In this document: positions 1 through 59,308 of the stretch, piece by piece
Numbering within the stretch: the stretch's first letter is position 1
Layout of the letters: the number at the start of each line of letters is the position of its first letter
Source: Candidatus Hebobacterum abditum
GTDB lineage: Bacteria > Armatimonadota > Hebobacteria > Hebobacterales > Hebobacteraceae
Direction: 5' to 3'
Assembly (NCBI GenBank): GCA_029821875.1
Contig: JALGXW010000019.1
Span: 1 to 59,308 of the forward strand
Length of the DNA: 59,308 nucleotides
Program-made: the position numbers and the translations under genes
The notes under the pieces: model-generated
Seen by the model: the letters and a program-made list of their open reading frames with translations, nothing else
Told to the model about the DNA's origin: nothing
Database searches by the model: none

Positions 1-234
1 GAGCTCCTCGATCTCCTGGCGGAGCCCCATCTCGACGTACCCGTTGCGCGCGATCGTCGCGGAGGCCGCGGCATAGCCGAGGACCAACGAGAAGGTCAGG
101 GCGGCGAGAAGCACGGCTGCAATTCCTGGTTCGACTCCTGCAGATCGAGTCTGCGTCGGACTACTTGGCTGTTGCTTGGAGGATGCGGGCAGTTCGATTG
201 CCCGACATTGCGGCATCAGTTGCTGCGATCTCAT
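1..234 (-). CDS. ftsL: FtsL-like division protein, N-terminal part (cut by window edge)
   Basis: Reading the minus strand from an ATG at 234 gives 78 residues before the window ends. A polar N-terminus of about 35 residues is followed by one hydrophobic segment (GIAAVLLAALTFSLVLGYAA), a short spacer, and the start of a charged helix (LRQEIEEL) that looks like a coiled coil. This is the architecture of FtsL/DivIC-type bitopic division proteins. Its position directly after mraZ and rsmH is the classic ftsL slot of the dcw cluster. FtsL sequences are poorly conserved, so the call rests mainly on topology and order. A purine-rich stretch (GGCGGCGAG) lies just upstream of the ATG. The coiled coil and C-terminus lie outside the window. 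Confidence 0.6.
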   Translation of the reverse strand, partial: MRSQQLMPQCRAIELPASSKQQPSSPTQTRSAGVEPGIAAVLLAALTFSLVLGYAAASATIARNGYVEMGLRQEIEEL

Positions 235-340
235 GCTACTCGCCGCCCGGCGTTCTTGGTTCCTCAGCGCGCACCGCACGCCTCATTGACGCTACTGCCC
301 AGCGCTGTCGCTGGCACACCGCTGCATTCTCTCTGCAGTT

Positions 341-1237
341 CTACAGCCTCTCTGCTGCTCGCAGAGTCGCCGACCGTGCGCGAGGGTTCTGGTCGATCTC
401 TCGCCGCGATGGCTTGACTGCCTTCTTCGTCAGGATCCTCACCAGAGGACCCGCTTCGGACGGGAACGGCGGGCGCGTGCTGCGACCTGTGGCCTGGCGG
501 AAAGCCCCCTTTGTTTCACCGCCATCTAGACTGTGGTACGTCAATGCGACGATTCTGCCGCGAGGCCTAGTGCGACGGATTGCTGCGTGCAGTGCTTTGC
601 GAAGCGCTCCGAGTTCGTCATTCACGGCGATCCTCAGCGCCATGAAAGACTTCGTGGCTGCGTGAAGGCGTCTCGGTCGCGCCCGGGGTGGGATTGCTGC
701 TGTGACGGTTGCTGCGAGTTGTGCTGTGGTTGTGATGGGATGTTGCTGTCTTGTTGCGACAATCGCCTTTGCTATTCTATGCGCCCGCCGTTCCCCTCCG
801 TATTCCCGGAGGATCCTCGACAGCTCTTCCTCCGACAATCTGTTCACTAGGTCCGCCGCAGTGGTCTCTAGACCGGGATCCATCCTCATGTCGAGCGGCC
901 CGTCGAGTCGGAAGCTGAAGCCCCTCCTGCCGGTTCTCAGTTGTTCGAGTGACACTCCGCCGTCGATGAGGACCCCGTCCACTGCGTCTGTCCCGAGTTC
1001 GTCCAGAATCACCTCCAACCGTGCGTGGTCATCGTTCACCAGTGTAACTGGCTCGCCAGCCAGGTTCTTCCGTGCTCTGTCAATCGCTTCTGGGTCCCGG
1101 TCGATCCCTATCAGCCGTCCCCCGGGCTTGATCCGCTCGAGTATCGCCGCCGCGTGTCCGCCCGAACCCAGAGTGGCGTCGACCATGACCTTGCCTGGCT
1201 CCAGCGCCAGGTACTCCAGGACCTCCTCTACCATCAC
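341..1237 (-). CDS. rsmH: 16S rRNA (cytosine-1402-N4)-methyltransferase RsmH (MraW), divergent
   Basis: RsmH methylates N4 of C1402 in 16S rRNA using SAM. The SAM motif is VDATLGSGGHAAAIL followed by GIDRDPEA. The family block GFSFRLDGPLDMRMD and the ending NPRARSATLRAAERL are clear, and 298 residues is normal. Two family blocks are altered: the usual DLGVS reads DGGVS, and HSLEDR reads HSLDGG. The start is unresolved. Family members begin a few residues before an HxPVxxxEVL motif. Here the frame has no ATG, GTG or TTG between the mraZ stop and that motif. I give the first canonical codon, the GTG inside the motif. A CTG at 1300, or a start overlapping mraZ, would restore the full N-terminus. 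It is co-oriented with mraZ and ftsL. Confidence 0.88.
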   Translation of the reverse strand: MMVEEVLEYLALEPGKVMVDATLGSGGHAAAILERIKPGGRLIGIDRDPEAIDRARKNLAGEPVTLVNDDHARLEVILDELGTDAVDGVLIDGGVSLEQLRTGRRGFSFRLDGPLDMRMDPGLETTAADLVNRLSEEELSRILREYGGERRAHRIAKAIVATRQQHPITTTAQLAATVTAAIPPRARPRRLHAATKSFMALRIAVNDELGALRKALHAAIRRTRPRGRIVALTYHSLDGGETKGAFRQATGRSTRPPFPSEAGPLVRILTKKAVKPSRREIDQNPRARSATLRAAERL

Positions 1238-1283
1238 CGGCTGATGCTGAGCCGGTTCCTCCCCGTGTTCCCGCTCACGCTGC

Positions 1284-1709
1284 TCAGATCCCGAGGGCAG
1301 CGGCCTTCTCCGTGATGCTCTCGGGAGAGAACTGCTCGTCCTGATGAGCCAGCCAGCGTTCCTTGCTCCATATCTCGACGCGGTCGACGACACCGCGGAT
1401 GACGACATCGCGGGTAATGCCAGCATACTCGCGAAGGGCGGCCGGTATCGTGACACGGCCTTGCCGGTCTAGGAACACCTCGTTGCCGCCGCTGAAGAAC
1501 TGCTTGACGATGTCGCCTTTCATGTCGGAGATGCGGACCGTGGCGAGCCGATCTTCGATCTCGCGCCACCGTTCCCATGGGAAGAGGAAGAGACACCCAT
1601 ACCAACCGCGCGTGAGGAACCCGCCATGGGCCATGGCGTCGCGATACGGGCGGGGCACTGCCACGCGCCCTCGGTCATCTAGCTGATGCTCTACCTCGCC
1701 AGTGAGCAT
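1284..1709 (-). CDS. mraZ: Transcriptional regulator MraZ
   Basis: This 141-residue protein has the two tandem SpoVT/AbrB-like half-domains of MraZ. Each carries the DxxGR signature: DDRGRVAVP near residue 11 and DRQGRVTIPAALREYAGI near residue 81. MraZ is a ring-forming DNA-binding repressor that autoregulates the division/cell-wall cluster it heads. The gene is first in the minus-strand order mraZ-rsmH-ftsL. GC-rich boxes with a 10-bp period lie upstream, as expected for self-regulation. The ATG start gives the canonical N-terminus (MLTGEVEHQLDDRGR), so no other start is needed. Confidence 0.95.
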   Translation of the reverse strand: MLTGEVEHQLDDRGRVAVPRPYRDAMAHGGFLTRGWYGCLFLFPWERWREIEDRLATVRISDMKGDIVKQFFSGGNEVFLDRQGRVTIPAALREYAGITRDVVIRGVVDRVEIWSKERWLAHQDEQFSPESITEKAAALGI

Positions 1710-1782
1710 CGTCGGTAAGCCCTCTCCCTCGCCTTCTTATGCTTCGGATCACGGTGTACCTTCCACATTTCTGCGGAAAATC

Positions 1783-1839
1783 CCCCGCCATCCCCCATCG
1801 AGTGACGTATCCTACCATAGTTCCCCACCAATCTGTCAA
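1783..1839 (-). promoter_or_regulatory. mraZ promoter with phased MraZ-like boxes
   Basis: On the minus strand a perfect -35 (TTGACA, 1839-1834) is followed after 19 bases by TAGGAT (1814-1809). Pentamers of the MraZ-box type start at 1827 (TGGGG), 1817 (TGGTA), 1797 (TGGGG) and 1787 (CGGGG). All are on one 10-bp helical phase, overlapping and just downstream of the -10. Known MraZ boxes are TGGGN repeats spaced by five bases in front of mraZ, so autoregulation is the natural reading. The 19-base spacer is long for sigma-70. Confidence 0.7.
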
Positions 1840-2077
1840 GGGGGCAGCCACAGATCGGGCCGAAAAAGCTCGCGTTTTAGTCAAACAGATGCACGACGAA
1901 TGAGTGTTTGCTAGCCGAGGCGAAGCGTGGAACGAAGACGACAGGCAGGCCAGGCCGGCCTGCCTGCGCGGCGGGGGCGCAGGGCCGAGTAGCAGTGCGG
2001 ACAGATGTGGTGCGCGCGAAGAGGGCGGACCGGAAGGCCCGCCCTCTTGTGTCTTCAGCCTGACTCGGACTGCGGCG
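1840..2077. other. Intergenic region without a gene; two hairpins
   Basis: No credible gene lies between the mraZ promoter and the end of the SLH protein gene. It holds two strong inverted repeats. One has 10-bp arms around a 5-base loop at 1942-1966 (inner arms AGGCAGGCC and GGCCTGCCT). The other is at 2019-2048. Both lie downstream of the minus-strand surface-protein gene and could end its transcript. Confidence 0.6.
2019..2048 (-). terminator. Hairpin downstream of the SLH surface-protein gene
   Basis: Ten-base arms AAGAGGGCGG (2019-2028) and CCGCCCTCTT (2039-2048) enclose a 10-base loop, about 30 bases past the stop of the minus-strand gene ending at 2078. There is no U-tract on that strand, so this may be a weak terminator or an mRNA 3'-end stabiliser rather than a textbook intrinsic terminator. 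Confidence 0.45.
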
Positions 2078-5000
2078 TTACCACTCGTCCGAGAAGGTCC
2101 GGTAGAGGAACACGGCCATCTGGTCTCGCGTCACCGGGATGTTCGGGCGATAGAAGCCATCCCGATAGCCCCTGACGACCACGGCATGGCCTCCGGGCGG
2201 GTCCGTACACACCTCGATTGCCTTGGCGCACCAGTAGTCGGCCGGTATGTCGAAGAAGAGGTCTTGGCTTGCCGGGTACAGTTGCTCGTCGATGCCGATC
2301 CATCCCTCGGCGCGGGCAAGGAAGACTGTCATGTCGTCTCGCTCGACAACCAGAGACGGTCTGAAGAACCCACCCGGGTAGCCCTTGACTGTGTCGTTGG
2401 CGACGCAGGCGCTGATCGCTGTGCCTGCCCAGAAGCCTGCTGGCACGTCGAAGAACAAGTCGCCGGCCGTATCCATTGGATCTGCCGGGTCGATCCATCC
2501 CTTGGCGCGCGCGATGAATACACACATCTGGTCGCGCGTGCACGGAATCTCCGGATGATACAGCCCGTCTGGATAGCCCTTGGTGACGCTCTCCGCAGCG
2601 ATGGCCTCGACCTCCGAGAAGGCCCAGTGGTTGAACAGGATGTCTTGGAAGCTATGCCAGAGCTGCAGGATCGTCAAGCCCCAGCCGGCATCGGTCAGGT
2701 AGGCGTGTCCGGCCAGGTGAGTGATGTCGCTCGCCCAGCCGGGAGTCTCGTAGTAGGCCACCTCCACGGGCGCCGTAGGCACCCGGAAGTCCACCAGCAC
2801 GACGCCGCCATCGCCGTCGGCGACCAGGGCGACAGTGGTGAGAGTCGCTATGGACTCCGCATAGCCGGAGGTGTCAAAGGCACCCACCTCGAGGGGGCTG
2901 CCGGGGGCCGAGATGTCGATTATCCGCAGGCCAGAGCTGCCGTCAGCCACGCAGGCATAGTCGCCGAAGACCGCAACGCCGCGGGCCTGCCCCGGCGTGT
3001 TGTAGAAGCCGGCTTCGGAGGGGTCCCCCGCGCTGCCGGAGATGATCTGGATGTTGTCCACGTACCCAAAATCACCCGTGGCGCTGTCCACGAGCCTGAA
3101 CCTGATGGCGAGGTCAGGGTTCTCCTCGGCCAGACTGCTGAGCTCGTGGGAGAAGGGGTGCAGAAGCCCGTTCTCCTCGGGATCGTCCCTCTCTATGCGC
3201 TTCAGCAGGCTCCAGCCGCCACCATCATACCAGTGGGCCTCGACCGCCGCCGAGGTGCTCGTGATGGAGGCCGCGAGGTAGTAGGAGACGGTTATCTTCC
3301 CGTAGCCCACCGTCGAGACGGTGCGCTCGATGCTGCCGTCGTTGCGCAGCCGCACGCTGTACGTCCCCTGTCTCGGGGTGCTGGCGTACCACTCGGCCGT
3401 GCCGCCCACGGTCCACCCCTCGACGCCGTCCTCGAAGTCCTCGTAGAACACCGTCACATCCGGGGTCCCGATCGGGGAGAGATTGATCAGCCGGAGGCCC
3501 GACTCACCGTCGGCCACACAGGCGAAGGGGTCGCCGCCCAGCGTAGCGGTGGCGATGTCCGCGCACCACCCGGGGGTGTCGAAGCTCGCCTTCTCGAACG
3601 GACTGCTCGGCATCAGGGTGGAGACTACCGAGATCCCTTGGTCGCCGTCTGCGATGACTGCGTACTTGGCGAACCCAATCGTGGAAGCGGCCACCCCGAG
3701 TGGCGAGCCCGACGTCTGCGCCAAGCCGACGAGATTGGGGTTGGCCGGGTTGGTGAGGCCAACCACCGAGAGGCGCCCGCCGAGGTCGGTCACGTATCCA
3801 TAGGTGTCAGCGATCGCGATGTCGGTGACATCGCCAAGGCCTTGGACGTCATTGATCAGCGCGGGATCAGTGGCCTCCTCCGCGTCGCTGACCTGAACGA
3901 CCTGCAGCCCGGCGCTGCGGGCGGCTACGTAGGCGAGGACGGACCCGTCGAACTGCTCGGCGACAGCCAGCTTCTCGCCGGCTGCCGGGCTCTCCCGGTT
4001 GGCCAGCTCCGTGTATGGGGGAAGGAGATCGACTACGACGAGTCCGGACTCCGCGTCGGCCACATAGGCGTATCCGCCGGCAACCACGAGGTCCGAGGGT
4101 CCCGGGACCGACGGCGTGCCGACCGAGGTCACGAAGACCGGGTCCGTTGGGTCGCTGATGTCCACGACGGCCACGCCGTGGCCGCCTACACTCACGTAGG
4201 CGTACTCCTGGTAGACAGAGACGCTGTGTGCCGATCCGGAAAGAGAGAGAGTCGCCACCTGCGCCGGGCTGGTGGGTGTGGTTATGTCGATCACCTCCAC
4301 GCCCGCGTCACCGCTCGCCAGGTAGATGTAGCTCCCAGCGTACTCGGCGCCCCACGCGTAGCCGCTGGTGCCCACCGAGGCGACGGGGCCCGTGGGCGTC
4401 ACGGTGTTCACAATCTGAAGGCCGGAGGAGCCGTCCGCGACATAAGCGTAGTTGCCCGAGAGCGCGACGTCGTTGGCCGAGCCAGGCGTGTCGATAGTCC
4501 ACAGCACGGCGGGTGCACTCGGTATGCCGGTGTCGCAGCACACAATGCCGGCGTCGCCCGCGGCGACGTAGGCGCGGTTGCCGGAGGCATTCACGCCATT
4601 GGGATTCCCACCCGTCGCCACCGCTCCGAATCCACAGCCCGGACCAGTCGTGTCGATGACCGCGAGCCCGCTGCCCCAGTCGGCGACGTAGGCGTAGTCG
4701 CCCTGCACATCCACGTCCATCGCCTGCATCGTGCCGGTGCATGACCAGAGCAACGTGGGATCGGTGGGATCCAGCACGTCGAAGGCCAGCAGTCCGCCGC
4801 TGCCGTCCGCGACATAGGCGACCGTGTCCGGCGCGGCTATCGCTTCAGCATTGCCATCGGTCTCGGCCTGGCCGACCAGCGTCGGGGTCGGGAAGGCGGA
4901 GACGTCGATCACACGCAGCCCGCCGGAGTCATCGGCCACGAAGGCGGCACTGCTCGCCACCGCGACGGCGTAGGCTCGGCCCGGGGTGTCGTGGGAGTCG

Positions 5001-5851
5001 ACGGCTACAGGGTCGCTTGGATCGGTGATGTCGACCGCCTGGAGACCCGCTATTCCCGCCGCGAGGTAGGCGTAATCGCCATCAACGAAGATGCCCCTGC
5101 AGTTGCCAGGCAGGTCGAGCGCGGCAAAGCTGCAGCCTGGAGCCAGCGGGTTGGTGATGTCGACTAGCCGAAGGCCTTCCTGCCCATCGGCAAGGTACGC
5201 GTAGTTGCCGACCACTGCCACGTCGAGCACACGGTCGGAAGTACTGCAGGAGGCGACTTCGGCAGGGGCGGCGGGGTTCGAGATATCGACTACGGCGAGG
5301 CCGGAGAAGCCGTCGGCCACGTACGCATAGCTGCCGGATACATCGACTGCCCACGCATAGCCGGCCGTGTCGTACGTCCCCTGCTTGCTCGGCGCGGCTG
5401 GCGTGCTGACGTCGATGACGCAGAGGCCGGCCGCGTGATCCGCGACATAGGCGTAGTTCCCCGACACAGCGACGTCGTAGGCATAGCCCGGCGTGTCCAC
5501 GGAGGCGACCTCCACCGGTGCTTCGGGATCGGATATATCCACGATGCGCAGCCCGGCGCTCCAGTCCGCGATGTAGAGGTAGCTGCCCGAGATGGCGACT
5601 CCCTCCGCCGACCCCGGAGTGTCGACGACGGCCACCTGGATCGGGTTGGCGGGATTCGAGATGTCGAAGACCGAGAGGGCGCCCTGCGCGGCGACATACG
5701 CGTAGCCGCCATCGGTCGCTACGTCGTGGGGAACTCCGTACGCTAGCCCCCCAGCCACTTCCAGCTCAAACACGGCTGGCGCCGCGGGCGACAGGATCGC
5801 CAGTGAGAGAGCCAGAGCGAGGCCGAGCGAGAGTGGCTTGGGAACGGACAT
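2078..5851 (-). CDS. Secreted LVIVD-repeat beta-propeller protein with three SLH domains
   Basis: This is a 1257-residue exported surface protein. A Sec signal peptide (about residues 1-26, ending SPAAPA) is followed by roughly 21 imperfect repeats of about 42-45 residues with the core YAYVADGxxGLxVVDIS. These are LVIVD repeats, which fold as beta-propeller blades. Between repeats 18 and 19 (roughly residues 800-940) lies a separate beta-rich insert beginning FYEDFEDGVEGW and ending GYVDNIQI, resembling a carbohydrate-binding or jelly-roll module. The last 190 residues hold three SLH domains (KGYPDGLYHPEIPCTRDQM, KGYPGGFFRPSLVVERDDM, RGYRDGFYRPNIPVTRDQM), which anchor proteins to secondary cell-wall polymers. 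A strong ribosome site (AAGGAGG) precedes the ATG. It is transcribed alone. Ligand unknown; an adhesion or S-layer-associated scaffold is the likely role. Confidence 0.9.
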   Translation of the reverse strand: MSVPKPLSLGLALALSLAILSPAAPAVFELEVAGGLAYGVPHDVATDGGYAYVAAQGALSVFDISNPANPIQVAVVDTPGSAEGVAISGSYLYIADWSAGLRIVDISDPEAPVEVASVDTPGYAYDVAVSGNYAYVADHAAGLCVIDVSTPAAPSKQGTYDTAGYAWAVDVSGSYAYVADGFSGLAVVDISNPAAPAEVASCSTSDRVLDVAVVGNYAYLADGQEGLRLVDITNPLAPGCSFAALDLPGNCRGIFVDGDYAYLAAGIAGLQAVDITDPSDPVAVDSHDTPGRAYAVAVASSAAFVADDSGGLRVIDVSAFPTPTLVGQAETDGNAEAIAAPDTVAYVADGSGGLLAFDVLDPTDPTLLWSCTGTMQAMDVDVQGDYAYVADWGSGLAVIDTTGPGCGFGAVATGGNPNGVNASGNRAYVAAGDAGIVCCDTGIPSAPAVLWTIDTPGSANDVALSGNYAYVADGSSGLQIVNTVTPTGPVASVGTSGYAWGAEYAGSYIYLASGDAGVEVIDITTPTSPAQVATLSLSGSAHSVSVYQEYAYVSVGGHGVAVVDISDPTDPVFVTSVGTPSVPGPSDLVVAGGYAYVADAESGLVVVDLLPPYTELANRESPAAGEKLAVAEQFDGSVLAYVAARSAGLQVVQVSDAEEATDPALINDVQGLGDVTDIAIADTYGYVTDLGGRLSVVGLTNPANPNLVGLAQTSGSPLGVAASTIGFAKYAVIADGDQGISVVSTLMPSSPFEKASFDTPGWCADIATATLGGDPFACVADGESGLRLINLSPIGTPDVTVFYEDFEDGVEGWTVGGTAEWYASTPRQGTYSVRLRNDGSIERTVSTVGYGKITVSYYLAASITSTSAAVEAHWYDGGGWSLLKRIERDDPEENGLLHPFSHELSSLAEENPDLAIRFRLVDSATGDFGYVDNIQIISGSAGDPSEAGFYNTPGQARGVAVFGDYACVADGSSGLRIIDISAPGSPLEVGAFDTSGYAESIATLTTVALVADGDGGVVLVDFRVPTAPVEVAYYETPGWASDITHLAGHAYLTDAGWGLTILQLWHSFQDILFNHWAFSEVEAIAAESVTKGYPDGLYHPEIPCTRDQMCVFIARAKGWIDPADPMDTAGDLFFDVPAGFWAGTAISACVANDTVKGYPGGFFRPSLVVERDDMTVFLARAEGWIGIDEQLYPASQDLFFDIPADYWCAKAIEVCTDPPGGHAVVVRGYRDGFYRPNIPVTRDQMAVFLYRTFSDEW

Positions 5852-5987
5852 TCGCGTTCCTCCTTGAGAGAAGGTGATGTGACTACGCGGCCATCGGCCT
5901 GTTCCCCCATGCCCGCGCGCAGCACATCGCTGTCTGCGAATCTATCAGAAAACGAGGCTGCCGTCAACGAGGGTCAGGTCCGGGCGC

Positions 5988-8900
5988 TCATGGCCGCAGA
6001 GAGTGGAATCGCCTCCCAAGCACCACCGTCCCATATCGGCCGCGTTTCTGCAGAATCCCGTCTACAATTAGAGCGCTGTTGGCGAAGATGACTTTGCCCC
6101 ACTGTTTGTAGATGCGTTCGAAGACGGTTACTTCGATCAACCCTGTTTCGTCTTCGAGGGTGATGAAGACGACGGTCTGGCCGCTCTTGATGGGAGGACG
6201 CTGTCGGGCGATCACAATTCCCGCCACTCGGACGCGCCGGCCGTCGGGCAAAGATTCCAGCTGAGCGCGATTCACGACACCCATCTTGTGCAAGTGCTCG
6301 CGCGCGAAGGAAAGTGGATGACGCGTGAAGCTTATCCCCGTCATGGACAGCTCAGCGGCCGCTCTTTCTCTTTCTGTTGCCGGTGGCAAGCCGATGCCTC
6401 CATGCCCTTCGGGATCATCGGCAAGCAGCGGGAGCTGGCCTCCGAGCTGATGAGTTCGGTCTCGGCGGCGGGCGTCGGTAGTAGTTATTTCGTTGAGTTG
6501 CCAAAGGAGTTCTCGCCGCCGTCCTATGCAGTCAAAGGCTCCCGCCTTGATCAGACTCTCCACCATCGGCCGCGCCAGGTTGGTGCGCGCGCAGAAGTCT
6601 CTGAGCGACTTGAAGGGGCCGCCGTCTTCGCGGGCTGCGAGAACGGCCTTCAGCCCGGCCGCGCTGAGGCCGTAAACCTGAGCGAGTCCCACTCGAATCG
6701 CCCCCTCTTCGACCCAGTAGCGGTCGCGACTCTTATTGATGTCGACGGCTCGCACCTCGACCCCGAAGTGCTTTGCGTCGTTGACGATGACCTCTGGTGG
6801 ATAGAATCCCATCGGCTGGTTTGAGAGGATGCCGGCGAGGAACTCGGCCGGGTAGTGAGCCTTCAGATAGGCTGTCTCATAGGCGATAATGGCGAACGAC
6901 GCGGCGTGGGCCTTGCAGAAGCCGTAGGCCGCGAAGGCGGAGAGTCGGCGGAAGGCCTCTTCTGCGGTTGCTTTCTCGATCCCGCGCTTGCGGCAGCCGT
7001 CGAGGAAGGTGCCGCGGATCTTCTCCATCTCCTCCGCCGAACGGTCGTGAGTCATGGCGCGGCGGAGAGAGTCCGACTGGCCGAGAGTGAAGCCGGCGAG
7101 CGCGCTCGCCACTTCGAGCACCTGCTCTTGGTAGAGGATGACACCATAGGTCTCCTCGAGCGCCGGCCTGACGGACGGATGGAGATAGGTGGTTGGCTCC
7201 TTGCCGTGGCGTCGGGCGAGGAAGGGGCTTATCATGTCGGCCTGCATGGGGCCGGGCCGGAAGAGAGAGATGTTGGCGATGATGTCGTCGAATCGGGTGG
7301 GCTGGAGGCCGGAGAGCAGTCCGCGCATGCCCGGGCTTTCGAGCTGAAAGACTCCGACGGTGCGGGCGGAGCGCATCAGCTCATATGTCTTCTCATCATC
7401 TAAGGAGATGCGATTGAGATCGGGTGCCCGGCCGCGGGTCTCGCGGATGATGTGAAGCGCCTCCTCGATGGCGGCGAGGTTGCGCAGCCCGAGCATGTCC
7501 ATCTTCACCAGGCCGAGCGCCTCGATGTCGTCCTTGTCGAACTGACATACGATTACTCCCTTGGCCGAAACCTCCAGCGGAGTGAAGTTCGTGATCGGAT
7601 GGCGAGAGATAACCACCCCGCCGAGATGGACGCTCAGATGCCTGGGGAATCCATCTATCGTCTCGCAGATGTCGAGCAGTTCCTTCAACGCGGCCGCGTC
7701 GAACCCGGATCCGCGCAGCTCGGGCAGGTTAGCGATGGCGTCGCGGATGCGGCCGGCCGGGATATAGGGCATCGACCTGCTGATGCGGTCTATCGACTGT
7801 TCGGGCATGCCCAGAGCCTTGCCGACCTCGCGCAGGGCGGAGCGGGCGTTATAGGTGTTGACGGTGGCCACCATACCGGTGTGCTCCGGACCGTATCGCT
7901 CTGCCACGTACTCGATCATCTCGTCCCGCTTGCGGGAGTCGAAGTCGATGTCTATATCCGGCATCTCGCGGCGCTCGGGATTGAGGAATCGCTCGAACAA
8001 GAGCCGCGCCGCGAGGGGATCGACGGGGGTGATGCCAAGCGCATAGCTCACCATCGAGTCGGCGGCCGAGCCGCGCCCCGCGCACCGGATGCCGCGCTCC
8101 CGCGCCTCTTCCACGATGTCCCAGACCACGAGGAAGTACTCGCAGAGGCCGAGCTCGCGGATGATGTTCAGCTCGTGGCGGAGTCGAGCGGAGATGGGTG
8201 AGGTAGGGGAGGAGCGCAGGCGTTCGGCGGGAATGCGATAGCGCCGCGCGGCCCCCTCCCAACAGAGCCACTCCAACAACTCCTCGGCCAGCTTCCCCTC
8301 TACTTCCTGATCCGTCGTCGGCCACCACCCCGGCCGTTGTTGGGCAGGAGCTTGCCTCCTGCCCTTCCCGGTGTCTCGGGAACTCTCAGTGTTTCGGGAG
8401 CTTGCTCCCGAAACCGTTCCTATCTGAGGCCCGTATTCCCGCATCCGGAAGTGCGGGAAGTGAAGCTGCCCCAGTTCTAGATCGACCTCACACTGCGCGG
8501 CGATGCGAACCGTGTTGGCGATGGCCTGTGGATAAGAGGCGAACTCTTCCAGCATCTCCCGCGGTGACTTGAAATAACGCTCCGCGCCGCGGCGGCGGAT
8601 GGGGTGCCATTCATCTCGCTTCGTCAGCGTCTGGATGCAGGCGAGGACGTCCTGAACGGCCGCCTCCTCCGGCGTGAGACAGTGGACGTTAGCGGTGGCG
8701 ACGATGAGTGCATCCATCTCCTCCGCGAGGTCGGCCAGGCGGGCGATGTGCGGCCGCTCTTTTTCGTCCGGCTCCTCGCGGCACAGCTCGATGAAGAAGC
8801 GATCACGCCCGAAGATATCCTGATAGCGACATATCGCGCGCCGCGCCGCGTCTATGTCGCCACGTCGCACAGCAGCGGGAATCTCGCCGAAGCGGCAGCC

Positions 8901-9338
8901 GGAGAGCGCGATCACGTCCTCGGCACATTGGGCGATGGTCGAGAAGTTGCAGCGCGGCATCTTCCGCCACTGCGCGCCGGTGGCGCGGGTGTTTGGCACG
9001 GGCTCGATGGGAGCTTGTTCGCCCGCTGCCTCTCGCAGCACTCGGAAGTGCCCCGCGGTGGCCATGCGACAGAGGTTGGCATAGCCGGCCCTGGAGGTGG
9101 CCAGGAGGGGGAGGTGGTGGCCGCCTTCGGTGGTCAGCTCAACTCCCAGGATGGGCTTTATGCCGGCCTCCTGCGCGGCCTGGTAGAAGCGCACCGCGCC
9201 GTAGGTCCCATCGTGATCGGTCACCGCCACCGCCGGCATCCCCAACTCGGCCGCCCGTGCCACCAGCCGGTCCAGCCGACAGGTGCTATCCAGAAACGAG
9301 AAGACGCTGTGCACGTGGAGATGGACGAACGAAGGCAT
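5988..9338 (-). CDS. dnaE2: Error-prone DNA polymerase III alpha-type subunit (DnaE2/ImuC-like)
   Basis: This 1116-residue C-family polymerase is closer to DnaE2/ImuC than to replicative DnaE1. An N-terminal PHP domain starts HLHVHSVFSFLDS with VTDHDGTYGAVRF. The palm carries CAGRGSAADSMVSYALGIT and the catalytic PDIDIDFDSRKR near residue 460. NQPMGFYPPEVIVNDAKHFG is typical of DnaE2. The C-terminus is an OB fold (VRVAGIVIARQRPPIKSG) without the long tail of DnaE1. Such enzymes perform mutagenic translesion synthesis. No imuA or imuB lies beside it. Residues about 303-340 are a low-complexity linker encoded by two palindromic repeats. Its promoter holds a LexA-like palindrome, fitting damage-inducible control. 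The ATG has a GGAGG site 7 bases upstream. Confidence 0.92.
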   Translation of the reverse strand: MPSFVHLHVHSVFSFLDSTCRLDRLVARAAELGMPAVAVTDHDGTYGAVRFYQAAQEAGIKPILGVELTTEGGHHLPLLATSRAGYANLCRMATAGHFRVLREAAGEQAPIEPVPNTRATGAQWRKMPRCNFSTIAQCAEDVIALSGCRFGEIPAAVRRGDIDAARRAICRYQDIFGRDRFFIELCREEPDEKERPHIARLADLAEEMDALIVATANVHCLTPEEAAVQDVLACIQTLTKRDEWHPIRRRGAERYFKSPREMLEEFASYPQAIANTVRIAAQCEVDLELGQLHFPHFRMREYGPQIGTVSGASSRNTESSRDTGKGRRQAPAQQRPGWWPTTDQEVEGKLAEELLEWLCWEGAARRYRIPAERLRSSPTSPISARLRHELNIIRELGLCEYFLVVWDIVEEARERGIRCAGRGSAADSMVSYALGITPVDPLAARLLFERFLNPERREMPDIDIDFDSRKRDEMIEYVAERYGPEHTGMVATVNTYNARSALREVGKALGMPEQSIDRISRSMPYIPAGRIRDAIANLPELRGSGFDAAALKELLDICETIDGFPRHLSVHLGGVVISRHPITNFTPLEVSAKGVIVCQFDKDDIEALGLVKMDMLGLRNLAAIEEALHIIRETRGRAPDLNRISLDDEKTYELMRSARTVGVFQLESPGMRGLLSGLQPTRFDDIIANISLFRPGPMQADMISPFLARRHGKEPTTYLHPSVRPALEETYGVILYQEQVLEVASALAGFTLGQSDSLRRAMTHDRSAEEMEKIRGTFLDGCRKRGIEKATAEEAFRRLSAFAAYGFCKAHAASFAIIAYETAYLKAHYPAEFLAGILSNQPMGFYPPEVIVNDAKHFGVEVRAVDINKSRDRYWVEEGAIRVGLAQVYGLSAAGLKAVLAAREDGGPFKSLRDFCARTNLARPMVESLIKAGAFDCIGRRRELLWQLNEITTTDARRRDRTHQLGGQLPLLADDPEGHGGIGLPPATERERAAAELSMTGISFTRHPLSFAREHLHKMGVVNRAQLESLPDGRRVRVAGIVIARQRPPIKSGQTVVFITLEDETGLIEVTVFERIYKQWGKVIFANSALIVDGILQKRGRYGTVVLGRRFHSLRP
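8342..8414. repeat. Two palindromic repeat units inserted in frame inside dnaE2
   Basis: Unit one has arms GGGCAGGAG (8342-8350) and CTCCTGCCC (8356-8364) around a 5-base loop. Unit two has 11-base arms GTTTCGGGAGC (8391-8401) and GCTCCCGAAAC (8404-8414) around TT. They encode about residues 309-333 of the polymerase, a Ser/Arg/Gly/Gln-rich linker without family conservation, and keep the frame open. The half-arm of unit one recurs exactly (12 bases) in the intergenic hairpin at 46960-46983, so this is a dispersed element rather than ordinary coding sequence. Confidence 0.75.
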
Positions 9339-9358
9339 ATCGCCCTCCAGCGGCCCTT

Positions 9359-9387
9359 AGGGTAATGCAAACATATGTTTGTGTCAA
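9359..9387 (-). promoter_or_regulatory. dnaE2 promoter with LexA-like palindromic operator
   Basis: The minus strand carries a perfect -35 TTGACA (9387-9382), a 17-base spacer and a -10 TACCCT (9364-9359), about 20 bases before the dnaE2 ATG. The spacer contains a perfect 14-bp palindrome CAAACATATGTTTG (9368-9381). The Gram-positive/Terrabacterial LexA box is CGAACnnnnGTTCG-like, so 12 of 14 positions agree. A repressor bound here would block RNA polymerase directly. The same site lies about 80 bases upstream of the divergent alkylation-repair gene. Confidence 0.7.
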
Positions 9388-9460
9388 GGGGCACTGTGGA
9401 CTCACAGGCTTCGACCGCTTACCATTGCTCCACTAGACATAATCGCCAGGAACTCAGCCC

Positions 9461-10144
9461 ATGCGATACGGCGAGATAATGGCGCTTCTCAGATCCCACT
9501 ACAAGCCCGAGAACATTGAGGGGATGGCCCGCTTTGGCATCGTCACGAAGAAGGCGTACGGAGTTCCGATGCCGGAGCTGCGGAGGCTCGCCCGGCAGAT
9601 CGGGAAGGACCACGATCTCGCTCAGCGGCTCTGGGCCTCCGGGGTGCTCGACGCCAGGACGCTGGCTGCTCTGATCGATGATCCAGAGCAGGTCACCGAG
9701 GAGCAGATGGAATCATGGGTTGCCGACTTCGACAACTGGGCGATCTGTGACACCTGCTGCGGCAGCCTGTTCGACCGCACGAAGTTCCCCTATCGCAAGG
9801 CACTGGCGTGGAGCAAGCGGGAGGAGGAGTTCGTGAAGCGGGCCGGCTTCGCACTCATGGCCTGGCTTGCGGTTCACGACAAGAAGGCCGAGGACACGCG
9901 CTTCGAGCGCTTCCTTCGCATCATGAGGCGCGAGTCGAGCGACGAACGCAACTACGTGAAGAAGGCCGTCAACTGGGCCCTTCGCCAGGTCGGGAAGCGG
10001 AACGCCGCCCTCAACCGCAAGGCGATAGCACTGGCCGAGGAGATACGGGAGATCGACTCCAGAGCGGCGCGCTGGATCGCCGCCGACGCGCTGCGGGAGC
10101 TCCGGAGCGAGGCCGTCCAGAAGAGGCTGGCGCGCGGTCGGTAG
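9461..10144 (+). CDS. DNA alkylation repair protein, AlkD-type HEAT-repeat glycosylase
   Basis: This 227-residue all-helical protein matches the AlkC/AlkD DNA alkylation repair family, which excises bulky or cationic 3- and 7-alkylpurines using HEAT-like repeats wrapped around DNA. The signature block SWVADFDNWAICDTCCG (about residues 85-101) and the later ERNYVKKAVNWALRQVGK carry the Trp, Asp and Arg that line the active groove in AlkD. Length is normal. It is divergent from the error-prone polymerase gene, with 122 bases between them. The shared region contains the LexA-like palindrome, so both may belong to one DNA-damage response. The ATG gives a standard N-terminus. Confidence 0.88.
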   Translation: MRYGEIMALLRSHYKPENIEGMARFGIVTKKAYGVPMPELRRLARQIGKDHDLAQRLWASGVLDARTLAALIDDPEQVTEEQMESWVADFDNWAICDTCCGSLFDRTKFPYRKALAWSKREEEFVKRAGFALMAWLAVHDKKAEDTRFERFLRIMRRESSDERNYVKKAVNWALRQVGKRNAALNRKAIALAEEIREIDSRAARWIAADALRELRSEAVQKRLARGR

Positions 10145-10344
10145 ATGCTGGCCTCTCTCTGCCTCCGCGCAGTCTGGCCTCGGAACCCACGAACCAGACT
10201 CGTCTGCGCGGCATCCAACTGGGTGGGAGCCACCTCCCCTCCTTGCTGAGTCCGCGCAGGTGGGGCCCGCAGTTCCGTGGAATCGAGACACAACATCCAG
10301 AGGGGCTATCGCGTTCGTTCGCTCCCACTCGGTTGTGAGGAGCC

Positions 10345-12558
10345 GTGGTGGTGGTCGAAGACGACAGCTTGCCCAAGTCGGTACGCGACGCGCTGCCGGG
10401 CGTGGCCTCGTCGTCGATTCGTCTGAGCGCCGAGGCCGATCTCGCCACTGACGGCCGGTTCGGAGAGCGCTGGGTCGTCCTCGCCGATGATCGCGTGCTC
10501 ACCGTGGCCTCGGAGGACGGCGAGGCACGAGTTCAGCGCGATCTGGCCCTCACCGACATCGACGAGTTCAAGCTCGAGAGTCTTGTCGGGGGCGGGGTAC
10601 TGCAGGCGGTCGTTGACGGACGCGAAGTCGACCTGATCTCCTACACTAACGCTCTATCGAAGCGGTTCGCCGATGTCCGCACGCAGCTCGAAGCCGCGCT
10701 GAAGGACAAGCCAATACCGGAAGCTCCCGACCGCATCTTCCGCTGTCCGAAGTGTGGCATGGTGCTCGGCGAGCGGACCCGTGTCTGTGTTCGCTGCGTG
10801 CGCCGCGGGGCGATGCTCAGACGGTTGCTGAGCTACGCGCGGCCCTACAGGGCGGGCCTCGCCCTCGTCAGCGTCCTCATGATAGCGGCGGCGGCATTCG
10901 GCCTCGTGCCGCCTTGGTTGACGAAGATACTCGTTGACGACGTTCTCATACCGAAGGCCAACCCGCATCTGCTCGGGTGGCTCGTGTTCGGCCTGCTGGC
11001 CAGCAGCGTACTGAGCACCGTTCTCGCAATATGGCGCGGCCGGGTGGCCGCCTGGCTCGGGGGCCGCACGAGCCTCGACATCCGGGCCGAATTGTACGAT
11101 CGGCTTCAATGGATGTCTCTGCGCTACTTCGATCACCATCCGACCGGCACGCTCGTCTCGCGTTTGACGCAGGACTCGGGCGGTGTGCAGGACTTCCTGG
11201 CGTTCGGGCTGCCCTGGGTGGCCAGCAACCTGATCATCGTGTTCGGAGTGGCCGGTGCCATCTTCGCGCTCAACTGGAAGCTGGCCCTGCTCGTGCTGGT
11301 GCCTGCGCCACTGGTCGCCTTGCTGACGCGCTCGCTGATCCGACGCGTGCGGCTTGCCTTCCACAAGTTCTGGTACGGCTGGAGCCGCTTCCACACCATC
11401 GTCAACGATGCTCTGGGCCGGGTCAAGATCGTCAAGGCATTCACGCGAGAGCTGGATGAGATCGAGCGCTTCCGCTTCCGCAATATGGAGTTGTTCGGGG
11501 CTTCCGTCCAGGCTGAGCAGACGTTCGCGACGTTCTTCCCCATCATCGGATTCGCGGTGATGAGCGGCTCACTCCTCGTCTGGTACTTCGGGGGGCGGCT
11601 GGTGATCGGCGACGCGGGTCTCAGCGTCGGTGGATTGATGGCGTTCCTCGCCTACCTCGCAATGCTCTACGGGCCGCTCCATGGGCTCGCCCAGAGCGCC
11701 CAGTGGATGTCGCGGGCGATGACCGCGGCGGAGCGGATCTTCGAGGTGCTCGACTCCGAGGATTACGTCGAGCGCGCTCCGGGCAAGACCGTGCCCGAGG
11801 AGCTCCGCGGCGAGGTGGAGTTCCAGAAGGTCACCTTTGGCTACGAGAAGAGCCAGCCGGTGTTGAAGGAGGTGTCCTTCGAAGCGGAGGCGGATCGCAT
11901 GGTAGGCCTCGTGGGCAAGAGCGGGGTCGGCAAGACGACGGTCATCAACCTGCTCTGCCGCTTCTACGATCCCGACGAGGGCCAGGTGCTCGTGGACGGC
12001 GTCGATATCCGGGACCTAGACCTCGGTGCCTACCGGGGCCACATCGGCGCGGTGCTGCAGGAGCCGCTGATGTTCAGCGCGACGATTGCGGAGAACATCG
12101 CCTACGGCCGGCCCGACGCGACGACCGAGGATATCATCGCGGCCGCGAAGGCGGCCAACGCCCACAACTTCATCATCAAGAAGCCGGATGGCTACGACGA
12201 GCAGGTGGGCGAACGCGGGGACAAGCTATCCTCTGGCGAGAAGCAGCGGGTCTCGATCGCCCGCGCCATCCTGCGGGATCCGAAGATCCTCATCCTCGAC
12301 GAAGCCACTGCAAACGTGGACCTCGAAACCGAAGAGCTAATACAGGAGGCGCTCGCGCGGCTGATTGAAGGCCGCACGACCTTCACCATTGCACACCGGC
12401 TGTCCACACTCCGCAACGCACACAAGCTGCTCGTGCTGGAGGAGGGCAAGGTGGCCGAATTCGGAACACATGAGGAACTCGCGAAGAGCAAGGGCGTCTA
12501 CAGCCGACTTCTCAACATCTTCCGCAAGACTTCGCGTGTGAGGGCAGTCGATGGCTAG
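10345..12558 (+). CDS. ABC exporter (fused membrane and ATPase domains) with N-terminal zinc-ribbon extension
   Basis: This 737-residue half-transporter has three parts. Residues 1 to about 125 form a soluble beta-rich domain. A treble-cleft zinc ribbon follows (CPKCGMVLGERTRVCVRC, about residues 133-151). Then come a six-helix type-I exporter membrane domain (about 160-450) and an ATPase domain with Walker A GKSGVGKTT, signature LSSGEKQR, Walker B ILILDEATANVD and H-loop IAHRLST. This architecture, with the next gene encoding DUF1854, matches the pair annotated elsewhere as a cyanophycin-metabolism-associated ABC transporter. No cyanophycin gene is present here, so the substrate is unknown. 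The start is ambiguous among three tandem GTG codons (10345-10353); AGGAG just upstream fits the third best. It overlaps the next gene by 8 bases. Confidence 0.88.
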   Translation: MVVVEDDSLPKSVRDALPGVASSSIRLSAEADLATDGRFGERWVVLADDRVLTVASEDGEARVQRDLALTDIDEFKLESLVGGGVLQAVVDGREVDLISYTNALSKRFADVRTQLEAALKDKPIPEAPDRIFRCPKCGMVLGERTRVCVRCVRRGAMLRRLLSYARPYRAGLALVSVLMIAAAAFGLVPPWLTKILVDDVLIPKANPHLLGWLVFGLLASSVLSTVLAIWRGRVAAWLGGRTSLDIRAELYDRLQWMSLRYFDHHPTGTLVSRLTQDSGGVQDFLAFGLPWVASNLIIVFGVAGAIFALNWKLALLVLVPAPLVALLTRSLIRRVRLAFHKFWYGWSRFHTIVNDALGRVKIVKAFTRELDEIERFRFRNMELFGASVQAEQTFATFFPIIGFAVMSGSLLVWYFGGRLVIGDAGLSVGGLMAFLAYLAMLYGPLHGLAQSAQWMSRAMTAAERIFEVLDSEDYVERAPGKTVPEELRGEVEFQKVTFGYEKSQPVLKEVSFEAEADRMVGLVGKSGVGKTTVINLLCRFYDPDEGQVLVDGVDIRDLDLGAYRGHIGAVLQEPLMFSATIAENIAYGRPDATTEDIIAAAKAANAHNFIIKKPDGYDEQVGERGDKLSSGEKQRVSIARAILRDPKILILDEATANVDLETEELIQEALARLIEGRTTFTIAHRLSTLRNAHKLLVLEEGKVAEFGTHEELAKSKGVYSRLLNIFRKTSRVRAVDG

Positions 12559-13090
12559 ACAGAACGGCCCTGCCTCCGGCGCCCCAGACGATCAGACCAG
12601 GACGCGCTATCTCGACCCGGATGAGGTCCGCGTCTTCCGGGACGAAGACGGCCGCCTCTTCGCAACCGTAGCGGAGGAGCTCACGGTCCTGCGTCCGCGA
12701 TTCCTGCGCGTTCATCCTCTGACCGACCCGGATCGCTATCTTGCCATCGTCGGCCCTGATCCCGAAGGGAAGGACTTCGGCCTGCTTCGCAACTGGCGGC
12801 GGCTCGATCGGGAGTCTCGGGACATAGTCAACGGGGAGTTGAATCGTCGGTATCTCCACCCGGTCGTGAAGCGGATCATGTCCTTGCGCGACTACTTCGG
12901 GGTGGCCGTCTGCGTGTTCGACACCGACCGCGGCCTCCGGGAGGCGACCCTTCGCGACGTCCGCGACAACGTCATCTACCTTGGACAGAGCCGGATTCTC
13001 CTCACAGACGCAGAGGGGAACCGCTACGACATACGGGACGTCGGCGCGCTGGATGCCGCGAGCAAGGCGATGCTGGCCGAGGTGCTCTGA
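12551..13090 (+). CDS. DUF1854 protein, partner of the upstream ABC exporter
   Basis: This 179-residue soluble protein has the DUF1854 pattern: FRDEDGRLFATVAEEL near the N-terminus, then a central LRNWRRLDRESRDIVNGELNRRYLHPVVKRI, then a C-terminal LTDAEGNRYDIRDVGALD. No signal peptide or membrane helix is seen. Its ATG overlaps the ABC gene's stop region by 8 bases, implying translational coupling and a joint complex. In other genomes DUF1854 proteins are encoded with this same exporter type. Their biochemical role is not known, and I infer only a regulatory or accessory subunit. Confidence 0.85.
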   Translation: MARQNGPASGAPDDQTRTRYLDPDEVRVFRDEDGRLFATVAEELTVLRPRFLRVHPLTDPDRYLAIVGPDPEGKDFGLLRNWRRLDRESRDIVNGELNRRYLHPVVKRIMSLRDYFGVAVCVFDTDRGLREATLRDVRDNVIYLGQSRILLTDAEGNRYDIRDVGALDAASKAMLAEVL

Positions 13091-13227
13091 GCGACCCTCC
13101 CCAGTGAGGGTGTGGCCACGGCGCGCCTGTCAGCGGGGCACGGCTGGCCGCTCGCGACGCCCCCCCAGATGCTGTCTGCGCTCGCTCTTCCGTGCTAAGA
13201 TTGGGGCGTCACAGAAGACGGCCTGCG

Positions 13228-14118
13228 ATGCGACAGACGCGGAAAGAACCAGATACGCAACCAGGCGAGAAGCCGCGCCGTCCCTCACGCCGCAGATTCC
13301 TGCGCCGCGCGCTCATCGCGGGCGGAGCGACACTCGGCGCGGGTACCCTCTGGTCCATCTTCGGCGAGCGGACGTGGGTGACCGCTCGCCGGGTGCCGGT
13401 GTCGATACCCGATCTGCCCGCCTTCCTGGACGGCTTCACGATCGCGCACTTGAGCGACCTGCACCGCGGCCCGTTCATCTCGGAGAAGCAGGTCCGGGAG
13501 GCGGCTGGACTGGCGATGGCCTATGCGCCGGATATGGTCGTGCTGACGGGCGATCATGTGTCACTCAAGGCCAAGTATGCAAAGAGCGCGGTGTCGGCGC
13601 TGTCATCTCTCAAGGCTCAGTACGGCGTGTATGCAGTCCTGGGGAATCACGAATACTGGACCGACGAAGTCGACCGCGTGACTCAAATCCACCGTGATGC
13701 CGGGATCGAGGTGCTGATCAACGAATCCGTAGGGATCGCCGTCGGGGGCACACCGTGGTGGCTGTGCGGGGTCGACGATATCTGGGAGGGGAAGCCCGAC
13801 CTCGAGCGGGCGCTCTCAAACGTGCCCGACGAGGTCTTCAAGATACTGCTGTGTCACGAGCCGGACTATGCAGACGAGGCGGCGAAGCACGGCATTCCGC
13901 TTCAGCTCTCCGGCCACTCGCACGGGGGCCAGGTGCGTCTCCCCTGGCTGGGTCCGATTCGGCTGCCCGTCTACGCCTGGAAGTATCCCTACGGGCTGCA
14001 GCGGGTAGGGTCATCCGGCACCCAGGTCTACACGACCTCGGGCGTAGGTGTGACCTTCCCGCCATTTCGGATCAACTGCCGTCCCGAGGTGGCGATCATC
14101 CGACTGACGAGCGCCTAG
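13228..14118 (+). CDS. Tat-type metallophosphoesterase (YaeI/YkuE family)
   Basis: A twin-arginine-like leader (SRRRFLRRALIAGGATLGAG) precedes a calcineurin-type phosphoesterase core. All metal-binding motifs are present: SDLHRGPF, LTGDHVS, VLGNHEYW, CHEPDY and SGHSHGGQV. This set and the roughly 296-residue length fit the YaeI/YkuE group, membrane-associated phosphodiesterases, some of which hydrolyse UDP-2,3-diacylglucosamine or phospholipid-like substrates. The leader suggests the enzyme acts outside the cytoplasm or stays membrane-anchored. A GTG at 13192 would add 12 residues. I prefer the ATG because it places the twin-arginine stretch near residue 20. Substrate not deducible. Confidence 0.88.
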   Translation: MRQTRKEPDTQPGEKPRRPSRRRFLRRALIAGGATLGAGTLWSIFGERTWVTARRVPVSIPDLPAFLDGFTIAHLSDLHRGPFISEKQVREAAGLAMAYAPDMVVLTGDHVSLKAKYAKSAVSALSSLKAQYGVYAVLGNHEYWTDEVDRVTQIHRDAGIEVLINESVGIAVGGTPWWLCGVDDIWEGKPDLERALSNVPDEVFKILLCHEPDYADEAAKHGIPLQLSGHSHGGQVRLPWLGPIRLPVYAWKYPYGLQRVGSSGTQVYTTSGVGVTFPPFRINCRPEVAIIRLTSA

Positions 14119-14136
14119 CGCGCCTGTGAACTGAGG

Positions 14137-14502
14137 ATGACGGACACGCGCGGCGAAGACGAGACATTCATCGGCGAGCCGATCGCACCCAAGCCGGGAA
14201 CGTTCGAGGCTGCGAGGATGGCCACGGGCGGACCCGGGCTGCCGCTCGTCTTCAGGTGGCGGGGTGCGGAGTACACAATCGCAGGTGTGATGGAGACCTG
14301 GCGCAGTCAAGAGCCCGGCGTCGGGATGGATAAGAAGCATCTCTACGTCCGCAAGCACTTCTACCGCGTGAAGACGACATCGGGCGAGGTCATGACACTC
14401 TACTTCGACCGGAAGCCTCCCTCCGGTCGGGGGAAGAGCAGGCAGCGGTGGTATCTGTTCTCGGTGTCGAGAGGGGAGCCTAACCGATCTTTAGCAGGCT
14501 GA
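14137..14502 (+). CDS. Small conserved protein, DUF6504-like
   Basis: This 121-residue soluble protein has the core PLVFRWRGAEYTIAGVMETWR followed by KHFYRVKTTSGEVMTLYFDR and RWYLFSVSR. That pattern resembles the DUF6504 family, small beta-rich proteins of unknown function. It starts 18 bases after the phosphoesterase stop and may share its transcript. Its 3' end overlaps the convergent PPC-domain gene by 23 bases, so the C-terminal residues (EPNRSLAG) are shared coding DNA. Family assignment is from memory of the motif and is moderate. Confidence 0.6.
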   Translation: MTDTRGEDETFIGEPIAPKPGTFEAARMATGGPGLPLVFRWRGAEYTIAGVMETWRSQEPGVGMDKKHLYVRKHFYRVKTTSGEVMTLYFDRKPPSGRGKSRQRWYLFSVSRGEPNRSLAG

Positions 14503-14917
14503 CCCCTACCCCTGGATCGTGCGCGCGCTTCGCCTCTACCCCCACCAACTCCGTGATGATCACCTCGAGCACCAGGTACACTGACATCCCTGCCCGAGGA
14601 CAGCCGACGAGCGCGGAGTCGTGCCGGCCGATGCCGGCGTGGAAGTGGAGCGAGGGCTTCCCCTCGTGAAGGAAGACCATGCCGACGCCGACGAGGTCCC
14701 GTGCGTCATCGAACTCCTCGTAGTGTGGTACCACCTTGCCCGTCGCATGCTGTGGTCCGGTGACGACCTTGCCTTTGCGGATGCCGCCGACGGCGAGGAC
14801 GGAGGCGGCCTCGATGCCCTCTCGGCGCGCTATCTCCTCTACGGCATCATATATGGACTCGCCATCTTCCAGGCGAGCGACGAAGACGCGGCCGAGGCGG
14901 CCCTGTGTGTAATCCAC
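14480..14917 (-). CDS. PPC-domain (DUF296) DNA-binding-type protein
   Basis: This 145-residue single-domain protein matches the PPC/DUF296 fold. It has RVFVARLEDGESIYDAVEEIARREGI at the N-terminus, the central ASVLAVGGIRKGKVV, and the conserved PSLHFHAGIGRHDSALVG block, whose histidines form a metal-like site in bacterial members. Plants use this domain in AT-hook DNA-binding proteins. Bacterial stand-alone forms make trimers of unknown role. It is convergent with, and overlaps, the DUF6504-like gene. No operon partner is evident. Confidence 0.85.
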   Translation of the reverse strand: MDYTQGRLGRVFVARLEDGESIYDAVEEIARREGIEAASVLAVGGIRKGKVVTGPQHATGKVVPHYEEFDDARDLVGVGMVFLHEGKPSLHFHAGIGRHDSALVGCPRAGMSVYLVLEVIITELVGVEAKRAHDPGVGVSLLKIG

Positions 14918-14985
14918 GGTGTCCTCTCCAGTGCCGAAGTCCAGTTGACTGGCGGAGGTACACTTCAGGGGGGACTGCCGAAGCC

Positions 14986-16476
14986 CTACCTGCCCGGCCG
15001 GGCCTCACCCCCGGCGGAGCGACGCGCCCGCCGCGCAGCCATCCGCTCGCTCTGAAGTGCGCGCTCGCGCGCGCCAACGCTGCGGCCGCCCCGCATTGCG
15101 CCCATTCCTCGCCCCCGGCCCTGCCGGGACGGCGCCCTGGTCGCGCTCGGCTGGCGTCCCCGTCGAGAGGGGGATGCCGCGCGAGGCGCGGCAGTGGCTT
15201 CTCGCTTAACGGCGGCGGGAGGTCGCCGTCGCGTCCGCTGCATGCCCTCGCCCGGGCCCATCCCCACGACGATTCGGCGTTCGCGCGGGTAGCCGAAGGT
15301 GTTCATGCCATAGGCGGCAATCCCGCTGACGAGACCGACGACCAGCAGCAGGGCGGCCGTGAAGCCCAGGTAGAGAAGACTCCGGCGACGGTGGCAGGCA
15401 TGGACCTCTCGGGGCCACAGCACCCAGCGCAACACGCCGGCGGCCACAGCAAGGACAGCGGCGACGAGCAGGATGCCCGACGTGGTACTGGCCGACTCCT
15501 GGAAATAGGCAGCACGGGCGTAATCCTTCGGGTGAGAGAGCAAGAACAGAGTGAACATCACCAGCCCTGCAGCCGCCGAAGTAGCGCAGGCGCGAGAGAA
15601 CCGGTGCTGGCGCAGTGCTCCGTAGTCGTTCGTTGCCTCGCTGCAGACGGGGCAGGGCGCGGCGGCGAGCTGTGGATCTTCCTTGAAGTGTCGCTGAAGC
15701 TCGAGTCCCTTCCCATAGCGGCGTACGCAGACCGCGACGATCGCAGCCAGGACGATCCAGCCGATCGCTCCGCTCCACCTCCTCTCTTCCCAGAAGGGGA
15801 TCTCCCCGGGCCACGGGGCTCGCAGCCCGGCGAAGAAGTAGAGGGGCACTATCCCTGTGCCATAGGTGAGGGTAGAGCGAAAGGACTCCAGCCCTTGTTT
15901 CCATGTCGTCCACTTGAGGTAGTCACGTGCCGTCGGGTACGGCATTTCGAGGTCGGCCGCGGCCTCTTCCCAGAGGGCCTCGTGTTCCTGATCCCGCTGG
16001 GCCAGCGCTGCCGCGAGGGCCTCCCGACGGAAGTCTCTCGCCGTCGTCGTGTGCGGCAGCAGGCCGACCTCGTGGCTGGCATCGACCAGCGGATCCAACT
16101 CCACGCCGAGAGCGCTCCCCTCGACCTCGGCGGGCGTCAGACCGGTGCGCTCCTCCAGCGCGGCCGACTCGCCTGTGCCGAGCCGCCCGTCCTCATCCTC
16201 GTCGAAGCGCGCCAGCAGGGCCGTCTGGAGCCGCTTCTTCTCCAGGTGTTCGAATGCCCGCGTCTCGAAACGCGGGCCGACCTTCGCCGCCTCGATCCCT
16301 TTCATCGCGATCACGACGAGGTCGCGGAGCATCGGGCGGAAGACACTGTAGACTGGGTGTGCGAACACGAGGACGATGATGATGAGGCGCAACCATACGT
16401 ACCGCCGGCGCCAGTAGTTGAACCAGCGCCACGTGAGGGCCAGGTTGTCCTTGATCCGCTGTGCAATTCCGCCCAT
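14986..16476 (-). CDS. Multi-pass membrane protein with EF-hand-like loop and Arg/Gly-rich tail, unknown function
   Basis: I do not recognise this 496-residue protein. A basic N-terminus (RWFNYWRRRYVWLR) leads into a first membrane helix. A soluble stretch of about 150 residues follows, containing an EF-hand-like calcium loop (FDEDEDGRLGTGESAAL). About five more hydrophobic segments come next, including AIGWIVLAAIVAVCVRRYG and TTSGILLVAAVLAVAAGVL. A CPVC pair lies in a cytoplasmic or lumenal loop. The last 85 or so residues are an Arg/Gly/Ala/Pro-rich basic tail that looks disordered. The ATG at 16476 has a strong GGGGGAGG site. The frame is open for 84 further residues upstream, but these lack membrane or family character. 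Function unknown; calcium sensing is only a possibility. Confidence 0.7.
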   Translation of the reverse strand: MGGIAQRIKDNLALTWRWFNYWRRRYVWLRLIIIVLVFAHPVYSVFRPMLRDLVVIAMKGIEAAKVGPRFETRAFEHLEKKRLQTALLARFDEDEDGRLGTGESAALEERTGLTPAEVEGSALGVELDPLVDASHEVGLLPHTTTARDFRREALAAALAQRDQEHEALWEEAAADLEMPYPTARDYLKWTTWKQGLESFRSTLTYGTGIVPLYFFAGLRAPWPGEIPFWEERRWSGAIGWIVLAAIVAVCVRRYGKGLELQRHFKEDPQLAAAPCPVCSEATNDYGALRQHRFSRACATSAAAGLVMFTLFLLSHPKDYARAAYFQESASTTSGILLVAAVLAVAAGVLRWVLWPREVHACHRRRSLLYLGFTAALLLVVGLVSGIAAYGMNTFGYPRERRIVVGMGPGEGMQRTRRRPPAAVKREATAAPRAASPSRRGRQPSATRAPSRQGRGRGMGAMRGGRSVGARERALQSERMAARRARRSAGGEARPGR

Positions 16477-16749
16477 TGCCTCCCCCAGGCCAGGTCGTTC
16501 GCGTTCCCCACCATATTGGACGCGGCCCGCCGCCGTCAAGTTCTCGGCGCGGCCGTTGGCGTGCTCAGCGGCCCCTGGGCCGTCCCCAAGCGGAAGGGGG
16601 CCTCGGACACCACGCTTTTCCTGCAGTGTGCCGAGTTCGCGCCGCCTTTGGGCTGTTGTTGCGCTCGCCCTACAGATCCCCGGCTTCAGCCGGACCCAAA
16701 GACGGGTATCAGCACAGTAAAACTGCACTACTTCCGATTGGCGGCTATC

Positions 16750-17772
16750 ATGTCAAGGGTATTGCTGGTCATTCTGGCACTGCTCGCGGGTCCAGTTGCT
16801 GGCTGCACCCAGAAGGGATACTCAATGTCTCAAACCGAGAAAGGGGCGTCGACGGAGGTTGCCACCTTTGGCGCCGGCTGCTTCTGGGGTGTGGAAGCCG
16901 CCTTCAGTCGCGCCCCTGGCGTCACGGCCACACGCGTGGGTTACGCAGGAGGCCAGGCGGCACAGCCGACTTATGAGGAGGTCTGCTCCGGACGTACCGG
17001 ACATACCGAAATGGTGGAAGTCACCTATGACCCGGACCGAGTCTCCTATGGCAGGTTGCTGGACATCTTCTGGCAGCAGCACGACCCGACAGCAGAGAGG
17101 AAGACTCAGTATCGCTCTGTGATCTTCTACCACGACCCGGCACAGCGCGACGCGGCCGTGAGGGCGAAGGAAGACCTGGCCGAATCCGGCGCGTACTCGC
17201 GCCCGGTCGTGACGGAGATCCTCCCCGCTCCCACCTTCTACCCGGCTGAGGAGTACCACCAGCATTACTATGAGAAGCGTGGCCTCGCAAGCTGTTCCTT
17301 GCCCGCGGAGCCTGCTACCGTTCGCGTGTTCAGTGTGGAGAAAGGGGAGTTCATCGACGTTGAGCCTGTTGCGAAGTCTGATGACGAATGGCGCCGGTCT
17401 CTTCCCAAGGAGCAGTACGAGGTTACTCGTAAGGGCGGGACAGAGCGGCCCTTCGCCAACGCGTATTGGGACAACGACGCTCGGGGAATCTACCAATGCG
17501 CAAACTGCGGCAACGACCTCTTCACTTCGGAGACGAAGTTCAAGTCCGGCACCGGCTGGCCAAGCTTCTGGGCCCCGGTGGCCGAGGAGAACATCGAGAC
17601 ACTCGGTGACACGAGTCTCGGCATAGTGCGCACCGAGGTGCGTTGTCGGCGGTGCGGCGCACACCTGGGCCATGTCTTCGACGACGGCCCCCCACCCACG
17701 GGCCTCCGCTACTGCATGAACTCTGCGGCGCTGCGATTGGTGCCCCGCACGGCACGGGTGCCTGCCAGCTGA
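16750..17772 (+). CDS. msrAB: Lipoprotein MsrA-MsrB fusion (peptide methionine sulfoxide reductase)
   Basis: This 340-residue protein reduces both diastereomers of methionine sulfoxide. A lipoprotein signal ends with lipobox VAGC (about residue 18), so the enzyme acts outside the membrane. MsrA comes first, with catalytic motif GAGCFWGVEAAF and later YPAEEYHQHYY. MsrB follows, with zinc cysteines CANC and CRRC, substrate motif SGTGWPSFW, and catalytic Cys in RYCMNSAALR. Fusions of this order are well known in exported Msr proteins. The reading frame is open far upstream (to 14905), but that part lies opposite another gene and has no family match. The ATG at 16750 starts the signal peptide. 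It fits the oxidative-stress theme of the window. Confidence 0.95.
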   Translation: MSRVLLVILALLAGPVAGCTQKGYSMSQTEKGASTEVATFGAGCFWGVEAAFSRAPGVTATRVGYAGGQAAQPTYEEVCSGRTGHTEMVEVTYDPDRVSYGRLLDIFWQQHDPTAERKTQYRSVIFYHDPAQRDAAVRAKEDLAESGAYSRPVVTEILPAPTFYPAEEYHQHYYEKRGLASCSLPAEPATVRVFSVEKGEFIDVEPVAKSDDEWRRSLPKEQYEVTRKGGTERPFANAYWDNDARGIYQCANCGNDLFTSETKFKSGTGWPSFWAPVAEENIETLGDTSLGIVRTEVRCRRCGAHLGHVFDDGPPPTGLRYCMNSAALRLVPRTARVPAS

Positions 17773-17845
17773 GGGTGTTGAGGGTTGCGGATGGGCATCC
17801 TCTTCGGGGTGGCGGGGCCGGGAGGAACTAGTCCCGTGAGGGCGG

Positions 17846-17917
17846 GCGCTGGTGGAGGTGCCCGCGGCCCAGCGCCGAAGGAAACAGCGCCACCTGCGGC
17901 ACAATCCCCGCCAGTGC
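17846..17917. other. Long imperfect hairpin in the EamA upstream region
   Basis: The arms 17846-17855 (GCGCTGGTGG) and 17908-17917 (CCGCCAGTGC) pair over 10 bp with two G-U wobbles. Inside them, GTGCC and GGCAC pair again, then GCGG with CTGC, giving a stacked stem of over 70 bases. It ends about 40 bases before the EamA GTG codon. It could be a 5'-leader structure, a terminator for msrAB without a U-tract, or a small RNA. No RNA family was recognised. Confidence 0.4.
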
Positions 17918-17955
17918 CGTGGCCGTAGGGCAGTACGTGGAGGACAAGTCCCCCA

Positions 17956-18801
17956 GTGTCGTCGCGGAGCCGGTCAATCCTGTTTCTGATCATCGCCGCG
18001 GTGCTCTGGAGCACCAGCGGCGTCTTCCTCAAGAGCATGCCGTCGGTGCACTGGCTGGCCATCGCAGGGACGCGCTCGTTCTTCGCAGCTCTCATCTTTC
18101 TGCCCGGCCTGGCGCAGCCCAGGCCGCCTTTGAAGAAGCTCCTTGCTGCCGTGGCCCTCTACGCCGCGCTGGTGAGCACGCTCATGGGCTCGATGCAGCT
18201 CGGCACGGCCGCGCAGGGAATCTGGCTGCAGTACGTCGCGCCGGCACTCGTCGCGCTCTGGGCCTGGCTGGTCCAGCGACAGCGAATCAGGCCGGTCGAG
18301 GCGGCCGCGGCCGCGCTAACCGTGGTGGCCGTCTTCCTCATAGTGACCGGCGGCACCGGCCGGGCCCACCAGCAGTCCGTTCTGCTCGGCGTGGGAAGCG
18401 GCTTCGCCTTCGCCGCCTTCATCGTCCTCCTCAAGAGCATGGGAGACACAGCCCCGGCGAGCATCTTCTTCTGGACCAACATCGGCACGGCCGCCCTCGT
18501 GCTGCCAGTGGCCCTTTCGGTGGGAGTCCCGGTTCTGCCCGGCCCTCGGGAGGTCGGCCTGCTGGCAGCGATGGGGCTGTTCCAGCTCGGCCTCGCCTAC
18601 TACTTCTTCCAGTGGGCGCTGGCGAAGACGAGGGCGGTGGAGGCCTCCCTGATCATCTTGCTGGAGCCGATCCTGAACCCCATATGGGTCTACCTAGCCC
18701 TCGGCGAGGTGCCGGCGCCGAGGGTCATAGCCGGGTGTGCGCTCATCGGACTCGCCCTCGTCACGATGGCGCTGCTTCCCAACAGCCGCCGACAGGTGTG
18801 A
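17956..18801 (+). CDS. EamA/DMT-family membrane permease
   Basis: This 281-residue protein has ten hydrophobic segments in two homologous EamA halves. The first half begins ILFLIIAAVLWSTSGVFLKS and the second LLGVGSGFAFAAFIVLLKS. The end of the second half (EASLIILLEPILNPIWVYLALGE) is the typical drug/metabolite-transporter signature near the last helices. Members export amino acids, nucleotides or other metabolites, and the substrate cannot be told from sequence. The GTG start gives a short basic N-terminus (SSRSRS) before helix 1. The upstream region holds a long hairpin. No partner gene indicates a substrate. Confidence 0.9.
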   Translation: MSSRSRSILFLIIAAVLWSTSGVFLKSMPSVHWLAIAGTRSFFAALIFLPGLAQPRPPLKKLLAAVALYAALVSTLMGSMQLGTAAQGIWLQYVAPALVALWAWLVQRQRIRPVEAAAAALTVVAVFLIVTGGTGRAHQQSVLLGVGSGFAFAAFIVLLKSMGDTAPASIFFWTNIGTAALVLPVALSVGVPVLPGPREVGLLAAMGLFQLGLAYYFFQWALAKTRAVEASLIILLEPILNPIWVYLALGEVPAPRVIAGCALIGLALVTMALLPNSRRQV

Positions 18802-18923
18802 GGCGGACGCGCCCTAACCCTGGAGCCGGAAGGCCTTGACGCTCTCTCGCAGAACACTAACAATCCCCAGCGGCGGTTGCCCGCAGTCGAGGCCGCAGTT
18901 GATGTCGCGAGGTTGCTGAGCAG

Positions 18924-21035
18924 ATGCCGCGCTTTGTGTTCGAGATCGGAACTGAAGAGATCCCGCCGCGGTTCTTCCCGCCTGCGCTGGCGCAGCTTCT
19001 GGAGGACGGCCGCCGAATGCTCGAAGGCCTCCGGCTGAGCTTCACCGAGGTGAACGTCTATGGCTCGCCGCGTCGGCTCGTGCTGATCGCAGAGGGGTTG
19101 GCGGAGCGGCAGGCCTCTCAGACCAGGGAGGAGCGAGGCCCCGCCGCCCGTGTTGCGTTCGACGAGGACGGCAAGCCGACGAAGGCGGCCCTCGGCTTCG
19201 CCCGAAGGCACGGCGTCTCGCCCGAGGAGCTCGTCGTGAAGGAGACGGACCAGGGCGAGTACGTCTTCGCGGTGGTGAGGGAGCCGGAGATGTTGGCGGC
19301 GGAGGCGCTGGCAGGGGTCCTGCCCGATCTCATCACAGGCATGGCCTTCCCGAAGATGATGCGGTGGGGAACGGGAGCGGTGCGCTTCGGCCGGCCGATC
19401 CGGTGGCTCCTGGCCCTCGTAGACGAGGACGTCGTCGAGTTCCAGATCGAGGGCCTGCGCAGCGGGAGGGAGACACGGGGACATCCCGTGCTGGCGGACG
19501 GGATGTGGGCCGTCGCGAGTGCCGACGAGTACGAGTCTGTGCTCGAGGGGAAGTCCGTCCTGGTGGATCCGGCGCGTCGGCGGGAGATGGTCGAGCAGCA
19601 GCTTGCACTCATCGCTGAGGGCGAGTCGGCGCGCATCGTGGATGGAGCCCTTCTGGAGGAGACGACGTTCTTGGTGGAGTGGCCCACGGCCGCTTGTGGT
19701 CAGTTCGGAGCGGAGTACCTTCGGCTCCCGCGGCCGGTGCTGATCGAAGAGATGCAGCATGTTCAGGCCTACTTCCCGCTGGAGAACGAGGCTGGAGAGC
19801 TCCTTCCCAAGTTCATCGCGGTTCGAGATGGCGACAGGGAGCACCTCGACACTGTGCTGGCCGGTTGGGAGAGCGTTCTTCGAGCGAAGCTCATCGATGC
19901 GAGCTACTTCTACGAGCAGGGCCTCAAGCGGCCGCTGGCTGAGCGAGTTGATGACCTCAGAGGCGTTGTCTTCCAGGAGCGACTGGGCAGCGTGTTCGAC
20001 AAAGTGGAGCGCGTGCGGGCCGTGGCCGCAGCAGCCGCCGAGCAGGCAGGGCTCTCGGCGGAAGAAAGAGAGCGGCTGGATCGCGCAGCGGCACTGTGCA
20101 AGGCGGACCTCACGACGGAGGTCGTGCTTGACCTCTCCAGCCTCCAGGGTGCGATGGGGCGGGAGTACGCGCTTGCCTCCGGCGAGCCGGCAGAGGTGGC
20201 GGACGCCATCGGTGAGCACTACCGCCCTCGGTCCGCGGACGACGCCCCGCCCGAGAGCAAGCTTGGCCGACTGCTGGCCGTCAGCGACAAGCTCGACACC
20301 TTGGCGGCACTGTTTGCCGTAGGCGTTGTCCCCAGTGGGTCGGCTGATCCGCATGGCCTTCGGCGGGAAGCCTACGGCGTTGTCGATATCCTGCTCGCGG
20401 CGGGTGAGGATCCGAAGCCGGGACAGCGATTCGCGCTCTCCCTGTCCGGGCTGCTGGTCAAGGCTGTCGAAGGGCTGCGCGGCCAGGTCGATCTCGACCG
20501 TCCGAGCGAAGAGGCGGCGGCCGAAGTGATGGACTTCATCCGCGAGCGGCTCTCCGTGCACCTGCGCGGAGAGGGCACTCGATACGACCTCGTGGAGGCA
20601 GCGCTCGCCATCGGGATCGATGACATCAGTCAGGCGGCGAAGCGGGCAGGGGCGCTTCAGTTCGCCGAAGCTTGGGACACAGCCCCCCAGCCCCCCGCTC
20701 CGTTCCTCTCAACGGTGATCGCCTGTACGCGTCCAATGAACATCTCGAGGGACTTCGAGGGCGGGAAAGTTGACTCTGGCCTCTTCCGGGAGCCGGCCGA
20801 GAACGCGTTGTGGGACGCGTATCAGAGGGTGGCGTCTCAAGCCGACGCGGTTCCGCTCCTGCAACTCTTCGCGTTGTTTGCGGACGAGTTGCGCGCTCCC
20901 ATCGACCGCTACTTCGACGATGTGCTGGTGATGGCCGAGGACGAGAAGCTCCGCCGCAACCGCCTGGCCGTCTGCTGGCACCTGTCGCAGCTCTTCCGCC
21001 GAATTGCCGACTTCTCGCTCATCGTGCAGGACTGA
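18924..21035 (+). CDS. glyS: Glycyl-tRNA synthetase beta subunit
   Basis: This 703-residue protein is the beta chain of the heterotetrameric bacterial glycyl-tRNA synthetase. It begins FVFEIGTEEIPPRFFPPAL, the family's hallmark N-terminus, and continues with the core MRWGTGAVRFGRPIRWLLAL. It has HD-like and B3/B4-like middle regions and a C-terminal anticodon-binding domain (DRYFDDVLVMAEDEKLRRNRLA). Full family length. The catalytic alpha subunit (glyQ), usually directly upstream, is not in this window; the gene upstream is a permease. A dNTPase gene follows after 16 bases, so the two are probably cotranscribed. Confidence 0.96.
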   Translation: MPRFVFEIGTEEIPPRFFPPALAQLLEDGRRMLEGLRLSFTEVNVYGSPRRLVLIAEGLAERQASQTREERGPAARVAFDEDGKPTKAALGFARRHGVSPEELVVKETDQGEYVFAVVREPEMLAAEALAGVLPDLITGMAFPKMMRWGTGAVRFGRPIRWLLALVDEDVVEFQIEGLRSGRETRGHPVLADGMWAVASADEYESVLEGKSVLVDPARRREMVEQQLALIAEGESARIVDGALLEETTFLVEWPTAACGQFGAEYLRLPRPVLIEEMQHVQAYFPLENEAGELLPKFIAVRDGDREHLDTVLAGWESVLRAKLIDASYFYEQGLKRPLAERVDDLRGVVFQERLGSVFDKVERVRAVAAAAAEQAGLSAEERERLDRAAALCKADLTTEVVLDLSSLQGAMGREYALASGEPAEVADAIGEHYRPRSADDAPPESKLGRLLAVSDKLDTLAALFAVGVVPSGSADPHGLRREAYGVVDILLAAGEDPKPGQRFALSLSGLLVKAVEGLRGQVDLDRPSEEAAAEVMDFIRERLSVHLRGEGTRYDLVEAALAIGIDDISQAAKRAGALQFAEAWDTAPQPPAPFLSTVIACTRPMNISRDFEGGKVDSGLFREPAENALWDAYQRVASQADAVPLLQLFALFADELRAPIDRYFDDVLVMAEDEKLRRNRLAVCWHLSQLFRRIADFSLIVQD

Positions 21036-21051
21036 GGCGCGGGCGGCGCAG

Positions 21052-22110
21052 ATGGCGACTCCCAGAGAGGAAACGGAGCAGATCGAGGGGCAGACGCTGT
21101 CTCCCCACGCGGCCAGAAGTGCCGAAAGCCGCGGCCGCGCTCGCCCAGAGCCACCCTGCCCCATCCGCACGGCCTTCCAGCGGGACAGAGACCGGATCAT
21201 CCACTCCAAGGCCTTCCGGCGCCTGAGCCACAAGACCCAGATGTTCATTGCGCCGGAGGCCGACCACTACCGGACTCGCCTCACTCACACGCTGGAAGTG
21301 GCCCAGATCGCGCGAACGATCAGCCGGGCCTTACGCCTTAACGAAGACCTGACGGAGGCGATAGCACTGGGCCACGATCTCGGCCACACGCCATTCGGAC
21401 ATGTCGGAGAGAGCGCGCTCGACGCAGCCTACCGAGAGTTCGACCCCTCTGCCGGCTTCCATCATGCGGAGCAGAGCCTGCGCGTGGTCGAGGTGTTGGA
21501 GAAGGATGGCGAGGGGCTGAACCTGACACACGAAGTCAGAGACGGCATCGGCTGCCACAGCAAGGGCATGGAGGATCTTCCGGGAGACCGGAGCGGCACG
21601 CCCACCACTGTCGAAGGGTCCGTCGTGCTGTATGCCGACCGGCTGGCGTACATCAACCACGATATCGACGACGCGATTCGCGGGGGCCTCATCACGGCGG
21701 CCGAGTTGCCGACGGAATGCACAACAGTGCTGGGCGACACACACTCGCGCCGCATCACCACCATGGTATCCGACATTGTGGCACAGAGCGCGGGGCGCCC
21801 GGAGATCAGCATGAGCGAGGAGGTGGAGACAGCCACCAACCGACTGAAAGACTTCCTCTACGATCGAGTCTACCGGGTGGCCGCCCTCACGGCCGGCGAG
21901 AGCGATCGCGTGGGCCGCATCTTCACCCAACTCTTCCGGTTCTACGTGGAGAATCCCAGCGGCGTGCCGGGGGCAGCCGAGGCCGGCACGGACGGCCCCG
22001 AGGCGCTGGCGCGCAGAGTCTGTGACTACTTGGCGGGGATGACCGATCGCTTTGCCGCCCAGCAGTTCCAGTTCCACTTCGTGCCCCGCAGGTGGCGGGG
22101 TGCCGACTAG
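21052..22110 (+). CDS. dgt: Deoxyguanosinetriphosphate triphosphohydrolase-like protein (HD domain)
   Basis: This 352-residue HD-domain dNTPase removes triphosphate from dGTP or other dNTPs. Early family blocks are PIRTAFQRDRDRIIHSKAFRR and RLSHKTQMF. The metal site is built from RLTHTLEVAQIAR and ALGHDLGHTPFGHVGE, with the later Asp in NHDIDDAIRGG. The deoxyguanosinetriphosphate triphosphohydrolase-like group often sits near primase/sigma genes; here it follows glyS by 16 bases. I chose the ATG at 21052 rather than the earlier in-frame ATG at 21004, because the earlier one overlaps glyS and adds residues outside the family. Confidence 0.92.
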   Translation: MATPREETEQIEGQTLSPHAARSAESRGRARPEPPCPIRTAFQRDRDRIIHSKAFRRLSHKTQMFIAPEADHYRTRLTHTLEVAQIARTISRALRLNEDLTEAIALGHDLGHTPFGHVGESALDAAYREFDPSAGFHHAEQSLRVVEVLEKDGEGLNLTHEVRDGIGCHSKGMEDLPGDRSGTPTTVEGSVVLYADRLAYINHDIDDAIRGGLITAAELPTECTTVLGDTHSRRITTMVSDIVAQSAGRPEISMSEEVETATNRLKDFLYDRVYRVAALTAGESDRVGRIFTQLFRFYVENPSGVPGAAEAGTDGPEALARRVCDYLAGMTDRFAAQQFQFHFVPRRWRGAD

Positions 22111-22220
22111 GAGTTGGCCTGATCTAAACGTCGCGGCCGCGACTTTCCCAGATCCTGCGTGTCGGAGACAGTGTAGGCCCCATCCTGCTTCGGAAGTGGG
22201 AGTTGCCCCCTCATCCTGCA

Positions 22221-24134
22221 ATGCGTGGCGTGCTGAGAAGGCGCGGTCCCATTCTCGCCGTGCTGGTGTTCGTCGTAAGCACGGGACTCGCGTTCGGCCC
22301 CGGCGGCGCGGAGGGAGCGTCGGCGCGCGTCCGGCGAGAGCCGGATGTCCAGCTGCAATCCCACGAGGATGGCTCCATCGAGGTGATCGGCGGGGTCTAC
22401 CGCGCTGTGGTCGGCTCCGACGGCAATCTACATTCCCTCCGCGTTGGCGATGTCGAGATGTTGGACGACGAGACAGCGATCTCACTCGGCGGGTTCTTCT
22501 ACGCAGGTGGCCCTCGGACGCTGGGGGAGAAGACGCACCGCTCTGCCCTCTCTCTCGAGGTGACGGATGGCATGTACGGAGCGCGCTACCGCTTCGCCCC
22601 AGGCGAGGTCAGAGTGCTCCTCACGAACGACGCAACCAAGCCGGTGCCTTACTTCGTCGTCCTTTCCCCTGAAGTTCGGATAGTCAGCAAGACCGATGGG
22701 GGAGAAGCGGCGGCCGTTCCTGCCAATGAGCGTTGGGGCGCAGTGCGCTTCAGCACGGAGGGCGGCGCCTACCTCGAACTGACCGGCGGGACCCGGGTGT
22801 GGGGGCCCTGGCTCGGCCGGCAGGTGTGGGAGGTCAGCCAAGTTCCTCCCGGGGGACGGCGCGAGATCAGCTTTCGCGCCGGACAGGGCGAGCCACCGAA
22901 GCCTACGTTGGAGCAGCTCGTCGGGGTGCGGGCGGAGCTGTCGCCGGGCGGCGGCATCTATGAGTCTGGCAAGCCCATCGAGTTGGTTGTCTCCTTGGAC
23001 AACCGCTCCGATCGGGATGTCGAGGCTGCGCTCTCTGTCGAGTTGTCCGCAACACGGCAGGACGCCGTGATCTACAACACGTCGCCAGTTGAGGTTCCCG
23101 CCAAGCAGGTGACGGAGAAGAGCTTCCTCTGGCGGATGAGCGCTCCGGACTTCTACGCGATCAACGTCACCGCAACTGCAGGTGAGCGGGAGGTTGGAGT
23201 AGCGCGCGCGGCTGCAGGCTACCGGCCCGGCGACATCATGCCGACCGTGCAGCGTCCGCCGAACTTCGATCGCTTCTGGGAGCGAGTGGTGGCCGACGTC
23301 GGCAGTGAGTCGCCCGAGTTCCGCATGCGCCGCGACAACGCACACTCGCGGCGTGGTATCGAGGTGTGGGTCGTCCAATACAGGAGCGTGGCCGGAAGGA
23401 CGATCCACGGGTGGTATGCCATACCCGAGCGAGCTCGCGGCAGGCCCGGCATACTCTATCTCTCGGGCTACGGAGCGCGGCCCATTGATCCGCCGGTCGG
23501 CCTTGCGCACCAGGGCTGGGTTGTGCTGGCAATCGATGTCCGAGGGAACCAGGTGGATCGCGTTCGCCCGCGGCCGTTCGAGGACTACTGCACGGAGGGG
23601 ATTGAGTCGCCCGAGGACTACGTCTACCGCGAGATCGTGGGGCACGCCCTGTCTGCCCTTAACTTCCTGGGCTCGCGGCCGGAAGCCGATCCGGGTCGTG
23701 TTGCGGTGCTCGGAGTGAGCGAAGGCGGTGGTCTGGGGCTACTGCTGGGGGCGCTGTCTCCTCGCGTGCGAGCCGTCGCTGCCGACGCCCCCATGCTCGT
23801 CGACTTCCCCGTGTCCCTTCGTGCCGCCGGGTGGCCCTACACGCAGATCGCTCGCTATCTGCAAGAGCGGCCAGACGCGACTGCACGGGTGGAAGACACG
23901 CTGGCCCACTTCGACGCCGTGAACTTCGCTCCCGAGGTCCACTGCCCTGTGCTCCTCAGCGTGGGCTTTCTCGACACGGTCTCCCTTCCAGCGGCGGTGT
24001 TCGGGTTGTATAATGTGCTTCCCGGGCCCAAGGAGATAAGGGCCTTCCCGGACGCCGGGCACGAAGGCGGCGGCGAGAGGTCTTGGTCCTACAAGCTGCG
24101 CTGGTTGCGGGACCAGCTTGAGAGGTCGGAGTAG
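22221..24134 (+). CDS. Secreted acetyl-xylan-esterase-like alpha/beta hydrolase (CE7/AXE1 type)
   Basis: This 637-residue exported protein has a signal sequence (GPILAVLVFVVSTGLAFG), a beta-sandwich N-terminal half of about 330 residues without close motifs, and a C-terminal alpha/beta hydrolase of AXE1 type. The linker PPNFDRFWERVV, GRTIHGWYAIPE, the DVRGNQ oxyanion region, nucleophile elbow GVSEGGGLG, acid region VGFLDTVSLP and His in DAGHEGG give a complete Ser-Asp-His triad. CE7 enzymes deacetylate xylo-oligosaccharides and cephalosporins. The nucleophile elbow here reads VSEGG instead of the usual GSQGG. Added N-terminal domains suggest a polymer substrate outside the cell. An upstream TTG at 22203 is an alternative start. 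Confidence 0.8.
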   Translation: MRGVLRRRGPILAVLVFVVSTGLAFGPGGAEGASARVRREPDVQLQSHEDGSIEVIGGVYRAVVGSDGNLHSLRVGDVEMLDDETAISLGGFFYAGGPRTLGEKTHRSALSLEVTDGMYGARYRFAPGEVRVLLTNDATKPVPYFVVLSPEVRIVSKTDGGEAAAVPANERWGAVRFSTEGGAYLELTGGTRVWGPWLGRQVWEVSQVPPGGRREISFRAGQGEPPKPTLEQLVGVRAELSPGGGIYESGKPIELVVSLDNRSDRDVEAALSVELSATRQDAVIYNTSPVEVPAKQVTEKSFLWRMSAPDFYAINVTATAGEREVGVARAAAGYRPGDIMPTVQRPPNFDRFWERVVADVGSESPEFRMRRDNAHSRRGIEVWVVQYRSVAGRTIHGWYAIPERARGRPGILYLSGYGARPIDPPVGLAHQGWVVLAIDVRGNQVDRVRPRPFEDYCTEGIESPEDYVYREIVGHALSALNFLGSRPEADPGRVAVLGVSEGGGLGLLLGALSPRVRAVAADAPMLVDFPVSLRAAGWPYTQIARYLQERPDATARVEDTLAHFDAVNFAPEVHCPVLLSVGFLDTVSLPAAVFGLYNVLPGPKEIRAFPDAGHEGGGERSWSYKLRWLRDQLERSE

Positions 24135-24222
24135 CGGAGCCCCCGGGCGTGGTACCGACCTGCCGACTCCTGTCGTCCGCCCCTCCGAATGGCCGGCGGC
24201 GCCGGGGCTGAGAGGGCGACAC

Positions 24223-25116
24223 GTGGTAGAAGACGGTTCGGCAACACCCGACCCGCTGGTTCCGGCCCAGCTTCGATCGCTGTTCCGCAAGCACGGGTTC
24301 CGTCCGCGGCGGCGACTGGGCCAGACGTTCCTCGTTGACCGCAATATCGCCCACAAGATCGTCCGCGCAGCCGGACTCACGGGCGAAGAACACGTCATCG
24401 AGGTCGGTGCGGGGGCCGGAGCCGTCACCGGGGTCCTCACGCGCTCTGCGCGCAGAGTGGTCGCAGTCGAGGTTGACCCCGCGCTGGTGGCCATGCTCCG
24501 GGAGACCGTAGGGTCGGCAGCCGAGATCGTGCACGCCGACCTGCTCACCCTCAAGTGGGTGGGTATCCTTGGCGCAGAGCGGTGTGGCAGTTGGCACGTC
24601 GTCGCGAATCTCCCCTATGCGATCACCGGCCCGGCCATCCTGAAATTGCTCGAAGGAGCCGACTGGTTCGCGGACATGGTAATCATGGTGCAGGAGGAGG
24701 TGGCGGAACGGCTGCTGGCCGAGCCTGGCAGCCGCGATCGCAGTCTACTGACTGTGCTCGTCGAGGCGGCCGCGGAAGTGTCCTCCTTCGGCCGCGTGTC
24801 CCGCACATGCTTCTTCCCGCGGCCGAGAGTCGACTCCGTCATTCTGAGGCTGAGCCTTCGGAGGCCCGGGCTAGTGCCCGCACAGCTCGCGGACGGCTTC
24901 GGGGCTGTCGTTCGAGCGGCGTTCTCGTCGCGGCGCAAGACGCTGGCGAACGCCCTCTCGCAGGCCTCCGGATCGAAGCTCCCCAAAGAGGAGGCGGCCG
25001 TGCTCCTGTCGGACTGTGGTATCGATCCCTCGCGACGTGCAGAGACTGTGAGTGGACAGGAGTTCCTGCGCCTCGCGAGAGCCCTCCATGCGAAGAGGAC
25101 GGACGGCCTACAGTGA
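24223..25116 (+). CDS. rsmA: 16S rRNA dimethyladenosine transferase RsmA (KsgA)
   Basis: RsmA dimethylates A1518 and A1519 of 16S rRNA. The protein has RRRLGQTFLVDRNIAHKIV, SAM motif HVIEVGAGAGAVTG, the acidic AVEVDPALV, and catalytic motif NLPYAITGPAIL, then the C-terminal FSSRRKTLANAL. The frame is open back to a TTG at 24118 that overlaps the previous gene. I chose GTG at 24223 because AGAGGG lies 7 bases upstream and the resulting 297 residues suit the family. Its stop overlaps the ispE start (GTGA), so the two are translationally coupled, a common arrangement. Confidence 0.95.
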   Translation: MVEDGSATPDPLVPAQLRSLFRKHGFRPRRRLGQTFLVDRNIAHKIVRAAGLTGEEHVIEVGAGAGAVTGVLTRSARRVVAVEVDPALVAMLRETVGSAAEIVHADLLTLKWVGILGAERCGSWHVVANLPYAITGPAILKLLEGADWFADMVIMVQEEVAERLLAEPGSRDRSLLTVLVEAAAEVSSFGRVSRTCFFPRPRVDSVILRLSLRRPGLVPAQLADGFGAVVRAAFSSRRKTLANALSQASGSKLPKEEAAVLLSDCGIDPSRRAETVSGQEFLRLARALHAKRTDGLQ

Positions 25117-26021
25117 GTGGCCTGACCATACAGACGGCGGCCAAGGTCAACCTGTGCCTGCGCGTGCTGGGGCGCCGGCCCGACGGCTTCCACGAAGTGG
25201 AAACGATCCTGCAGACGGTGGGTGTATGGGATCAGCTAACGCTTCGCGACGCGCCGGACGGGAGCATCAGCGTGGAGGCCGCGCCGGAGGATGCGCCCCA
25301 GGGCGAAGAGAACCTGTGCTGGAAAGCGACGGAGGTCCTTGCTCGCCATACGAACTCCGAGCGCGGGGTCTCGATTGCAGTCGAGAAGACGATTCCCATG
25401 CGGTCAGGGCTTGGCGGCGGAAGCAGCGATGCCGCCGCGACTCTGGCCGGACTCGTTCGCCTCTGGCATCTCGACATCTCGCCGGGCGATCTCGAGACGG
25501 TGGCGGCGGAGGTCGGCTCTGACGTCCCGTTCTTCCTTCGAGGCGGCGCCTGCCTGGCGCGGGGGCACGGAGAGCGGCTGATGTCATGCCCTGAGCCCTC
25601 GGCCTGCCTCGTTCTCATCGTGCCAGAGCAGCGCGTCCCCACTGCCCAGGCCTATGCTGCCCTGGGTCGGGGGGCGACTAGAGGCCGACGGCGCGGCCCA
25701 ACCCGCCCGGTGCAAAGGCTGCTCGAGGCGCTCGGCCAGGGCAATCTCGCCGCAGTGTCGAGCGCGCTGCACAATGACTTCGAGAAGGCCGACCTGCGCG
25801 GGGTCGATGACGCGCTGCGAGCGAAGGCTGATCTGGTGGCCGGCGGCTGCCTCGGGGCGGGCATGTCTGGCTCCGGGAGTGCCGTATTCGGGATTGCAGC
25901 AGGCCGGGCCGAGGCGGACGACATCGCCTCCCGAGTGCAGGGGACATGGCCGTGGGTGGAAGTAGTCCAAACAGTGTCGTCTGGCGAGGGCATCAGGATC
26001 ATGACATCGGGGAATGAGTGA
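25113..26021 (+). CDS. ispE: 4-diphosphocytidyl-2-C-methyl-D-erythritol kinase IspE
   Basis: IspE phosphorylates CDP-methylerythritol in the MEP isoprenoid pathway. The start TIQTAAKVNLCLRVLGRRPDGFHEVETI is the family N-terminus. The GHMP ATP loop PMRSGLGGGSSDAAATL lies at about residue 95, and C-terminal GAGMSGSGSAVFG completes the fold. The GTG start overlaps the rsmA stop by 4 bases; the open frame further upstream is out-of-frame coding of rsmA. The next gene overlaps its end by 8 bases, so rsmA-ispE-nucleotidyltransferase form one operon. It indicates isoprenoid synthesis by the non-mevalonate route. Confidence 0.95.
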   Translation: MSGLTIQTAAKVNLCLRVLGRRPDGFHEVETILQTVGVWDQLTLRDAPDGSISVEAAPEDAPQGEENLCWKATEVLARHTNSERGVSIAVEKTIPMRSGLGGGSSDAAATLAGLVRLWHLDISPGDLETVAAEVGSDVPFFLRGGACLARGHGERLMSCPEPSACLVLIVPEQRVPTAQAYAALGRGATRGRRRGPTRPVQRLLEALGQGNLAAVSSALHNDFEKADLRGVDDALRAKADLVAGGCLGAGMSGSGSAVFGIAAGRAEADDIASRVQGTWPWVEVVQTVSSGEGIRIMTSGNE

Positions 26022-26790
26022 TATGGTTGAGGCAGTCGTTCTCGCGGGAGGGGTGGACCGCGGCGAGATTGCGCAGGAGACAGGCGTGGCGCATCGTCCC
26101 CTGCTGGAGGTTGGCGGCCGGCCGATGGTCCAACGTGTCCTTGCGGCACTGCGAGGGGCCGCGTCTGTCGGGCGGGTGGTGCTTGTTGCGCCAGAGCCCG
26201 TCCAGGCTGTGGTAGGCGAGGAGGCGCTGGATGCGCGAGTCGGCGCGGGGGACTCCTTCGTCGACAACATCGTGCACGGCGTGGAGGCGACGACGCCCAA
26301 CGTCGACTCTGTGTTGATCATCACGGGCGACCTCCCGCTGCTCACCCCTGCTGCCGTGAACGATCTCGTGCAGCAGTCGAGCAAGTCGCGAGCCGACATG
26401 GCCTATCCCATCATCCCGAAGGAGTCGTGCGAGCGGGCCTTTCCCGGGGGTAGACGGACCTATGCGAAGCTGAGAGAGGGTGTCTTCACCGGCGGAAACG
26501 GCGTCGTCGCTGCCCGCGATTTCTTCGAGCTGCGGCGGGAACTCATGGACCGGCTCTTTGTGTCGCGGAAGAGCCCCCTCAAGCTTGCCTCCATGTTCGG
26601 GTTCGGCTTCGTGCTTGGCCTGCTGATGGGACGGCTCTCGCTGCCCCAGCTGGAAGCCCGCGCGGGCGAGATCATCCGTGGGCGCGTGGCCGCGATTGTC
26701 TCGACCTATCCCGAGCTGGGCTTCGACGTGGACAAGCTCGACGACCTGAACCTGGCGCGTCGGGTCGTCGAGACATTCGGCAGGACCTGA
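26014..26790 (+). CDS. MobA-like NTP transferase with C-terminal helical extension
   Basis: This 258-residue protein starts with a glycosyltransferase-A-type nucleotide-binding fold: VEAVVLAGG in place of the fuller LAGGxSxRMG, then PLLEVGGRPMVQRVLAAL and the metal site IITGDLPLLTPAAV. The stretch SFVDNIVHGVEAT and the late block YAKLREGVFTGGNGVVAARDFF fit a NTP-transferase family found beside ispE in many bacteria. The P-loop-like glycine motif is degenerate (GGVDRGEIAQ), so the nucleotide or sugar substrate is uncertain. A hydrophobic helix pair (LASMFGFGFVLGLLMGRL) precedes the C-terminus. It overlaps ispE by 8 bases. Confidence 0.8.
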   Translation: MSDMVEAVVLAGGVDRGEIAQETGVAHRPLLEVGGRPMVQRVLAALRGAASVGRVVLVAPEPVQAVVGEEALDARVGAGDSFVDNIVHGVEATTPNVDSVLIITGDLPLLTPAAVNDLVQQSSKSRADMAYPIIPKESCERAFPGGRRTYAKLREGVFTGGNGVVAARDFFELRRELMDRLFVSRKSPLKLASMFGFGFVLGLLMGRLSLPQLEARAGEIIRGRVAAIVSTYPELGFDVDKLDDLNLARRVVETFGRT

Positions 26791-26933
26791 GCGGCCCCAC
26801 TGTGGGAGGCTAACCACGGGGACGCTCGAGCCGCTTGCGTCTGGGGCGCGCGTTGCGCAGCACTGTCAGCGCATCCTCGAGGCCGACACACCAGATGTGT
26901 TCGAGGTGTTTCGTACGATGTGATGACGCAGAC

Positions 26934-26962
26934 TTGACACCACCGGACTGCCGCTCTTATAC
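26934..26962 (+). promoter_or_regulatory. Consensus sigma-70-type promoter
   Basis: TTGACA (26934-26939), a 17-base spacer and TTATAC (26957-26962) form an almost ideal housekeeping promoter on the plus strand. It lies about 100 bases upstream of the zinc-ribbon membrane protein gene and after a 140-base stretch without coding signal. It probably drives the gene pair or triplet through the PHP protein and small exporter. Confidence 0.75.
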
Positions 26963-27064
26963 TCGCGGCGGCCCATGTAAGAGCGCAGCACGGGCGCTGC
27001 TTCGAGCAAGGCAAGGCCGGTGTGAGCAGTGCCTGCGCGGCGCTGGGCTGCAGGAGAACGGCCC

Positions 27065-27769
27065 GTGGCAGTCGTGCAATGCCCGAACTGTGGGGCCAAC
27101 AATCCAAATGGCGGGCGACTGCTGGCCCGGTGCCGGCAGTGTCGCGCCTATCTGGCGGCATGCAGATACTGCCGATTCTACGACTCACAAATGATGGACT
27201 GCACCCACCCGGCTCGCCCCGAGGAGCTGCGGATCACCGACCCGTCGGAGAGCCTCAACTGCTCGGACTTCACTCGCCTGGCCGGCCCGGCCCGGCGGAC
27301 CGGCCTGCGGGTCCTTCGCACGGCCATCGTCGCCGGCGTCCTCGTGCTGGGGGCCCTCTTCGCCATCGTGCGCGGCTATCAATCGGCGACCAGTCTGGAG
27401 CCGTCTGTCCTTCTGCGCACTACCATCAGCGCCACCTCTCAGATCAACTTCGGCGAGGGCACGTTTGATGTCAAGGCCTTCGTGCGCAACGAGGCCGATC
27501 ACCGCGCCCGAGAGGTCCAGGTTTTCATCTCCGGGCCCGGCCTCGTCGATCTCAACTGCGAGCGGACCGACCCGCCTGAGGCCTATGCCCAAGGGCCGGG
27601 ACGCTCTGTGTGCGGTTGGATCGGCGACCTCGAGCCCGGGGACATCGGCTCGGTCGTCTTCTACTTCCGACCGCGGGAGCCGTGTCAGGTCAAGCTCACG
27701 GCCCAGGTCACGGCGGCCAACCTCGAAGGGCCCGAACGCATCGTCATTGCGGGGGAAGTCCTGCCTTGA
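27065..27769 (+). CDS. Zinc-ribbon, single-pass membrane protein with an exposed beta-rich domain
   Basis: This 234-residue protein is not assigned to a named family. The N-terminus carries paired cysteines (QCPNC, RCRQCRAYLAACRYCRFY, then DCTHP) forming one or two zinc ribbons on the cytoplasmic side. A single membrane helix (TAIVAGVLVLGALFAIV, about residues 89-105) leads to a beta-rich outer domain of about 120 residues. That domain has the feel of a CARDB/DUF11-like Ig fold (FDVKAFVRNEADHRAREVQVFISGPG ... GDLEPGDIGSVVFYF). The GTG at 27065 has AGGAG 8 bases upstream; an earlier GTG at 27029 lacks a site. A consensus promoter lies 100 bases upstream. Role unknown. Confidence 0.65.
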   Translation: MAVVQCPNCGANNPNGGRLLARCRQCRAYLAACRYCRFYDSQMMDCTHPARPEELRITDPSESLNCSDFTRLAGPARRTGLRVLRTAIVAGVLVLGALFAIVRGYQSATSLEPSVLLRTTISATSQINFGEGTFDVKAFVRNEADHRAREVQVFISGPGLVDLNCERTDPPEAYAQGPGRSVCGWIGDLEPGDIGSVVFYFRPREPCQVKLTAQVTAANLEGPERIVIAGEVLP

Positions 27770-27806
27770 CCGCGCTACCTAGCTTCTCTGCTGGAGCCCC
27801 CTGCTG

Positions 27807-28646
27807 ATGTCATCCATCGACCTGCACGTTCACACCACCGCCTCCGACGGAACCTACACCCCCACTGGTGCCGTCCGGGAAGCCCTCGGCAAGAAGTTGG
27901 CGATCCTCGGCATCGCCGATCACGATACGACCGGCGGCGTTCGGGAGGCCGAGGAGGCCGCTCGCGGCACGGCCCTAGCACTGGTCCCCGGCGTGGAGCT
28001 CAGCGTGGGTGCCGAGGAGTACGAGATCCACGTCCTCGGCTACTTCATCGATCCGGATCACGCCGGGCTTCAGGATGTGCTTCTCCGCCTGCGCGGCGCC
28101 CGCGACCTCCGCAACGAGCGCATCGTCGCTCGCCTCCGTGAACTGGGTGCCCCGGTCGATCTGGGAAGGGTCAGGGAGATCGCGGGCGATGGGTCCGTCG
28201 GTCGGCCGCACATTGCCAAAGCGCTTGTGGAGGCGGGGCACGTGGCCTCGCAGGGCAAAGCTTTTGGACGGTTCCTGGCGAGGGGAAAGCCGGGCTACGT
28301 GGGACGGGAGCGGCTCAGCCCGGCCGGGGCGGCCGAGGCGATCCATGACGCGGGGGGAATCCCCGTGCTCGCACATCCCGGCAAGCTCGGCTCCCGCCGC
28401 AGGATCGAGGAGCTCCTCGCGGCAGGAATGGCCGGCGTCGAGGCCTTCCACTCCGACCACGATGAGGCGCAGGTAGGCCTCCTCCTGTCCATCGCGGAGG
28501 AGGGAGGCCTGCTCGTGACCGGAGGGACCGACTCTCACGGTCCGGACTCGGACCGGCCCATCGAGATAGGGAGCGTGGACGTGCCGGAATGGGTAGGGCA
28601 GCGGCTGCTGGAGAAGGCCCCAAGCGGCTGGGCGGCGGCCTCGTGA
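27807..28646 (+). CDS. PHP-domain phosphoesterase (YciV/RNase AM-like)
   Basis: This 279-residue stand-alone PHP enzyme starts with metal motif DLHVHTTASDGTYTP and continues with IADHDTTGGVREA, the VPGVELS strand, PVLAHPGK, and the late TGGTDSHGPD. These nine or so conserved His/Asp/Glu positions bind a trinuclear metal centre. The insertion with VGRPHIAKALVEAGHV is typical of the YciV/TrpH group, which hydrolyses 3',5'-nucleoside bisphosphates and short 5' RNA ends. Exact substrate not proven by sequence. Its stop overlaps the next gene's GTG by 4 bases. Confidence 0.9.
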   Translation: MSSIDLHVHTTASDGTYTPTGAVREALGKKLAILGIADHDTTGGVREAEEAARGTALALVPGVELSVGAEEYEIHVLGYFIDPDHAGLQDVLLRLRGARDLRNERIVARLRELGAPVDLGRVREIAGDGSVGRPHIAKALVEAGHVASQGKAFGRFLARGKPGYVGRERLSPAGAAEAIHDAGGIPVLAHPGKLGSRRRIEELLAAGMAGVEAFHSDHDEAQVGLLLSIAEEGGLLVTGGTDSHGPDSDRPIEIGSVDVPEWVGQRLLEKAPSGWAAAS

Positions 28647-29158
28647 ACGAGCTTGTAGAGGGAACTGCCGAGGCCCTTCGCGGCCTGCCTCCCGAGCTGC
28701 GCGTCTTCATCATCTCCGCGCTCCCGATATTCGAGATACGCGGCGGCGTCATAGCCGGACTGGTATTGTATGATATGTCGCTCAGGGAAGTCCTTCTGTT
28801 CGGGTTCTTGGGCAACATCGCCTCTGTCACGCCGCTGCTGCTCTTCTTGGAGCCAATGACTCGCTGGCTTCACGGGAACAAGTTGGCCGACAGACTCTTC
28901 CATTGGCTCTTCGAGCGCGCGCGGCGCAAGGCCGACCAGGTGAACAAATGGGGGCCACTCGGGCTCGTGTTCTTCACCGCGATTCCGCTGCCGGTCAGCG
29001 GCGCATGGACGGCCACCCTGATCTCGATCGTGCTCGGCGTCCGAAGGTGGCGTGCCATCGCGTCGATCTACGTGGGCATCATCATCGCCGGCCTTGTGGT
29101 GTCGGTGGGGACGCTCGGGGGCATGGCGTTCATCAGAGGCCTGACGGGCTCACCGTAG
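28643..29158 (+). CDS. Small multidrug export family membrane protein
   Basis: This 171-residue integral membrane protein matches the 'putative small multidrug export protein' family. It has ISALPIFEIRGGVIAGLVLY near the N-terminus, FLGNIASVTPLLLFLEP, and the central GPLGLVFFTAIPLPVSGAWTATL, with four to five hydrophobic segments. The paired FEIRGG and PLPVSGAW re-entrant motifs resemble the SNARE/DedA-like fold. It is translationally coupled (GTGA) to the PHP gene. Despite the family name, drug export is not established for most members, so the transport function is inferred. Confidence 0.85.
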   Translation: MNELVEGTAEALRGLPPELRVFIISALPIFEIRGGVIAGLVLYDMSLREVLLFGFLGNIASVTPLLLFLEPMTRWLHGNKLADRLFHWLFERARRKADQVNKWGPLGLVFFTAIPLPVSGAWTATLISIVLGVRRWRAIASIYVGIIIAGLVVSVGTLGGMAFIRGLTGSP

Positions 29159-29210
29159 CGCCGCCCTCCGCAGTCGGCGACCGACAGAAGGTCAAGCGCC
29201 AATCGGGATG

Positions 29211-29864
29211 CTAACCGAGTACCTTCTTCGTCGTCTTGAAGTGGACCTTGGCGAGGCGACGGAGGAGCTCCTCGCCGCCCTGTTCGTAGAGCCGCCGCCC
29301 GACGGGGACCACATGGGTGGCCCCGCGTGGCAGGGCCTCGCCGGCCTCGGCAGAGAGTCGCTCCAGACTCCGCACAAAGGCAGCGCGCGCCAGGATGGAG
29401 GCTGCGGCGACCGCGGGATCGTCCTCGGCCCCGACGCGCTGCTGCAGTTGCACCTCGCGACCACGCTTCATCAAGGACTCCCTCAGGTAACTCTCGTCTC
29501 CGAACTGGTCGGTAACGGCGAGCCCGCACTCCACACGCTCCAAGACGTTCTCGATGGCGCGTGCGTGGGCCCAGGCGAGCAGGCGGTTGAGGTTGCCGAT
29601 CTGCTCGATCAGCTCATTGTATCGAGCGGGGGAGATGACGACGACCTCGTGCGCCGGGCAGATCTGCTTGACGGCCTTGTCCAGTTCCCACAGTCGGCCT
29701 GGGCTGGAGATCCGCTTCGAGTCCTTCACGCCGGCCTGGGGCAGCCTCTCCAGGGCCACTTCGTCAGCATAGGCGGCGGCCACGACCAGGGGGCCGAAGT
29801 AGTCGCCCTTCCCGGCCTCGTCGGTGCCTATGTGTGGTACGCGGCTCGCCTGGCGCTTTGACAT
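29211..29864 (-). CDS. rnhC: Ribonuclease HIII-type catalytic domain without the N-terminal domain
   Basis: This 217-residue enzyme cleaves RNA in RNA-DNA hybrids. The active-site start GTDEAGKGDYFGPLVV, then VKDSKRISSPGRLWEL, the core YNELIEQIGNLNRLLAWAHARAI and VTDQFGD give the Asp-Glu-Asp set in the RNase HIII style (GDYFGP). Normal RNase HIII is near 300 residues because of a TBP-like substrate-binding domain at the N-terminus. Here the ATG at 29864 begins only 13 residues before the active site. The 63 open residues upstream do not resemble that domain. It could therefore be a shortened HIII, or an HII-like enzyme with HIII features. It converges on the small exporter gene. Confidence 0.85.
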   Translation of the reverse strand: MSKRQASRVPHIGTDEAGKGDYFGPLVVAAAYADEVALERLPQAGVKDSKRISSPGRLWELDKAVKQICPAHEVVVISPARYNELIEQIGNLNRLLAWAHARAIENVLERVECGLAVTDQFGDESYLRESLMKRGREVQLQQRVGAEDDPAVAAASILARAAFVRSLERLSAEAGEALPRGATHVVPVGRRLYEQGGEELLRRLAKVHFKTTKKVLG

Positions 29865-29926
29865 TGGGTCGGCGCGGCTTGCGCCTCGGGGCCAAAGTGG
29901 GCGCGAGCCTCCTCCGGGCAAGGATG

Positions 29927-30886
29927 CTAGATGCTCGTGGCTTCGGCCGGGGGGCGGCTCCCACCGGGGGAACGACTGCTCCCCGAGGACGGCTTCATGG
30001 GATGCCCGTAGGTCGAGCAGAATTCGCTTCCCTTGGGGCTGGGCAGGCCGCAATGCGGGCAGACGTCCCAGTGAGGGTTGTCGGGATAGAGGTAGAACGG
30101 CCTGGACCGCTGGGCTCGGGCCGTGTTCTCCTTCACGATCTGGCGACGGTGCTCCAGGGGATCATCCTTGTGTTGCAGCCACCAATTGTAGTTGTCGTTG
30201 ACTATCACCTGGTGTTGCACGTCGTCGGCCACGTTCGGATCGGTGTGCCGGTTCCGGGCGTATTCCAGCGCCTCCATGAGGTTGGGGATGTCGAGCACGC
30301 CCTCGTAGCAGCGGTAGATCATGCGCGTAACGTACGACTTGGACTCGGGGAACTCGTCGGCTCTGCGGAAGTACTCGGCGGCTCGCCAGGGCTCGCGCCC
30401 CCGGTCATAGAGGGTCCACGCCAGCTCCTTTGTCAGCTCCCAGCTGTCTGGGTTCGCCTCGACGGCATCTTCCAGTACCGCGATCCCACGCCCGAGGTAG
30501 TGGCGCCTATCGACCAGAGTCTCCGATTCGGCGTGCAGGTTATAGGCCAGGTGCCAGCCGTGGACCTCCCAGGCGAGCAAGAAGTGGGGATCGAGTTGGT
30601 TCACTGCGTCGAGAAGCGAGGGAATCTCCCACCAGTTGCCGCCATGAAAGTCGCGCTCCACCCTCAGCCAGAGCACGTCTGCGGCGACAGTGCGGAACCC
30701 GCCGAGAGCGGCAATGACGGCAGGCATCGGCCCGATGTTGATGGCACTGACGCGCTTCGTCTTCCGCTCGGGGTCAAAGACGTGCGGACGCAGCTCATGG
30801 ATCGACTCCTGCAGGGGAACCGTCATCAGCAGCAGTCCGGCGGCGAGCAGGAGCAGTACCAGATTGCGGTTCCGTCGATCACTCAT
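29927..30886 (-). CDS. Membrane-anchored TPR-like protein with C-terminal zinc ribbon, linked to an ABC transporter
   Basis: This 319-residue protein has an N-terminal membrane anchor (LVLLLLAAGLLLMTVPL). A helical-repeat region follows with TPR-like units (GIAVLEDAVEANPDSWELTKELAWTLYDRG, then AAEYFRRADEFPESKSYV). A C-terminal zinc ribbon (CPHCGLPSPKGSEFC) and a Ser/Pro-rich tail end the protein. It is third in an operon after an ABC ATPase and permease, 7 bases past the permease stop. No named family was recognised. The position suggests an accessory or assembly factor for that transporter, acting at the outer face if the anchor is type II. Confidence 0.7.
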   Translation of the reverse strand: MSDRRNRNLVLLLLAAGLLLMTVPLQESIHELRPHVFDPERKTKRVSAINIGPMPAVIAALGGFRTVAADVLWLRVERDFHGGNWWEIPSLLDAVNQLDPHFLLAWEVHGWHLAYNLHAESETLVDRRHYLGRGIAVLEDAVEANPDSWELTKELAWTLYDRGREPWRAAEYFRRADEFPESKSYVTRMIYRCYEGVLDIPNLMEALEYARNRHTDPNVADDVQHQVIVNDNYNWWLQHKDDPLEHRRQIVKENTARAQRSRPFYLYPDNPHWDVCPHCGLPSPKGSEFCSTYGHPMKPSSGSSRSPGGSRPPAEATSI

Positions 30887-30893
30887 TGGACAT

Positions 30894-31784
30894 CTACATC
30901 TGTCGATCGTTGAAGAATATGGACGCGACTATCAGCACGATGATGATGTAGAGAACGCCTTCGCCGGCCGCGTTGATGCCGGCCCTGTAGCTCACATGCA
31001 TGAAGTTCGAGACCTCGTGGCGGAAGTCGAAGTTCTCCAGGGGCGGCATGATCCAGTAGAACATCGTGAAGAACCACTTCTGGAAGACCGTTTCGGCTGC
31101 CTCGGCCAGGTCGTGTATCTGGCTCTGGAGGCTCCCGATCGCCCAGATGAGAAAGGACGCGATGACGGTCATGGCCGTGGACGAGACCGTCGAGATGAGC
31201 ACGATGTAGGCGGCCAGCACGGCCACCGCGAAGTAGCTCATCACAGCGGCAAAGATGACATTATCGAGGTTGGGTTCGAAGACGGAGTGGTCGAAATCGG
31301 GAACGAAGTGGTCCTGAACGAGAAGCACACCCACAAGCACGACGGTCATGATCGTCATGATCACGGCGAGTATGATCATGGCGCCGAGGTACTTGCCCAG
31401 CACGAACTCGAACCGGCGCACCGGCTTCGAGAGAACGGCGTAGACGGTTCGGTTCTCCAGCTCCTGGGGAATCAGGAAGGCGGCCACGAAGATGGCAAGG
31501 AGGATCCCAAAGACGGTAATCGCCGAGAGGCCGCCGCTGATGATCATCCGGGCCTGCTCCCTCGGGTTCAGATAGGAGAAGAAGTTCATGAAGAGCAGGA
31601 CCAGCAGCACCAGCACCACGACGGCCTGAACCACGCGTCGGCGGCGCGCCTCGGCCACCGTGATCTTGGCTATGCGCCATGTGGACGCCGCGCCATGTCC
31701 CAGCGCAGGCACCCACAGCCTGTGCGTGACGGCCAGCAAAGCCACGACCACGACGAATCCGATCGCAAAAGGCAGGTTGCCCAT
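30894..31784 (-). CDS. ABC-2 type permease
   Basis: This 296-residue permease has six hydrophobic segments of the ABC-2/NosY kind. After a first helix (FAIGFVVVVALLAVTHRLW) comes AKITVAEARRRRVVQAVVVLVLLVLLF. Then the hallmark FLIPQELENRTVYAVLSKPVRRFEFVLGKYLGA, the conserved loop between helices 2 and 3 of this family, is followed by helices such as MIILAVIMTIMTVVLVGVLL. Its ATG overlaps the ATPase stop (TGATG), so the two are coupled. Substrate unknown; this subclass includes transporters in gliding, copper-site (Nos) and lipid or polymer export. Confidence 0.9.
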   Translation of the reverse strand: MGNLPFAIGFVVVVALLAVTHRLWVPALGHGAASTWRIAKITVAEARRRRVVQAVVVLVLLVLLFMNFFSYLNPREQARMIISGGLSAITVFGILLAIFVAAFLIPQELENRTVYAVLSKPVRRFEFVLGKYLGAMIILAVIMTIMTVVLVGVLLVQDHFVPDFDHSVFEPNLDNVIFAAVMSYFAVAVLAAYIVLISTVSSTAMTVIASFLIWAIGSLQSQIHDLAEAAETVFQKWFFTMFYWIMPPLENFDFRHEVSNFMHVSYRAGINAAGEGVLYIIIVLIVASIFFNDRQM

Positions 31785-32749
31785 CAGTGTACTTCCTCCG
31801 CAACGTCCTGCTCGCCAGCGTCCTGTCGAATGGCCCGCACGAACACGTCTTGCAGACTCGGCCGGGGCCGGCGCACCTCCCCGACCCGCGCACCAGCCTC
31901 GCGGATGGCATCGAGAACCGACCAGAGCTCATCGCTCGACTCCTGACCCATGCGAACAGCGTCGCCATCGATGCCGAGGACCGCGGAATGAGCGCCGACT
32001 CGCGAGGCGCCCTCGGGAGCGAGGCCGCTGGTGGTTATCACGATCTCGGTGGGGGCTCCTGCCAGCTCCGCGAGCGTTCCCTCCGCAACAAGTCGCCCCC
32101 GATACATGATGCCGACACGGTCGCACACCTCCTCCACCTCGGCAAGGAAGTGGGAGCAGAGGAGGATTGTCTTCCCCCGACGTTTGAGCTCGAAGATGAG
32201 CTCCGTCATCTGGTGGCGTCCCGCCGGGTCCAGGCCGGAGGTGGGCTCGTCGAGGATCAGGAGCTCGGGGTCATTGACCAGTGCCTGGGCGAGCGCCAAC
32301 CTCTGCCTCATGCCCTTGGAGCACTCTCGGAACGGCACCCTGCGGTTCGCCTGCATCCCCACCAGAGAGAGCAGCTCATCGACGAGCTCCTTGCGACGAC
32401 GCGCGGGATAGCCGAAGAGCCCGGCGTAGAAGTCAAGCAGCTCCTCGCCGGTGAACACGTCGTACAGGTAAGCATCTTCCGGCAGGAATCCGATCCTCTC
32501 ACGCACCGACACGTCCGCCACGTTCCCGCCGAAGATAGAGGCCGTCCCGGAGGTCGGAAAGATGAGACCGAGGACGATCTTGAGCGTGGTCGTCTTGCCC
32601 GACCCGTTGGGCCCGACGATAGAGTAGGTCTCCCCACGCCGAACGGACAAACTCAGGCTATCTACCGCCTTAACGCCTGTCGGCGCAAAGAGAGACCGGA
32701 AGATCTTGCTGAGACCCTCGATCTGAAGTACGATCTCGTCACTAACCAC
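31784..32749 (-). CDS. ABC transporter ATP-binding protein
   Basis: This 321-residue ATPase heads the three-gene ABC operon. Walker A is GPNGSGKTTTLKI, Q-loop region IGFLPEDAYLYD, signature CSKGMRQRLALAQAL (a variant of LSGGQ), Walker B LLILDEPTSGLDP and H-loop LLCSHFLAE. An extra C-terminal domain of about 90 residues follows, as in the CcmA/NatA subfamily that energises ABC-2 permeases. The GTG start has no competing codon close by. A strong promoter lies about 100 bases upstream on the same strand. Confidence 0.93.
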   Translation of the reverse strand: MVSDEIVLQIEGLSKIFRSLFAPTGVKAVDSLSLSVRRGETYSIVGPNGSGKTTTLKIVLGLIFPTSGTASIFGGNVADVSVRERIGFLPEDAYLYDVFTGEELLDFYAGLFGYPARRRKELVDELLSLVGMQANRRVPFRECSKGMRQRLALAQALVNDPELLILDEPTSGLDPAGRHQMTELIFELKRRGKTILLCSHFLAEVEEVCDRVGIMYRGRLVAEGTLAELAGAPTEIVITTSGLAPEGASRVGAHSAVLGIDGDAVRMGQESSDELWSVLDAIREAGARVGEVRRPRPSLQDVFVRAIRQDAGEQDVAEEVH

Positions 32750-32852
32750 ACGCCGCCTCCTACCGCCGCGGTTCGCACAGTCGGAGTTAGAGCGCCCAGG
32801 TCATGGGCAAAAGCGGGGCGAAGAGCCTGCGCCCTTCCCCCGCTGTCACCTC

Positions 32853-32882
32853 AGTATATCGGCCTGTCTGTCGGAGTGTCAA
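32853..32882 (-). promoter_or_regulatory. Promoter of the ABC-2 transporter operon
   Basis: On the minus strand, TTGACA (32882-32877), an 18-base spacer and TATACT (32858-32853) form a near-consensus promoter. The predicted start is about 97 bases upstream of the ATPase GTG. No operator-like repeat overlaps it. Confidence 0.75.
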
Positions 32883-32975
32883 GCAGACGCGGGTTTGGGC
32901 GGGCGCGGGAGAGGAAGCCGCGCGAAGACCGGCGAAGCCGTACACAGCTAGCGTGGATGGCACGGAGGGCGACGT

Positions 32976-35816
32976 ATGGAGATAGTAAGCGCAGACTTCG
33001 GAGGGCGGCGCCTCAGGCGACGTGCCCTGCGGTGGGCAGTGGTGGCCCTCCTCGTCGTCGCCGTCTTCTGGTGGCTTCCTAGGCTCGTTTTCCTCTACAC
33101 ACAGTGGCTCTGGTTCAGGTTCGATGTGGGGTTCCCGGGCGTGTTCTGGACCGTTCTGCGCACCAAGATCGGTCTCGGGCTGCTTTCCGGCGCCTTCTTC
33201 TGTGTCCTCGTGCTGGGGAACGTCGAACTGGCCCGTCGGCTGGCACGCCGCGCCGCCTGGTACGAGGAAGAGCGCGCCTTGCGCCAGCGGATCGCGGAGG
33301 TCATGGAGTACTTCGCGAGTCGCTACCTGTACGTGGCGCTGGCCGTGTTCATCGTCTTGGTCGGCTATGGTGTGGGCGTAGACGCGGCCAGCGAATGGAA
33401 CAGGTACCTGCTGTTCCGGCAGAACCTGCCCTTCGGAGTCAATGACCCGATCTTCGACAGAGATGTCGGCTTCTACGTCTTCCGACTGCCGTTCTGGCGC
33501 TACCTGCTGAACCTCCTCAACCTAACGCTGATGACGGCCTTTGTCCTGTCGGCCGCGGCCCACTACCTCGACAAGGCCATCCGCGTGCTGCGCGGCGTCC
33601 CCGCCTTCGCGCCGCACGTCAAGACTCATCTGTCAGCATTGCTCGGCCTCCTGCTCATATGCAAGGCCCTCGACTATCGCATCGACGCCTATCTCCTGCT
33701 CTACTCGGGGCGCGGAGCCACCTTCGGGGCGAGCTACACGGACGTTCACGCACAGCTGCTGGCGTGCAACGTCCTGTTTGCGATAGCGCTCGCGTGCGCG
33801 GCCCTCGTGCTGGCGAACATCTTCGTCCGCGGCCTGTGGCTGCCGCTCGCCGGAATCGGATTCCTGGCCCTCTGCTCGTTCCTGCTCGGTACGGTCTACC
33901 CGTCGATCGTGCAGCGAGTCCAGGTCGAGCCCAACGAGTTCGACCGAGAGAAGAAGTACATCGCCCACACCATCGCCTTCACACGTCAGGGCTTCGGGCT
34001 GGACCGGATAGAGACGCATCCCATGCTCACGATCGCGCCACTGAACATGGAGGCCGTTAGGAACAACGTTGAGACGGTGGAGAATGTGCGCCTCTGGGAC
34101 TACCGGCCCCTGCTCGACACGTTCCAGCAGCAGCAGGCCCTATGGCCGTACTACCGCTTCAGCTCGGTCGACATCGACCGCTACTGGATCAACGGGGAGT
34201 ATCGGCAGGTCATGCTCGCCGCCCGCGAGCTGTGGCGGCCGGGACTACCCGAGAAGGGGTGGCAGAACGAACGCATCTTCAACACCCACGGGTACGGAGT
34301 GGTGATGGCGCCGGTCAGCGACGTCATCCAGTCCGGGCTGCCGAACCTGGCCATCAAGAACATCCCGCCGGAGTCCTCCTTCGATCTGGAGATCACCCGG
34401 CCCGGTATCTACTACGGGGAGCTCACCAACGATTACGTCATCGTCGGGACCAGCGAGCAGGAGAACGACTACCCGCTGCCGGCCAGCAACGTGATGGCGA
34501 AGGTCAACTACGACGGCAAGGGCGGAGTGCCGATTGGGTCTGGCTTGCCACGCCTGGCCACTTCCATGCGGTTCCGCGACCTGAACATCATCATTTCGAA
34601 CGTGATCCAGGACGAAAGCCGCATCCTGTGGGGACGCAACATACGGTCGCGTACGAAGCAGATTGCGCCCTACCTCACCTATGACCACGATCCCTATATC
34701 GTGGCGGCCGAGGACGGTAACCTCTACTGGATCCAGGACGCGTACACGACCTCTGATATGTACCCGTATGCCGATCCCGTCAGGCCCGGCGCGCCCAACT
34801 ACATCCGGAACTCGGTCAAGGTCGTGACCGATGCCTACGACGGGACGGTGATGTTCTTCGTGGCCGACGTCTCCGATCCGATCATCCAGAGCTACCAGAA
34901 GATATTCCCGACGGTCTTCAGGCCACTGTCGGACATACCGTCGAACTTGCTTGAGCACATACGGTATCCGGAGGCGCTCTTCAACACACAGAGCGAGCGG
35001 CTCACCATCTATCATATGACCGACCCGCGGACCTTCTACAACAGAATCGAGAAGTGGCAGGTCGCTCGCGAGGCGCCTAAGACCGTGGGGCTTGCCGTGC
35101 GCCCCTTGATCGGTGGCCCTCGAGACAGCCAGGGCGAGCAGATGCAGGCCTACTACGCCATCGTCAAGCTGCCGAATGCGGGCGCACCGGAGTTCCTGCT
35201 GATGCTGCCGTTCACGCCCCAAGAGAAGCCGAACATGGTCGCCTGGGTTGCTGCCAGGTCCGACGGGGATGACTACGGGAAGCTCCTGCTGTACAACTTC
35301 CCGAAGACGGAGCAGGTGTGGGGGCCGATACAGATCGAGGCCTCCATCGACCAAGATGACATCATCAGCGAGTGGATCACGCTGCGGAACCAGCAGGGCT
35401 CGCGCGTTCTGCGGGGCAATCTTCTCGTCATCCCCCTCGACAGCGCCATCCTCTACGTCGAGCCGCTCTACCTGCAGGCGTCCCAGAGCCCGATTCCTGA
35501 GTTGAAGCAGGTCGTGCTCGCGCGCGGCGACGGCCGCGCGGTCATGCAGCCCGCACTGTCGATGGCACTGAGGGACCTGCTCGGCGAGGAGCCTCCGGAG
35601 TTGATTGCACTCGAGCCCAGCAGGTTCGAAGTGGCAGCACCACCGGTTGTCGAGGAAGGCCCGCCGGAGGCGCCGGCACCGTCACCGGTCGCCAGACCAG
35701 CCGCGCAGGAGTTGGCCGAGGAGGCCGACCGACTGCTGCGGGATGCTCGGGACAGGCTGGATCGACTAGAGGAGACACTTCGCGAGCTGAGCCGGGAGAT
35801 CGAGGGCGGCGAGTAG
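32976..35816 (+). CDS. UPF0182 family membrane protein
   Basis: This is a 946-residue UPF0182 protein. About seven membrane helices occupy the first 330 residues (for example WAVVALLVVAVFWWLPRLVF). A large extracytoplasmic region follows, carrying family landmarks such as RYWINGEYRQVMLAARE, ITRPGIYYGELTNDYVIVGT, NPVIDERRIL-like DESRILWGRNIRSR, LTYDHDPYIVAAEDGNLYWIQDAYT and the late AILYVEPLYLQASQ. The tail is Pro/Ala-rich with a short coiled coil (ADRLLRDARDRLDRLEETL). The family is common in actinobacteria, cyanobacteria and clostridia, and its function is unknown. It is divergent from the ABC operon and precedes ruvC. Confidence 0.93.
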   Translation: MEIVSADFGGRRLRRRALRWAVVALLVVAVFWWLPRLVFLYTQWLWFRFDVGFPGVFWTVLRTKIGLGLLSGAFFCVLVLGNVELARRLARRAAWYEEERALRQRIAEVMEYFASRYLYVALAVFIVLVGYGVGVDAASEWNRYLLFRQNLPFGVNDPIFDRDVGFYVFRLPFWRYLLNLLNLTLMTAFVLSAAAHYLDKAIRVLRGVPAFAPHVKTHLSALLGLLLICKALDYRIDAYLLLYSGRGATFGASYTDVHAQLLACNVLFAIALACAALVLANIFVRGLWLPLAGIGFLALCSFLLGTVYPSIVQRVQVEPNEFDREKKYIAHTIAFTRQGFGLDRIETHPMLTIAPLNMEAVRNNVETVENVRLWDYRPLLDTFQQQQALWPYYRFSSVDIDRYWINGEYRQVMLAARELWRPGLPEKGWQNERIFNTHGYGVVMAPVSDVIQSGLPNLAIKNIPPESSFDLEITRPGIYYGELTNDYVIVGTSEQENDYPLPASNVMAKVNYDGKGGVPIGSGLPRLATSMRFRDLNIIISNVIQDESRILWGRNIRSRTKQIAPYLTYDHDPYIVAAEDGNLYWIQDAYTTSDMYPYADPVRPGAPNYIRNSVKVVTDAYDGTVMFFVADVSDPIIQSYQKIFPTVFRPLSDIPSNLLEHIRYPEALFNTQSERLTIYHMTDPRTFYNRIEKWQVAREAPKTVGLAVRPLIGGPRDSQGEQMQAYYAIVKLPNAGAPEFLLMLPFTPQEKPNMVAWVAARSDGDDYGKLLLYNFPKTEQVWGPIQIEASIDQDDIISEWITLRNQQGSRVLRGNLLVIPLDSAILYVEPLYLQASQSPIPELKQVVLARGDGRAVMQPALSMALRDLLGEEPPELIALEPSRFEVAAPPVVEEGPPEAPAPSPVARPAAQELAEEADRLLRDARDRLDRLEETLRELSREIEGGE

Positions 35817-35932
35817 CTTCCCGCCGCCCGCCAGGCCTTCTGCCCCGTGGTGCAAGGTGCTAGCGGGTGGCCGCTGCGTGGTAATATGCTAGCGGAATCG
35901 GCGCGGCGTCCCGCGAGGCGGATCAGGATCAG

Positions 35933-36424
35933 ATGATCGTCCTAGGCGTTGACCCAGGGCTCAGCGCAACAGGCTACGCAGTGCTCGAGGCTGACAACGG
36001 CCGCCTCCGCGTCCGGGACACTGGATGCGCCCGCAGCAAGAGTCGGCATCCTCTTGAGACGCGGGTCCGAGAGATCTACGACGCGCTGAGCGCGGTGGCT
36101 CAGCGCTGGCGCCCGGAGGTGACGGTGCTGGAGGGCCTGTACGCCGAATACCGATACCCTCGCACTGTCATCCTGATGGGACATGTCCGCGGGGTGATCT
36201 GTCTCGCAGCCGACCAGACCGGAGCCGGAGTGCTGGAGGTCTCGCCGGCCGAGGTGAAGCAGGCCCTGACCGGTTCGGGTCGGGCGAGCAAGGAGCAGAT
36301 CAAGCGGGCGGTCACCAGGATGCTCTCGCTCCAGGATCCACCCGACTCCGACCACGTGTGTGACGCGATGGCGCTGGCCCTGGTTGGCGCGGCGCGGGCC
36401 GGCGTCGATCTCTCTCCGCAGTAG
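35933..36424 (+). CDS. ruvC: Holliday junction resolvase RuvC
   Basis: This 163-residue RNase-H-fold endonuclease cuts Holliday junctions symmetrically. The first catalytic Asp lies in IVLGVDPGLSATGYAV, the Glu in VTVLEGLYAEYRYP, and the final acidic pair in SDHVCDAMALALVGAAR. Length is normal. The middle motif differs from the common EEVF..N form (EGLYAEYRYPRTVILMGHVRGV), a variant that keeps the acidic residue. It begins a tight operon with ruvA (15 bases) and ruvB. Confidence 0.94.
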   Translation: MIVLGVDPGLSATGYAVLEADNGRLRVRDTGCARSKSRHPLETRVREIYDALSAVAQRWRPEVTVLEGLYAEYRYPRTVILMGHVRGVICLAADQTGAGVLEVSPAEVKQALTGSGRASKEQIKRAVTRMLSLQDPPDSDHVCDAMALALVGAARAGVDLSPQ

Positions 36425-36439
36425 GCCGAGGAGACGCAG

Positions 36440-37066
36440 TTGATCGCATATCTCGAGGGCAAGATCATCGGCAGGCAGGACGAGCGCATCGTCGTCCTCT
36501 CGGGCGGCGTGGGCTATGAGGTCATGCTTCCCGTTGCTGTGCAGCGGGCAATCCGCTCCCGGCCGGCGGGTGCCGAGGGCGACACGGTGAAGCTATATGT
36601 CTCGTTCCATCAGACCGAGCACAACCCCAAGCCGATGCTTATCGGATTCCTCTCGCAGCTCGAGAGGGAGTTCTTCGAGCGGCTCATCACGGTGGAGGAC
36701 ATCGGGCCCACCGCCGCCTGCAGAGCGCTCTCTGTGGATGTGGCTCGCATCGCCCGCGCCATCGAGGCCAAGGATGCGAAGCTGCTGTGCACTCTCGACG
36801 GCATCGGGCCGCGCAAGGCGGAGAAGATCATCGCCACCCTGCATGGCCGTGTGGGCAAGTTCGCCCTCATGCCGGAAGGCGCGGAGGCGGCCTCGCCGCC
36901 AGAGGAAGAGGACTTCCGGGCGGAGGTCATAGCAGTGCTCACCGAGCAGCTCGGCCACACGCGCACCGAAGCCACGCGGATGATGCAGGCGGCCATCGCT
37001 CGGCGCCCTGATGTGTCAAGCGCAGAGGAGCTGTTCGAAGAGGTGTACCGGGGAGAGAGGTCTTAG
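36440..37066 (+). CDS. ruvA: Holliday junction branch migration protein RuvA
   Basis: RuvA binds four-way junctions and recruits RuvB. The 208 residues show the OB fold (MIAYLEGKIIGRQDERIVVLSGGVGYEV), the two helix-hairpin-helix units (LITVEDIGPTAACRAL and LCTLDGIGPRKAEKII), and the C-terminal domain III that contacts RuvB (FRAEVIAVLTEQLGHTRTEA). The start codon is TTG, supported by the canonical MIAYL beginning and GAGGAGACG just upstream. It lies between ruvC and ruvB in the same operon. Confidence 0.95.
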   Translation: MIAYLEGKIIGRQDERIVVLSGGVGYEVMLPVAVQRAIRSRPAGAEGDTVKLYVSFHQTEHNPKPMLIGFLSQLEREFFERLITVEDIGPTAACRALSVDVARIARAIEAKDAKLLCTLDGIGPRKAEKIIATLHGRVGKFALMPEGAEAASPPEEEDFRAEVIAVLTEQLGHTRTEATRMMQAAIARRPDVSSAEELFEEVYRGERS

Positions 37067-37069
37067 GCG

Positions 37070-38158
37070 GTGAGGCGGAAGAAAGCCACCTCGGCGTCCC
37101 GCAGACGGCCCGAACCGACGGCTGAGCCCGCGGCAGAGGTGCTCGCCGACGCGACTCCCGAGGAGCGCGAGGACAAGTGGAACCTGCGGCCGCGGACCTT
37201 CGGCGACTGCATCGGGCAGGGCGTGGTCGTGGAGGCATTGGACATTGCCATCAAGGCGTCCAAGGAACGCGGCGAGCCGCTCGACCACACGCTCTTCTAC
37301 GGGCCGCCCGGTCTGGGGAAGACAACCTTCGCCCGTATCATCGCGAACGAGATGGGGGTCAACTTCAAGGGCACCTCCGGCCCGGCCCTCGAGCGAGGCG
37401 GCGACCTCGTCAGCATTCTCACGAACCTCGAAGAGCGCGATGTGCTCTTCATCGATGAGATCCATCGGCTGCCGCGGCAGGTCGAAGAGCTGCTCTACTC
37501 GGCGATGGAGGACTTCACTGTTGACATCATCTTCGACAAGGGCGCGCACGCGCGTATCTACCGCTCTCGACTCCAGCCGTTCACGCTCGTCGGCGCGACC
37601 ACTCGGGCGGGCCTGCTGTCGCCGCCCCTGCGCCAGCGGTTCGGGATCGTCCGGGAGCTGCACTTCTACTCTGAGGATGAACTCGTCCAGGGACTCAACC
37701 GTTCGGCGCGACTTCTGGAAATGGCCGTGGACGAGGACAGCGCGAGGGTGCTGGCCAGGCGGAGCCGGGGCACCATCCGGATCGCCAACCGCCTGCTGCG
37801 CAGGGTGCGCGACTACGCGCAGGTCAGGGGCGGCGGGAAGGTGAGCCCGGAGGTGGCCAAGGCGGCGCTGGAGCTAGAGGGGATAGATGAGGTCGGACTG
37901 ACCCCTATCGACCGGAGGCTTCTCGATATCATCGTCAATCAGCACCTCGGCGGGCCTGTGGGGATCGATGCTCTGGCGGCGACCCTTCAGGAGGAGGTGC
38001 GGACACTCGAAGATATGGTGGAACCGTTCCTGCTGCACCGCGGCCTCCTCGCCCGCACCTCGAAGGGCCGGGTCGCGACCGAGGAAGCCTACAAGCACCT
38101 CGGTGTCGAGAAGGTTGACGGCGGGAGCCAGGGGAAGGCGCAGCGCGAGCTGCTGTAG
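37070..38158 (+). CDS. ruvB: Holliday junction ATP-dependent DNA helicase RuvB
   Basis: RuvB is the AAA+ motor of branch migration. Walker A is [18 protein letters not shown], Walker [12 protein letters not shown], sensor 1 LVGATTRAG, arginine finger [10 protein letters not shown], and the C-terminal winged helix begins [10 protein letters not shown]. The 362 residues include a basic N-terminal extension of about 35 residues ([15 protein letters not shown]) before the usual [11 protein letters not shown] start. The GTG codon is 3 bases past the ruvA stop. Confidence 0.96.
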
Positions 38159-38185
38159 GCACGTTCGGGAAGGAAGGTCGGCGGT

Positions 38186-38407
38186 TTGAGTCTGAGGCCG
38201 GAGAGCACGGCCGTTCCCCTTGAGCCGGAGGAGCTCGTCGCACTTCAGGAGATTCTCATGGATGGCGACGGCGAGGCCGCGCTCGAGTTCCTCCGCAAGG
38301 TGATCGCCGAGAAAGTGCGCCGCCGCCAAGACGACAGCCACCGTCCGCCCTTCGAGGGCGGCATCCGCATCGAGCGGACCCCGGGTTTCTTCAGGAAGAC
38401 CGACTGA
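38186..38407 (+). CDS. Small unknown protein between ruvB and mutY
   Basis: This 73-residue ORF starts at TTG (38186), 27 bases after ruvB and 11 bases before mutY, filling the gap in the same direction. It reads as a soluble, charged, mainly helical peptide: EPEELVALQEILMDGDGEAALEFLRKVIAEKVRRRQ, then a basic tail ending FFRKTD. Codon use matches the neighbours. No family recognised. Its place in a repair operon suggests, without proving, a DNA-related accessory role. Confidence 0.6.
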   Translation: MSLRPESTAVPLEPEELVALQEILMDGDGEAALEFLRKVIAEKVRRRQDDSHRPPFEGGIRIERTPGFFRKTD

Positions 38408-38418
38408 GCAGTCACTGC

Positions 38419-39489
38419 ATGGCTCGCGTTCCCAATCCGACGCCCCAGGACATTGCGCCCCGCCTGCTGCCGTGGTTCTCCCGCAATCGGCGCGACCTCC
38501 CGTGGCGGCGCACTCGGAATCCCTACCGAATCTGGGTCGCGGAGGTGATGCTCCAGCAGACTCAGGTCGAGCGGGTCACTCCATTCTACCAGCGCTTCGT
38601 CAGGGGATTCCCAACGGTGGCCGGCCTCGCGGCCGCGCCTCTGGATGAGGTGCTGAGGCACTGGGCCGGCCTCGGCTACTACTCCCGCGCGCGCAACCTC
38701 CACGCGGCCTGCCAGGCTCTCGTCGCGCGCAACGGGGGCAAGGTGCCGGCCGACTACGACGAGCTCGTCACTCTTCCAGGCGTCGGGGCCTATACCGCCG
38801 GCGCCGTTCTCAGCATCGCCTTCGGCCAGCAGCATCCTGCCCTCGACGCCAACGCGAAGCGGGTGCTCGCACGAGTCTTCCATCTCAGAGGCGACTCGGC
38901 GGCGGCGCAACGCAGGATCGAGCGGGCCGGGAAAGCGGCTGTGCCAGCCAAGCGACCCGGCGAGTACAACCAGGCCCTCATGGAGTTGGGGTCATTGGTC
39001 TGTACGCCTCGAAAACCGAAGTGTGACGCCTGCTGCCTGGCCGAGCCGTGCCGAGCACGCCATCTCGATGTGACAGACTCCGTGCCGAGGCCCCGACGCG
39101 CTCGTATCCGGCGGGGCCGGGCCGCGCTGGCAATCGTGCGACGGCGCGGACGCATTCTCATCGCCCAGCGGCCGCCCGAGGGCATCTGGGGCGGCCTGTG
39201 GGAGTTCCCGAACGTCGAGCTATCCGGCGACGAAGATCCCGCCGCGGCCTTGCGGCACATCCTGCGGGATGAGTTCGCCCTCGAAGCGGAGATCGGGCCA
39301 GAGCTGGGCCGACACACCTACGGCATCATGAGTCGCCGTATCGACCTCACCATCTACGAGGCCAAGGCCGTTCGCAGCCGGGCCCACCCCCGCTCCCACG
39401 AGGGCGCGCGCTGGATACGCCCGGGCGATCTCGACGACTACGCCCTCCCCGCACCGCACCGGAGAGCGGCGGACTCCCTGCTCCGCTAG
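38419..39489 (+). CDS. mutY: Adenine DNA glycosylase MutY
   Basis: MutY removes adenine mispaired with 8-oxoguanine. The 356 residues show LPWRRTRNPYRIWVAEVMLQQTQVERV, the helix-hairpin-helix LPGVGAYTAGAVLSIAF, catalytic Asp in ALDANAKRVLAR, and the iron-sulfur loop C-x6-C-x2-C-x5-C (VCTPRKPKCDACCLAEPC). A C-terminal NUDIX-like domain reads 8-oxoG (IAQRPPEGIWGGLWEFPNVEL). Complete and typical. It closes the ruvC-A-B-small ORF-mutY repair operon. It fits an organism that must deal with oxidative DNA damage. Confidence 0.96.
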   Translation: MARVPNPTPQDIAPRLLPWFSRNRRDLPWRRTRNPYRIWVAEVMLQQTQVERVTPFYQRFVRGFPTVAGLAAAPLDEVLRHWAGLGYYSRARNLHAACQALVARNGGKVPADYDELVTLPGVGAYTAGAVLSIAFGQQHPALDANAKRVLARVFHLRGDSAAAQRRIERAGKAAVPAKRPGEYNQALMELGSLVCTPRKPKCDACCLAEPCRARHLDVTDSVPRPRRARIRRGRAALAIVRRRGRILIAQRPPEGIWGGLWEFPNVELSGDEDPAAALRHILRDEFALEAEIGPELGRHTYGIMSRRIDLTIYEAKAVRSRAHPRSHEGARWIRPGDLDDYALPAPHRRAADSLLR

Positions 39490-39600
39490 CTGCGACAGCT
39501 CGGCCGCCAGGCATTCTCCCTCGACCTTCTCCCTGACCGACAAGGACATCGCCCTCCTGACTTGAAGTCCCGAGTTCACTGCCTCCACAGAGGGACGCCG

Positions 39601-41463
39601 ATGATCTTCGCTGACCGATATGGGAGCGCCGACATCAGAGACTGGCTCTTGCCAGTCGAGTCCTATCACCCTTTCCCGACGGCGGACGAGTGCGAGCAAT
39701 GGGAGGCGCTTCCGCGCGTTCTGCGGGAGGCGGCCATCGAGGGCGCAGAGCAGTTCCGCGGCTTCGCGTGGCCGGCTCTTCCCGCGACTCTCTACATGGA
39801 ATGCGCTCGCACCGGAGACAGGAAGAGGTACGAGCAGCCTTACTTCGCGCGCCGGTCGGCGCTCGTCAGTCTCATCCTTGCAGAGTGTGTGGAAGGCAAG
39901 GGGCGCTTCCTGGACGACATCGTCAACGGCCTGTGGGCGATCTGCGAGGAGTCGACCTGGGTGGTGCCCGCGCACAACCCCGATCGTGCCGGAGGCGAGC
40001 CATTGCCCGACACGGTCGATCATTTCATCGATCTCTTCGCAGGCGACACGGGGGCGCTGCTGGCGTGGACGCATTACCTGCTCCGCTCCCAGCTCGATGC
40101 GACGAGCAATCACGTGTGCAATCGCGTGTGCCGTGAAGTCAAGGCTCGCATCCTCGACCCGTTCCTGGAGCGAAGCGACTTCTGGTGGATGGGAGAAGAC
40201 ACCGCCCGGCGTCTAAGCAACTGGAGCCCGTGGTGTGTCTCCGACTGCCTGGCGGCCGCGCTTCTCCTGGAAGCCCATCGGGACCGGCGGACTCGGGCCG
40301 TGGAGAAGGCCCTGACGATCCTAGACCGTTTCCTCGCCCAGTATCACTCAGACGGCGGGTGTGACGAAGGCCCGGGCTACTGGACCGTGGCGGGAGGCGC
40401 GCTGCTCGACTGCCTCGAGCTACTTCACGGCGCGTCGGGCGGCGAGATCGACGCGTACGACGAGCCGCTGATCCGGGAGATCGCCCGCTACATCTATCGC
40501 GTCCACATCGCCGGTGACTACTACGTGAACTTCGCCGACTGCAACGCGCGCCTCGGCCCGCCCGGTGGGCTCGTCTATCGCTGGGGGCATCGCATCGGGG
40601 ACCCTATCATGTCGGAGTTCGGCTCCTGGCTCCACGCCAGGCGCGGTGCGGCCGCGCTGGTCGGGGGCAAGCTGCTGCGCGCGCTGCCCGATCTCTTCCT
40701 CGCCGAAGGGATCGAGGGCCCCGGCCGGCCTCGGCTGGTGCGAGACGTGTGGCTCGATGGCATCCAGGTGATGGCGGCCCGGCAGGAAGAGGGATCGGAT
40801 CGCGGGCTCTACCTCGCGGTCAAGGGCGGACACAACGCGGAGAGCCATAACCACAACGATGTCGGGCAGTTCATCATCTACGCGGACGCCGATCCGCTCA
40901 TCATAGACCCCGGCGTCGGCACGTACACTGCGAAGACCTTCAGCGACCGGCGCTACGAGATCTGGACCATGCAGTCCGCCTATCACAACCTGCCGACTGT
41001 GAACGGAGTGCAGCAGCAGGAGGGGGAGGAGTTCAGGGCGAGCGATGTAGCCTATCGCGTGGACCACTTCTCCGCCGAGCTGAGCCTCGACATAGCGCAG
41101 GCGTATCCTGAGGCGGCCGGCATCAAATCGTGGCGGCGGACGTGCAGGCTCGTCCGGGGTGACCGCCCGTGTGTCGAAATCCAGGATGAGTTCGCGCTGG
41201 CCGCGCCGGCCAACGATGTCATGCTCTCGCTGATGACTCCCTGTCGGCCGAGCGTCGCCTCTCCCGGCGTCGTAGAACTCGTCGGGGCGACGCGGACGCG
41301 GCGTCTGACTTACGACTCCGATGCTCTGACCGCGTCCGTCGAGGAGATGCCGCTCGACGATGAGCGGCTGATATCCTCCTGGGGCGAACGGCTTTTCCGC
41401 ATTGTACTGAGGGCCAGAGAGGTGATCGCGCGTGCGACCTGGTTCCTCCGGATAGACGCCTGA
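39601..41463 (+). CDS. Heparinase II/III-like polysaccharide lyase family protein
   Basis: This 620-residue protein has the two-part layout of PL12/PL21-like heparinases. An N-terminal alpha/alpha toroid (about residues 60-330, with [21 protein letters not shown] and [20 protein letters not shown]) is followed by a beta-sandwich domain starting [22 protein letters not shown]. That [12 protein letters not shown] block carries the catalytic/metal His region of heparinase II. No signal peptide is seen, so it may act on imported oligosaccharides or have lost secretion. The ATG at 39601 has AGAGGG 6 bases upstream; an earlier codon at 39562 would add 13 residues. Substrate unknown, probably a uronic-acid glycan. 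Confidence 0.85.
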
Positions 41464-41612
41464 GGCACCAGCCCGACGAGCGGACGAGGAACACCGTTGA
41501 CGGCGTGCAGCAACAGGTCCTGCACGGCCGCTGTCCGCGGGTCCTTCCCACAGACTCGGGTGGCCGTGCAGCCCTGCCCCTTTGCAGTCTGCTCGCACTG
41601 ATAGCAGAACAT
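41310..41612 (-). pseudogene. hcp: N-terminal fragment of hybrid-cluster protein (hydroxylamine reductase)
   Basis: From an ATG at 41612 with a good AAGGAGA site 8 bases upstream, the minus strand reads [15 protein letters not shown], then VCGKDP and [10 protein letters not shown]. This is the start of hybrid-cluster protein, with its four [Fe-S]-ligand cysteines at residues 3, 6, 15 and 21. The match stops after about 41 residues (near 41490). The remaining 60 codons run into the opposite strand of the intact heparinase-like gene and look random. Full Hcp is about 430-550 residues. It may be a remnant left by a rearrangement, or a surviving cysteine-cluster peptide. It lies 24 bases after the DUF4432 gene. 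Confidence 0.75.
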
Positions 41613-41635
41613 GGTGGTCTCCTTAGTTGAGTGGG

Positions 41636-42703
41636 CTACTTCAGTGTGGCCTCGCGCGCCAGCTCGTCGAGGGCAGCATCGCCCTCGACAACATCGAGTT
41701 CGAACCCCATCTGCAGCTCCTCGCCGACGGGCAGCTCGAATAGCTCGCCCGCAGCCCGGGCGGCGTTCCGGCCGACAGGCTTGCAGTTCCCGGGCTCGAT
41801 ACCGAGAACATACTCGCGCTCTCCGAGCATCTTCCACTGGGTGAGGAAGGGAAGCTCCGATAGACGGTAGCGGAGCCGGAGGCCGATCCCGCCTTCGAGC
41901 CGGCGGTTGATGAGCGCGCAGGTCACGACGCCATCTGAGTCGGCCTGCACGGTGTGGAAGTACACCTTCTCCGCATATCCAGACACGGGCGCGTGCATCT
42001 CGGCCCACTGCTCCTTGCCGTCCTCGGCTTCGGCATCGCGCGGAGTCGCTTCCGTGCTGGGGAGTATGAGCTGCGACTCGTCGTCGAGGAGCGGGAAGCC
42101 CGTGTTGATGTGGTAGAGCAGCATCAGTGGCGCCGGCCGCGCGCCAACGTTCACGATGCGATCCCGGACGGAGACTGCGGCGGAGTCCGCCCGGGTGCTT
42201 ATCGTCCGGTGCATCTCCAGACCGGGACCGAACAGCCGCGCTTCACGCACGACTCCGCTCACTTCGAGCTGCAGGTGCTCTCCCGCCCACTCCTCGCGGA
42301 TGCCTATCTGCTCGGCCGGGATTGTCGAGACCCGGCCGTGCAGGCCCAGGTCTTCCCCATCATCTTCGTGTGGCGGGCCGACCTGCGTCAGCCCACAGGT
42401 CGTGAGCAGGCCGCCGGAGAAAGTCCACAGCCATTCTGCGCCTCGCGGATCGTAGAATCCGGGGGCCGCATCTCCCGCGGCTGAGCGCCAGCAGAGGCTG
42501 ATGCCCTTGTAGCGCGCCTCGCTGATGTCCATGGCGCGGTCCACCAGGACGGTGAACTCCAGGCCGCGGGTGGTACGGAAGTCAACCGCCCGCACCCCGG
42601 CTGCCCGGCCGTCGGTGAGCTGGTACTGCTTCAGTCCTCCCAGTTGCGAGGTGTGCCCGGTGCGTTTCTCGACTTCCTTACGCTCGTAGCCGAACAATGG
42701 CAT
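41636..42703 (-). CDS. DUF4432 / aldose-1-epimerase-like protein
   Basis: This 355-residue protein has the galactose-mutarotase-like beta-sandwich pattern of DUF4432: [36 protein letters not shown] near the N-terminus, [28 protein letters not shown] and [16 protein letters not shown]. The conserved DRAMDI and HGR/HxN positions correspond to carbohydrate-contacting residues in the superfamily. It likely handles a sugar or sugar acid. It follows the ADP-ribosylglycohydrolase gene on the minus strand with 39 bases between, and both sit next to the heparinase-like gene, suggesting a glycan-use cluster. Confidence 0.88.
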
Positions 42704-42742
42704 ATTCCCCTCCTCAGGTGTGACCTCGTGACAGCGGGAAAC

Positions 42743-43855
42743 CTAGCTCAGGAAGGCCTCATCGCCCATTGAGGCAAGATAGTGCTGGAGGCGCCGCCGG
42801 CGGGCCAGGAAGGCCTCGAACAAGCCGTCGGCCGTCTCCTCGATGGTGCGCTGGTTGTTCGTGTACGGATCCTGGGTCGTCGCTGCGTTGACCTGGTCAA
42901 TCCACTCCTGCGGGATCGTCTGTGTGCCCGACAGCGCTCCCGCCAGGCCACCCGCCACGGCGGCGAGACAGTCTGTGTCACGGCCGAAGTTGACGGAGGC
43001 AATGATCGCCTCCCTCGGGTTGCCGTTCGTGACCGCGAAGACGGCCAGGCCTTTGGCGACGATCTCGTTCGCCTGGGAGTAGCCGTAGTTGAAGTACTCT
43101 CCGCCGTGGTAGTGGTGCTCGAATGCCTCCCTGAGGGCGACGTAGTCGGTGTGGCTCTGGCCGAGTTCGAGCGCGCGGCTGACCTCCGCCTCGATCGTAT
43201 CGTAGCGCGCGTAGAGGCCGCCGGCCTCCTCCCTGTAAGGCACGTACTCCGTTGCCACTGCGAGGACAGACTCCACGGTTGCATCTGGCTTGCATGCCTC
43301 GGCGATGGCGGCGTCGTAGAGTGCCGCCCAGCGAATGGCGTAGGCCGCCTCGCGGGCGTACAGCTTCCCGATCTCGAACGCGTCGTCAGCGGCGCCACGC
43401 GGGTCTCCGGCATTGATCAAACCGAGGGCATGCGATGAGCGCGCCAGCGATACGATGTTCGGATAGAGGACGAGTTGCCCAGCTTCGACTGCCGGGAGGC
43501 CTGCCCTCGCCATCTCCAGCAGGAACTTGTCGAAGGGCTCCTGCTTGTAGACGATCTTCTCGGGATCGATGTCTCGCACCCAGACAGCGGCAACATCCTG
43601 GGCGAGCACTCGGTCCTGCCTTTCGATGATGGCGGTGGCGATGAGCTTCTGTCTCTCGATGCCGTCCTCTGTGGTGCCCGGGAGGCGATCCCATTTCACA
43701 TCCGCGTTGTAGTGGCCGTACGACACGAGCTTGTCGAGCACGCCGTGGCGCTCCTCTATCTGTTCCGGCGACCACCCCTCGACGGCCGCTCCCATCGCCG
43801 AGCCGATCCACGATGCTGCGATGCAACCCCGAAACTTGTCCCTCAGTGTAGTCAA
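42743..43855 (-). CDS. ADP-ribosylglycohydrolase family protein
   Basis: This 370-residue protein has the all-helical DraG/ARH fold. The N-terminal RGCIAASWIGSAMGAAVEGW, the metal motif TTEDGIERQ (usual form TDDT), and the late ASVNFGRDTDCLAAVAGGLAGAL supply the two-magnesium site. Family members remove ADP-ribose from arginine or serine, or act on related N-glycosides. Many environmental relatives sit in sugar-catabolism clusters and may be N-glycosidases instead. The neighbours here (DUF4432, heparinase-like) favour the latter, as an inference. TEDG in place of TDDT is a noteworthy variation. Confidence 0.85.
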   Translation of the reverse strand: MTTLRDKFRGCIAASWIGSAMGAAVEGWSPEQIEERHGVLDKLVSYGHYNADVKWDRLPGTTEDGIERQKLIATAIIERQDRVLAQDVAAVWVRDIDPEKIVYKQEPFDKFLLEMARAGLPAVEAGQLVLYPNIVSLARSSHALGLINAGDPRGAADDAFEIGKLYAREAAYAIRWAALYDAAIAEACKPDATVESVLAVATEYVPYREEAGGLYARYDTIEAEVSRALELGQSHTDYVALREAFEHHYHGGEYFNYGYSQANEIVAKGLAVFAVTNGNPREAIIASVNFGRDTDCLAAVAGGLAGALSGTQTIPQEWIDQVNAATTQDPYTNNQRTIEETADGLFEAFLARRRRLQHYLASMGDEAFLS

Positions 43856-43921
43856 CGCCGATGCTCCCTTCGAATCGCGATGTTAGGCGCGCCGAGCTTG
43901 GCCGCTCGGCGCGGCGGCCAC

Positions 43922-44716
43922 TCAGGTTCTGTCGGCAGAGGGAGCGCTCCTTCCCACTTTCTCGCCAGGCTCTGAGGACGTGCCCAGGGCCGTTCGCTCT
44001 GTTATGTCGCCGTGAATCCCGACCTTCGTCACGAACATCGGGAGTTGTTTGCGGACGTCCTTGAGCGCTTCGCGCACCATCTGCACCAGCCGCACGCAGC
44101 AGGGGACATCCATGCACACGATCTCCATGTCCTCTATCTCGTTCGGGCTGAGGATCTGCGCCAGCCTAGCACGAGAGTACCAGGCGTCGTCGAACTGAGG
44201 ACAGCCGGCCAGCACTACTCTTCCGGGGAGAAACGTCGCGTGGAAGTCGGCGAAGGCGAATGGTACGCAGTCGGCGGCTACGAGAAGTCTGGCCCCGTCG
44301 AGGTAGGGCGCGTTCGGCGGCACAAGCTTGATTCGCACCGGCCAGTTCTGGAGTTGTGACGCGCCCTCACCGTCAGCGGCACCCGCAGGCCACGACGGCG
44401 GGAGGCTGCGGGGGGCTGCATCGCGGTGCGAGATCGGTGGGACGGCCACGGTGACATCATCCTCTGCCGGCCGCGTCGCGGATGCCAAGCGTTGGTCCTC
44501 GTTCGCGCGCGCTCCAGCCGCCACCCGTTCCGCCGTAATCGCTCCCCTCGGGCACTCGCCAATGCATGTGGCGAGTCCATCGCAATAGGCGTCGCCGACC
44601 AGCATCGCCTTGCCGTCGGCGATCTCAATGGCTCCCTCGGCACAGGCAATAGCGCACCGCCCACACCCGTCGCACTTCGCTTCATCGATCCGAATCACAG
44701 TTCTCTGAGTCCCCAT
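43922..44716 (-). CDS. Iron-sulfur protein with ferredoxin domain, Hcp-associated type
   Basis: This 264-residue protein has an N-terminal ferredoxin domain with two cluster motifs: CDGCGRCAIAC, then CDGLATCIGECP. A linker of about 60 residues follows. The C-terminal domain starts NWPVRIKLVPPNAPYLDGARLLVAADCVPFAFADFHATFL and continues VVLAGCPQFDD and MDVPCCVRLVQM. In many anaerobes proteins with this architecture are encoded beside hybrid-cluster protein genes and are thought to pass electrons or assist cluster repair. The hcp fragment 2.3 kb downstream supports that link. I chose ATG 44716, with GGAG 6 bases upstream, over GTG 44728. Confidence 0.85.
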   Translation of the reverse strand: MGTQRTVIRIDEAKCDGCGRCAIACAEGAIEIADGKAMLVGDAYCDGLATCIGECPRGAITAERVAAGARANEDQRLASATRPAEDDVTVAVPPISHRDAAPRSLPPSWPAGAADGEGASQLQNWPVRIKLVPPNAPYLDGARLLVAADCVPFAFADFHATFLPGRVVLAGCPQFDDAWYSRARLAQILSPNEIEDMEIVCMDVPCCVRLVQMVREALKDVRKQLPMFVTKVGIHGDITERTALGTSSEPGEKVGRSAPSADRT

Positions 44717-45156
44717 CGCCTTCTCCACAGGTGTTCCCGGATTAGGAGTACTGAGTTTGGCGTACGTACTGCCTGCCCTCCGCCCGGACTACTCTAGATA
44801 TGTCGTCGGATACACACACTGTGCCCCCGCGACGCCACGTCTCCTTGAGGCTGTTCACGGCCCTCGTCGTCACCGCGAGTTCGACCCTAGTCTACCGACT
44901 TGGCGACCGCGCTGCCTTGACCTATGTCAGAAGCGGGCCGGGAACCGAGTAGGGGAGGATGCAATGGGCTCCGCGCGACTTCCGTGGCCATTCTACACCT
45001 GAGGCGCGCGTGGGCGGCCCGCCTCCTGGTGGGCGCCCGCCATCCGGCGAAACCGTATCGGCGGCACGCTTGCTGAGTCGAAGCAGGCCACCGCATGTCT
45101 AACTGCTGGGGTGAAGTCTTCGTTCTCCTCGGCGGGCGCGCCGAGCGAGGCCGAAC
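44717..45156. other. Divergent intergenic region, no gene recognised
   Basis: About 440 bases lie between the iron-sulfur gene (minus) and the VanW gene (plus). Short open frames exist (for example 44757-45002 plus), but none has a ribosome site or family resemblance. I see no clear -35/-10 pair, operator palindrome or hairpin with a U-tract. Confidence 0.5.
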
Positions 45157-45996
45157 ATGCGTACGATCTTCCGGACGAAAGTCGCATGCCACCGTCTCCG
45201 CAGGAGCATGCGCTGGCTCCTCAACCCGCTGCCATGGGCGACGGGCCGGGGCTCGGCCGCAGACTTCCCGCAGGCCGTGGCGGCCCGTATGTCGCCGCTC
45301 CGGCGCGCCCCAGATGGCGCCATTGCTGCCTTCACCGAAGAGAAGACACACAACCTGAGGCTCGCCTGCGCGAGGGTGAGCGACCACGTCATCGAGCCTG
45401 ACGAGGTGTTCTCGTTCTGTCGCACCGTCGGCAAGACGACCCGCGCCAGAGGCTATCTGCCAGCACTCGAGCTCATCCAGGGCGGGCTGCGCCCCGAGAT
45501 CGGCGGCGGGCTGTGTCAGCTCTCCAACCTCCTGTTCCTGTTGGCCCTCGACACCAATGCCGAAATAGTGGAGAGACATCGGCATTCCTTCGACCTCTTC
45601 CGGGATGTCGGGCGGTCGGTGCCGTTCGGGTGTGGTGCGACGGTGTTCTACAACTATGTGGACTTCCAGTTCCGCAATACACTGCCATTCCCCGTGCTGC
45701 TCAGGACTGGAGTCGAGACGGAGGCGCTGTGGGGCGAGGTGCGCGCAGCACATCCCCTGCCCTTCAGAGTGCGCATCTTCGACACCGACCATCGGTTCTT
45801 CCGCCGCCGTGGTGACATCTATCGCGCGAACCGCGTTTGGAGGGAGGTGTGCTGGCATGACGGCCGGGACTCCGCGGCGGAACTGGTACTGGCAAACGAA
45901 TGCAGGGTCATGTATCCGGCGGACGATCTGGTGCCCCGCGAAGCTCAGGCTGCCAGCATCCAACGCTCAGGCGAGACGGACCCCGGCGAGAGGTGA
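45157..45996 (+). CDS. VanW family protein
   Basis: This 279-residue protein matches VanW. It has HNLRLACARVSDHVIEPDEVFSFCRTVGKTTRARGY, the hallmark GGGLCQLSNLLFLLAL (about residues 115-130), and RHRHSFDLFRDVGRSVPFGCGATVFYNYVDFQFRN. VanW was named from vancomycin-resistance operons, but the domain is widespread and its biochemical role is unknown. No resistance genes are nearby. Here the next gene, a methyltransferase-like protein, starts 6 bases later, so they form a pair. No signal peptide is obvious; the N-terminus is basic. Confidence 0.88.
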   Translation: MRTIFRTKVACHRLRRSMRWLLNPLPWATGRGSAADFPQAVAARMSPLRRAPDGAIAAFTEEKTHNLRLACARVSDHVIEPDEVFSFCRTVGKTTRARGYLPALELIQGGLRPEIGGGLCQLSNLLFLLALDTNAEIVERHRHSFDLFRDVGRSVPFGCGATVFYNYVDFQFRNTLPFPVLLRTGVETEALWGEVRAAHPLPFRVRIFDTDHRFFRRRGDIYRANRVWREVCWHDGRDSAAELVLANECRVMYPADDLVPREAQAASIQRSGETDPGER

Positions 45997-46002
45997 GAGG
46001 CA

Positions 46003-46917
46003 ATGGACTGGAGGCTGAAGAGCGTGATACGGCATGTGCTACTCGCGGCGCCCGCGGGGGCAACCATATACCGGTGGCTAACGCACCAGGTCCTAGGGTC
46101 CATGTCGGGAATGCCCGCCAAATGGTTTCGCGTGTTCCCATCGCGGGTGAAGGTGCTCCAGCGTGCTTTCGGATCGGAGGCGCGCTCGCAAGGACTATGG
46201 TGCTTCGACAGCGGGGCCACGATGGCGGCGGGACTGGCCATGGCGATGGCGACGGATGCGCCCGGGTTGCTCACCGATCGTTGGGACCGGCTCTGCGACC
46301 GCTACTGTGAGACCTCTCGGCGCGTGCTTCGCGAGAAGGGCCCCGACCTGGGCCGGCTCTCAGATGCCCCGGAGGACCGAGTCGAGTGGGCCCTGGCGCA
46401 GACCGCGGGGCAGAGAGCCGTCCCCGCCCTGGCCGCCATTGGCATGACGTATGTCAGGGATCACAGCACCGTCGACCAGGCGGACTGGCATGGCCGTATA
46501 GGCTGCGTCTTCTCCGGGGGAGCGCTGGAGCACTACACGCCGCAGGAGCTGGAGCAGGAGGTGGCTCGTATGGCCGCCGTGCTCCGCCGCGGCGGAGTGA
46601 TGAGCCATGTCGTCGATCATCGCGACCATCGATGGCATGCAGACAAAACGATAGCCCCGCTGGCGCATCTCATGCTGGAAGACGACGAGTACGACAGGCG
46701 TTTCGGGAACCCGCTGGAGTACCACAACCGATGGCTCCGAAGCCGGTACCTCGAGCTACTCTCGCGTCATGGCTTCGACGTGGAGTCCGAGGCGCTCCGA
46801 ACATACGAGGCTGACATGCCGCCCCTTGATCGCTCTCGCCTCGCGGCTCGCCTCCGGGACGCCGACGAGCAAGATCTCTCCACCCTCGTTACCCACTTCG
46901 TCGCAGTGCGTCGGTAA
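46003..46917 (+). CDS. SAM-dependent methyltransferase-like protein
   Basis: This 304-residue protein has a class-I methyltransferase layout, with a weak glycine-rich motif I region. A conserved post-motif block reads IGCVFSGGALEHYTPQELEQEV, then MAAVLRRGGVMSHVVDHRDHRWHADK, as in methyltransferases of surface-polysaccharide clusters. The C-terminus has NRWLRSRYLELLSRHGFDVESE. The N-terminus includes a short hydrophobic stretch and the basic VFPSRVKVLQRAF. It begins 6 bases after vanW, so both are probably cotranscribed, perhaps modifying a cell-surface glycan. Tandem hairpins follow its stop. Confidence 0.75.
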   Translation: MDWRLKSVIRHVLLAAPAGATIYRWLTHQVLGSMSGMPAKWFRVFPSRVKVLQRAFGSEARSQGLWCFDSGATMAAGLAMAMATDAPGLLTDRWDRLCDRYCETSRRVLREKGPDLGRLSDAPEDRVEWALAQTAGQRAVPALAAIGMTYVRDHSTVDQADWHGRIGCVFSGGALEHYTPQELEQEVARMAAVLRRGGVMSHVVDHRDHRWHADKTIAPLAHLMLEDDEYDRRFGNPLEYHNRWLRSRYLELLSRHGFDVESEALRTYEADMPPLDRSRLAARLRDADEQDLSTLVTHFVAVRR

Positions 46918-46959
46918 CTGCCGACTCCATGTGCCGGGACCTCAAGGGGCCACGCCGAA

Positions 46960-46999
46960 GGGCAGGAGCCCAAGCTCCTGCCCCACGTCCTCACGTGGG
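46960..46999. repeat. Tandem hairpins between convergent genes; dispersed palindromic element
   Basis: Hairpin one has 10-base arms GGGCAGGAGC (46960-46969) and GCTCCTGCCC (46974-46983) around CCAA. Hairpin two has 7-base arms CCCACGT (46982-46988) and ACGTGGG (46993-46999). They lie between the methyltransferase and hydrogenase genes, which converge, so they may act as a bidirectional terminator, though without a U-tract. Twelve bases of one half-arm (AAGCTCCTGCCC) are identical to the repeat inside dnaE2. Confidence 0.65.
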
Positions 47000-47032
47000 C
47001 GTTCACGTGCCCGCCGTCATCATATCGCCGGG

Positions 47033-48289
47033 CTAGTGTACCGAACAGCTAATGCACGGGTCGTAGGCGCGCACGAGCATCTCGAGCTTCAGCTCGACGT
47101 CGTCCTTCGGCTGGTCGGCGATCTGCTTGGCAAAGGCCTCGAGATCGCGGTCCAGGTTCGCGTAGTTCTGGTTTGTGGGGATGATGCAGTTGGCCTCGAC
47201 CAGGCGCGCTCTCTCGTCGTAGGTGTAGTCATGGATAAGCAGGCCTCGCGGGGCCTCCACTACACCGACGCCGCGCCCGTGCCTGGTGATCGGCGGGATC
47301 TCCTCCTCCGCGATGCCTCGGTCGAGCAACTCGTCCATCAGGGCGATGGCGTCCTCGATCGCGTGGACCGTCTCGATGAACTGAGCGATGTTGTTCATGA
47401 AGGCGTTGCAGACAGGCGGCTTGAAGCCGAGCTCCGCCATCACCTTCTGCGCCTCGGGGTGGAGCTGCCTCCAGTTGTTGTTCACCCGGGCCAGCGCGCC
47501 CACCATGTAGCTGTCTCGATTCCACCTGCAGTGCCTGGCAGTGGCGTGCTCGACAAGGAATTCGCTCAGCGCATCGAGATAGTCGTCCGCCGCTACCCGT
47601 CCGCCGTCGGTCGAGACGATGTCGCCGGCGTAGAAGCTGTAGTGGTCGGGCTGCTGGAGAGAAACGTACTCTGTCTCTCGCTCAAAGGCCGGAAGCTCCA
47701 GCTTCTTGAGCAGCTCCGTCGTCGTCCTCATGTCCGCGCGGAGGCCGATGAATCGTTCGCGCATCTGCGCGAGCGCCGTCGCGTCGGGCATGGACGTGTA
47801 TCCACCTGGCACGACGGCCACGGGGTGGGTGTGCCGCCCGACTAAGACTTCGGCCAGGTCGTAGGCGGTCGTCTTTACGCGGAAGGCGAGCTTCACCGTG
47901 TCCGGATCCTGCTCGACGAGCGGAACCACGCTCTTGAGCCCCAGGAGGTCCGGCGCGACGAGAAAGTAGACGTGGAGCGCGTGGCTCGAAACCATCTCCG
48001 CGTGCATGATGAGACGCCGCATGAGCGCAGTCTGTTCGGATACCTCGATGCCGAGTGCCTTCTCGGTGGCCTGCACAGATGCGGAGTTGTGACTCAAGGC
48101 GCAGATGCCGCAGATACGGCTGGCGATGTGGGCCACTTCCTCATGGCTGCGCTCGCGCATGAAGGCCTCGAAGAAGCGGTTCGCCTCCACCACCTCGAAG
48201 ATGGCCTTCTGCACCTCGCCGTTCTTGATCGAGGCCAGGATGTTCCCGTGTCCTTCAACCCGTGTTACGTGGTCGACCCGAATCTCCAT
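47033..48289 (-). CDS. hydA: [NiFe] hydrogenase large (alpha) subunit, group 3b type, pre-truncated C-terminus
   Basis: This 418-residue catalytic subunit carries both Ni-Fe motifs: L1 RICGICALSHN (Cys60, Cys63) and L2 DPCISCSVH (Cys412, Cys415). The N-terminus MEIRVDHVTRVEGHG is typical of group 3 enzymes. The gene order beta-gamma-delta-alpha matches soluble NAD(P)-linked sulfhydrogenases. Most large subunits carry a C-terminal peptide after the L2 His that a protease removes during maturation. Here a TAG stop follows that His directly, so no peptide exists. Its ATG overlaps the delta-subunit gene by 25 bases. No hyp maturation genes lie in the window. Confidence 0.95.
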   Translation of the reverse strand: MEIRVDHVTRVEGHGNILASIKNGEVQKAIFEVVEANRFFEAFMRERSHEEVAHIASRICGICALSHNSASVQATEKALGIEVSEQTALMRRLIMHAEMVSSHALHVYFLVAPDLLGLKSVVPLVEQDPDTVKLAFRVKTTAYDLAEVLVGRHTHPVAVVPGGYTSMPDATALAQMRERFIGLRADMRTTTELLKKLELPAFERETEYVSLQQPDHYSFYAGDIVSTDGGRVAADDYLDALSEFLVEHATARHCRWNRDSYMVGALARVNNNWRQLHPEAQKVMAELGFKPPVCNAFMNNIAQFIETVHAIEDAIALMDELLDRGIAEEEIPPITRHGRGVGVVEAPRGLLIHDYTYDERARLVEANCIIPTNQNYANLDRDLEAFAKQIADQPKDDVELKLEMLVRAYDPCISCSVH

Positions 48290-49086
48290 GGCTCGGAACC
48301 CTTGCTCCTCTTCTCCTGAGGCTCAGCGGCGGCTTCGGCCAACTGCTGGACTCTCGGAGCACGCTGTGAGTAGATCTGGAACATGCCGATGATCTCGTCG
48401 AGCGAGTAGCCGTGCTCCTCCAGCACGTCGCGCGCCGCGTTCACGTTGGGATCATCGACGAGCCCGCGGCAGCCGAAGCAGCGATGGCCCCGGCTCGTGC
48501 AGATGGCGTTGCATCCGCAGCGTGTGACGGGGCCCAGGCAGACCATGCCCTTGTCGAAGACGCACTCGTAGCCGTTCAGCTTGCACTCGTAGCAGACGGC
48601 TTCGTTGGGCACGCGATATGGCCGGCCGAGAAGCAGGTGCTTCAGCACCGACACGAACTCGTTGGCGTCTATCGGGCACCCGTAGATCGGCAGATCCACC
48701 TCGATCTCAGCGCTGATGGGCCGCACCTCACCGGCCTCGTAGTTCCCGGCCTTCTCGCCATATGCCAGCTTGAGTAGGTCTGAAGGCTCGAACCGATTGG
48801 CCGAGACGTGCGGGCCGCCAAGCGCTGCACACGATCCCAGCGCCACCACCAGCTTCGCCTTCTCGCGGATGCGCTTGAGGCGGGGGACATCGGACTCTCG
48901 GTTGATGGACCCCTCGACGAAGGCGATGTCGAACTCATCGCTCCTCTCCGACATCGCCTCCCGCCAGCTGACTATGTCCACGTGCTTGAGAACTTCGATC
49001 AGCGGCTCGCCGATGCTCAGCACAGTCAGCTGGCAGCCCTCACAGCAAGCGAAATCGAAGAATGCAACTCTTGGCTTGGCGCTCAC
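48265..49086 (-). CDS. hydD: [NiFe] hydrogenase small (delta) subunit
   Basis: This 273-residue subunit passes electrons from the Ni-Fe site. The proximal cluster is bound by FDFACCEGCQLTVLSIGEP with ALGSCAALGG and YGCPIDANEF. Further cysteines (VCYECKLNGYEC, VCLGPVTRCGCNAIC, CFGCRG) fit medial and distal [4Fe-4S] clusters. There is no Tat signal, as expected for a cytoplasmic group 3 enzyme. I chose the GTG at 49086 with GGAG 9 bases upstream; the open frame continues to 49194 but without small-subunit character. It is coupled to the alpha subunit by overlap. Confidence 0.93.
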   Translation of the reverse strand: MSAKPRVAFFDFACCEGCQLTVLSIGEPLIEVLKHVDIVSWREAMSERSDEFDIAFVEGSINRESDVPRLKRIREKAKLVVALGSCAALGGPHVSANRFEPSDLLKLAYGEKAGNYEAGEVRPISAEIEVDLPIYGCPIDANEFVSVLKHLLLGRPYRVPNEAVCYECKLNGYECVFDKGMVCLGPVTRCGCNAICTSRGHRCFGCRGLVDDPNVNAARDVLEEHGYSLDEIIGMFQIYSQRAPRVQQLAEAAAEPQEKRSKGSEPWRFGSTT

Positions 49087-49129
49087 TACTCGCAGCTCCG
49101 CGCGTCTGTGTTCATGGTGGACCTCGGAT

Positions 49130-49987
49130 CTAGATGCTCTCGTGGAACTCGCGCAGCGCCTCTCCTGTGAACACCGGACCGTCGATGCAGACATACTTGC
49201 CCTCGACTTGACAGTGACCGCACTTGCCGACCCCGCACTTCATCCGGCGCTCCAGGGAGAAGTAGATGTGATCCTCTGGTATGCGCATCATGGCCAGCTC
49301 CACATAGACGAAGCGATACATCACTGGCGGCCCGACGACAGCCGCGACCACCTTCCGCGATGGATCGAGCGTGATCTCCTCGAAGAGGGTCGTCACCACC
49401 CCGACATGTCCGTCCCAACCCTCTGCCGGCCGGTCGATGGTCACGAGGACCTGGTTGCGATCGTCCTCGCCCCACGCCTCCAGCTCATCGGCGAAGAGGA
49501 TGTCATCGGGTGTTCTATTCCCGTAGAGGAGAATGAGGCGGCCGTAGCGGTCGCGGTCCGCGAGAATCGTGTTGACGACAGAGCGTAGCGGCGCCATGCC
49601 GATTCCACCGGCGACGATGAGACAATCCGCTCCCTCGAAGTCCTCCATCGCGAAGCCGTTGCCGAAGGGGCCGCGAATGCCAACGGAGTCTCCCGCCCCG
49701 AGGGTGTAGAGCTTGCCGGTCAGCCCCCCAAGCTTGCGGACACACAGCTCGAAGCTTCCACGCCGGGCAGGGGAGGAGCTGACGGAGATTGGCGCCTCGC
49801 CGAAGCCGTAGATGCTCACCTCGACGAACTGCCCGGGCTTGTGCCCGAGGTCCTTCCCGCCTGGCAGTTCGATCTCGAAAAGCCTGTCTTGTGCCGTCAG
49901 GTTCTCGGCGCGCCCTATGGTCGCCATCTCCGGAACGAAAAGCGCGTCGGGCTGCTGTTCCGGGAACCGCCTCTCTACGGTCGTCAT
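49130..49987 (-). CDS. hydG: Hydrogenase gamma subunit, FAD/NAD(P)-binding oxidoreductase
   Basis: This 285-residue ferredoxin-reductase-type flavoprotein joins the hydrogenase to NAD(P). An FAD domain (GQFVEVSIYGFGEAPISVSS) is followed by the NAD(P) domain (LIVAGGIGMAPLRSVV, LLYGNRTPDDILFADEL). The C-terminus carries the four cysteines of a [2Fe-2S] cluster (CGVGKCGHC, then YVCIDGPVF). The ATG overlaps the beta-subunit stop (ATGA), which fixes the start; the frame is open about 50 residues further up inside the beta gene. A gap of 43 bases separates it from the delta gene. Confidence 0.94.
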   Translation of the reverse strand: MTTVERRFPEQQPDALFVPEMATIGRAENLTAQDRLFEIELPGGKDLGHKPGQFVEVSIYGFGEAPISVSSSPARRGSFELCVRKLGGLTGKLYTLGAGDSVGIRGPFGNGFAMEDFEGADCLIVAGGIGMAPLRSVVNTILADRDRYGRLILLYGNRTPDDILFADELEAWGEDDRNQVLVTIDRPAEGWDGHVGVVTTLFEEITLDPSRKVVAAVVGPPVMYRFVYVELAMMRIPEDHIYFSLERRMKCGVGKCGHCQVEGKYVCIDGPVFTGEALREFHESI

Positions 49988-51036
49988 CGGACTGCTTCCT
50001 CCTTCGCTTCGGCCAGCACCGAGTTCAGCACATCGACGAGGCCGATCTCTGCCGTGCAGAACTTGCTGCATCGGCCGCAGCCGACGCAGAACGGCGCGCC
50101 GTGTTCCCGGAGCAGGTAAACGAACTTGCGGAACCATCGGTGTCGGACGCGGTCCACGCGCTCGCCGCGGAAGTTGTGTCCGCCGGCCACGACCGCGAAG
50201 TCGAGGAACTGGCAGGAATCATACCTGCGCTCGCGCGTGCCGCTGGCGAGCAGGAGATCGACCTCGTCGCCGACATCGAAGCAGAAGCAAGTTGGGCAGA
50301 CATTCGTGCAGGTCCCGCAGCTATAGCAGCGGGCAGCTGTCTCCTCGAAGACCTCGGCGCCGTAGCGCCGCTCCAGCAGGTCGGGGAGCGCTTCCAGCTC
50401 CGACTCGATTCTGGTGGTGACGCGCCGTTTCTTCTCGGCGCCGTGAGCGCGCGGTGCCGCCTCTTCCTCCGGGGTGGCGTCGCGACCGTCGCCCGATTCC
50501 GCCAGCGGTTGCTCCCCCCTATCTGTTAGGACTTCGACGAGGTAGCCGGCGTCGATCGGCGTGAGGAACAAGTCGGCGCCTTCGCGCGCGTCGCTGCTAT
50601 CGACCGACGTGCAAAAGCAATACTCGTCCGGCATGCAGTCGATTCCCACAATGAGGGCTGCACTGCGCCTTGCCACATAGTGCGGGTCCGCGACCCCGTG
50701 CCGCTTGCCCATGGCCCAGTCGAGTTGGTTGATTGCCGTCAGATCGCACGGGTGAACGCCGAACAGGACGAACGGCGCGTCGTCCAGCAGCGGCGCTGCT
50801 GCCTGTTGTGCACCCCTGGCGAATTCGAGCAGCATCTCCCGCACGGGCAAGAAGGCCTTCTTTGGCGGAAGCACGGTTCTGACATAGTCCATCTGAACTG
50901 CGTCGGGATCGTCGATCCACTCGAAATCGAAGGATGTCTTGCCGCGTCTCACAGGGGCCATGAGTCGGGTCTTCTGACATGCTCTTGCCAGCACTTCCCG
51001 CAACCCGGTCTCGCTAAGGACAGCTGCGCGCCGCAT
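49984..51036 (-). CDS. hydB: Hydrogenase beta subunit, iron-sulfur protein
   Basis: This 350-residue subunit has the sulfhydrogenase beta/4Fe-4S dicluster layout. A non-cluster N-terminal half (FFGV-like VLFGVHPCDLTAINQLDW, IDCMPDEYCFC) precedes two [4Fe-4S] motifs: CYSCGTCTNVCPTC and CVGCGRCSKFC. It probably forms the electron wire between the small subunit and the flavin subunit. A charged insert (GDGRDATPEEEAAPRAHG, about residue 190) looks like a flexible linker. I chose ATG 51036 with GGAG 6 bases upstream; ATG codons at 51060 and 51156 are alternatives. Upstream, 211 bases separate it from the flavodiiron gene. Confidence 0.92.
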   Translation of the reverse strand: MRRAAVLSETGLREVLARACQKTRLMAPVRRGKTSFDFEWIDDPDAVQMDYVRTVLPPKKAFLPVREMLLEFARGAQQAAAPLLDDAPFVLFGVHPCDLTAINQLDWAMGKRHGVADPHYVARRSAALIVGIDCMPDEYCFCTSVDSSDAREGADLFLTPIDAGYLVEVLTDRGEQPLAESGDGRDATPEEEAAPRAHGAEKKRRVTTRIESELEALPDLLERRYGAEVFEETAARCYSCGTCTNVCPTCFCFDVGDEVDLLLASGTRERRYDSCQFLDFAVVAGGHNFRGERVDRVRHRWFRKFVYLLREHGAPFCVGCGRCSKFCTAEIGLVDVLNSVLAEAKEEAVR

Positions 51037-51247
51037 GAATCGCTCCGATCTCTCGAACATCTCCCCCGCCGTATCGCTACCTGGGCACTGCGGGCAAAAC
51101 GCGCCACGCACGCGCGCGATAGCGACCGGAACGCCGTTATCGGGGTCGCCGCGCATTGGGCCCTACGCATTGCCCCACGCCTGACAATGCCGTTCTCCAT
51201 CGGGCCGACGTCCGTCTCTGCTTGCCCAGCAGGACTGGCTCGTCAGC

Positions 51248-52456
51248 CTAGGTGCGAAGCCGCTCAGCTACCCGGTGACCGAGAGCCGAGCACGCGGCGA
51301 GATCCTCTCTACCTGGCACGTACTTGACCTTCAGGCCCTGGGCCACGAGGTCGACTTTCATCGCCTGAAGGCTCTCTTCGATCTGCCCTACGGCCTCGCC
51401 GCTCCATCCGTAGGACCCGAAAGCGGCCCCAACGAGATTGCGCGGCTTAAGGCCTTTGAGATAGCTCAGGGCATCGGCGACCGTCGGGAATACGCCGTTG
51501 TTCAGCGTGGGGGAGCCCACCAGAAGGGCTCCCGCCTGCAGCAACTCCGTCGCTACGTCGCTTCGATGGCTCTCCCGCAGCGGCATCACCTTCGTCTCGA
51601 CACCGGCCGCGGCGAGGCCATCGCCCATCGCTCGCGCCATCGCCGCCGTGCTCTGCCACATGGTGTCGTAGGCGATGACCGCCTTTCTCTTCGCCTTCCC
51701 GGCGGCCCATCCTGCATACCAGTCCACGACTCGACCGGTGTCCTTCCGCCAGATTGGGCCGTGGCTGGGAGCCACCACGTCGATGGCCAGGTTCAGGTTA
51801 CCCACTTTCGCCAGCAACTTAGCCACAAGCGGCGAAAGAGGCAGCAGAATGTTTGCGTAGTACTTCGCCGCTTCGTCCTCGAGCACGGCCTCCTCTAGCT
51901 CGTCGGCGAACCTCTGGCTGGAGGCGAGGTGCATGCCGAAGGCATCGTTCGACATCAGCAGTCCGTCTTCGGCCAGGTAGGTCATCATGCTATCCGGCCA
52001 GTGGAGCATGCGGGCCTCGACGAAGTGGAGCGTCGCGCCGCCCAGGCTGAGGCTCTCACCCTCCTTCACTGCGGTCACCTCGGAAGGCAGGGAGAAGTGC
52101 TCCGACAGAGCCTCTACACCCAGCGTTGAGGCGAACACCCTCTCCGGCCGCACGGCGGCGAGGACCTCCGGCAGGCCGCCCGAATGGTCCATCTCAGCAT
52201 GGTTCGATATCACATAGTCGATCCGGGCCGGATCGACCACTGAGGCGACGCGCGCCAGGAGTTCGCCGACAAAGGGCGCCTTGACCGTGTCCACCAACGT
52301 GACCTTGTCGGCCACGATGAGATACGCGTTGTAGGTCGTGCCGCGGCGCGTGGCATATCCGTGGAAGTCGCGGACACCCCAGTCGATGGCGCCGACCCAG
52401 TGAACGCGGTCGGTCACCTTCACTGCTGTGAACGGCGTCTTAACATTCGCAGTCAA
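51248..52456 (-). CDS. Flavodiiron protein (FprA-type O2/NO reductase)
   Basis: This 402-residue protein reduces O2 to water or NO to N2O at a di-iron site. The metallo-beta-lactamase domain keeps every iron ligand: NHAEMDHSGG (His, Glu, Asp, His), MLHWPDSM, MSNDAFG and APSHGPIW. A flavodoxin domain follows (VIAYDTMWQSTAAMARAM, LLVGSPTLNNGVFP, GSYGWSGEA) and binds FMN. It has no rubredoxin or flavin-reductase extension, so it needs an external donor. The downstream hydrogenase gamma subunit or the upstream rubrerythrin could supply one. It sits 30 bases after the ferritin-like gene in the same direction. Confidence 0.95.
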   Translation of the reverse strand: MTANVKTPFTAVKVTDRVHWVGAIDWGVRDFHGYATRRGTTYNAYLIVADKVTLVDTVKAPFVGELLARVASVVDPARIDYVISNHAEMDHSGGLPEVLAAVRPERVFASTLGVEALSEHFSLPSEVTAVKEGESLSLGGATLHFVEARMLHWPDSMMTYLAEDGLLMSNDAFGMHLASSQRFADELEEAVLEDEAAKYYANILLPLSPLVAKLLAKVGNLNLAIDVVAPSHGPIWRKDTGRVVDWYAGWAAGKAKRKAVIAYDTMWQSTAAMARAMGDGLAAAGVETKVMPLRESHRSDVATELLQAGALLVGSPTLNNGVFPTVADALSYLKGLKPRNLVGAAFGSYGWSGEAVGQIEESLQAMKVDLVAQGLKVKYVPGREDLAACSALGHRVAERLRT

Positions 52457-52486
52457 TGGAATGGCTCCTTGCCTCGCCCGCGAGTG

Positions 52487-53005
52487 TCACTCTCCCTGGG
52501 CGGCATGCCCTGAACCCTCCGCACACTGCAAAAGATCCCTCAGGCTGGCTATGTGCCCCATCTCCTCCTTGACGATATCATCGATGCGGGCCCCGCCGAG
52601 CCGCTCGGGGACGAGGTCGTGCATGCCGAGGTAGAAGACAACCGAGTCCTTCTCCAGGCCGATGGCCACGCGGAGAATCTCTTCGACACTCTCCTTCCCT
52701 GTGAGTTGCTCGGCCGGCCTCACCTTCTTGTCGAACACGCTCTTGTCCGCCAGCGCGCGCAGGTAGAGTGGGAGCTCTCCCTCGGGATCGAATGTGAGCT
52801 CCTTGCGTTCGTCATCGCTCAGTCCTGCGCGCATCTCCGAGAAAGCCTTCTCGTGTTCCACCTCCATGGCGGCGAGCTCCTGCAACATAGAGTGAGCACT
52901 CGAATCCTGCTGTTGCTCTGCAGCGCGCGCGTAGAAGTCGGCGCCATTGCGCTCGATCTGCTCCGCTATCTCCAGCACCTCATCGGCGTTGAACCTAAGC
53001 CGCAT
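52487..53005 (-). CDS. Ferritin-like (rubrerythrin-fold) di-iron protein
   Basis: This 172-residue four-helix-bundle protein has two ExxH-type ligand sets. The first helix pair holds IERNGADFYARAAE and MEVEHEKAFSEM. The second holds IGLEKDSVVFYLGM and IVKEEMGHIASLRDL. It lacks a rubredoxin domain. The family includes peroxide- or oxygen-reacting 'ferritin family' proteins in anaerobes. Its start overlaps the end of the ferritin gene by 11 bases, so the two are translationally coupled. It is followed 30 bases later by the flavodiiron gene. Confidence 0.88.
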   Translation of the reverse strand: MRLRFNADEVLEIAEQIERNGADFYARAAEQQQDSSAHSMLQELAAMEVEHEKAFSEMRAGLSDDERKELTFDPEGELPLYLRALADKSVFDKKVRPAEQLTGKESVEEILRVAIGLEKDSVVFYLGMHDLVPERLGGARIDDIVKEEMGHIASLRDLLQCAEGSGHAAQGE

Positions 53006-53513
53006 CTGCTGCCTGCTCCCCTCCTGCCTGTCGTGCGCCGAGCTCGTTGTCCATCATCAGGAGCAAATGCGGCGCATCCTTGATCCGCGTCAGCTTCTGC
53101 ACTACCTCGTCGGCGGACTTCTCCTCTTCGATCTGCTCCGTGACGAACCACTGGAGGAAAACGTCCGTGGCCGCGTCCCCTTCATCCCTGGCCATCTTGA
53201 CCAGGCTGTTGATGAGGCCCGTGACCTTCTGCTCGTGCGCGTAGGCGGCCTGGAAGACAGCCAGCGGCGATTCCCACTCGGTTCCGGGCGCGTCAATCTG
53301 GGCGAGCGTGACGCGGCCGCCGCGATCGCAGATGAAGTCGAAGAACTTCATCGCGTGCATCTCCTCCTCCTGCGCCTGAATCCGCATCCAGGTTGCCATC
53401 CCGGGGAGGTTCGTCGACTCGAAGTAGGCGGCCATCGATAGATAGAGATACGACGAGTAGTACTCGGCATTGAGTTGCCCATTGAGGGCCTTCTGCATCT
53501 GCTCGCTTAGCAT
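52995..53513 (-). CDS. ftnA: Ferritin
   Basis: This 172-residue bacterial non-heme ferritin stores iron and oxidises Fe(II). The ferroxidase residues lie in LNAEYYSSYLYLSMAAYFE, AQEEEMHAMKFFDFI and FVTEQIEEEKSADEVV. The N-terminus MLSEQMQKALNGQLNAE is the classic FtnA start. The tail (LGARQAGGEQAADAA) is Ala/Gly-rich. It is third in the PerR-rubrerythrin-ferritin series. Holding iron next to peroxide-removing enzymes limits Fenton chemistry. Confidence 0.95.
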   Translation of the reverse strand: MLSEQMQKALNGQLNAEYYSSYLYLSMAAYFESTNLPGMATWMRIQAQEEEMHAMKFFDFICDRGGRVTLAQIDAPGTEWESPLAVFQAAYAHEQKVTGLINSLVKMARDEGDAATDVFLQWFVTEQIEEEKSADEVVQKLTRIKDAPHLLLMMDNELGARQAGGEQAADAA

Positions 53514-53564
53514 TGCCTGCCCTCCTCTGCTTCTGAATGCGTGCCGCCCCGCTCGCGACAGCAG

Positions 53565-54113
53565 CTACGCGAACGTGTGGAACCTATCTTTCCCCTTTGC
53601 GCAGACGGGGCACTTATCCGGTATCTCGCCCTCCACCGTGTAACCACAGACATCGCAGACCTGCACCGGCCCCAGCTCCACGTCGGAGCCAGCATCCACC
53701 ACCCGCTTCGCCTGGCCGTACAAATCCTCGTGAGTCTTCTCGGCGGATAGCGCATAGTGGAAGCTGAGGCGCGCAGCGCTCTCCTTCTGCAGCTTCGCCG
53801 TCTCCAGGTAGGTCGGGTACATTTCATTGATCTCGAAGGTCTCACCCTCGATTGCCCCCTCCAGATTCTGGGACGTGCTCCCCAGCCCAAAGCCGGCCAT
53901 GGATGGGACCAAGAAAGGCCCGGCCTCCTCTTGCAGTGCCCTGAAGTGGTTCGTGGCGTGGACGGTCTCGGCGTACGCGATCGCCCGGAACAGCCGAGCG
54001 ACGTTCGGAAACCCATCCTCCTCAGCCCTGTCGCCCCAGATGACATATCGCATGTACGCCATCGACTCCCCGCCGTAGCCGCTGCGTAGATTGGCTGCCG
54101 TCATGTCGTGCAT
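53565..54113 (-). CDS. rbr: Rubrerythrin
   Basis: This 182-residue peroxide reductase joins a four-helix di-iron domain (GGESMAYMRYVIWGDRAEE, AIAYAETVHATNHFRAL, ARLSFHYALSAEKTHEDLY) to a C-terminal rubredoxin-like iron site with two CxxC pairs (VCDVCGYTV and KCPVCAKGKDRF). The long open frame upstream is not part of the gene. The ATG at 54113 has GGAGG 5 bases before it and gives the normal N-terminus. It follows the PerR gene by 53 bases. Confidence 0.95.
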   Translation of the reverse strand: MHDMTAANLRSGYGGESMAYMRYVIWGDRAEEDGFPNVARLFRAIAYAETVHATNHFRALQEEAGPFLVPSMAGFGLGSTSQNLEGAIEGETFEINEMYPTYLETAKLQKESAARLSFHYALSAEKTHEDLYGQAKRVVDAGSDVELGPVQVCDVCGYTVEGEIPDKCPVCAKGKDRFHTFA

Positions 54114-54166
54114 ATCTTCCTCCCTAGATGATGCCGAGGCTTGCCTCGTCGAGCGGGCACCGGCTC

Positions 54167-54610
54167 TCAAGCGCCGCCCTGCTTCGCTGGGCTCCGTTGT
54201 GCTCCCTTGCGCTTCCGGTCGCGCTCTGTGGCGCATCCGCGACACAACCCAAGGAGCTCCATCCGGTGCCCCGTGATCTCGTAGCCTGTTGCGGCCCGGG
54301 CCGCCCGTTCGACGTGGCAGATCGACTTCATGCGCACATCGTCCAGCCTCCCGCAGCCCATGCATCGAACATGGTAGTGGCGCGCGGCGTCGGCATCGAA
54401 TCGGCGCTGTCTGCCGGCCGCCTCGATGCTCTGCACAAGCCCGTGCTCGGCCAAGATCCCCAGGTTGCGGTAGATGGTCCCGAGACTGATCCGTGGCAGG
54501 CGGCGCTTTGCGATCCGGTAGATCTCGTCGGCTGTCGGATGGCCTCCGGCCTCTTCGATGGCGGCCAGCAGCGCGCGACGCTGTCGCGTCATCCTTAGCC
54601 TGGGGCGCAT
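54167..54610 (-). CDS. perR: Peroxide-responsive Fur-family regulator (PerR-like)
   Basis: This 147-residue metalloregulator has a winged helix (TADEIYRIAKRRLPRISLGTIYRNLGILAEHGLV) and a dimer domain. That domain keeps structural zinc cysteines CMGC and CRGC and the regulatory ligands FDADAARHYHVRC with Asp in RLDDV. An Asp at that last position, rather than Glu, marks PerR, whose iron-bound histidines are oxidised by H2O2. The ending GYEITGHRMELLGLCRGC closely resembles PerR. It heads the oxygen-defence operon and probably represses it. Starts at 54640 and 54628 are possible, but the promoter would leave almost no leader. I chose 54610, preceded by GGCGGAGAGAG. Confidence 0.88.
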   Translation of the reverse strand: MRPRLRMTRQRRALLAAIEEAGGHPTADEIYRIAKRRLPRISLGTIYRNLGILAEHGLVQSIEAAGRQRRFDADAARHYHVRCMGCGRLDDVRMKSICHVERAARAATGYEITGHRMELLGLCRGCATERDRKRKGAQRSPAKQGGA

Positions 54611-54622
54611 CTCTCTCCGCCT

Positions 54623-54637
54623 GTTCATAATAGTAAC
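54623..54637. promoter_or_regulatory. Candidate PerR/Fur operator (7-1-7 inverted repeat)
   Basis: GTTCATA, A, TAGTAAC forms a 7-1-7 inverted repeat in which 5 of 7 positions are symmetric, AT-rich at the centre in an otherwise GC-rich region. It lies between the -10 and the perR start codon, where a repressor would block transcription. PerR and Fur boxes share this 7-1-7 form. No clear second copy was seen upstream of the other redox genes. Confidence 0.45.
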
Positions 54638-54648
54638 CATTCTCGCCT

Positions 54649-54676
54649 ACTCTACCTCTCTGTGGTCCTGAGTCAA
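54649..54676 (-). promoter_or_regulatory. Promoter of the perR-led operon
   Basis: On the minus strand TTGACT (54676-54671), a 16-base spacer and TAGAGT (54654-54649) form a plausible sigma-70 promoter. The predicted start is near 54642, immediately before the candidate operator. Both hexamers are one or two bases off consensus. Confidence 0.5.
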
Positions 54677-54837
54677 ACCAGGGGTGGACGTCCTTGTGCG
54701 CGTCGGGGCACAACGATGTGCCGGGAAACGCGCCCGGCGCATTCCGAATCAGGAAACAGCCCAGCGCGCCGAGAACTAGCAGGCCGGGCGGCTATGTGAG
54801 CACACTGCGGCGCCTGAATGCGTGAGGAGGAGAGAGC

Positions 54838-55236
54838 ATGGCAACGACGACCGTCCTCTGGAGAGAAGGGATGCATTTCTGCACGCAGCTGGGGTCCGGG
54901 GAGCTCATGTGTGACGAGTCCTCGGAGGTGGGGAAGGCATATCCTTCCGCGCCGGAACTGCTGATGGCCTCCCTGGGCTCTTGCATAGGGTCGGTCCTGG
55001 TCTACTTCTCGACCCGGCACGACATCGACCTCGAAGGAATGAGGATCGACCTGGACTGGGAGATGGCAGAGAGGCCTCACCGTATAGGAGAGATCCGGAT
55101 TGGGGTTCACATTCCCCGCGCTCTCCCCGAGGAGCAGGTCAGCACACTGGAGCGCGTCGCGCACTCATGCCTGATCCACAACACGCTGATCCACCCGCCC
55201 GAGATCGAGCTGGGCCTGTCGGCCGCCGACTCCTAG
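54838..55236 (+). CDS. OsmC/Ohr family protein
   Basis: This 132-residue protein belongs to the OsmC/Ohr fold that reduces organic hydroperoxides through a cysteine pair. PELLMASLGSCIGSVLVYF holds the peroxidatic Cys near residue 48, and VAHSCLIHNTLIHPPEIEL holds the second. A purine-rich GGAGGAGAGAGC lies before the ATG. It is divergent from perR with about 200 bases between them, and its 3' end overlaps the convergent ferritin-like gene by 4 bases. It is probably the organic-peroxide branch of the defence island. The YhfA-like subgroup is also possible. Confidence 0.9.
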   Translation: MATTTVLWREGMHFCTQLGSGELMCDESSEVGKAYPSAPELLMASLGSCIGSVLVYFSTRHDIDLEGMRIDLDWEMAERPHRIGEIRIGVHIPRALPEEQVSTLERVAHSCLIHNTLIHPPEIELGLSAADS

Positions 55237-55535
55237 CTGCTCTCGCCCTCCGCCATCTCGACCACTTCGCGCCGCCCGGCCTCGAGGTACTCGCCCTCGT
55301 CCGGCGCGAGGCGCCGAAGCAACTCCATGAACTCCCCGATGTGCTCTCGCTCTTCGTTCGCGATGTCCGTCAGTACTTTCTTCGCGAACTTGTCGTCCGT
55401 GGCGTCCGCGTGGGCCATGTAGACATGCACCGCCTCGTGCTCGGCCGCGATGTTGAGTCGAATCGCTCGGATCAGTTCTTCCTTGGTCAGCTTCCGCGGC
55501 ACGACGCCCGAGAAGGGATTGAGGAACTCCGGCAT
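55233..55535 (-). CDS. Encapsulin-type ferritin-like protein (EncFtn family)
   Basis: This 100-residue protein has the compact N-terminus PEFLNPFSGVVPRKLTKEELIRAIRLNIAAEHEAVHVYM. A second helix follows with VLTDIANEEREHIGEFMELLRRLAPDE. The two give one ExxH-containing half-ferritin that must dimerise to build the ferroxidase site. This is the family of encapsulated ferritins. The C-terminal tail is short (EVVEMAEGESS), and no encapsulin shell gene is in the window, so cargo status is not shown. It converges with OsmC. The start has GGAGG in a good position. Confidence 0.88.
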   Translation of the reverse strand: MPEFLNPFSGVVPRKLTKEELIRAIRLNIAAEHEAVHVYMAHADATDDKFAKKVLTDIANEEREHIGEFMELLRRLAPDEGEYLEAGRREVVEMAEGESS

Positions 55536-55958
55536 CAGTCACCTCCTGGCGACATTGAGGTATCCATCTGCGGCGACCCGGCGCTGTAAAGCCGGACCCA
55601 GTGCTTGGTTCCGGCCCCCTCTTGTGACCCCTTCGACCTCAGTGTCCGGATTCTCACACGAAGCTCACAGGTTGTATTCCCGTCGACCCATCGGTGACCG
55701 GGGAAGAGGAGCGTTTCCGCTTCTCTCCGGGCACGGTTGACCGGCGAGCGCCAGGGCGCTATCATTGGCACGCGATGAAGCACGCACGCTGCCGATCACG
55801 AGCGGAGAGAGACCCGCGGCGAGAGCGACGCGGAGCGTTTCTGCGTGGCCGGTGGCGTGACTTACCTACCTGACCGCCGTCCGAAGGCGGCGTCCTTTCC
55901 AGAAGCCACAGGCCGCGGGGTCTGTGGCTTCGGTGCATTTCCAGTGAGGTGAGAGCCA
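55536..55958. other. Intergenic region with hairpins, no gene recognised
   Basis: About 420 bases lie between the ferritin-like gene (minus) and the GNAT gene (plus). Open frames here lack ribosome sites and family features. The 3' half (55770-55931) is rich in inverted repeats: CCGCG/CGCGG near 55812-55837, CGCC/GGCG near 55875-55889, and a perfect 10-bp stem GAAGCCACAG (55902-55911) with CTGTGGCTTC (55922-55931). The last stem ends 27 bases before the GNAT start. It may be a structured leader or a terminator; no known riboswitch class was matched. Confidence 0.5.
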
Positions 55959-56405
55959 ATGGACGATCGTATCTCTCAGATGACGGTAGCAGACTTCGAG
56001 GAGGTGGCGAGTGTGTGGGAGGAGGCCGAGCTGTGGCCCCATGTGGGCGAGGACCGGGACTGGTTCGAGAGAGCGCTCGCGCGCAATCCGGACTCCGCCC
56101 TCGTGTGGCGCCAGGAAGGGAAGATCGTCGGCACCGTGATCGGCGCCTGGGACGGTCTGCGCGGATGGATCTACCATCTGGCCGTGCTGAAGGCCCACCG
56201 CAACCGCGGCATCGGAGGGGAGCTTCTGGGGGCGGCCGAGGATCGGCTGTGGAGGCTGGGTGTGAGACAGATCAACCTGATGGTCTACGAGGAGAACGAC
56301 TTCGCCAAAGCCTTCTACCTCCGCCGCGGGTACGAACACTCGCCGGCGAAGGTGCTGAGGAAGAGGCGCTCCGGCGCGGATCGACAGAACGCGGCGTCGG
56401 GCTGA
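55959..56405 (+). CDS. GNAT family N-acetyltransferase
   Basis: This 148-residue GNAT enzyme binds acetyl-CoA through IYHLAVLKAHRNRGIGGELLGAAED (the Q/RxxGxG/A motif, about residues 69-93). The fold ends INLMVYEENDFAKAFYLRRGYEHSPAKVLRK, as in RimI-like acetyltransferases. The acceptor is unknown. A hairpin lies just upstream, and GAGGTGAGAG serves as ribosome site. The next gene follows after 167 bases and may be separate. Confidence 0.9.
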   Translation: MDDRISQMTVADFEEVASVWEEAELWPHVGEDRDWFERALARNPDSALVWRQEGKIVGTVIGAWDGLRGWIYHLAVLKAHRNRGIGGELLGAAEDRLWRLGVRQINLMVYEENDFAKAFYLRRGYEHSPAKVLRKRRSGADRQNAASG

Positions 56406-56572
56406 GGCCTCATCGTCTCTCGGCGGTGTCTGTACCAGTGGCCAGCGCTTCCTCAGCGTCGCTCCCCGGTTCGCGACAGGTGGCGCATAGCGTCAACAGG
56501 CGCACGCAGGCCATCCGGCGAATGACCATTGTGGCCAGGAGGATTCCTCAGGCTGTAAGAGGGGAGAGCCAT

Positions 56573-58645
56573 ATGGCACCCAACGTGAATCGGCGTCTCA
56601 TGAACGCGGTGGCGTTTACTGCCGCCTGGATCGTGACGACGGGCGCATTCACGGAGGCCCAGCCGCTGCCAGCTGAGCTCAAGGCGGCGGTGGCCCAGGC
56701 CTCGGCCTCTGTCATCCCGGCCCTCGTTCGCATCCATGTCGTCGAGGCGGACTACTGGGAAGGCCGCGAGATCAAGTCCGAGGCGACGGGTAGCGGCGTC
56801 ATCTTCACCCATGACGGGCACGTTATCACCAACCACCACGTCGCCGGACATGCCGCGCAGATCACGTGCACTCTCGCCGACCGACGCAAGATCGATGCCG
56901 AGCTCGTCGGAACCGATCCGCTCACTGACATCTGCGTCATAAAGCTGCTCCCGTCAACGGCCGAGCGGTTCGCGGTCGCGCACTTCGGCGACTCCGACGC
57001 CGTTCGCGTTGGTGACCCCGTTCTCGCCATGGGTAGCCCCCTCGCGCTCTCTCAGTCCGTCACGCTCGGCATAGTGAGCAACACCCAGCTGGTCATGCCA
57101 GACCTTCTGTGGCCGTTCACACTTGAGCTGGAGGGTGAAGATGTCGGCTCCATGGTGCGCTGGATCGGCCACGACGCGAAGGTCGGCCCGGGCAGCTCCG
57201 GCGGGCCGCTGGTCAATCTCGAGGGCGAGGTCGTCGGCATCAACGAGATGTACTTCGGTCTCGGTGCCGCCATCCCCGGTAGTCTCGCCCTGAGCGTCGC
57301 CCAGGAGATCCTCGCCTCCGGGAGGATTGCCCGCGCCTGGCTCGGCCTCGAGGTGCAACCACTGCTTGAGTCACAGCAGGGGGAGACAGGCGTCCTCGTC
57401 AGCGGCTCCATTCCGGACTCGCCGGCAGAGCGCGCCGGCTTCCAGCCTGGCGATCTCCTCATCTCGCTCGCCGGCCGCTCCATCCATGTCCGACATCCTG
57501 AGGAGCTGCCCGGATTCAACCGGCTGATTGCTGACCTGACGATCGGCGAGCAAGTTGGTGCCGTCGTCCTCCGCCGGGGTGCTCGCCAGATCCTCCGAGT
57601 CGTGCCAGAGGAACGAGAGGCGGCTCAGCCCCGGGAGGGCGAGTTCCCGGAGTGGGGCATGACGGGTCGCAACCTGTCCTTCGTCCAGGCAAAGGAGATG
57701 CGTCGCTCCAAGAGCGGCCTGTTAGTCACCAGCGTGCGCCCGGGCGGTCCGTGCAGTGACGCAAAGCCGGCCATCGCCGGGGGAGACGTCATCACCGCCG
57801 TGGGTGAAACGGCCGTCGTCACCTCGACCGACCTCACGGCAGCCACTGGGCGGCTCATCGCAGGCGCCGACGGTCCCGTTCCCACTCTCGTGCTCTTCGA
57901 CCGGGGCTCTGAGCACTGCATGACCGTCGTCAGGGTCGGGAAGCGCCCTCTACCTGATCCTGCCGTCGAGGCCCGCAAGGCCTGGTTGGGCGTCGCCGTC
58001 CAGGTCCTCACGCGCGAGTTGGCCGAGCAGCTCAGGCTGGAAGGTCGCACCGGAGTCCGAGTCACCCAAGTTCTGCCAGAGGGCGCCGCCGAGCGCGCCG
58101 GGCTGCAGGTCGGCGACTTCATCGTTGGTCTCGATGGCGAGGACATCCGCGCCTCGCGCCCGCAGCACGTGGACGTCTTTCAGACTATGATTCGCCGACG
58201 CCGCATCGGCGCCGAGGCCGAGTTGGCAATCATCCGCGATGGCACCGAGATGACGCTCACCGTCCGGCTCGAGGAATCCCCGAAGGCCGCGCGCGAGATG
58301 GCGCGCTACCGCGACGAGAGCTTCGAGTTCACCGCGCGCGACATCACCGTGAACGACCGCTTCCTGCGTCAGTGGCCGCCTGCTCAGCAGGGAGCGCTGG
58401 TCGACGTCGTGAGTGAGGGAGGCTGGGCCGCGCTGGGCCACCTCGCCGTGGGTGACCTGATCGTCGAGGCGGACGGCCGCGAAGTCCGGAACGTTGGGGA
58501 CGTCGAACGTCGGATGGGCGAGGTCGCTGTGGGGAAGCTGGATGCGGTTGTCCTTCGCGTGCAGCGCGGCATTCACTCGCTCTTCGTAGAGCTGGAGCCG
58601 AAGTGGACGGAAGTACCCGTCCCGTCAAACGCCGACGCGCAGTGA
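56573..58645 (+). CDS. Secreted trypsin-like serine protease with four PDZ-like domains (HtrA-related)
   Basis: This 690-residue protein starts with a signal sequence (LMNAVAFTAAWIVTTGAFTEA). The chymotrypsin-fold protease has a complete triad: His in ITNHHVAG, Asp in LTDICVIKL and Ser in GPGSSGGPLVN. Four PDZ-like modules follow, at about residues 255-350 (AWLGLEVQPL), 360-460 (GLLVTSVRPGGP), 465-565 (AWLGVAVQVL ... GLQVGDFIVGLDGE) and 600-690 (GHLAVGDLIVEADGRE). HtrA proteins usually have one or two PDZ domains, so four is unusual. It probably handles envelope protein quality control. ATG 56573 has GGGGAG 6 bases upstream; the open frame upstream belongs to no gene. Confidence 0.9.
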   Translation: MAPNVNRRLMNAVAFTAAWIVTTGAFTEAQPLPAELKAAVAQASASVIPALVRIHVVEADYWEGREIKSEATGSGVIFTHDGHVITNHHVAGHAAQITCTLADRRKIDAELVGTDPLTDICVIKLLPSTAERFAVAHFGDSDAVRVGDPVLAMGSPLALSQSVTLGIVSNTQLVMPDLLWPFTLELEGEDVGSMVRWIGHDAKVGPGSSGGPLVNLEGEVVGINEMYFGLGAAIPGSLALSVAQEILASGRIARAWLGLEVQPLLESQQGETGVLVSGSIPDSPAERAGFQPGDLLISLAGRSIHVRHPEELPGFNRLIADLTIGEQVGAVVLRRGARQILRVVPEEREAAQPREGEFPEWGMTGRNLSFVQAKEMRRSKSGLLVTSVRPGGPCSDAKPAIAGGDVITAVGETAVVTSTDLTAATGRLIAGADGPVPTLVLFDRGSEHCMTVVRVGKRPLPDPAVEARKAWLGVAVQVLTRELAEQLRLEGRTGVRVTQVLPEGAAERAGLQVGDFIVGLDGEDIRASRPQHVDVFQTMIRRRRIGAEAELAIIRDGTEMTLTVRLEESPKAAREMARYRDESFEFTARDITVNDRFLRQWPPAQQGALVDVVSEGGWAALGHLAVGDLIVEADGREVRNVGDVERRMGEVAVGKLDAVVLRVQRGIHSLFVELEPKWTEVPVPSNADAQ

Positions 58646-58673
58646 CGGGGCGAAGACACCAGGAGGAAGGACG

Positions 58674-59308
58674 ATGATCGGACGACGCTGGTGCGCAGCG
58701 ATCGCCGTATGGCTGGCGTGTATGCTGTTCGCCTGGGAGGGATGCCTCCCAACGGCCGCCGCCGACGAGGCCGCGACCGCCGCCCAGAAGATCAGCGAGG
58801 CTTCTGGCGATGCCGTGGTCAGCCTCGAGGTGGTTCTCAACCTCCGAATGGTGTTCGAGGGAGAGGAGGCCGACGAGGAGGAGCGCACGAACAAGACCGA
58901 CGCGACCGTCATTGACCCGAGCGGGCTCGCCGTCTGCTCCCTCTCGGAGATTGACCCGTACTACCGAATCGACAACACGGACCCGACCTATAGATTCGAG
59001 TCCGAGATCAGGGATTTGAAGCTCATCGCCGCCGATGGCACTGAAATCCCCGGCAAACTCGTGCTGCGCGACCGCGATCTCGACCTCGCGTTCGTGCGCC
59101 CCTCCGAGATCCCCCAGCGGCCTCTGGCAGCCATCGACCTCAGCAAGAACGCCGAGCCCCAAGTCATGGATAGCATCGTGACACTCGGGCGCCTCGGCGA
59201 GATCGGGAACCGCGTCCCTTGGGTCACCCTCGACCGAATCCATGCCCTCATCGAGAAGCCGCGCACGTTCTACGTATGCGGCATGAACACGTGGCTTGCC
59301 GGTCTGGG
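58674..59308 (+). CDS. Secreted trypsin-fold protein lacking the catalytic His, partial
   Basis: Reading from ATG 58674, with AGGAGGAAGGACG just upstream, gives 211 residues to the window end. A signal sequence (AIAVWLACMLFAWEGCLPTAAA) is followed by a region aligning with the protease gene 28 bases upstream: ASGDAVVSLEVVLNL, then TVIDPSGLAVCSLSEID, then RDRDLDLAFVRPSE. Where the first protein has TNHHVAG, this one has CSLSEID, so the catalytic His is gone while the Asp region remains. The serine loop lies outside the window. It is probably a non-catalytic partner or regulatory paralogue. Confidence 0.7.
   Translation, partial: MIGRRWCAAIAVWLACMLFAWEGCLPTAAADEAATAAQKISEASGDAVVSLEVVLNLRMVFEGEEADEEERTNKTDATVIDPSGLAVCSLSEIDPYYRIDNTDPTYRFESEIRDLKLIAADGTEIPGKLVLRDRDLDLAFVRPSEIPQRPLAAIDLSKNAEPQVMDSIVTLGRLGEIGNRVPWVTLDRIHALIEKPRTFYVCGMNTWLAGL

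Follow-up and report, generated by a model that had tools for sequence, protein, structure and literature searches.

The DnaE2-like polymerase gene of Candidatus Hebobacterum abditum carries, in its open reading frame, two palindromes that recur across the genome. The gene lies in the window, by which we mean the whole stretch of 59,308 nucleotides analysed here (contig JALGXW010000019.1). In the reading that we favour, with a probability of about 0.82, the first palindrome (H1) is a REP spread by a RAYT (REP-associated tyrosine transposase) that would have landed in frame in a disordered loop of the protein, a second palindrome (H2) would have landed beside it, and both have been tolerated. 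A first-pass annotation of the window had proposed that dispersed palindrome units had inserted in frame in the polymerase, and their genome-wide recurrence bears this out.

Hairpins and host gene

The two hairpin units first described are confirmed. Both have perfect arms and fall within the reading frame of a 1116-residue protein (Table 1); calculated from the coordinates, they code for approximately residues 309-333. H1 (GGGCAGGAGCTTGCCTCCTGCCC) has 9-bp arms around a 5-nt loop and is translated on the gene strand as GRRQAPA. H2 (GTTTCGGGAGCTTGCTCCCGAAAC) has 11-bp arms around a 2-nt loop and encodes VSGASSRN. An 18-bp segment between them, which forms part of a third stem, is missing from the orthologue (L015) in a relative of the same genus, a Candidatus Hebobacteria MAG, while both hairpins are present there. 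The related intergenic hairpin that had been reported 38 kb away is also found, between convergent ORFs (GGGCAGGAGCCCAAGCTCCTGCCC). Folded as single-stranded RNA, the hairpin region reaches -47.4 kcal/mol (z = -5.15, with 0/200 shuffles equally stable). The z-score and the genomic copy number together rule out a chance pair of hairpins, and an assembly artefact is ruled out by the separately deposited MAG of the same genus, which carries the same insert.

Table 1. Features of the window, in window coordinates.
Feature	Position	Strand	Basis
DnaE2-like DNA polymerase III alpha-type gene, host of the insertions	5988-9338	minus	1116 aa; Pfam and NCBIfam
GTTG tag of H1, a variant of GTAG, overlapping the palindrome by one base (its final G)	8339-8342	+	sequence; tag statistics
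H1, REP-1 palindrome, GTTG-tagged, CTTGC-loop subfamily	8342-8364	+	53 genomic matches; tag/loop subfamilies
Third stem, small, between the two palindromes (TTCCCG-GTGTCT-CGGGAA)	8365-8382		diverged 18-nt direct repeat; fold
H2, second palindrome family	8391-8414		11-bp perfect arms; nine genomic places
Intergenic palindrome related to H1, 4-nt loop	46960-46983		hairpin list; convergent ORFs end at 46917 (+) and 47033 (-)

The host gene has the Pfam domain set of a C-family polymerase (PHP, DNA_pol3_alpha, DNA_pol3_finger, HHH_6 and OB). In the NCBIfam search it scores 893.6 bits against the curated error-prone polymerase model PRK05672 (cut-off 939) and 973.4 against the DnaE model PRK05673 (cut-off 1002), and because it narrowly misses both of these best candidates, NCBIfam does not decide between a replicative and an error-prone alpha subunit. 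The genome has a second DnaE of 1301 aa, on contig C64, and homologues about 50% identical to the host polymerase in two other genomes (G007 and G010) adjoin an ImuB-type gene, a linkage that the host gene itself does not have. Given the indecision of the models, the second DnaE and the ImuB-adjoining homologues, we call the gene DnaE2-like. With a second DnaE in the genome, the polymerase is probably dispensable for routine replication. The same-genus orthologue is 92% identical in the alignment, and the comparison shows purifying selection on both sides of the insert: dN/dS is 0.034/0.227 over residues 1-298, and 0.046/0.439 from residue 351 to the end. By eye, the divergently transcribed neighbour (9461-10144, plus strand) resembles AlkD-type DNA alkylation repair proteins, and the reading frame at 2078-5851 (minus strand) encodes a 1257-aa propeller-like repeat protein whose C-terminal end resembles SLH repeats.

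The hairpins fall where the PHP domain is joined to the palm. This linker spans 53 residues, and in 32 outgroup polymerases its median length is 7 (range 6-23). The Ser/Arg/Gln-rich linker described in the first-pass annotation is therefore real, but not its length of about 35 residues: the excess over the outgroups is about 46 residues, and H1 and H2 supply about 25 of these. The 32 outgroup polymerases lack the linker, and no homologue among them carries the same linker with unrelated DNA. An AlphaFold2 model of the polymerase (mean pLDDT 85.8, pTM 0.83) has only three segments with pLDDT below 50, residues 107-124, 303-332 and 956-980, and the linker is accordingly predicted to be an unstructured, disordered loop. 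Compared with the same-genus orthologue, its dN/dS is about 0.8 on 46 codons.

Two palindrome families

Searching the 4.3 Mb genome with H1 at up to 3 mismatches gives 53 matches, while the reversed-pattern control gives 0. Judged by codon structure and Pfam domains, genes contain only two of these copies, in dnaE2 and in hypF, and 51/53 lie outside. Eight other apparent intragenic cases (L050, L156, L071, L047, L053, L057, L059 and L061) were rejected, as their domains start beyond the REP or none are found, and they look like over-extended starts or overlaps. The tag is GTAG in 23 and GTTG in 16 of the 53 copies; in a relative with a closed chromosome (G002, CP070816.1), the corresponding numbers are 36 and 13 of 67. 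Two subfamilies of tag and loop, GTAG with CGTGT and GTTG with CTTGC, are present in both of these genomes, and the polymerase copy belongs to the latter. Five other members of the family have many matches to the palindrome (27-67) and the other two have none or almost none; it is missing from most other Armatimonadota tested. For the orientation of REPs relative to the replication strand, we see no clear switch point by eye along the G002 chromosome.

A RAYT gene on contig C37 (188055-188537; NF047646, E = 6.9e-37) has inverted REP-1 copies on both sides, and the RAYT loci of three other genomes (G001, G003 and G004) are each flanked by palindrome variants of their own. Because of the tag and of these inverted copies flanking a RAYT gene, we take H1, on sequence grounds, to be a GTAG/GTTG-tagged REP of the RAYT/REPtron kind, and not a Rickettsia-type RPE. 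The copies beside the RAYT of this genome are of the other subfamily (GTAG with CGTGT).

H2 is a second, smaller family of dispersed palindromes, so that the two hairpins are not units of one family, as they had been described. Its exact core occurs at 6 places in the genome; as for H1, then, the arms recur elsewhere. A gapped pattern matches at nine places (control, 0), and the matches include forms with an inner hairpin. In the long form (L196-L201 and L206), a second hairpin, for example with GGCGCC arms, is nested in the loop. None of the H2 copies seen has a GTAG tag beside it, and we find no transposase for H2; the second RAYT of this genome has no flanking palindrome. Since H2 has neither a GTAG tag nor a flanked RAYT, we do not file it as a GTAG REP. 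H1 and H2 are adjacent at four places (dnaE2, C92:72.4k, C10:12.7k and C92:7.4k). We rejected a single composite element, given that the order and the spacer vary among the four.

Relatives, other genes and flanking repeats

In three related genera, the same loops of the polymerase carry other palindromes, and the linker sequences are wholly different between genera. The G006 linker has two REP-1 copies, translated in different frames (GQEASSCP and GRRQAPAE), and the G006 polymerase has further palindromes, including a copy of the palindrome P2 in a second loop. In G002 the linker has P2 (ATCCTTCGCTGCGCTCAGGATGAC, 16 genome matches) and the GTAG-tagged P3 (5 genome matches), and the next loop has a related nested palindrome. 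The PHP loop of G003, at about residue 110, accommodates four units (REP-1, P2, a P3-like unit and a second REP-1), and the G003 linker has another REP-1. The first two of the three segments predicted to be disordered are among the sites hit. The dnaE2 orthologue of G002 is split, with residues 1-795 at L017 (~1.876 Mb) and 688-1116 at L118 (~2.277 Mb); the halves have a nearly identical stretch in common, which indicates either a rearrangement or an assembly problem.

Other genes are also hit. The imuB-like Y-family gene of G002, whose protein on inspection of its sequence has AHVRVHG in place of the catalytic DMD motif of Y-family polymerases, as expected for an ImuB, contains REP-1 and P2, both missing from the orthologues in G001 and in this genome. 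Also in G002, the linker of a gltD-like protein holds a REP-1, and recG (L294) has P3 in its variable N-terminal linker at about residue 153. A loop of HypF is a second recurrent site, with REP-1 in the hypF of this genome (L168) and other inserts, some long and some short, in G003 (L317), G002 (L321) and G006 (L315). We do not count hypF as clean evidence of insertion, as the net gain in length relative to outgroups is only a few residues. All tagged copies checked (6/6) read in one orientation, with the tag at the 3' side on the gene strand, where it reads CTAC, CAAC or a near match, and the REP-1 copies in the G003 and G006 polymerases read the same way. All six frames of the GTTG subfamily and of H2 are free of stop codons; in the GTAG forms, just one of the forward frames has a stop. 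This distribution accounts only partly for the uniform orientation.

Some G002 copies of REP-1 are flanked by direct repeats, with 54/54, 25/26, 25/28, 20/21 and 21/23 bp matching at L217, L239, L245, L215 and L221. Direct repeats of 19-54 bp are unexpected for HUH transposition. An alternative to movement by RAYT chemistry is that copies were captured during break repair or template switching, which would explain flanking duplications of variable length. For about five G002 copies, the repeats (19-54 bp) exceed the 99% level set by mismatched-flank controls. One repeat, in the imuB-like gene, lies inside the segment missing from uninterrupted orthologues, and a diverged repeat (FRMRD / [FL]RMR[DE]) surrounds one REP-1 in the dnaE2 of G003 and G006. 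Against this, 0/52 copies in this genome exceed the mismatched-flank control, and ordinary tandem duplication, which could be the source of the G002 repeats, might look identical; the L217 region itself contains several duplications. We consider capture by repair doubtful, and treat the G002 duplications as a lead. A broader proposal, that loops of the error-prone polymerase genes in this lineage are recurrent landing sites for several independently mobile palindrome families, in one orientation and at times with duplications of variable length (~15-54 bp) that point to repair capture over standard HUH transposition, strikes us as similarly speculative.

Origin and precedents

For H1, movement by a RAYT remains our preferred account. 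A RAYT transposase would presumably have spread the tagged palindrome, one copy of which would have landed in frame in the loop between PHP and palm in an ancestor of the genus or earlier. H2 would then have landed beside it. Several conditions would have let both persist: the loop can absorb extra residues, the subfamilies concerned are free of stops in all six frames, and the enzyme, with a second DnaE present, is probably not needed for routine replication. Against this account, the flanked RAYT of this genome is associated with the other subfamily, and H2 has no GTAG tag and no known mobiliser. We infer that the linker insert is neutral, and the reason why these particular genes are hit is inferred in the same way. 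Simple tolerance does not explain the uniform orientation of intragenic copies or their concentration in DNA-repair genes.

A second alternative is that the insertions altered the activity of the polymerase and were selected, for instance through the fidelity or partner binding of a mutagenic DnaE2-ImuB pair. In-gene copies occur in the dnaE2 of five genomes and in the imuB-like gene and recG of G002, and a survey of REPs (PMC3733652) reports the same bias to repair genes and proposes an effect on mutation. The linker sequences, however, are predicted to be disordered, differ wholly between genera, and evolve at a dN/dS near neutral, on few codons; hypF and the gltD-like gene, also hit, are not repair genes, and the sample was partly ascertained through dnaE2. 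We find selection of this kind improbable. The insert may have an adaptive role, but our data give this no support.

RPEs have a large share of their copies inside protein genes, and the palindromes here resemble them in being translated in frame, which adds a peptide to a variety of proteins; H1, in contrast, is mainly intergenic. For this genome, the first-pass annotation proposed a protein-invading family like the Rickettsia RPEs. Such a family would fit in-frame palindromic inserts in several frames, but with only 2/53 copies in genes, a GTAG/GTTG tag in place of the CGTC reported at the ends of R. conorii RPEs (PMC3733652), and a linked RAYT gene, we regard it as very unlikely.

The nearest published precedent is not only the RPEs but the intragenic GTAG REPs of repair genes, including DnaE2. 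The 2013 study that describes these (PMC3733652) defines GTAG and CGTC REPs, and reports intragenic REPs, alone or several together, that favour genes of DNA replication and repair, with DnaE2 named (Figure 7 and text); insertion sites differ between species, recB excepted. The in-frame REPs in DnaE2 and other repair genes are the same here, and what differs is that the same loops of one polymerase are hit repeatedly, by several families and across genera. Like the GTAG REPs and REPtrons (PMC3733652, PMC2817692, PMC8266576), H1 is a short tagged palindrome in tens of copies, mostly intergenic, with a RAYT flanked by inverted copies; it differs in its lineage, Candidatus Hebobacteria (Armatimonadota), and in having GTTG instead of GTAG in many copies. 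REPINs and BIMEs also form REP clusters associated with RAYTs, but the cluster here joins two dissimilar units, H1 and H2, and not two inverted copies of one REP. The core finding is thus already known in kind (PMC3733652), and what we add is a new and well-supported case of intragenic REPs. New are the lineage, the colonisation of the same loops by several families, the uniform orientation, and the duplications of 19-54 bp in one relative.

These results add Candidatus Hebobacteria to the lineages with RAYT/REP biology and with in-frame insertion of REPs. They also carry a warning for annotation, as Ser/Arg/Gln-rich linkers in proteins from MAGs can be translated repeats. How REPs insert remains to be elucidated (PMC8266576). 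One polymerase in five genomes, with several palindrome families in the same loops, forms a natural series that could test both the mode of insertion and the 2013 suggestion that REPs prefer DNA-repair genes.
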